From positions 1-26,687 of IMG/VR virus record IMGVR_UViG_3300043395_002028: a stretch of 26,687 nt of DNA. One strand, written 5' to 3'. Positions 1-26,687 of this stretch are shown in pieces. The notes beneath the pieces were generated by a model, which was not told where the DNA came from, searched no databases, and was given only the letters and a program-made list of their open reading frames with translations. Within the stretch, counting starts at the first letter, position 1. Every line of letters begins with the position of its first letter. The DNA comes from a virus. Position numbers and translations under genes: made by a program.

Positions 1-494
1 CTCCAGTCGTTTCCGCCTTGGGTCATGTAGTACGTTATCTCTGCGTTTATTACTGGGTCAAACAATAATATGTTTGACTTTAATTCGAATTTCTCTTTAC
101 GATCAATGCCGAGATTTCCCAACATGTTAATCTGAAAAATTCCGTAGGAACTGTCTCCAGTATTCCTGTTGCCATTATATGCCATCGGGCGTCCATTAGA
201 CTCCGTCTTAGCAATGGCCCAAGCCTTTTTTAAGGCTACTCCTTCAAATCCAGTTGCCTTCAACAGATTTTTTAATTCTGTATCTGACAACATTTCTGAA
301 GGTTTGTATACAGTGTTGCTGAATTTTTCCAGCGTTTCTTTCTTCAGTTGTAGTTGTGTCTTGCTTGGTTCTACCACCAATGCCTGAGCCATTTGTACTG
401 GCTGAGGCTGGACACCAAATAGAAATAATGTTATCATTGCTATTGATGTCCAAGTATGAGCAACTTCGCTCACACGTTGTTTGATATTCTCCAT
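1..494 (-). CDS. Secreted lysozyme-like / SLT-type transglycosylase (partial, C-terminus beyond left edge)
   Basis: Peptidoglycan-cleaving enzyme by family resemblance; 164 residues are visible. Residues about 12-38 form a hydrophobic signal or anchor segment ending in AQA. Residues about 60-164 look like a lysozyme-like/SLT fold: KTESNG carries the expected catalytic Glu (E98), followed by the family motif SSYGIFQINM (about 115-124) and a late DPVINAEITYYM helix before a GG-DW end. Two ATGs are possible. The one at 494 lies 8 bases after AGGAGG, whereas the one at 500 is only 2 bases away, so 494 is preferred. It is the only leftward gene and has its own sigma70-like promoter, divergent from the glycosyltransferase. 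It could be an endolysin or a virion-associated lysin. The fold assignment is fairly firm, the role inferred. Confidence 0.82.
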   Translation of the reverse strand, partial: MENIKQRVSEVAHTWTSIAMITLFLFGVQPQPVQMAQALVVEPSKTQLQLKKETLEKFSNTVYKPSEMLSDTELKNLLKATGFEGVALKKAWAIAKTESNGRPMAYNGNRNTGDSSYGIFQINMLGNLGIDRKEKFELKSNILLFDPVINAEITYYMTQGGNDW

Positions 495-527
495 GGGCAT
501 TTCCTCCTATAGAGATAACGAACTATA

Positions 528-557
528 ATAATAACATTGTTTGATAATTGTTGTCAA
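528..557 (-). promoter_or_regulatory. Sigma70-like promoter for the lysozyme-like gene
   Basis: Reading the minus strand, TTGACA (552-557) is followed after 18 bases by TATTAT (528-533). The predicted start is near 521, giving a short leader with AGGAGG at about 503-508. This is the strongest promoter-like match in the divergent gap 495-577. Confidence 0.6.
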
Positions 558-577
558 GCTGGTTGACTAGGAATTAA

Positions 578-1582
578 ATGCATATATCTTATTACACAAT
601 TAAGGCGGGATTAAATCCAGCAGTAGGTTTTGGTTATGCTGGTCAAAATATTGTGCGTACATTACAAGAATTAGGACATAAAGTAGATTTTGCAAATCCT
701 AAAGCTGATTTCCAATTAAATTTTACACAACCACATCATTATAAATTACATAAGAATCAATATCAGATTGGTTATACTCCGTGGGAATCTACGAAGATCC
801 GTCCAGAATGGACAGAGCGTATGAATTTGTGTGATGAAATTTGGGCAACATCTGATTGGTGTGCAGATGTATATCGTAATAATGGAATAACTAAACCAAT
901 ATATGTTTATCCACATGGAATAGAATCTGTGTGGAAACCACTTAAAAGAATTGTTAGAGAAGGACAGCCATTAAAGTTTTTACATGTTGGCGAACCCGCT
1001 CCAAGAAAAGACGGGCAGGCAGTAGTAGATACTTTCATTAAACTATTTGGCAATAATCCAGACTATGAATTAACAATAAAATCAACTGGACCTCATACAA
1101 TTAGGTTATACGATAATGAGAATCTAACATTGCCAGAGCATAAGTATCATAATATTAAAGTAATAACAGAAGAATATTCAATAGACAGATTAGTAGATCT
1201 TTATCATTCCCACCATGTTTTAGTTTATCCATCATGGGGAGAAGGATTTGGATTTATTCCAATACAAGGATTAGCAACAGGCATGCCAGTTATAACTACT
1301 TATGATTGGGCACATTATAAAAAATTTGTTGGTCCATTAAAGTTAAAGTCAAGGTTTACAGATGCAGAAACAGAGGGAGTTCCTAAAGCAGTAGGAGATC
1401 CACATTTAGGAAGTTTTTATAAACCAGATATGGAACATTTAGAAGATCAAATGGTTTTTGCTGCAATGAATTATAAAGCTTTATCTGGTTATTACTTTGC
1501 TCAGTCAACTAAAATACATGAAGAATATAACTGGACTCAGTTGACTAAGAATGCATTTAAACATTTAGAAGAAAGATTCTAA
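578..1582 (+). CDS. GT4-type glycosyltransferase
   Basis: 334 residues, likely transferring a sugar from a nucleotide-sugar donor onto host surface glycan, virion protein or DNA. The acceptor cannot be told from sequence. The GT-B fold is supported by an N-terminal Rossmann half with a glycine-rich loop (about 16-22, GFGYAG), a linker near 112-120, and a C-terminal half opening with LHVGEPAPRKDGQ (about 135-147), which carries the phosphate-contacting basic residues. The segment GEGFGFIPIQGLATGMPVI (221-239) is the usual EX7E site, but its second Glu is Gln (E222...Q230). The start has only a weak upstream AGGA. Isoleucine is often coded by ATA, unlike the following reductase gene, hinting at a different origin or expression level. 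It lies between a divergent lysin and the reductase. Confidence 0.85.
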   Translation: MHISYYTIKAGLNPAVGFGYAGQNIVRTLQELGHKVDFANPKADFQLNFTQPHHYKLHKNQYQIGYTPWESTKIRPEWTERMNLCDEIWATSDWCADVYRNNGITKPIYVYPHGIESVWKPLKRIVREGQPLKFLHVGEPAPRKDGQAVVDTFIKLFGNNPDYELTIKSTGPHTIRLYDNENLTLPEHKYHNIKVITEEYSIDRLVDLYHSHHVLVYPSWGEGFGFIPIQGLATGMPVITTYDWAHYKKFVGPLKLKSRFTDAETEGVPKAVGDPHLGSFYKPDMEHLEDQMVFAAMNYKALSGYYFAQSTKIHEEYNWTQLTKNAFKHLEERF

Positions 1583-1588
1583 AACCTC

Positions 1589-1617
1589 TTCCCACATTAA
1601 TTAAAGTTTGGTAGAAT
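1589..1617 (+). promoter_or_regulatory. Possible extended -10 promoter for the ribonucleotide reductase
   Basis: TGGTAGAAT (1609-1617) is an extended -10 motif. A weak -35 (TTCCCA, 1589-1594) lies 17 bases upstream of TAGAAT. The predicted start is near 1624. The leader contains a small CCGC-AAG-GCGG hairpin just before a purine-rich GGAGAAGGAG site. Confidence 0.4.
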
Positions 1618-1674
1618 TGGTATCTATTCAATTTTTAAATTAACCGCAAGGCGGAGAAGGAGCTTTATCTCAAA

Positions 1675-3609
1675 ATGTCAAGAACTATTGAAAACCCCTA
1701 TGAAAACTTTATTGCATTATCTCGTTATGCACGTTGGTTGCCAGAAGATAATCGCAGAGAGACTTGGGGTGAAACAGTAGATCGTTATTTTGCGTTTATG
1801 TTAGATCACCTTTTTGCGAATCATTCTTATGAACCAGATTCAAAACTTGTAGAACAATTAAAGCAAGCAGTATACGATAGAAGTGTCATGCCATCAATGC
1901 GAGCAGTAATGACTGCAGGTGCTGCTCTTGATAGAGACCATGTTGCAGGATATAACTGCTCATTTGTTCCAGTAGATTCACCTCGTTCATTTGATGAAAC
2001 AATGTATATTCTTATGTGTGGTACAGGTGTTGGATTCTCTGTTGAATATAAGTATGTTAATAAACTTCCTGCCGTCCCAGAATCATTTGAAAAGTCTACA
2101 ACAGTAATTGTAGTTGAAGATTCAAAGAACGGTTGGGCAAAGGCTTACCGTGAACTCCTTGCTATGTTATGGGCTGGTCAGATTCCTTCAATTGATGTTT
2201 CAAAACTTCGTCCAGCAGGTGCACGTCTTAAGACTATGGGTGGCCGTTCATCTGGACCACAGCCGTTAGTGAATCTTTTTGATTTTACAATTGCAAAGTT
2301 CAAAGGTGCTGCAGGTCGTCAGTTGAAGCCTATTGAGGCTCACGATATAATGTGTAAGATTGGTGAAGTTGTAGTTGTTGGCGGAGTTCGTAGATCTGCA
2401 ATGATTTCTCTTTCTAATATTAACGATATTGAGATGGCAGCAGCAAAATCAGGTAACTGGTGGGAAAGCAATTCTCAACGAGCACTATCAAATAATTCAG
2501 TAGCATATTCTCGTAAGCCAGAAATGGAACAGTTTATTGCGGAATGGAAAAACCTGTATGACTCAAAATCAGGTGAGCGTGGCATATACAATGTTGCCGC
2601 TGCTCAAAAGCAAGCAGCAAGATGGGGACGTAGAGATCCAGAAATCCACTATGGAACTAACCCATGCTCAGAAATTATCCTTAGACCTTATCAGTTTTGT
2701 AATTTATCCGAAGTTGTAATTCGTGAAAACGATACCCCTAAGACGGTGGCAGAAAAAGTAAGACTAGCCACTATTCTTGGAACATGGCAATCAACTCTTA
2801 CGGACTTCAAATATCTTCGCAAAATCTGGAAAGACAATACAGAAGAAGAGCGTCTATTGGGGGTATCTCTAACTGGACAATTTGGCAATAAGTTTTTCTC
2901 AGGTAAAGAAGACTTGAAAAAGCTTGGAGAAACTCTAGACGGTCTACGTGAATATGCTAGGACTACAAATAAAGAAGAGGCTGGAAAGATTGGTATTCAA
3001 GAATCCGCCGCAATTACATGTGTTAAGCCTTCAGGAACAGTATCACAACTTGTAGGTGTTTCTTCAGGTATGCATCCTTGGCATTCACAGTATTATATTC
3101 GTACAGTTCGTGGAGATAAAAAAGATCCACTATCAACATTTCTTAAAGAGGTTGGAATTCCAGTAGAAGATGATTTTATGAAACCAACCGACACATACGT
3201 ATTCTCATTCCCAGTAAAAGCACCAGAAGGTGCTGTACTCAGAAATGACTTGACTGCAATCGATCATTTAAATACATGGCTTGTTTATCAACGAGCATGG
3301 TGTGAGCACAAACCTTCAATTACTGTATCTGTTCGTGATGACGAATGGATGGCAGTAGGCGCATGGGTATGGGAGCATTTTGATGAGGTGTCTGGAATTT
3401 CATTCCTACCATATTCAGACCACTCATATAAGCAGGCCCCCTATCAAGAAGTTACAGAAACAGAATATCTAGAACTTCTTTCTAAAATGCCTTCCAGTAT
3501 TCGTTGGGAAGATTTATCTTTCTACGAAACAGAGGATGGAACATCTGGAACACAAACTTTAGCCTGTACTTCAGATGGAAATTGTGAAATCGTAGACATT
3601 TCGGCATAA
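1675..3609 (+). CDS. nrdJ: Adenosylcobalamin-dependent (class II) ribonucleotide reductase, monomeric type
   Basis: Reduces ribonucleotides to deoxyribonucleotides for phage DNA synthesis, using vitamin B12 instead of an oxygen-dependent metal cofactor. At 644 residues it is shorter than the roughly 740-residue Lactobacillus enzyme. Visible hallmarks: GYNCSF (C95) and FCNLSE (C342) supply the redox cysteine pair; TNPCSEI (328-334) holds the thiyl-radical Cys C331 with N329 and E333; MCGTGVGFSVE (114-124) is the conserved phosphate/active-site loop; the C-terminal tail has C631 and C637 (C-x5-C), the expected shuttle pair. The start is the first ATG after a GGAGAAGGAG site, at a longish 12-base spacing. 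Class II enzymes are common in actinobacterial and cyanobacterial phages. ATA codons are very rare here, suggesting adaptation to high expression. Confidence 0.95.
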   Translation: MSRTIENPYENFIALSRYARWLPEDNRRETWGETVDRYFAFMLDHLFANHSYEPDSKLVEQLKQAVYDRSVMPSMRAVMTAGAALDRDHVAGYNCSFVPVDSPRSFDETMYILMCGTGVGFSVEYKYVNKLPAVPESFEKSTTVIVVEDSKNGWAKAYRELLAMLWAGQIPSIDVSKLRPAGARLKTMGGRSSGPQPLVNLFDFTIAKFKGAAGRQLKPIEAHDIMCKIGEVVVVGGVRRSAMISLSNINDIEMAAAKSGNWWESNSQRALSNNSVAYSRKPEMEQFIAEWKNLYDSKSGERGIYNVAAAQKQAARWGRRDPEIHYGTNPCSEIILRPYQFCNLSEVVIRENDTPKTVAEKVRLATILGTWQSTLTDFKYLRKIWKDNTEEERLLGVSLTGQFGNKFFSGKEDLKKLGETLDGLREYARTTNKEEAGKIGIQESAAITCVKPSGTVSQLVGVSSGMHPWHSQYYIRTVRGDKKDPLSTFLKEVGIPVEDDFMKPTDTYVFSFPVKAPEGAVLRNDLTAIDHLNTWLVYQRAWCEHKPSITVSVRDDEWMAVGAWVWEHFDEVSGISFLPYSDHSYKQAPYQEVTETEYLELLSKMPSSIRWEDLSFYETEDGTSGTQTLACTSDGNCEIVDISA

Positions 3610-3621
3610 AGGGTATATAAT
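3593..3621 (+). promoter_or_regulatory. Strong sigma70-like promoter for the holin-like gene
   Basis: TAGACA (3593-3598), a 17-base spacer and TATAAT (3616-3621) predict a start at about 3628. The -35 lies inside the last codons of the reductase gene. With the terminator at 3931-3960 it would give a discrete mRNA of about 330 bases. Confidence 0.7.
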
Positions 3622-3626
3622 AAATA

Positions 3627-3640
3627 TTGGGGAAACCCAA
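3627..3640 (+). promoter_or_regulatory. 5'-terminal GAAA-tetraloop hairpin in the leader
   Basis: TTGGG-GAAA-CCCAA forms a 5-bp stem closed by a GNRA tetraloop, placed exactly at the predicted 5' end of the mRNA. CCCA (3636-3639) can alternatively pair with TGGG (3647-3650). A hairpin at the very 5' end can protect an mRNA from decay; that role is inferred. Confidence 0.45.
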
Positions 3641-3678
3641 AATTCCTGGGCACAATGTCCAGAAATAAGGAGGATCTA

Positions 3679-3906
3679 ATGGCAAAAGAAGATCTCAACA
3701 ATGATGGAAAGGTAACAATGCAAGAGAAAATTCTAGCAGCGTTAGCAAGCTATGGACGTCACTTTTTAGGTGCAGCCATCGCTCTATATATGACTGGTAA
3801 CACAGACCCAGGAGATTTGATTAAAGGCGGAATCGCCGCATGTCTCCCAGTTATCTTGAAGGCACTCAATCCAAATGAGACAGCTTTCGGCTTCACAAAG
3901 AAGTAA
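3679..3906 (+). CDS. Small holin-like membrane protein with an EF-hand loop
   Basis: 75 residues from the ATG that follows AAGGAGG by 5 bases; the upstream in-frame ATG at 3655 has no ribosome site. Residues 5-16 (DLNNDGKVTMQE) match a canonical calcium-binding EF-hand loop: D5, N7, D9, G10, V12, E16. A hydrophobic helix follows (about 28-40, FLGAAIALYM) and then a second hydrophobic stretch (about 50-63), ending in a short basic tail. Small proteins of this build are often called holins in aquatic phages, so cytoplasmic-membrane insertion and a lysis role are plausible but unproven. It is transcribed alone, between its own promoter and a terminator, at the boundary between the metabolic genes and the fibre operon. 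Confidence 0.72.
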   Translation: MAKEDLNNDGKVTMQEKILAALASYGRHFLGAAIALYMTGNTDPGDLIKGGIAACLPVILKALNPNETAFGFTKK

Positions 3907-3930
3907 AATTTAATAAAGTAGTTAGGACGA

Positions 3931-3960
3931 CTCCTATGCTAGAATGAGCATAGGAGTTTT
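3931..3960 (+). terminator. Rho-independent terminator after the holin-like gene
   Basis: Perfect 10-bp inverted repeat CTCCTATGCT / AGCATAGGAG (3931-3940 and 3947-3956) with a 6-base loop, followed by TTTTCCTTTT. The loop carries TAGAAT preceded by TGC, which resembles an extended -10 promoter element. Confidence 0.85.
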
Positions 3961-3981
3961 CCTTTTAGGAGATTTTAGCAA

Positions 3982-4332
3982 ATGGCAGGACAAAAGAATT
4001 GGGAAGTGGATCAAAACACTACCTTCACATTTACTGTTGAATATAAAGACAACAGTGGTAGCCCCATTGATATTACTGGGTGCACAGCAAAAATGCAGGT
4101 CCGTGATACAAAAGGCGGAAGCAAATTAGCTTTCACACTTACATCACCTTCTACTGGTGGAATTACCGTAGATGGTCCAAATGGTAAATTAATCGTAAAA
4201 ATAACTCCAACACAAACTAATAAACTATTCTATCCAAAGTCTTCATATGACATTATGTTGACGGATACTAACTTGAATAAAATTAAATTACTTGAAGGAT
4301 TTATGACTTTGAGTAGATCGGTGACAATCTAA
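3982..4332 (+). CDS. BppU N-terminal-like small structural protein
   Basis: 116 residues, rich in beta strand. The pattern of a short N-terminal strand, a DITGCTAKMQVRD-type strand pair, a ...SPSTGGITVDGPNGKLIVKI turn region, ITPTQT, and a late YDIMLTDTN...LLEG strand pair matches the small Ig-like domain found at the N-terminus of phage baseplate upper proteins (BppU_N) and in many stand-alone fibre-region proteins. It is preceded by TTAGGAG and overlaps the next gene at TAATG, so the two are probably translationally coupled. Likely a connector or adaptor of the adhesion apparatus. The fold call is reasonable, the exact position in the virion unknown. Confidence 0.7.
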   Translation: MAGQKNWEVDQNTTFTFTVEYKDNSGSPIDITGCTAKMQVRDTKGGSKLAFTLTSPSTGGITVDGPNGKLIVKITPTQTNKLFYPKSSYDIMLTDTNLNKIKLLEGFMTLSRSVTI

Positions 4333-4790
4333 TGCCTATCATTAATAATAACGATAATCCAACAGTAGTAGTTACAGAACAAGTTAGTAAGGTTGTTATA
4401 AGTGCCCCTGGTCCTCAAGGTCCTCGTGGTAGAACAATTCTTAATGGAAATGGTGTTCCATCCAATAATCTTGGACTTGAGGGAGATTTCTATTATGACA
4501 AAAATACAACAAGGCTATATGGTCCTAAGCTAAATGACCTAACCTGGGATGGATCTACCAATTATCTTCTCAGTACTTCCACCCTTACATATCCGTTCTC
4601 AATATCTCAAGTTATAAATGCTGGATCCTACTGGTATCTTGAAATTACCCATAATATGGGCTATAACCCAAATGTTACCGTTAAGAACAGCGCTGGAGAC
4701 ATATTAGAAACAGGAATAGATTATAATAGTATTAATAAAATAACACTGACAATGGCTCAACCATTCGGTGGGACAGCGTACCTGTCTTAA
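4332..4790 (+). CDS. Short tail-fibre protein with collagen-like stub and C-terminal knob
   Basis: 152 residues. A beta-rich N-terminus is followed by a very short collagen-like stub (APGPQGPRGRT, about 30-40), then the fibre motif GDFYYDKNTTRLYGPK (about 51-66) that recurs as GQVYYDT and GDIYYNT in the next two fibre genes. The last 50 residues (ITHNMGYNPNVTVKN...) form a domain related to the C-terminus of the next fibre (VTHNLG...), probably a trimeric tip. The start ATG overlaps the upstream stop (TAATG). Likely a virion surface fibre, receptor unknown. Confidence 0.75.
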   Translation: MPIINNNDNPTVVVTEQVSKVVISAPGPQGPRGRTILNGNGVPSNNLGLEGDFYYDKNTTRLYGPKLNDLTWDGSTNYLLSTSTLTYPFSISQVINAGSYWYLEITHNMGYNPNVTVKNSAGDILETGIDYNSINKITLTMAQPFGGTAYLS

Positions 4791-4803
4791 AGGAGCAAAG
4801 TAA

Positions 4804-6003
4804 ATGGCAAGATTATTCGTAACTGATATCAATCTGAATAAGAATGAACTTCAGAATGCCAGAATTCAGGGACTAAGCTCAGCGCCTTCAGCTCCTGTAA
4901 CTGGTCAAGTTTATTATGATACATCAAACAATACGATGTATTACTACAATGGATTAGCATCACCAAACGGTCCATGGGTAGCAATGAATGCTTCAACAGA
5001 AGCAATTCAAGATATTATTGGTTCTACAATTGTTGGCGGAACTGGTATCACAGCAACATATGGTGATCCAGCTGGTACAGAAACAATTTCTATTACAAAT
5101 ACTGGTGTTACAGCTGGTTCATATGGGTCTCAAACTCAAATTCCAACCTTTACTGTTAACGCACAAGGTCAACTTACAGCTGCTGGAACAGTAAACGTAG
5201 CAACAGCACTTTCAATTTCTGGTGATACTGGAACAGATACAGTAAATCTACTTTCAGATACCCTAGCATTTGTTGGAACTGATCCAATTGATACAGCAAT
5301 TACAAATAATACTGTAACAATTTCTGCAAAAGATGCAACTACTACCACAAAGGGTGTGGCCTCTTTTGCCACAGCAGATTTTGATGTTACATCAGGTGCA
5401 GTTAGCATTAAAAATGTTAACCTTGGCACACAGACAACTGGTAATTATGTAGCTACAATTTCTGGAACAGCAAATGAGATTGAAGTAACTGGATCTGGAT
5501 CAGAAACAGCTGCAGTAACAATCGGTCTTCCAAATGACGTTTCAATTACTAACAACCTTACAGTTGGCGGAAACCTAAATGTAACTGGAACAATTAACTC
5601 TGTAAATACAACACAGGTTAATATTGTTGATAATAAGATCAATCTTAATACAGACTTTACAGGTTCACCAACAGCAGATGCTGGTATCCGTGTAGAGCGT
5701 GGAGATTCTGCAGATGTTGAAATTCTTTGGAATGAGACATCAGACAAGTGGACTCTTACAAATGATGGCACAAATTATCACGCAATCACACGTAAATATT
5801 CAACAACAGTAGGAAATGGTTCTCTAACATCTATCCCAGTAACTCATAATTTAGGAGTACGGGAAGTTGTAGTTAATGTCTATGATTCAGCAACATATGA
5901 CACAGTAGAGTGTGATGTTGTTAGAACTTCTACTTCAGTTGTTACACTAGGATTTACAGTAGCACCTGCTTCTGGAGCATATACGGTAGTTATCGTAGGT
6001 TAA
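4804..6003 (+). CDS. Tail fibre protein
   Basis: 399 residues. The N-terminus (about 1-60) has a virion-attachment look and the GQVYYDTSNNTMYYYNG motif. The shaft (about 70-300) is Thr/Ser/Gly/Val-rich with irregular beta-helix-like repeats and a typical VGGNLNVTGTINS segment. A region at about 275-340 (DNKINLNTDFTGSPTADAGI) is common in T4-like and cyanophage fibres. The C-terminal ~60 residues carry the HNLG-type knob shared with the preceding gene. A ribosome site AAGGAG lies 8 bases upstream. No ATA isoleucine codon was seen among about 27 Ile codons counted by eye, in strong contrast to the fibre at 6263-8218. Confidence 0.85.
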   Translation: MARLFVTDINLNKNELQNARIQGLSSAPSAPVTGQVYYDTSNNTMYYYNGLASPNGPWVAMNASTEAIQDIIGSTIVGGTGITATYGDPAGTETISITNTGVTAGSYGSQTQIPTFTVNAQGQLTAAGTVNVATALSISGDTGTDTVNLLSDTLAFVGTDPIDTAITNNTVTISAKDATTTTKGVASFATADFDVTSGAVSIKNVNLGTQTTGNYVATISGTANEIEVTGSGSETAAVTIGLPNDVSITNNLTVGGNLNVTGTINSVNTTQVNIVDNKINLNTDFTGSPTADAGIRVERGDSADVEILWNETSDKWTLTNDGTNYHAITRKYSTTVGNGSLTSIPVTHNLGVREVVVNVYDSATYDTVECDVVRTSTSVVTLGFTVAPASGAYTVVIVG

Positions 6004-6014
6004 GGAGGGCTTAA

Positions 6015-6266
6015 ATGTCTGTAAAAAGATTAGTCCCCTTACATGCAGTAGCATTATCTGCAAATCCACCAGATGCTCGTATTGGTGATATTTATTATAA
6101 TACTGTAGATGATAAGCTTAAGTATTATAATGGCACATCATGGTCAGATGTGGCTGGTGTAATTTCTGGAATATTAGAGCATGTTCATACTTATGATGGA
6201 GCAATATTTTCTGTAGAATCAGTTCAAGTTCCAGCTTCTGGCGTAATTGATGGAGGCACTCCATGA
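6015..6266 (+). CDS. Small fibre-associated protein
   Basis: 83 residues with the same GDIYYNTVDDKLKYYNGTSW motif that marks fibre attachment segments in neighbouring genes, but without a shaft. It could be a stand-alone adaptor or the detached N-terminus of a former longer fibre. It ends in an ATGA overlap with the next fibre gene, and its end carries that gene's GGAGG site, so the pair are co-translated. No enzymatic motif is visible. Confidence 0.65.
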   Translation: MSVKRLVPLHAVALSANPPDARIGDIYYNTVDDKLKYYNGTSWSDVAGVISGILEHVHTYDGAIFSVESVQVPASGVIDGGTP

Positions 6267-8218
6267 CAGTAAAAATACTTATAAAGCGTGGAACTGAAAC
6301 ACAATGGACAAATTCTACAACAGCACTTATGTCTGGAGAACTGGGCCTTGACACAACTAATAATATTCTTAAAGTTGGAAACGGATCAACTCTTTGGAAT
6401 AGTCTTCCTGGAATACAATTAAGTTCTCAACAAGTTTCAGAATTAGCACAGGATGCAGTAGCGCAGGCATTTGCTAATGGAGTTCATTCTAATATAGTTG
6501 TTACATATAATGATAATGGAAATTCAATAAGCCTTGCTACAGGACCAGATGTTGTTACTACAACAAGTTTAAATAATACTTTAACAAATTCTACTACTGG
6601 ATATGTTCCTATATCAGATGTAGGAAGTGTAGATGGCGTTGCCCCGCTTGATTCAAATTCTTTAATTCCAGATGCATATATTCCATCAACAATAACAAGA
6701 GACTCTGAGTTATCTACTCATAATTCCGCAACAACCAATGTTCATGGTATTTCAAATACAGCAGACCTTTTAAATACATCTAATACAAAAACAGTGACAA
6801 ATAAAACAATTGGCGCAGGCGGATTAGCATTTAATAGTGGAGCAAATTCTAGTTCAATATATACAGAAGGCAATGATATGTCTGTATATGCAAATGCTAA
6901 CCTATATTTAAATGGAAATGCAAATATTGTTTTACAGCCAGCGACTGGATCCACAGCAAGTGTTAAGGGTGATGTAATAATTACATCTAACGCATCTCAA
7001 TCTCTTAATAATAAAACATTGGCATCTCCTACTTTTACTGGAATTCCAGTTGCACCAACAGCAGCATCTAATACTAATACAACACAGGTTGCAACAACAG
7101 AGTTTGTTCAGTCTTTAATCAGTAATCTTGTAGATAATGCTCCTAGCGTTTTAAATACATTAAATGAACTTTCTGCTGCAATTGGAAATGATGCAAATTA
7201 TGCAACAACTGTAACTAATGCATTAGCCTTAAAAGCTCCTCTTGCCTCACCAACATTTACAGGAACTGTTTCTGGAATAACTAAAGATATGGTAGGGCTT
7301 GCAAATGTAAATAATACATCAGATGCACTTAAGCCAATATCTTTAGCAACTCAGGCAGCTTTAGATGATAAATTAAATTCAAATGTAGCAGCAGTAACAT
7401 ATGTAACTCAAACATCTGCAGCAAATACATATGCAACAATTATGAATCCAACATTTTCTGGAACCGTTTCTGGAATTACAAAATCTATGGTCGGACTTGA
7501 AAATGTTGATAATACATCTGATGCAAATAAACCTATATCAACTTCAACTCAAGCAGCACTTGATGCTAAACTAAATCTTGTAGAACCTTCTATTGATTAT
7601 TATGTTACAAATTCTGGTTCTGGTGCGTATTTAGTTAATGGTGTATCAAATGGAACAATTTATTTTGAAAAAGGTAAAAAATATAGAATTCATGTAAATG
7701 CTACTGGTCATCCATTCTGGATTCAAACAGTGTCTGGAGCATATAGCGCAGGAAATATTTATAGTACTGGTATTACTAATAATGGAACCCAAAACGGACA
7801 TATTCTAGTTGAGCTTCCTCAAAATGCCCCACAGCTATATTACGTATGCCAATTTCATTCAATGATGGCGGGATCAATAAATACAGCAACTACTCAATAT
7901 GATAATACTTACATACCAATAACGGGTACAACTAGAACAATTTCCTCTTCTACAGATAAGTATAATATCCTTGAGTTTTCATCTGGAAGCCCAATTACAG
8001 TAACTATTCCAAACGATACGCAAGATTCTGGTTGGAGCATAGGGTCTTCTGTGGAAATAAGACAGGTTGGAACTGGACAAATTGTAATTCAAAAAGATGC
8101 GGCAGTTACATATAATGCTCCAGATAATCAATTTAAAACAAGAACTCAATGGAGTTCGTTAATATTAGAAAAACGTGCAGCCAATACTTGGCTTGTCACT
8201 GGTGATTCTACCGCATAA
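6263..8218 (+). CDS. Large modular tail fibre with cupredoxin-like domain
   Basis: 651 residues. The first ~52 residues (MTVKILIKRGTETQW...GELGLDTTNNILKVGNGSTLW) match the Mtd/hyaluronidase-type N-terminal fibre domain. Then come modules shared with the fibre at 10192-11703, two copies of a phage-fibre repeat (GITKDMVGLANVNNTSDALKP and GITKSMVGLENVDNTSDANKP, about 345-425), and a plastocyanin-like domain (about 445-550). That domain has GHPFWI (H483) and YYVCQFHSMMAGSI (C529, H532, M534/M535), the ligand pattern of a type 1 copper site. A beta-rich C-terminal domain (about 560-651) may be the receptor-binding tip. Cupredoxin-like domains of this kind are known in aquatic phage fibres; copper loading is inferred. 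ATA isoleucine codons are frequent, about 20 of 52 by eye. Confidence 0.87.
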   Translation: MTVKILIKRGTETQWTNSTTALMSGELGLDTTNNILKVGNGSTLWNSLPGIQLSSQQVSELAQDAVAQAFANGVHSNIVVTYNDNGNSISLATGPDVVTTTSLNNTLTNSTTGYVPISDVGSVDGVAPLDSNSLIPDAYIPSTITRDSELSTHNSATTNVHGISNTADLLNTSNTKTVTNKTIGAGGLAFNSGANSSSIYTEGNDMSVYANANLYLNGNANIVLQPATGSTASVKGDVIITSNASQSLNNKTLASPTFTGIPVAPTAASNTNTTQVATTEFVQSLISNLVDNAPSVLNTLNELSAAIGNDANYATTVTNALALKAPLASPTFTGTVSGITKDMVGLANVNNTSDALKPISLATQAALDDKLNSNVAAVTYVTQTSAANTYATIMNPTFSGTVSGITKSMVGLENVDNTSDANKPISTSTQAALDAKLNLVEPSIDYYVTNSGSGAYLVNGVSNGTIYFEKGKKYRIHVNATGHPFWIQTVSGAYSAGNIYSTGITNNGTQNGHILVELPQNAPQLYYVCQFHSMMAGSINTATTQYDNTYIPITGTTRTISSSTDKYNILEFSSGSPITVTIPNDTQDSGWSIGSSVEIRQVGTGQIVIQKDAAVTYNAPDNQFKTRTQWSSLILEKRAANTWLVTGDSTA

Positions 8219-8228
8219 GGAGAAATAA

Positions 8229-8465
8229 ATGACAGATCAACCAACCCCAATCCCAACACCAACACCAATTAAGTTGGCTTTTATTTTAGATGGAAGAGTT
8301 CAAGAAATGCTTAATACTGATAGTAGATTAGCTGCAATTTTTTTAAGTGAACCAATTATTGTAGATATTTCTGGCAAACAAATCAAGTTACAGTCCTCTT
8401 ACAATCCAGATAATGGAGAATTTACTGATCCAGTGTTTGATCAGGATGGTAATCTTATAGGATAA
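8229..8465 (+). CDS. Small hypothetical phage protein
   Basis: 78 residues. A Pro/Thr-rich N-terminus (PTPIPTPTPIK) is followed by a compact domain with KLAFILDGRVQEML, LAAIFLSEPIIVDIS and a final acidic SYNPDNGEFTDPVFDQDG. Short proteins with this pattern sit beside fibre genes in aquatic phages, but I know no function. It has a clear AAGGAG site and overlaps the next gene at TAATG. Confidence 0.65.
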   Translation: MTDQPTPIPTPTPIKLAFILDGRVQEMLNTDSRLAAIFLSEPIIVDISGKQIKLQSSYNPDNGEFTDPVFDQDGNLIG

Positions 8466-9910
8466 TGAAAAGATTAAGCAGAAAAAGAATTATAAATACA
8501 CGACTTCGTGCATTTACATCTTTTTCTGATAATTTTTCATCTGCTTCATTAAAAAGTGGATGGAAATCTTTATCTGGATCTTGGACTTCTGGTGGAAATT
8601 TACTGACAGCGTCATCAGTTAATTCTTTAATATCTATTCCATTATCAAAATCAGATTGTACTATAACTGCAACACTTCCTTCAGGTACAGGAATGGGCGT
8701 ATATTTTTGGGGACTAGATGCAAATAATTATTGGGCATCTTATGCAGTTTCTTCTGGAACTACCACTTCAACATGTACAAATAATGCATGTAATGGAACT
8801 GAAAATTATACTGTGACTCAAAACTGTTCATGTTATCAGTCTGGCACAACAACACAATCAACTTGCAATAATGGAGCATGTTCTGGGTCAGAAAATTTTA
8901 CTGATTATAGAAGTTGTTCGTGCAGTGCAGTAAGTGTTTCAAATTGTAATAATGGATCTTGCTCAGGATCAGAAAATTATACCGCTACAAGATCATGCTC
9001 GTGTGGTCCAGGACCATCAAATTGTAATAATGGTTCATGTTCAGGAGCAGAATTGTTTGCAGACTATAGAACTTGTTCATGTTACTATTCTGGTGGAGTT
9101 TGTTCATATACTGCTGGATCTACGACATATACATCTTTAGGCTGCTATTCAGCTTTTTCTGGATGTAATTCTGGAACAGAAACTTCATGTAATGGTCCAG
9201 GTGGATTGAATGTGTGCGGATGTCCTTGCGGACAAAGCAAAGTATGTTGTTATACAGTAACAACTACTAGCGGATATTATAACTGTGCAGTTGGATGTTC
9301 TTATAATGGACAATATAATTCTCAATGTTATTTTAATTCTACCTGTAATAGCGGAGCTTGTTCAGGCGGAGAATGGTTTACAAATAGCAGAAGCTGCTCG
9401 TGTCCCTCAGTTTCAAATTGCAATAACGGATCATGTTCTGGAACAGAAAACTATACTGCAACAAGAAGTTGCTCATGTTCTTCGGTAAATGTTTCAAATT
9501 GTAATAGTGGAGCATGTAATGGCGGAGAATTTTTTACAAATACTCGAAGCTGCTCATGTCCAACAGTTCCAGTATATGCCTCTACATGTAATAATGGTGC
9601 ATGTAGCGGAACATATAGTTTTACAGCAACTAGAAACTGCTCTTGCACAACAACATATAGCAGAAAGCTAAGAACAGTAAAAGTAATTAATGGAGTTCAA
9701 TCGACTGTATCTGAATTTAATATCTCCTCTTTACCAACATCTATTCAAATAGTTACATCTGGCACTTCAGTCTCAGTAAGTGGATCTGGATCTTCTGCAA
9801 ATTATACAAATTCAGACGGGACAACAAATAAGAATTTTGGTATAATCAGAGTAAGCGGCGGATCAGAAGAGATTTCGTCAATTTCAAACTTTACAGCAAC
9901 GGTGGCATAA
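8465..9910 (+). CDS. Cysteine-rich repeat adhesin, repeats apparently inserted in a jelly-roll domain
   Basis: 481 residues with about 45 cysteines. Residues about 18-95 (FSDNFSSASLKSGW..., GTGMGVYFWGLDANNYWASY) look like the first half of a concanavalin-A-like/DUF1080-type jelly-roll. Residues about 398-481 (RKLRTVKVINGVQSTVSEF..., NFGIIRVSGGSEE) look like its second half. Between them lie eight 20-residue repeats, C-x4-C-x11-C-x-C with consensus CNNG[AS]CSG-x-E-x-[FY]T-x-x-RSCSC, starting at C104 and ending at C394. A separate 12-cysteine segment of about 80 residues sits between repeats 4 and 5. No signal peptide is seen, as expected for a virion protein. Disulfides would form after release. 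Probably a surface adhesin; the receptor is unknown and I do not recognise the repeat family. Confidence 0.8.
   Translation: MKRLSRKRIINTRLRAFTSFSDNFSSASLKSGWKSLSGSWTSGGNLLTASSVNSLISIPLSKSDCTITATLPSGTGMGVYFWGLDANNYWASYAVSSGTTTSTCTNNACNGTENYTVTQNCSCYQSGTTTQSTCNNGACSGSENFTDYRSCSCSAVSVSNCNNGSCSGSENYTATRSCSCGPGPSNCNNGSCSGAELFADYRTCSCYYSGGVCSYTAGSTTYTSLGCYSAFSGCNSGTETSCNGPGGLNVCGCPCGQSKVCCYTVTTTSGYYNCAVGCSYNGQYNSQCYFNSTCNSGACSGGEWFTNSRSCSCPSVSNCNNGSCSGTENYTATRSCSCSSVNVSNCNSGACNGGEFFTNTRSCSCPTVPVYASTCNNGACSGTYSFTATRNCSCTTTYSRKLRTVKVINGVQSTVSEFNISSLPTSIQIVTSGTSVSVSGSGSSANYTNSDGTTNKNFGIIRVSGGSEEISSISNFTATVA
8774..9646 (+). repeat. Eight cysteine-rich coding repeats with one interruption
   Basis: Repeat cores of about 60 bases with spacers of variable length. 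The encoded copies tend to alternate between a form with YTATR and one with F-[TA]-[DN]-x-R, suggesting a two-repeat unit. Synonymous codons differ between copies, so the array is not a recent DNA-level expansion. The interruption runs from about 9080 to 9340. Confidence 0.85.
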
Positions 9911-9911
9911 A

Positions 9912-10157
9912 ATGACAGATCCATATAATAGACCAGCCAGACCCTGGGACCTATTTAATAAAAATCTTGGTCGAGTAGAAGACGTAATATCTAAAAAAAG
10001 ACTAGAAATATGTAAAAACTGCGACAGGTTCTTATCCTTGACTACACAATGTTTAGAATGTGGATGTATTATGAATCTAAAAACTAAGCTTCCTAATGCA
10101 GAATGTCCACTTCATAAGTGGGGCCAAGAGCAAGTTCCAATTGATAGAGAGATATAA
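9912..10157 (+). CDS. Small zinc-ribbon-like phage protein
   Basis: 81 residues. RPWDLFNKN near the N-terminus is followed by CKNC (C34, C37), CLECGC (C47, C50, C52) and ECPLHKW (C65), a treble-clef or zinc-ribbon-like arrangement. Small proteins with this RPWDLF...C-x2-C...C-x2-C-G-C...CP-x3-W layout are widespread in aquatic phages without known function. The start lies one base after the stop of the cysteine-repeat gene, so the two are co-translated. A thiol- or metal-related helper role is possible but only suggested by position. Confidence 0.75.
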   Translation: MTDPYNRPARPWDLFNKNLGRVEDVISKKRLEICKNCDRFLSLTTQCLECGCIMNLKTKLPNAECPLHKWGQEQVPIDREI

Positions 10158-10170
10158 ATAGCGGTATAAT
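10141..10170 (+). promoter_or_regulatory. Promoter for the fibre gene at 10192
   Basis: TTGATA (10141-10146), an 18-base spacer and TATAAT (10165-10170). The predicted start at about 10177 falls on the GAAGGAG ribosome site, leaving a leader of about 15 bases. Confidence 0.55.
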
Positions 10171-10191
10171 TAGGGAAGGAGTACACAGTAT

Positions 10192-11703
10192 ATGGCAGTA
10201 AATTTCCCAACTAGTTTGGACAATTTTACCAACCCTTCTTCTAATAGTTCGGTTGCTAATCCTTCACATTCTCAACAGCATGCTGATGCCAATGATGCCA
10301 TAGAGGCCCTTGAAGCCAAGGTAGGTATTACTGGTTCTAGTGTTGTAACTAGCCATGACTATAAAATTTCTCAATTAGAGTCTTTAGTAACATCTGCTGT
10401 AGCAGGCGCAAAATCAATATATCAAGATGTAAGAAATCAAAGTGGGAATTCTTTAGATAAAGCAACCCCTGTATATGTTAGTGGATCTGAGGGGGCATCT
10501 GGAAAGATGCTTATATCTCCATCTTCAAATGCTACAGAATCGATGTCCTCAAAAACAATGGGGCTTACCTCATCTACAATTGCAAATAATACTAATGGTC
10601 AAGTTATTTCTGAAGGAATTCTTGAAGGAATTGATACAACTGGAGCGGCAGACGGAGACCCAGTTTGGCTTGGAGTAAATGGAGCAAAAATATATGGACT
10701 TGCAAATAAGCCAGTAGCTCCAGCACATTTAGTATTTTTAGGTATAGTAATTAGAGGCGGTCACTTAAATACTGGATCTATGTATGTTAAGATCCAAAAC
10801 GGTTTTGAAATAGAAGAACTTCATAATGTATTAATTACTAATAAACAAAATAATCAAGTTTTAAGGTATGACTCTACTTCTGGTTTATGGAAAAATCAAA
10901 CAATTGACAACCTATTTGAACCAGCAGGAGCAATAGCAACACATTCTGCATTAACTACCAATATTCATGGTATTGCAGATACTTCTCTTTTAGCAACAAA
11001 ATCCTATGCAGATACTGCAGTTTCAACTGCAATAACTGCAATTATCAATTCTGCTCCAGCTACATTGGATACTTTAAATGAATTGGCTACAGCATTGGCA
11101 AATGATCCAAATTTTGCAACAACAATATCAAATGCTTTAGCATTAAAAGCTCCACTAGCAAATCCAGCTCTAACTGGAACTCCAACAGCTCCAACAGCTA
11201 GTGCTGGAACAAATACTACTCAAATAGCCACAACTGCCTTTGTAAAGACATCATCTGATAATGCTGTAGCTACTGCAAACCTTTATACGGATTCTGCCGT
11301 AACCTCTTTAGGTAATAGCGCAGCTCTACTTTATGTTCCAATTTCCGATGTAGGTCAACCAGACGGGGTAGCCTCCCTTGACTCCCTTGGAAAAGTACCA
11401 AATACTCAACTAAATATTGATGAAAGAATTCAAGATGTAGCTGCTGGAATGATAACTTCAGCTACTCATAGCAATATAACTGTATCTTATGATGATAATA
11501 ATGGTAGACTTAGTTTTACTGGAATACCTCTTACCCAAGAGCAGGTTCAGGACCATGTGGCTCCATTATTTACACATGCATTTCATACAAATGTAAGTGC
11601 TTCATATGATGATGAAAACAATAGAATTGTTTTAGCTTCATCTGGTGGTGGAGGTTCTGGCGGTGGAGTTGGAACTAATATTGCTTGGTGGCTAGGAGTA
11701 TAA
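10192..11703 (+). CDS. Modular tail fibre
   Basis: 503 residues. The N-terminus (MAVNFPTSLDNFTNPS...HADANDAIEALEAKVG, 1-46) is a typical fibre attachment domain. Residues about 60-240 form a domain with GNSLDKATPVYVSG and an ADGDPVWLGVNG core, seen in other fibres. The rest reuses modules of the fibre at 6263-8218 in a different order: TNIHGI, TLDTLNEL, TPTAPTASAGTNTTQIATTAF, YVPISDVG, and two HSN/HTN-x-x-x-SYDD units. It ends in a Gly/Ser-rich linker and a WWLGV tail. ATA codons are frequent. Likely a second adhesin, co-packaged with or alternative to the first; its exact place is inferred. Confidence 0.82.
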   Translation: MAVNFPTSLDNFTNPSSNSSVANPSHSQQHADANDAIEALEAKVGITGSSVVTSHDYKISQLESLVTSAVAGAKSIYQDVRNQSGNSLDKATPVYVSGSEGASGKMLISPSSNATESMSSKTMGLTSSTIANNTNGQVISEGILEGIDTTGAADGDPVWLGVNGAKIYGLANKPVAPAHLVFLGIVIRGGHLNTGSMYVKIQNGFEIEELHNVLITNKQNNQVLRYDSTSGLWKNQTIDNLFEPAGAIATHSALTTNIHGIADTSLLATKSYADTAVSTAITAIINSAPATLDTLNELATALANDPNFATTISNALALKAPLANPALTGTPTAPTASAGTNTTQIATTAFVKTSSDNAVATANLYTDSAVTSLGNSAALLYVPISDVGQPDGVASLDSLGKVPNTQLNIDERIQDVAAGMITSATHSNITVSYDDNNGRLSFTGIPLTQEQVQDHVAPLFTHAFHTNVSASYDDENNRIVLASSGGGGSGGGVGTNIAWWLGV

Positions 11704-11725
11704 ATGAAAAAAATAGGAGAAAATA

Positions 11726-12064
11726 ATGGCTGGAATTGAAAATCTAGAAGTTGTTCATGATTCAAGTGGACATGCTTATGGTACATCTGGAATAAAAGCG
11801 TTTACTGCACCATCTAGTTATTTGATATCAGTTATTGCTACCAATACAACAAGCTTAGACGGACATATATATGTTTATGTAATTCCAGAAGGCTCTACAA
11901 ATTATGCAAGTCCAAATAATTGGGCTCCAATAGCATATAATTTACCACTACCATCAAATAATAGTTATGAGACATTTAGATTTGGAATCAACTTTTCAGA
12001 TGAAGTTTGGGTGGCGGGTTCAGCTGGAATGAGATATTTTGTGCAAGGAATAAATCAGGTTTAA
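11726..12064 (+). CDS. Small beta-rich structural protein
   Basis: 112 residues. The strand pattern (APSSYLISVIATNTTS, HIYVYVIPEG, and a final VWVAGSAGMRYFVQGI) is that of a small jelly-roll or Ig-like virion domain. It shares the [VL]-S-V-[IL]-ATN signature with the next gene, so the two look paralogous. It has a TAGGAG site upstream and tight spacing on both sides. Probably a fibre-tip or baseplate accessory; no enzymatic motif is visible. Confidence 0.62.
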   Translation: MAGIENLEVVHDSSGHAYGTSGIKAFTAPSSYLISVIATNTTSLDGHIYVYVIPEGSTNYASPNNWAPIAYNLPLPSNNSYETFRFGINFSDEVWVAGSAGMRYFVQGINQV

Positions 12065-12075
12065 GGAGAAAATAA

Positions 12076-12504
12076 ATGCCAGGATACGCATACCCAGTAG
12101 AAGCCTCTAGTTCAGAAGGCGGAACAATTAAAAGTATTAGTTATAAAGTAACTAATCTAACTACCCCAACAACTACTTTTTATACAGCTACAGCTAAGAC
12201 AAAAGTCCTATCTGTACTTGCTACAAATTCTAGAGGATCAATCTTGCCAGTAAAACTACATGTTTTTAGAGATATAGATGATTCTGTAAGTTTAGTATCA
12301 GAAAATAGAGTTTTAAAACAGCGCTATTTGGTGCAAGAGTTAATTTCAGGAGACTATAGGTCTGATCATCTTCAAGATCCCGCTCCTAAAAGACATAAGC
12401 CAATAGCAGAATTTGTTTTAAACCAGGGAGATGGTTTAAGGGCTACCTGTCCAATAGCAGACGTAGTTACCTTAACTGTAACCCTAAAAGAAGGAATAAA
12501 CTAA
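12076..12504 (+). CDS. Beta-rich structural protein, paralog of the preceding one
   Basis: 142 residues. TKVLSVLATNSRG aligns with LISVIATNTTS of the preceding protein, and a late strand with ADVVTLTVTLKEG corresponds to its ending. A basic loop (about 90-112, DYRSDHLQDPAPKRHK) has no match in the paralog. AAGGAG lies upstream. Likely a surface or baseplate component; function unknown. Confidence 0.6.
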   Translation: MPGYAYPVEASSSEGGTIKSISYKVTNLTTPTTTFYTATAKTKVLSVLATNSRGSILPVKLHVFRDIDDSVSLVSENRVLKQRYLVQELISGDYRSDHLQDPAPKRHKPIAEFVLNQGDGLRATCPIADVVTLTVTLKEGIN

Positions 12505-12526
12505 GAATTATTACCCCATGCCTATA

Positions 12527-12555
12527 TTGCTAGTGAAAGTGTGGTGTGATATAAT
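12527..12555 (+). promoter_or_regulatory. Promoter for the large fibre operon
   Basis: TTGCTA (12527-12532), a 17-base spacer and TATAAT (12550-12555) with TG one base upstream (extended -10). The predicted start at about 12562 sits on CAGGAG, a ribosome site for an ATG at 12573. Confidence 0.68.
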
Positions 12556-12572
12556 CGCAACAGGAGAAGTAA

Positions 12573-12626
12573 ATGGTAAATGGCAGTTCAAATATGGAGA
12601 CGGTAGTCTATGGCAACTCTAATTGA
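12573..12626 (+). CDS. Possible 17-residue leader peptide
   Basis: An ATG 6 bases after AGGAG opens a 17-codon frame that ends at TGA 12624-12626, overlapping the first codons of the next gene in another frame. It has the best ribosome site after the 12527 promoter, so ribosomes may load here and reinitiate at 12610. It could equally be a chance frame or the trace of a sequencing indel. Confidence 0.25.
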   Translation: MVNGSSNMETVVYGNSN

Positions 12627-12864
12627 AGTAGACGCATCGTCACCGACCCTTGAAGACTTAGTAGATAAAACATTCTATGGTCTCAAGATGAATCCTGAAA
12701 CAGGTCAAGCTTATATAGATGTAATAAATGGAGATGCTCCAATAAGTCTTCCTGGATTGTCTGGAACAAGATCGGTAACATATTTAAACTGGTTATGGAG
12801 CTATAATACATTTATCTACAACTTCAATTCTAATACAGGAAGATTACTTTTGGAGGTCTTATAA
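12610..12864 (+). CDS. Small structural protein upstream of the giant fibre
   Basis: 84 residues: MATLIEVDASSPTLEDLV, then a YGLKMNPETGQAYIDVINGD core and a C-terminal WLWSYNTFIYNFNSNTGRL segment. The in-frame region upstream is closed by TAG (12604-12606), so the start is 12610, with GGAG 10 bases before it. Its end carries the GGAGG site of the 1194-residue fibre and overlaps it at TAATG. It may be a fibre partner or assembly factor; I do not recognise a named family. Confidence 0.6.
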   Translation: MATLIEVDASSPTLEDLVDKTFYGLKMNPETGQAYIDVINGDAPISLPGLSGTRSVTYLNWLWSYNTFIYNFNSNTGRLLLEVL

Positions 12865-15800
12865 TGGCTCAAATTTTAGATTTAGGAAAAATCCGTTTTA
12901 GCTGGAACGGAACTTATAGCAATACAACAGAATATGAATATAATGATTTGGTTAAGTATGGACCAAACCTATATGCGTATATCTCTAACACTGCCGCAAC
13001 TGGAGTTGTCCCAACAAATACAACTAACTGGGCTCTAGTTTCAGAAGGACTTAATTGGCGTGGTACTTATTCAGCAAATACACTATATTATAAAAATGAT
13101 GTAGTCACAGATACAACTAGTACATTTATTGTAACTGTTCAACATACTTCTACAAACAGCCCCTCCACTAGCTCTAATGCAAATTTAACACTCCTAGCAC
13201 TTGGTCAACAAGGACTTCCTGCATATACTAACAATTCTAATAAAGTTTTAACAAATAATGGGTCTACCTCTTTATGGACAGACACAACACTTTTAACTAA
13301 AACATATATTGGAACAAACCAAGGTGGAGCAGCACAAACATTTGAAACAAATGGTGCACTATCAGATGTTGTAGCAGCTTTTGCAAAGAGCACATCAAAT
13401 TTTGCTCAACTTGTTATGATTAATCCAAGTAACGGCGTAAACGCATCGTCAGATTTTATTGCTTATACAGCAGACGGAGATAATGATTCTGGCTGGATTG
13501 ATATGGGTATTACAAGTAACAACTTTAGCGCAGCCAACTTTGGAATTACTGGTCCACATGATGGATATATATTTATGTCTGCTGCTCGTGGAACAGAAAA
13601 AGATATTAGCGCAGCACGAGTAATTGGAACAGTTGCAACACTTACTACAACAACTGCTCATGGATACTCTGTTGGAAATGTTGTAAAAATTGAAGGCGTA
13701 GATGCAGGTGGCGGAACAGGACTAGTAGATCAGCTAGTTACAATTACTGCTGTATCTTCAACAACCTTTTCATTTGCTACAAATGTTACTCCATTTAGCG
13801 AAGTAAATTTAACAACATTTGGTTCAACATATAAACCTAAAGGTGCTGGAAACCTTGTTCTTGCAACTGATAAAACAGGTTTAGAGAATAAAATTATTAT
13901 TGCCGCTGGTGGATACGAATCTGGAACCACTCAAATGGAAATTACCCCAGATCAGCAAGTTGATATTACAATTTCAACAGCTTCTACATCACCAACGACT
14001 GGAGCACTTACAGTAGCAGGTGGCGCAGGTTTTGGCGGAAAAGTTCATACTGCAAATGATTTACAAACATTTGGAAAGCTTTTTGTAGGAGAAGAAGCAG
14101 ATAATTTTACTACAGCAGCAAATCTAACAGATCCAATTGCAGTTGCAGCATATGAAGGATCATCAGGTTCATTTGCACAGGTAGCAATTCATAACTCAGA
14201 GCCAACATCTTCAACAGATATTCTTTTGTATCCAGATAATGGAGACGATGGAAATGGTTGGATGGACTTTGGTGTAACTGGATCTACATTTCAGCAGGCA
14301 CAATATGGAATTACAACTCAAAATGAAGGATATATATTCTTCCAGCCTCCAACTCCAAATGCTAAAACAGTTTCTAATAAAGCATTAACAACAAACGTAG
14401 CAACTCTTACTACATCAACAGCACATGGATTTTTAGCTGGACAAAGAGTTGTTGTTAGCGGGGTTGACTCAACATTTAACGGAACATATACAGTAGCATC
14501 TGTTCCAACAACAACAACATTTACATATGCAAAAACTGCAAGTAACGTATCATCTACTTCAGCAAGCGGTACTGCAACTATACAAAGTCGTGGAAATATG
14601 GTTATTGCTACTGGTGCTAATGGATCCGACAACAAGATTATTTTTGGTGCAGGAGGTTTTGACTCTGGTTTAACTCAGATGGCAATTACTCCAAATAAAA
14701 ATGTTCATATTGAAATCCCAACCCCTTCAACTTCACCTTCTACAGGTGCTCTAACGGTTGTCGGCGGTGTTGGTATTCAAGGAGACGTTAACGTAGCTGG
14801 TAATATTTCATTCGGCGGAACTGGAACACAGGTTTCAACAGCAAACCTTGCCGTTTCTGCTCCAATGATATTTACAGGTTCTGGTTCAACTGTAAGCAAT
14901 TATGACCTTGGTCTTGTCACAGAAGGAAAGTATCAGGTTACAAACATCCCTGTTCAAACAGTTATTAATAAAGAAGTAAATAATAACGTAGCAATTCTAA
15001 CTACACTTACAACACATAATTTTGCAGTAGGAGATTCGGTTGTTGTAGCTAACGTTGACTCAACATTTAACGGAACATACACAATTACAGCAGTAGATGC
15101 TGGTAATAGAACATTTAGCTATGCTAAGACTACTGGAAATATTGCTTCAACAAGAATTGGTGCAGTAGATTATACAATAACAAATAAAGCCTTAAATAGT
15201 AACGTAGCAACTCTAACAACTTCTGCTACACATGCAATGACTGTTGGTACACGAGTATTTATTACTGGTGTTGATTCAACATTTAACGGAACATATGTTA
15301 TTACAGCAGTAACTACAAATACATTTAGCTATGCAAAGACTGCATCTAACGTAACTGCTACTTCTGCTACAGGTACTGCTACATATTACACATCGGTATC
15401 AACTGCAACTGTTGCAACTGCAACACGTACTCGTTGGTCTTCATGGTTTAAGAATGATGCAGATGGTGTATGGAATCTTGTTTCAAATATCAGCACATTG
15501 CCTGTAACTAATATTGATTTAACTCAAAATACTTATGGTAATGGAGCAGATATTTCTTATGACACAATTAAAATTGGTGGCTTAGTAAATACTGGTAATG
15601 CTACACATAGCGGAAATGTAACTGTTAATGGTAATAAATCCCTTCTTGGAGATTTTACAATTAATACTAATAAATTTACTGTTACTGGATCTAATGGAAA
15701 TACCTCAATTGCTGGAACTTTAGGTGTAACTGGTTTAACAACACTTACAGATGATTTAGCAATAAATGGTGGAGACTTAACCACAACCGCCACAACATTT

Positions 15801-16448
15801 AATCTTTTAAATGGTACAGCCACAACCATAAATCTTGGAGGTGCAGCAACTGCACTAACAATTGGTGCTACAACTGGTACAGCCACAATTAGAAATGCTA
15901 CAACTGCAATTACTGGTGCTGCAACTGTTGGAGGAACTCTCGGTGTAACAGGAAATACTACACTCTCTGGAACTCTTGGAGTAACTGGAAATACAACACT
16001 TTCTGGAACTCTTAGCGTAACTGGACTTGCATCATTCCCAGGTGGAATTAGCGTAACTGGTACAGAACGCTTTACAGGACGTTTTGACGTTCAAGAAATG
16101 CGTGAAGATATTCTTCCAGTCACAATGGCTTCAAACGTATTAACATGCGATTATACAACAGCAAATATCTTCTATAGCGCAACAGCGCCTTCTGCAAACT
16201 GGACACTTAATTTAACAAATGTTCCAACAGATGATAATAAATCAATTTCTGTAGCTGCAATTCAATCTCAAGGAGCAACTGGATATGTACCAACTACATT
16301 CCAAATTGATGGTTCTGCCGTAACAATTAAATGGGCTGGAGGAGCCGCTCCAACACCTACAGCAAATAAGTTAGATATCTTTAACTTCTCTCTATTGCGT
16401 GTAGGAAATGCTTGGCAGGTTCTAGGATCAGCTAACGTAAACTTCTAA
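12864..16448 (+). CDS. Giant tail fibre with nested Ig-like repeats
   Basis: 1194 residues. The N-terminus has two CBM5/12-like segments (WNGTYSNTTEYEYNDLVKYG... and WRGTYSANTLYYKNDVV..., about 14-110), each with an aromatic chitin-binding-type pattern. Two composite blocks follow (about 169-394 and 425-650), each a cyanophage-type fibre domain (SSD-x-x-A/L-Y...DSGWIDMG...DGYIF | GNLVLAT...) with an Ig-like repeat inserted between GYIF and GN-x-V. Two further Ig-like repeats stand alone (about 702-770 and 774-840). The shaft near 950-1060 has GTLGVTGNTTLS repeats, and the last ~120 residues form a head ending in WQVLGSANVNF. Likely the main long adhesin. The 12527 promoter drives it with the small upstream gene. 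Confidence 0.87.
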   Translation: MAQILDLGKIRFSWNGTYSNTTEYEYNDLVKYGPNLYAYISNTAATGVVPTNTTNWALVSEGLNWRGTYSANTLYYKNDVVTDTTSTFIVTVQHTSTNSPSTSSNANLTLLALGQQGLPAYTNNSNKVLTNNGSTSLWTDTTLLTKTYIGTNQGGAAQTFETNGALSDVVAAFAKSTSNFAQLVMINPSNGVNASSDFIAYTADGDNDSGWIDMGITSNNFSAANFGITGPHDGYIFMSAARGTEKDISAARVIGTVATLTTTTAHGYSVGNVVKIEGVDAGGGTGLVDQLVTITAVSSTTFSFATNVTPFSEVNLTTFGSTYKPKGAGNLVLATDKTGLENKIIIAAGGYESGTTQMEITPDQQVDITISTASTSPTTGALTVAGGAGFGGKVHTANDLQTFGKLFVGEEADNFTTAANLTDPIAVAAYEGSSGSFAQVAIHNSEPTSSTDILLYPDNGDDGNGWMDFGVTGSTFQQAQYGITTQNEGYIFFQPPTPNAKTVSNKALTTNVATLTTSTAHGFLAGQRVVVSGVDSTFNGTYTVASVPTTTTFTYAKTASNVSSTSASGTATIQSRGNMVIATGANGSDNKIIFGAGGFDSGLTQMAITPNKNVHIEIPTPSTSPSTGALTVVGGVGIQGDVNVAGNISFGGTGTQVSTANLAVSAPMIFTGSGSTVSNYDLGLVTEGKYQVTNIPVQTVINKEVNNNVAILTTLTTHNFAVGDSVVVANVDSTFNGTYTITAVDAGNRTFSYAKTTGNIASTRIGAVDYTITNKALNSNVATLTTSATHAMTVGTRVFITGVDSTFNGTYVITAVTTNTFSYAKTASNVTATSATGTATYYTSVSTATVATATRTRWSSWFKNDADGVWNLVSNISTLPVTNIDLTQNTYGNGADISYDTIKIGGLVNTGNATHSGNVTVNGNKSLLGDFTINTNKFTVTGSNGNTSIAGTLGVTGLTTLTDDLAINGGDLTTTATTFNLLNGTATTINLGGAATALTIGATTGTATIRNATTAITGAATVGGTLGVTGNTTLSGTLGVTGNTTLSGTLSVTGLASFPGGISVTGTERFTGRFDVQEMREDILPVTMASNVLTCDYTTANIFYSATAPSANWTLNLTNVPTDDNKSISVAAIQSQGATGYVPTTFQIDGSAVTIKWAGGAAPTPTANKLDIFNFSLLRVGNAWQVLGSANVNF
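13368..14812 (+). repeat. Duplicated 226-residue composite fibre block
   Basis: Block 1 (13368-14045) and block 2 (14136-14812) encode colinear copies: an FAQ start, DGDN-DSGWIDMG versus DGNGWMDFG, GYIF, an Ig-like repeat, GNLV/GNMV, ENKIIIAAGG versus DNKIIFGAGG, and SPTTGALTVAGG versus SPSTGALTVVGG. Both carry the insertion at the same place, so it predates the duplication. Confidence 0.8.
14967..15390 (+). repeat. Third and fourth Ig-like repeats of the giant fibre
   Basis: Two tandem copies of a ~70-residue unit (NNNVAILTT...VDSTFNGTYTITAV... and NSNVATLTT...VDSTFNGTYVITAV...) related to the units inside the duplicated blocks. The DNA around GACTCAACATTTAACGGAAC is nearly identical at about 14465, 15057 and 15271, giving short perfect or near-perfect direct repeats. 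Confidence 0.8.
15933..16040 (+). repeat. Three tandem 36-base fibre-shaft repeats
   Basis: Three 12-residue units: GTLGVTGNTTLS (15933-15968 and 15969-16004) and GTLSVTGLASFP (16005-16040). A related unit GTLGVTGLTTLT lies at 15714-15749. They are probably beta-helix or beta-spiral shaft repeats. Confidence 0.8.
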
Positions 16449-16461
16449 AAGGAGAATAAGG

Positions 16462-17430
16462 ATGCCATTTTATACACTAGTTAGTCGTGGAGCAGGTCAA
16501 GGAGTTATTGGTGCTCGTGGATCAGCATCAAAACCATTTAAGCTTCGCCAAATAATTACTACTGGTTATGTTATGGGCGGGTATGCAAGTAGTACCCCTT
16601 GGACAAATGTCGGTTCAATTAATCATTCAAATGATGTTGCAACTAATCATGGAAATCTTTTAGGTTCCGCTGGTGGATATATTGGTGGGGGATGCTCATT
16701 GACTGTCGGATATGCATTTGGTACTGGAGGAATGGATTCTTATTCTACTGCTTCAAGATTCTCTATGGCTACAAAAACTGGATTATCTAATCAGGGTATG
16801 GCACTAACTGTAGGAGATTGCGAATCTATTCAAAATTCTTCTCCAAGTAATGGAGGAGCAACAGCAATGTATATTACTGGTAACTCTAGCGGTATGACAA
16901 AATTATCAGTAGCAACTGACACCTACACTAGCTTTGGAACAAGCGTGAATCAGGGTGGTACTGGAGTTAGTTCTCATATGACAGAAAATTGGGGAACATT
17001 TTGGGCGGACGATCAGTCTGGAAGAAAGTTTGTATTTGCAACAGAAGCAGAATCTACATCGCCAGGAAGTGGTACTAGCGCAAATGCTGGATGGCATGGT
17101 CAGCAAAAAGGAATTTCTTCAAAGAATGGTTTTGGATGGGCTGGAAACGAAGGGGGCTATAACGGTGGAAATAATCTTCGTAGATGGAACTATACAACAG
17201 AAGCAAATACTGGAACAGTAGGAAAGCCAGTTACAAATTCTGGAGAAGAAAATTTTGACATGGGTCAAGACCGTCAATATATGCTGGGAATGTACGATGG
17301 AGCTCAAAATAACAGAGCTTGGAGATTTACATATGCAACAGAATCTGGTACTGAATTAGGTTCTGGAAGTCAACCATCATGGGCGGGATCTGGAAGATCT
17401 TCTGGCGCATGTGCTTGGGGAACAGTATAA
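16462..17430 (+). CDS. Glycine-rich, propeller-like receptor-binding protein
   Basis: 322 residues, Gly/Ser/Thr-rich, without signal peptide or enzymatic motif. A recurring strand motif [RK]-[FLW]-x-[FYMV]-[AT]T appears near residues 99, 147, 189, 241 and 288 (RFSMAT, KLSVAT, KFVFAT, RWNYTT, RFTYAT), a period of about 47 residues. An earlier related segment near 36-64 may be a first blade. Each is preceded by a G-[YF]-x-x-G-type turn. This fits a six-bladed beta-propeller or kelch-like tip. It follows the giant fibre after an AAGGAG site, so it may be that fibre's distal tip. The propeller interpretation is inference from periodicity. Confidence 0.75.
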   Translation: MPFYTLVSRGAGQGVIGARGSASKPFKLRQIITTGYVMGGYASSTPWTNVGSINHSNDVATNHGNLLGSAGGYIGGGCSLTVGYAFGTGGMDSYSTASRFSMATKTGLSNQGMALTVGDCESIQNSSPSNGGATAMYITGNSSGMTKLSVATDTYTSFGTSVNQGGTGVSSHMTENWGTFWADDQSGRKFVFATEAESTSPGSGTSANAGWHGQQKGISSKNGFGWAGNEGGYNGGNNLRRWNYTTEANTGTVGKPVTNSGEENFDMGQDRQYMLGMYDGAQNNRAWRFTYATESGTELGSGSQPSWAGSGRSSGACAWGTV

Positions 17431-17443
17431 ATCTTATACTGTT
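17421..17443 (+). terminator. Inverted repeat at the end of the propeller-like gene, possible terminator
   Basis: AACAGTATAA (17421-17430) and TTATACTGTT (17434-17443) form a perfect 10-bp stem with a 3-base loop, overlapping the stop codon. The stem is AT-rich and the U-tract is poor, so it may be a weak terminator or a 3'-end stabiliser between the fibre operon and the accessory cassette. Confidence 0.5.
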
Positions 17444-17465
17444 TAATATCTAAAGGGGTATTAAA

Positions 17466-18239
17466 ATGTCAGAGTCTGGAAGACTTTTACCAGCTCAAAT
17501 AAATACAAAGCAATATGATTTAACAGGCAAGCAAAAAGAGCTTGTTGATTTTGCTTTAATGTTTGATCATGGTCAATCTGAATTTAAAACAAGATATTTT
17601 GTAGGTAATGCTCAAATTACACCTTATCAAAAATATAAACAGTATCTTCTTGAATTACGTGCAAGAGAAGAAGCAATTGAAAAGATTATTATTGATATTG
17701 CAATAAAAGAAGCAGAGATTGCGGTAGAACTTGAAAACGGAGAAAAATCAGATTCTCAAGCTTTTAAACTTTTATGTTCTAGAAAAGCAAAAAATCTTGA
17801 GCGAGATTTTTTAATTCTTGATCGCAGACTTAAAACAGCTATATCTGATAGAGATCAGTACGCTCGTCTGCTTGAAGAAATGTATACAACTGGAGAAGCA
17901 TATTTACCAGACGGAACAGATCTTAAAGACGCAATTCAAGATCCATATATCGAGTCACAGCTTGAGAGAGATCATTGGATAAGTCGTTTAGGGAAACAAG
18001 CTTCAATGGATATATTGGCTTATGGACAAATTGGTACAGGTAACTTAGATGCTATAACTCAACTAAATGATTCCGATGCAAAAGAAGTTTTAAATGCAGC
18101 ATTGGTATATTCTAATCAGGTAAAAAATGAGTTGGCATATACAGAAAAGGCGATCCTTAAAGAAATTGGAGACTCTGGAACCGACACATTAGATATTCAT
18201 AGAATGAGAACATCACCAGGATCAAGGGAATTAGAATAA
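17466..18239 (+). CDS. Helical, coiled-coil-prone protein of unknown function
   Basis: 257 residues, highly charged and mostly alpha-helical. Residues about 60-165 have long heptad-like Lys/Glu/Leu stretches (ELRAREEAIEKIIIDIAIKE, then LERDFLILDRRLKTAISDR). The C-terminal half contains two more helices and a disordered RMRTSPGSRELE end. This differs completely from the beta-rich fibre genes before it. It may be a fibre-assembly chaperone or a scaffold for the cassette. It is preceded by AAAGGGG and overlaps the next gene at TAATG. I do not recognise a named family. Confidence 0.72.
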   Translation: MSESGRLLPAQINTKQYDLTGKQKELVDFALMFDHGQSEFKTRYFVGNAQITPYQKYKQYLLELRAREEAIEKIIIDIAIKEAEIAVELENGEKSDSQAFKLLCSRKAKNLERDFLILDRRLKTAISDRDQYARLLEEMYTTGEAYLPDGTDLKDAIQDPYIESQLERDHWISRLGKQASMDILAYGQIGTGNLDAITQLNDSDAKEVLNAALVYSNQVKNELAYTEKAILKEIGDSGTDTLDIHRMRTSPGSRELE

Positions 18240-18628
18240 TGTACTACGCATTATTTTTAGATGATTTTTTAAATACTAAATCTTTACATGATTATAAAGA
18301 AATTGGTAGGGCTGGAAATTCTGTAATAATTAAATGCAGTTATGAGCCACAATCAGAGTATATAGAATTATCTGAAAATGAGGCCTTGTCTTTTATGTTT
18401 ATTGGTGATCCAGACACTCTTGAAGAAAAAACAGTTAGACCAGATAATCATGTTTATGAAATATTAAAAGATAGGACTTTAAGGCAGGTTCCACAATTAA
18501 ATTTATTAGGAGAGGTTCAAGAAGGAGTAGTTAAATATAAATATAAAATTACTCAAGAGGATAGAGATAATGCAAAAGCATTACAAAATAAAATAATGAA
18601 GTGGATCCCGCTTGTCGAACAAAATTGA
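18239..18628 (+). CDS. Hypothetical protein in the accessory cassette
   Basis: 129 residues, mixed alpha/beta, with no clear motif. The N-terminal half (MYYALFLDDF..., IIKCSYEPQSEYIELSENE) is strand-rich. The end is a basic helix (DRDNAKALQNKIMKWI). The start overlaps the upstream stop (TAATG), and its 3' end overlaps the next gene by 17 bases. Function unknown. Confidence 0.65.
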   Translation: MYYALFLDDFLNTKSLHDYKEIGRAGNSVIIKCSYEPQSEYIELSENEALSFMFIGDPDTLEEKTVRPDNHVYEILKDRTLRQVPQLNLLGEVQEGVVKYKYKITQEDRDNAKALQNKIMKWIPLVEQN

Positions 18629-19319
18629 ATTTATATTAAATGATGAAACGCTACCAGATATTTATAAATCTCCTCAGCCAGCTAAATCATTAATACCAAA
18701 CTGGTATAAAATTGCACCAGCAAATATAAATAGAGAAGAATTTAAACTTTTGCCTAATGGTAAGCGTAATGGTACATTTAAAAAGTGTGTTCCATTTATG
18801 GATGCAATGACATCTGGATATATAGTATCTTTGCCATGTGATGTTTTAGTTGTAAAAGACGAAAAGGGAAATCAAGGATTTCAATGGACTGTTGATGGTC
18901 ATATTGTTTCTACACATAGTAAAGATGAGCATCCTGGATTTCCAATTCCAGATGATTATTCTAAAACAGTATTTACTTGGATTGGACACTATATAGTAAA
19001 AACTCCTAAAGGAACTAGCTCATTATTTACTCATCCCATAAATAGAAAAGACCTTCCATTCTCAGTAATTACTGGTGTAGTAGACACCGACTCGTATCTT
19101 GCACCAGTCGATTCTCCATTTTTAATTAAAAAAGATTTTACTGGTATTATTGAAAAAGGAACTCCAGTATGTCAAATAATTCCATTTAAAAGAGAAAACT
19201 GGATTTCTGCAACTGTAAAGATTTCTAAAAAAGAATTAAATAATTGGATGAATGGATACATGAGCAAACTTTTATCCGCATATAAAAATAGCGTATGGTC
19301 TAAAAAGGAATATATTTAA
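18612..19319 (+). CDS. DUF6065-like protein, copy 1
   Basis: 235 residues. The TTG start at 18612 is chosen because it gives a beginning (SNKIEFILND) that aligns with MKKIEFIPNS of the paralog at 22017. Shared landmarks: P-x-P-[AS]-K-x-[LF]IP-[NQ]WYK (about 22-33), KKCVPFMDAMTSGYI (about 57-71), KTPKG-x-S, THPINRKDLPF (about 141-151), GVVDTDSY and GTPVCQIIPFKRE-x-W (about 185-198). This is the pattern of a phage and marine-bacterial family without known function (DUF6065, from memory). Histidines and acidic residues in the conserved segments allow an enzyme or metal site, but none is established. It is coupled to both neighbours by overlaps. Confidence 0.75.
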   Translation: MSNKIEFILNDETLPDIYKSPQPAKSLIPNWYKIAPANINREEFKLLPNGKRNGTFKKCVPFMDAMTSGYIVSLPCDVLVVKDEKGNQGFQWTVDGHIVSTHSKDEHPGFPIPDDYSKTVFTWIGHYIVKTPKGTSSLFTHPINRKDLPFSVITGVVDTDSYLAPVDSPFLIKKDFTGIIEKGTPVCQIIPFKRENWISATVKISKKELNNWMNGYMSKLLSAYKNSVWSKKEYI

Positions 19320-20968
19320 TGTTTACAGTTCCACTAAATCCAAAATTAAATGAAACTCAAATGAATGAGTTTGTTGAATTTTTAAAACAATATAAAGATT
19401 ATATCTATGACTTTTATTTTACTTGTCGAATACCACCATTTACACAAGATGCCATGGGAGATGTTTTTGATGGCAATCAAGAGGATTGGTCATATTTAAT
19501 AAATCTTGCTCTATATATTCAAGAATATACGGGAGTTACTGCTTCCGCTGTATTTAATAATATTGAAGTAAGACCTTCCCAGGATAACCTAGATCTTTGG
19601 ATTCAAAATTTTAGACAATTGTACAATGCTGGAATTAAATCAGTAACAATTCCACACACCTCATGGATGGCAACTGGACAAATCAAAGCGGAATTCCCAG
19701 ACTTATTTGTTAAAAATACAATTCTTAGAAATGTATCAGAACCAAGAGATATAGAAAAACTTGCTAAGGCAGGATTTGATTATATTAATTTAGATAGAGA
19801 TCTTATGCGAGATCATGAAAAACTTCTTAGGTTTAAAAAGGCAAAAGAAAAATACGGAGTAAAGTTATCGTTGCTTGCAAATGAAGGATGTCTTGGCGGA
19901 TGTATTATGATGGATGAACACTATCAATTTAATAATACAAGGTCTGCTGGTCCACAATATTTTCATGATCCAATAAGTAGAATATCTTGCATTAAATGGA
20001 ATTATGAAGATCAGGCAGTTCCGCTTAAAACAGCAAATTTCCCTCCATGGAGAGAAGATTGGGAAGAGTTTTTAACTGATCTAGGAATAGATGTTATTAA
20101 GATGCATGGTAGAGAATCAACAACTCGTCTTCGTGAAACAATGGACATAATTAAAAACTATGCAGCAGGTAAAGAAATATTATTTGAGCATTTTAATGAT
20201 TTTATTGAAGAAACAAATATGGCTGATAAACCTATTAATATTTGGCGTAATAAAATTAAAACATGCAAATTTGATTGTTGGGATTGTGGATACTGCGATA
20301 AAATAATGCTTGCAAAATACGGAGACAGTAGAAATCCTAAGTCCATGATTGCTGTATCTGAAATTGTTAATTCTGTAAATAAAAATTTAGATATAGATAT
20401 CCCAGGCTTAACTAGCAAAAGGGTTCAAAATTTAATTAATGGACTAGCTTCTCATTCTTCAGTCTACCTTGAAATAGGGTCGTATATAGGAGCAACGGCA
20501 GCAGCAGCCTTAAAGAATAATAATTTAACTGCCTACTTCATAGATAGTTGGGAAGATGATATTCAAACTGCAAGAGAAGATTTGCCAGAACTGCCAAGGA
20601 ATAGTTATGAAGATTTTAAAAATAATATTAATCCGTATATAGGATTAAATACTGTAAATATTATAAAAGACGACATGTACGCTGTAGATACGGATAAAAT
20701 AAAAAATGTCGATTTATTCTTTTACGATGGCCCAGATGGATATCAGCATATATATAGAGCAATAACTAAATATAAGGACTGCTTAGCAGATCAAAGCATC
20801 ATAGTTATTGATGATGCCAACTGGACAGACACTACAGATGCCGCAAAGGCGGCAGTTAAAAAATTAGGCTTGACAGTTTTATATGAAAAGCGTATACTTA
20901 ATTCTATAGAGTCCGAAAAAGACTGGTGGAATGGCGTACACGTAATGGTAGTAGCAAAAGCAAAGTAA
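19319..20968 (+). CDS. U32-peptidase-like TIM-barrel / SAM methyltransferase fusion
   Basis: 549 residues in two parts. Residues 1-~335 resemble the U32 peptidase/UbiU-UbiV/RlhA family: barrel-type strands (SVTIPHTSW, DYINLDR), the signature NEGCLGGC (C191, C195) followed by HYQFN, C224, and a late cluster C316-x3-C320-x2-C323-x2-C326. Relatives use such cysteines to hold a 4Fe-4S cluster. Residues about 365-549 are a class I methyltransferase of the Methyltransf_24 kind: LEIGSYIG (384-391, SAM loop), YFIDSW, VDLFFYDG (464-471) and IIVIDDANW (494-502). The start overlaps the upstream stop at TAATG. The two domains probably act on one substrate, which is unknown. The methyltransferase is clear, the U32 assignment good but by motif only. 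Confidence 0.8.
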   Translation: MFTVPLNPKLNETQMNEFVEFLKQYKDYIYDFYFTCRIPPFTQDAMGDVFDGNQEDWSYLINLALYIQEYTGVTASAVFNNIEVRPSQDNLDLWIQNFRQLYNAGIKSVTIPHTSWMATGQIKAEFPDLFVKNTILRNVSEPRDIEKLAKAGFDYINLDRDLMRDHEKLLRFKKAKEKYGVKLSLLANEGCLGGCIMMDEHYQFNNTRSAGPQYFHDPISRISCIKWNYEDQAVPLKTANFPPWREDWEEFLTDLGIDVIKMHGRESTTRLRETMDIIKNYAAGKEILFEHFNDFIEETNMADKPINIWRNKIKTCKFDCWDCGYCDKIMLAKYGDSRNPKSMIAVSEIVNSVNKNLDIDIPGLTSKRVQNLINGLASHSSVYLEIGSYIGATAAAALKNNNLTAYFIDSWEDDIQTAREDLPELPRNSYEDFKNNINPYIGLNTVNIIKDDMYAVDTDKIKNVDLFFYDGPDGYQHIYRAITKYKDCLADQSIIVIDDANWTDTTDAAKAAVKKLGLTVLYEKRILNSIESEKDWWNGVHVMVVAKAK

Positions 20969-21011
20969 GTTTGCGCCAGCATAGATACGAGCATGTATAA
21001 GACTATGTTGT

Positions 21012-21039
21012 GTGGCAAGGGCCGCAAGTCCCCCACTTG
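21012..21039 (+). promoter_or_regulatory. Structured 5' leader of the transporter gene
   Basis: The 93-base gap 20969-21061 contains GTGG (21012-21015) + GGG (21019-21021) able to pair with CCC (21030-21032) + CCAC (21033-21036), a 7-bp stem with a 3-base bulge. CAAGT (21025-21029) can instead pair with ACTTG (21035-21039) around a CCCCC loop. The two folds compete. I could not match it to a known riboswitch class. A weak promoter may lie at TTGCGC (20971) and TATAAG (20996-21001), with a 19-base spacer. Confidence 0.4.
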
Positions 21040-21061
21040 TAACTAAAGAAAGAAGAAAAAT

Positions 21062-22015
21062 ATGCAATTTACATCAGATCTGTTGCTGCATAATCAGCAG
21101 TACATTCTTTTGTTAGCAGCAGTTATGGCCTTATCATTTACTGCAAAGAAAACACAAGTATTCATGCCTTTTTATGCATGGATTGCTAAAACAGTTAAAT
21201 CAAAAAGAGCAGTTGTAGCTCTTATTTCTCTATTCTCAGGAATTCTTCCTATTTCTGGACGTGTTGCAGTTTCTGCTGGAGCACTAGACACAATTGCGCC
21301 AGATGATGTTAAGAAACGAAAGTATTATGGAGTAATTGATTATTTATCTACACACCATTTTTACTTTTGGTCTCCACTAGAAGCAACAATTCTTACTCCG
21401 ATGGCCGTACTAGGTATAACCTATTCTCAGCTTATGGGTAAGTTATGGCCTCTCTTGGCTACCGCAGCTGTAGTTATTTTATTTTATATTTTTAAAGTTT
21501 TAAAGGAAGATGAAATTGATATCGTTATTCCAGAAAAATCTTTAAAGAAAAAAGATAAAGAGCCGTGGCAAATAGAAGCAGATGCTAAACGAGATCGCAA
21601 GCAACTGGTTGACTATGCAAAAACATTGGTTTTTACAGCTATTGTTATAGTTATTGGCAATATTGTAAAAGCTAATTTTGATTCAATTAAGGCATGGGTA
21701 GAATCTGCTCATCAACATAATTTAATTATATTAGTCGCACTTGTTGGTTTCCTTGCTAGTTTTGCCCTAGGAAGTAGTGGAAAGTTTGCAGGATTTGTAG
21801 CATTATCAGCAAGCGTATTTGGAGTAGAAACACTTCCATTATTCTTTGCATTTGATTATGCTGGATATATGCTATCTCCAACTCATAAATGTTTGGTTGT
21901 AGGTAAGAGTTATTTTAAGACTCCATTAAGAGAATATTATAAGGCAATTTTATCTCTTACAATACCATTAATTTTAATGGGCTCTGCACTATATTTTATG
22001 GGTCTAGATCTTTAA
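21062..22015 (+). CDS. Multi-pass membrane transporter, DUF401 / ion-transporter-superfamily-like
   Basis: 317 residues with about seven or eight hydrophobic segments (near 12-27, 48-72, 108-125, 130-145, 204-218, 240-257, 264-290, 297-316). Signature loops: GILPISGRVAVSAGALDTIAP (61-81), YLSTHHFYFWSPLEATILTP (about 95-114), GSSGKFAGFVALSA (about 255-268) and YMLSPTHKCLVVGKSYFKT (274-292). The paired Gly/Ser-rich hairpin loops and the SP-[TV]-H-x-CLV motif fit DUF401 proteins of the ion transporter (IT) superfamily, predicted carboxylate or anion carriers. A basic cytoplasmic loop lies at about 149-185. It has a weak purine-rich ribosome site and a structured leader. It would act in the host inner membrane, with an unknown substrate. 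Rare in phages to my knowledge. Confidence 0.72.
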   Translation: MQFTSDLLLHNQQYILLLAAVMALSFTAKKTQVFMPFYAWIAKTVKSKRAVVALISLFSGILPISGRVAVSAGALDTIAPDDVKKRKYYGVIDYLSTHHFYFWSPLEATILTPMAVLGITYSQLMGKLWPLLATAAVVILFYIFKVLKEDEIDIVIPEKSLKKKDKEPWQIEADAKRDRKQLVDYAKTLVFTAIVIVIGNIVKANFDSIKAWVESAHQHNLIILVALVGFLASFALGSSGKFAGFVALSASVFGVETLPLFFAFDYAGYMLSPTHKCLVVGKSYFKTPLREYYKAILSLTIPLILMGSALYFMGLDL

Positions 22016-22016
22016 A

Positions 22017-22712
22017 ATGAAGAAAATAGAATTTATCCCTAACTCGGATCATACGGCTAAAGCATTAAATCCGCCTGCTCCGAGTAAGGGATTTATTCCA
22101 CAATGGTATAAAGACTCTACAAACTATATGAATGGCAACAGCCTTGACTATGTAGATAATGTTGATCATTTAAAAAATTATAAATTATGTATACCATTTT
22201 TAGATTCAATGATGGCTGGCTATATGATTGAATTACCTTATGATGTTTATATAAAAATTATTGGGGATAAAATTCATTTCAATTGGCCTAACGAAGAAAA
22301 ATTAATTATTCCAAGAAGGAATTTGAAGGGGATGCCAAGACCTGCTGGATGCTTAGAGCAAGCGTATGCTTGGACATTTTTCTGGGGGGTAAAAACACCA
22401 CCAGGATATAGTGTATTAGTTACACACCCTTTTAATAGACACGATCTTCCTTTTATAACTACATCTGGAATCATGGACTCAGATGGTTTTAGTCAAGGAG
22501 GAGAAATTCCATTTTTCTTAAAAGAAGATGTGGATGGATTAATTCCAGCAGGTACTCCTATCGCACAAATCTTTCCTTTTAAAAGAGAAGACTGGAAGTC
22601 TGAAAAAAGAGAGTATGATGATAGTTTCAATAAAAAACAAAAGTATCAAATAGAAAGACACCTAACAGGAGCCTATAAGAAGCTTTGGTGGGTCAGAAAA
22701 AAATTTGAGTAA
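22017..22712 (+). CDS. DUF6065-like protein, copy 2
   Basis: 231 residues, paralogous along its full length to the protein at 18612-19319: KGFIPQWYK (about 24-32), YKLCIPFLDSMMAGYMIELP (about 55-74), KTPPGYSVLVTHPFNRHDLPF (split here from copy 1 by its G-Y), GIMDSDGF and GTPIAQIFPFKREDW. Copy 2 has an ARPAGC-like segment (PRPAGCLEQ) and a WTFFWG motif where copy 1 has FTWIGHY. The start is one base after the transporter stop, so translation is coupled. The two copies flank the methyltransferase fusion and the transporter, suggesting all serve one function, perhaps as different-substrate paralogs or heterodimer partners. The function is unknown. Confidence 0.75.
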   Translation: MKKIEFIPNSDHTAKALNPPAPSKGFIPQWYKDSTNYMNGNSLDYVDNVDHLKNYKLCIPFLDSMMAGYMIELPYDVYIKIIGDKIHFNWPNEEKLIIPRRNLKGMPRPAGCLEQAYAWTFFWGVKTPPGYSVLVTHPFNRHDLPFITTSGIMDSDGFSQGGEIPFFLKEDVDGLIPAGTPIAQIFPFKREDWKSEKREYDDSFNKKQKYQIERHLTGAYKKLWWVRKKFE

Positions 22713-22735
22713 TTTAACCCTACTTGAGGTATAAT
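22705..22735 (+). promoter_or_regulatory. Promoter giving a leaderless mRNA for the LamG gene
   Basis: TATAAT (22730-22735) is followed by only six bases before the ATG at 22742, so the predicted start is the A of the ATG. The -35 is weak (TTGAGT, 22705-22710, 19-base spacer). The nearest GAGG is 12 bases from the ATG, too far for a normal ribosome site. Confidence 0.6.
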
Positions 22736-22741
22736 TAAAGA

Positions 22742-24487
22742 ATGTCCTATCAGTTAAAAGTAATCAAAGACTATCCAATTGGCTTTTGGCCTCTCGATGA
22801 GTCTTCTGGTTCTACCGCCGCCGACATTTCTGGCTGTGGCAATAATGGAACATATGTTGGATCTCCTGCAGCAAATATTCTTCCATTAGTTTCTGGCGGA
22901 CAATCTGGAACTAAAATTACCAACACAGCATACGTTACTTTGCCAGTAACAAAAGATTATTATGGTGCAACAGTTGGGGCGGGATTCGGAACAAAATACA
23001 CATCAGATAATGACTTTACTCTAGAAGTATGGATTAATCAATCTATAGAGTCTTCTAATGAGACCCCGCTTCTTGCTGATGCAACAAATAATATAGGCTT
23101 ATTTTGGGATAATGGAGATATAGTATTTAAGGTATCTGCAACAGAATCAATTCGCCGTCGTATTCTATATAGCAAAAAATCAATGCATTTAGTTGCAGTA
23201 TATTCTGTGGGATCAATTACTTTATATATTGATTCTGCTCCAGTTGCTTCAAAATCCCTATCTAATTTTAAATTTACAAATACTACTATTAATCTACAAT
23301 CTGGACCAACATCGGTATCTGGAGATACATTTATAGTAGATGCTCCAGCAGTATACCGATATGGTCTTAACGAGACATCAATTCGCAGGCATTATGTAGA
23401 TGGTAATATTACAACCCCTGCTATTCATGTCGTATATCCAGATAAAGGAATTTTATTTAGCGGGACAGATGCAAATATTAAAGCACAATTTGATTATTCA
23501 TATCCAGTAAATAAACCATGGTCGGACTTTGTAGACTCCAATACATATTATGATACTGCTAAGAAATATATTACATTCTATGAAACAGATACTACGCAAT
23601 CCAAATCTTTTGTTATAAATGATTTTCTTGCCGTCCCACAAACAATTGGATTAATTACATCTAAGGTTGAATGGCGGAATGATTTAGGAATAACAGTAGA
23701 ATCAAGTATAGACGGAACTACATATGTAGCATGTACTAATGGACAGCCAATTCCTCAATATTCAAAGGGTTCATTTAATACTACAGGTAAATTATATATT
23801 AGAATTACTATGTCTACTACAGATGCCAGTAAATTCTTGCCAAGACTTTCATTTTTCTGTATAACATTCTATTCTGATACAACGGTATATGCAGATAATT
23901 ATGGAGATAAAATTACATCTAATTCTGATTACTATTTGGGATCATTAAATTATCCTGTTTTATCCCGTCATTATATGAATGGAATTCGGGCTAAGAATGG
24001 AGCAGGATTTGATATGGCTACAGCGATGTCTGTGAAGTCTGTAGAAATGCTCTTTACGCCCCTCACGTTGGCCGCTAACACCCTTATCTACTCATCTGGC
24101 GGTACAACTACCAGATTTGCCTGGAATGGCTCTGGAGCAATTTCTAAGGCCAATATTGCCAAGGTATATATAAATAACGTAGACATTTCGACGGCTACAA
24201 ATATATCTAGTTATTTAGTAGAAGAAGAGCCTCATTATATTGTTTTAGTATTTACTACCCCAATTACTGGTAATATTCAGTTTAATTATGAGTCTACTGG
24301 AGGTCCAAGCAATTTATATAATAACATTGCAATATATCCTTCTGAATTGACGGTGGGCAAAGTAGAGACTCATTATGAGTTGTATACGGGTAAACCAGTA
24401 GAATCAATTACAGAATCTGCCATCACCCTGACAGAATTACAGCCAGCATATTATAATAATGACTGGATTGTGTTACAAAGCATATAA
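22742..24487 (+). CDS. LamG-domain minor tail protein
   Basis: 581 residues. Residues about 10-220 form a LamG/concanavalin-A-like lectin domain: YPIGFWPLDESSGSTAADIS (11-30), NNGTYVG, FTLEVWINQ and VAVYSVGSITLYIDSAPVAS, the classic signature of this domain in phage minor tail proteins. The middle (about 225-390) is beta-rich with a KPWSDFVDSNTYYD segment. The C-terminal third (about 395-581) looks like a second jelly-roll (SVKSVEMLFTPL, RFAWNGSG, HYIVLVF). Likely a glycan-binding structural component. It separates the accessory cassette from the head genes and appears to start its own leaderless transcript. Confidence 0.85.
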   Translation: MSYQLKVIKDYPIGFWPLDESSGSTAADISGCGNNGTYVGSPAANILPLVSGGQSGTKITNTAYVTLPVTKDYYGATVGAGFGTKYTSDNDFTLEVWINQSIESSNETPLLADATNNIGLFWDNGDIVFKVSATESIRRRILYSKKSMHLVAVYSVGSITLYIDSAPVASKSLSNFKFTNTTINLQSGPTSVSGDTFIVDAPAVYRYGLNETSIRRHYVDGNITTPAIHVVYPDKGILFSGTDANIKAQFDYSYPVNKPWSDFVDSNTYYDTAKKYITFYETDTTQSKSFVINDFLAVPQTIGLITSKVEWRNDLGITVESSIDGTTYVACTNGQPIPQYSKGSFNTTGKLYIRITMSTTDASKFLPRLSFFCITFYSDTTVYADNYGDKITSNSDYYLGSLNYPVLSRHYMNGIRAKNGAGFDMATAMSVKSVEMLFTPLTLAANTLIYSSGGTTTRFAWNGSGAISKANIAKVYINNVDISTATNISSYLVEEEPHYIVLVFTTPITGNIQFNYESTGGPSNLYNNIAIYPSELTVGKVETHYELYTGKPVESITESAITLTELQPAYYNNDWIVLQSI

Positions 24488-24514
24488 AAAATACATCTAG
24501 CCTGACAAAAAAGC

Positions 24515-24543
24515 TGGACTTTGACTATAAAGAGTGGTAAAAT
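24515..24543 (+). promoter_or_regulatory. Promoter giving a near-leaderless mRNA for the 24551 gene
   Basis: TGGACT (24515-24520), a 17-base spacer and TAAAAT (24538-24543); the predicted start is 24550-24551, at the ATG. No ribosome site lies in range. A TTG at 24521 opens the same frame but would lie upstream of this start. Confidence 0.5.
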
Positions 24544-24550
24544 AAAACAT

Positions 24551-24877
24551 ATGAGCATCAAGACCACCGCTATTGAAAATGAGACCCGCCTAGGTATATA
24601 CGTCTGGGAAATGCCAGACGGACGGTGGATTGGCGATGATGAAGGAAACTATCTATCAGTAACCGCAATGAAAGGCAATAAGTCAAAGATCGATGCTTTG
24701 GCACGGGAAGTCCGATCATATGGAATATATGATGGACAACCTAAATTCTTGGAGGGTCGTAGAAAAATTGATGACGAAGAATTTCAGTATCAGCAACAGA
24801 GGCTGGAATGGGGATTAATCCCAGATCCACTAGATATTGGTAACTATAAGGATGAAATGAGGAAGGCCAAGAAATGA
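24551..24877 (+). CDS. Small conserved-looking protein upstream of the portal
   Basis: 108 residues from the ATG at 24551, preferred to the in-frame TTG at 24521 because of the promoter position. Core motifs: GIYVWEMPDGRWIGDDEGNY (about 15-34), KIDALAREVRSYG and FLEGRRKIDDEEFQYQQQR. It then has a basic tail. It overlaps the portal at ATGA, so it is probably expressed with the head genes. It may be a portal- or packaging-linked protein. Position supports a structural or assembly role; the sequence itself does not name one. Confidence 0.7.
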   Translation: MSIKTTAIENETRLGIYVWEMPDGRWIGDDEGNYLSVTAMKGNKSKIDALAREVRSYGIYDGQPKFLEGRRKIDDEEFQYQQQRLEWGLIPDPLDIGNYKDEMRKAKK

Positions 24878-26460
24878 CAGCAGAGTTTATTGAAGATAAC
24901 GATTCTCAAGAGATTCAGATTTCAAATGCTGCAGACTGGGTTAAGTTTCATTCCCCATCAGTTCAAACTACAAATGATCCATTTAAAGTTGAAGGCGAAG
25001 ATTTAACTAAAGTATCTGGGCTAAGCCCAGCATTCCGTCGGAAGATGAATAGAGATCTTCAGAAAAAGTTTACAGGTATTGACGGAACAGGAACACAACA
25101 GAATTTACTACAACAGGCTATCACTGGATATGCCATGTTCGACCTTGTCGAACCGCCATACAATCTAGAATATCTATCTCAAATCTATGAAATTTCTGCA
25201 TATAACTATTCAGCAATTAATGCTAAGGTTGCAAATATTGTAGGACTAGGTTTTGACTTTATTGAAACCCGCAAAACAATTGAAGCAATGGATGATATTT
25301 CTAACGATGTTCAATTAGAGCGAGCACGTAGAAAGCTAAATAGAATTCGCCAAGATTTACATCAGTGGCTAGAAGATTGCAACGAAGAAGAAACATTTAA
25401 AGAAACTCTTATTAAGTTTTATACAGATATCGAAGCAACAGGAAACGGCTACCTTGAAATAGGTCGAACAACTTCTGGCAAAATAGGATATATTGGACAT
25501 ATCCCTGCAAAGACAATGCGTGTCCGTCGTCTTCGTGATGGCTTTATTCAATTGCTATATGGTAAGGCAGTATTCTTCCGTAACTTTGGAGATCAGGAAA
25601 CACCTAACCCAATTGCAAGCGGACTAGATAGACCAAATGAAATTATTCATATGAAGAAATATACTCCTATGAATAACTACTACGGTATTCCAGATATCGT
25701 ATCGGCAGCAAATGCCATGAGCGGTAACGAACTTTCTGCAAAGTATAACCTTGACTATTTTGAGAATAAGGCTGTTCCACGATATATTATTACTGTTAAG
25801 GGCGCAAAGCTTTCTACAGAATCAGAGCGTAAACTTCTAGAATTTTTCCAGGTCGGACTTAAGGGTAAGAATCATAGATCTTTATATATTCCTCTTCCTG
25901 CAGATTCTCCAGATTCTAAGGTTGAATTTAAGATGGAGCCAGTTGAGGCTAATCCACAAGAGTCATCATTTAATACATATCGTAAAATGAACCGTGATGA
26001 AATTCTTATGGCTCACAGAACCCCAATAAATAAAATTGGAACTCCAGAAGGAATTAATTTAGCAGCAGCAAGAGATGCAGATAAAACATTTAAAGAGCAA
26101 GTTTGTCGTCCAGCACAGGATATTCTAGAGAAGAAACTAAATAGATTAATCTCTGAAATGACCGACGCTCTAGAAATTAAATTCAATGAATTGGCTCTCA
26201 CAGATGAGGATACTCTATCTAAGATTGATGAGAGATATTTGAGAATGCAGGTAATTACTCCAAATGAAGTACGTATCCGAAAGGGTATGGTTCCATTAGA
26301 CGGTGGGGATGAAGTTGTTGTATTAAAGCCACAACAGCAGGCGGAAGTAAGGGCTCAAGCTGGAAATACCAGGGCAAGATCCCAAGAACGTCAGAATACC
26401 CAACCAGATATTTCTGGAGAAGGACGTAATGAGCAAGGGGCTGGAAGACAAGTCGAGTAG
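24874..26460 (+). CDS. Phage portal protein
   Basis: 528 residues. Forms the dodecameric DNA channel at the capsid vertex and docks terminase. Residues about 90-330 carry the PBSX-type Phage_portal pattern: an early YNYSAINAKVANIVGLGFDF, an ATGNGYLEIGRTTSG segment (about 188-202), a VFFRNFG...NEIIHMKKYTP block, YYGIPDIVSAANAM (about 270-283) and YFENKAVPRYIITVKG (about 296-311). A helical wing/crown region follows, and the last ~40 residues are a disordered Arg/Gln-rich tail. The start overlaps the upstream gene at ATGA. It is the only gene here ending in TAG. The assignment is firm and fixes the right end as the start of the head module. Confidence 0.93.
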   Translation: MTAEFIEDNDSQEIQISNAADWVKFHSPSVQTTNDPFKVEGEDLTKVSGLSPAFRRKMNRDLQKKFTGIDGTGTQQNLLQQAITGYAMFDLVEPPYNLEYLSQIYEISAYNYSAINAKVANIVGLGFDFIETRKTIEAMDDISNDVQLERARRKLNRIRQDLHQWLEDCNEEETFKETLIKFYTDIEATGNGYLEIGRTTSGKIGYIGHIPAKTMRVRRLRDGFIQLLYGKAVFFRNFGDQETPNPIASGLDRPNEIIHMKKYTPMNNYYGIPDIVSAANAMSGNELSAKYNLDYFENKAVPRYIITVKGAKLSTESERKLLEFFQVGLKGKNHRSLYIPLPADSPDSKVEFKMEPVEANPQESSFNTYRKMNRDEILMAHRTPINKIGTPEGINLAAARDADKTFKEQVCRPAQDILEKKLNRLISEMTDALEIKFNELALTDEDTLSKIDERYLRMQVITPNEVRIRKGMVPLDGGDEVVVLKPQQQAEVRAQAGNTRARSQERQNTQPDISGEGRNEQGAGRQVE

Positions 26461-26468
26461 TCCTACTC
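26455..26468 (+). terminator. Small inverted repeat across the portal stop codon
   Basis: GAGTAG (26455-26460) and CTACTC (26463-26468), realistically a 5-bp stem around a GTCC loop. It lacks a U-tract, so it is at best a weak terminator or an mRNA 3' structure before the next promoter. Confidence 0.25.
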
Positions 26469-26478
26469 AACCATTTAT

Positions 26479-26507
26479 TTGCCTTTTGATGTGTAAATAA
26501 ATATAAT
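26479..26507 (+). promoter_or_regulatory. Promoter giving a leaderless mRNA for the prohead protease
   Basis: TTGCCT (26479-26484), a 17-base spacer and TATAAT (26502-26507). The predicted start at 26514 is one base before the ATG at 26515. No ribosome site is present. Confidence 0.6.
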
Positions 26508-26514
26508 TAAGCAT

Positions 26515-26687
26515 ATGAATATTGAGAAATCTTTGTGGTCCTCGCATGGCGATAACATCAGCCTTGCAGTACCTTTTACAAAAGTCAACCGTGAGAAGCG
26601 TACTGTCTCTGGTTTTGCTACACTTGATAATCTAGATCAAACAGGTGATGTTGTTACAGCAGAAGCATCACTAAAAGCATTCGAATC
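26515..26687 (+). CDS. Prohead protease (partial, C-terminus beyond right edge)
   Basis: 57 complete codons are visible. PFTKVNREKRTVSGFATL (about 20-37) followed by DNLDQTGDVV (about 38-47) and ASLKAF is the start of the XkdF/HK97-S78-like head maturation protease fold, which processes the scaffold and capsid during assembly. The catalytic residues lie beyond the edge. The position directly after the portal supports the call. The start is the first ATG after the leaderless promoter. Confidence 0.8.
   Translation, partial: MNIEKSLWSSHGDNISLAVPFTKVNREKRTVSGFATLDNLDQTGDVVTAEASLKAFE

Follow-up and report, generated by a model that had tools for sequence, protein, structure and literature searches.

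A predicted jelly-roll tail protein of environmental phages whose cysteine-rich insert resembles a knob-tipped hairpin

On a contig that derives from an uncultured, probably aquatic tailed phage, an open reading frame (ORF) at positions 8465-9910 (+ strand) encodes a protein of 481 residues with 45 cysteines, all of which except C65, in the jelly-roll, fall within residues 104-394. The window analysed here is the whole stretch of 26,687 nucleotides (IMG/VR record IMGVR_UViG_3300043395_002028, positions 1 to 26,687). The initial annotation had described eight strict repeats with a 12-cysteine interruption, looped out as a disulfide-rich projection or stalk from the two halves of one DUF1080/LamG-like jelly-roll, and had considered this an unusual design. 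The description of the array itself stands: the pattern C-x4-C-x11-C-x-C matches exactly eight times in the ORF, starting at residues 104, 134, 161, 187, 294, 319, 346 and 375, against a maximum of three units in 10,000 shuffles of the insert, and 12 cysteines separate C206 from C294, between units 4 and 5. The units are kept at the protein level and not as tandem DNA, with no tandem repeat found by TRF in the DNA of the array and DNA copies of the 20-residue units about 60-78% identical. The initial annotation had not recognised the repeat as a named family, and a profile of the 20-residue unit matches nothing in the PDB at E≤10, and by sequence the unit does not belong with EGF-like, knottin, metallothionein or other named cysteine repeats.

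One interrupted domain and its family

The insert (residues 104-394; 8774-9646) is preceded by an N-terminal half at residues 9-103 (8489-8773), which ends in the FWGLDANNYWASY strand, and followed by a C-terminal half at residues 395-481 (9647-9907). Against hold-out profiles, built from 63 family representatives after exclusion of the window together with its two close relatives, the N-terminal flank scores 59.0 bits and the C-terminal flank 40.7 bits (highest scores among 6,000 shuffled flanks, 15.3 and 13.5), such that both halves match the family (FWxxDxxN[YW]WA ... LLKxxxGTVS). AlphaFold2 (AF2), provided with an alignment of 68 rows, predicts a single β-domain made up of residues ~20-102 and ~390-480, with a pLDDT of about 91-98 (~97 over residues 21-100 and 91-97 over the C-terminal half); from the window protein sequence without an alignment the pLDDT is 34. 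Natural insert-free relatives exist in addition: in L135 the NWWA strand passes directly into LKLLKSANG, joining the halves without an insert, and only a few residues lie between the halves in L141 and L182. On the basis of the hold-out profiles, the structure prediction and these insert-free relatives, the flanks are two halves of a single interrupted domain, as the initial annotation had proposed, and the alternative outcome of two independent domains was not seen in the full-chain model.

The predicted fold is all-β, with both halves packed together, and a Foldseek search of the model against the PDB ranked galectins and further lectin-like jelly-rolls among its first hits, none of them significant (best E 0.15). 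The proposed membership of DUF1080/LamG did not hold by sequence, since the window protein matches nothing in Pfam at E≤10, let alone LamG, Laminin_G_3 or DUF1080 above their gathering scores, and profile comparison with the window's own Laminin_G_3 protein gave a probability of 0.1%. The latter is a separate protein (22742-24484) with a true Laminin_G_3 domain (PF13385) and no detectable similarity to the jelly-roll ORF. Sequence searches of NCBIfam, PHROGs and the PDB with the window protein returned nothing significant, and three relatives yielded one sub-threshold Pfam match only, to an unrelated family. As judged by sequence, then, the jelly-roll is an environmental-phage protein family not represented in Pfam, NCBIfam, PHROGs or the PDB.

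A DNA pattern for the pre-insert strand, FWxxDxxN[YW]WA, matched at least 120 loci in IMG/VR, and among the matches listed nearly all are real ORFs with the N-terminal half, a cysteine-rich stretch and the conserved second half (...LLKSVxGTVS...GI); near-duplicate removal from these left the 63 representatives. In most members a cysteine-rich insert occupies the same loop, with lengths across the family from 0 to ~340 residues, and the design thus turns out to be common among environmental phages rather than unusual. The window ORF belongs to a subfamily of three, together with its syntenic homologues L001:4001-5578 (60% identity in the best segment) and L129:1510-2853, and two-unit and YGTC patterns recovered no further members of it. 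A cysteine-only DNA pattern was discarded, as among the matches listed from its at least 120 loci nearly all were out-of-frame low complexity. No relatives were found by tblastn in INPHARED with six queries, nor in the genome contigs searched. In BFVD, Foldseek retrieved six uncharacterised proteins of 'uncultured Caudovirales phage' (A0A6J7WRS3, A0A6J7WYT9, A0A6J5KM36, A0A6J5REI5, A0A6J5RDN1 and A0A6J5MLT4) with E-values of 1e-13 to 5e-10 over about 490-570 columns; they are named as uncharacterised only and, likened to the window ORF by predicted fold, very likely belong to the same family. A literature search found no description of these jelly-roll/cysteine-insert proteins. In L141:2361-4352 and L182:873-2795 (- strand), the insert-free jelly-roll is followed, in the same chain and after a long polyproline stretch, by a separate cysteine-rich part, as if the cysteine-rich display had been relocated to the C-terminus.

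Gene context and evolution of the insert

Upstream of the ORF lies a tail-fibre gene (6263-8218, + strand; PHROG tail fibre) with an Mtd_N domain (PF18454, 5e-11), the N-terminal domain of the major tropism determinant, and downstream a second one (10192-11703, + strand; PHROG tail fibre, 7e-30); a portal protein is encoded on the same contig, and gene order around the ORF is the same in L001. Among 278 related pairs, the insert has diverged more than either flank in 248 (mean identities of 59% for the insert and 78 and 72% for the flanks), and in pairs such as L132 and L207 the inserts are down to 58% identical between flanks that are 98-100% identical. Fast-evolving exposed tips in phage tail modules usually set host range. 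Gene context and rapid insert evolution together thus point to a putative role of the protein in receptor binding.

The same rapid evolution, and the spread of insert lengths from 0 to ~340 residues, would also be expected if the insert were a disulfide-rich spacer or stabilised the virion and did not itself bind, drifting because only its cysteine framework is constrained, and conservation of the central knob between the window and L001 (see below) does not alone require binding. We consider this explanation unlikely given the position of the locus among tail-fibre genes, where fast-changing exposed tips are generally those that determine host range.

Immediately downstream, a small CxxC protein (9912-10157, + strand) matches DUF6171 (PF19668, 28.8 bits). 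An ORF with a DUF6171-like CxxC motif occurs within 1.5 kb of 48 of the 63 family members and in 4 of 119 background loci, a comparison not strictly matched in that the background also needed a KW motif and used whole loci. A dedicated disulfide factor was considered and rejected as not specific: in cultured phages DUF6171 also adjoins other tail-tip and fibre genes, most of them not cysteine-rich, and is found elsewhere too, suggesting an adhesin-associated rather than a disulfide-specific protein, and we regard the former as possible for the window neighbour. In the cultured Synechococcus cyanophage S-SRM01 (L293:3838-4926), DUF6171 adjoins an annotated gp37-gp38 adhesin tip with a cysteine-rich stretch within glycine-rich sequence.

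Another recurrent neighbour is a small protein (...IDGEVVEVL...RLAAILLS.P.IVDI...) encoded before or after the jelly-roll gene in the window (8229-8465, + strand; 78 residues, ...RLAAIFLSEPIIVDI...), in L001 (3777-4001), and in L152, L138, L170 and L192; the window copy has no match in Pfam or PHROG. Elsewhere in the window, an ORF with a methyltransferase domain and a DUF401-like ORF lie between two paralogous PHROG 7084 ORFs (18612-19319, also DUF6065, and 22017-22712).

Geometry of the insert and pairing of its cysteines

The insert reads as two groups of four units (termed A) around a central region. Units 1 to 4 span C104-C123 (8774-8833), C134-C153 (8864-8923), C161-C180 (8945-9004) and C187-C206 (9023-9082), and units 5 to 8 span C294-C313 (9344-9403), C319-C338 (9419-9478), C346-C365 (9500-9559) and C375-C394 (9587-9646), the latter four being the proposed partners, in mirror register, of units 4, 3, 2 and 1, respectively. 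The central region (residues 207-293; 9083-9343), which holds the 12 interrupting cysteines, features one strand of a second type (B) on each side (C213 and C278), an additional pair C274/C288, and a knob whose core SLGCYSAFSGC...CGCPCG..KVCC (residues 227-262; 9143-9250; 8 cysteines) is better conserved than the rest of the insert when the window and L001 are compared. L001 and L129 keep the knob and have lost C242 and C255 as a pair.

Two arrangements of such an array can be envisaged: an antiparallel hairpin in which the two groups of units face each other as arms, and a linear chain of independent beads, each unit forming its own closed module (C1-C20, C6-C18), comparable to a miniature EGF or knottin domain, to give a flexible tether or multivalent surface with unpaired halves. 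Four cysteines and an identical 4-11-1 spacing of A units in both halves would suit the beads and leave room for within-unit disulfides in either arrangement; the even parity of cysteine numbers described below fits beads as well, and AF2 leaves the middle of the insert without a confident model. Several symmetries, however, argue for the hairpin. In the window, L001 and L129, units follow the order A, B, knob, B, A, with equal manual counts of A units (4/4, 3/3 and 2/2, respectively) and B units (1/1, 5/5 and 4/4) in the ascending and descending arms, equality that rests on these three homologues. Linkers between A units measure 10-7-6 residues in one arm of the window insert and 9-7-5 opposite, and across the window (10/9, 7/7, 6/5), L001 (6/5, 6/5) and L129 (10/9) the lengths of opposite linkers correlate with r=0.98 (permutation p=0.017), with a mismatch of 5 when mirrored versus 11 when colinear. 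When unit n is matched in nested fashion with unit 9-n, the sum of paired positions i+j stays nearly constant (498-503) along the stalk. Furthermore, where cysteines disappear jointly between close relatives, their positions mirror each other across the centre of the insert (0.139 versus 0.274 expected, p=0.002; 14 events, some not independent). Relative to L158, L208 carries one deletion per arm, of 22 and 18 residues, each with the loss of five cysteines, and L192 has one additional cysteine per arm relative to L147. Cysteine gap vectors favour a mirror over a colinear arrangement in 35 inserts, and the reverse holds in 9.

The structural model is consistent with these observations at the base of the insert, where AF2 predicts strands 88-102 and 394-408, followed by one strand in the first unit (residues 112-120, pLDDT 72-81) and one in the last (383-391), and the latter two would pair. 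With pLDDT below 50 for nearly all of residues 131-377, the hairpin past the first unit pair is without a confident model, and a stalk and knob are thus represented by mirror symmetry in the sequence and by the first ribbon segments in the prediction. A k-mer nesting test is suggestive only (13 proteins nested and 5 crossing, with pair totals of 86 to 79), a position-mirror test across inserts was not significant overall, and colinear spacing fits the L208 group better than a mirror. Two-cysteine differences between relatives fall one per arm no more commonly than under random allocation, and are not counted here as evidence for a hairpin. Overall, the projection of the initial annotation is supported with its shape corrected, since an antiparallel, knob-bearing hairpin describes the array better than a string of beads does: unit counts, linkers and mirrored cysteines, together with paired block deletions that remove equal numbers of cysteines and a single predicted strand in each of the two units modelled by AF2, make independent beads improbable.

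All 58 representatives with cysteines in the insert have an even number of them (range 4-50; 44 in the window) when the counted region stops 6-10 residues into the second half, a figure that becomes 57 of 58 when it ends 14-20 residues in and 49 of 58 at 0, a boundary that splits the terminal CxC. Even numbers are likewise found in 29 of 29 flank clusters, and related pairs differ by an even number in 273 of 278 cases (pairs not independent), while further ORFs in these loci that contain at least 4 cysteines divide into 24 even and 17 odd. As 31 of the insert counts equal 0 mod 4 and 27 equal 2 mod 4, Zn(Cys)4 sites do not explain them, and these even but not multiple-of-four counts favour disulfides over zinc. 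Metal binding by zinc fingers or a metallothionein-like sponge, assembled metal-bound in the reducing cytoplasm where tailed phages form and in keeping with CxC motifs and the adjoining zinc-ribbon-like CxxC DUF6171 gene, is very improbable in light of this split, the widely varying cysteine spacing, and the covariation of cysteines in pairs rather than tetrads. Given assembly of tailed phages in a reducing cytoplasm, disulfides in the insert would have to form late or with help, presumably by oxidation after lysis.

Proposed mechanism and known systems compared

Taken together, these data support as the likely reading a small receptor-binding tail protein, or adhesin, that presents a hypervariable disulfide stalk-and-knob on a jelly-roll. 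A conserved concanavalin/galectin-like jelly-roll would serve as the scaffold and anchor to the tail, and the 291-residue insert would exit at one inter-strand loop, climb as a β-ribbon, form a disulfide-rich knob at the tip and return alongside. Each arm would consist of four of the eight 20-residue units, unit n facing unit 9-n, with nested bonds C1-C20', C6-C18', C18-C6' and C20-C1' in each unit pair; such cross-arm disulfides, possibly with some within arms, would make the ribbon a stiff stalk that resists proteases. The knob, or the surface of the stalk, would then contact the host receptor, and stalk length would shift by paired gain or loss of units, one per arm.

We know of no concanavalin A- or galectin-like member with a cysteine-laddered insert. 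These lectins, including CBM2 of the phage J-1 Dit protein (5ly8), are among the best-ranked structural neighbours of the model. They differ from the family in that no E-value falls below 0.15 and Pfam LamG families are not matched by sequence. T-even gp38-type adhesins are glycine-rich and lack the jelly-roll and the proposed disulfide hairpin of the ORF. As tip adhesins in which variable segments set host range (phage PP01 gp38, PMC12892980), they would resemble it.

The closest architectural parallel is the ultralong CDR-H3 of bovine antibodies, in which a β-sandwich extends one loop as a β-ribbon stalk ending in a variable disulfide-rich knob (PMC8602281, PMC6440498), the stalk holding the knob and the knob disulfides being needed for antigen binding (PMC8602281). 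Fold and origin are unrelated, and no homology is claimed. In the phage ORF the stalk itself would be cysteine-laddered and vary in length by paired repeat units, the phage inserts reach ~340 residues and 50 cysteines whereas bovine CDR-H3 exceeds 50 residues with a few disulfides, and diversity is evolutionary in the putatively binding phage family and somatic in the antibodies. A broader proposal, plausible but held more tentatively, is that the family constitutes a widespread unnamed class of receptor-binding proteins, modular and evolvable in a manner akin to bovine ultralong antibodies, in which a fixed jelly-roll carries hypervariable disulfide-laddered hairpins of 4-50 cysteines that grow and shrink by paired changes in their arms.

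If right, this reading would put a name to a common, unannotated class of phage tail proteins, and would explain their erratic-looking cysteine stretches by paired cysteines and mirrored arms rather than by sequence. It also raises the question of the route by which disulfide-rich virion parts of tailed phages are oxidised. Finally, it would provide a natural scaffold for the display of long disulfide hairpins, and would make host recognition by uncultured environmental phages more accessible to testing.
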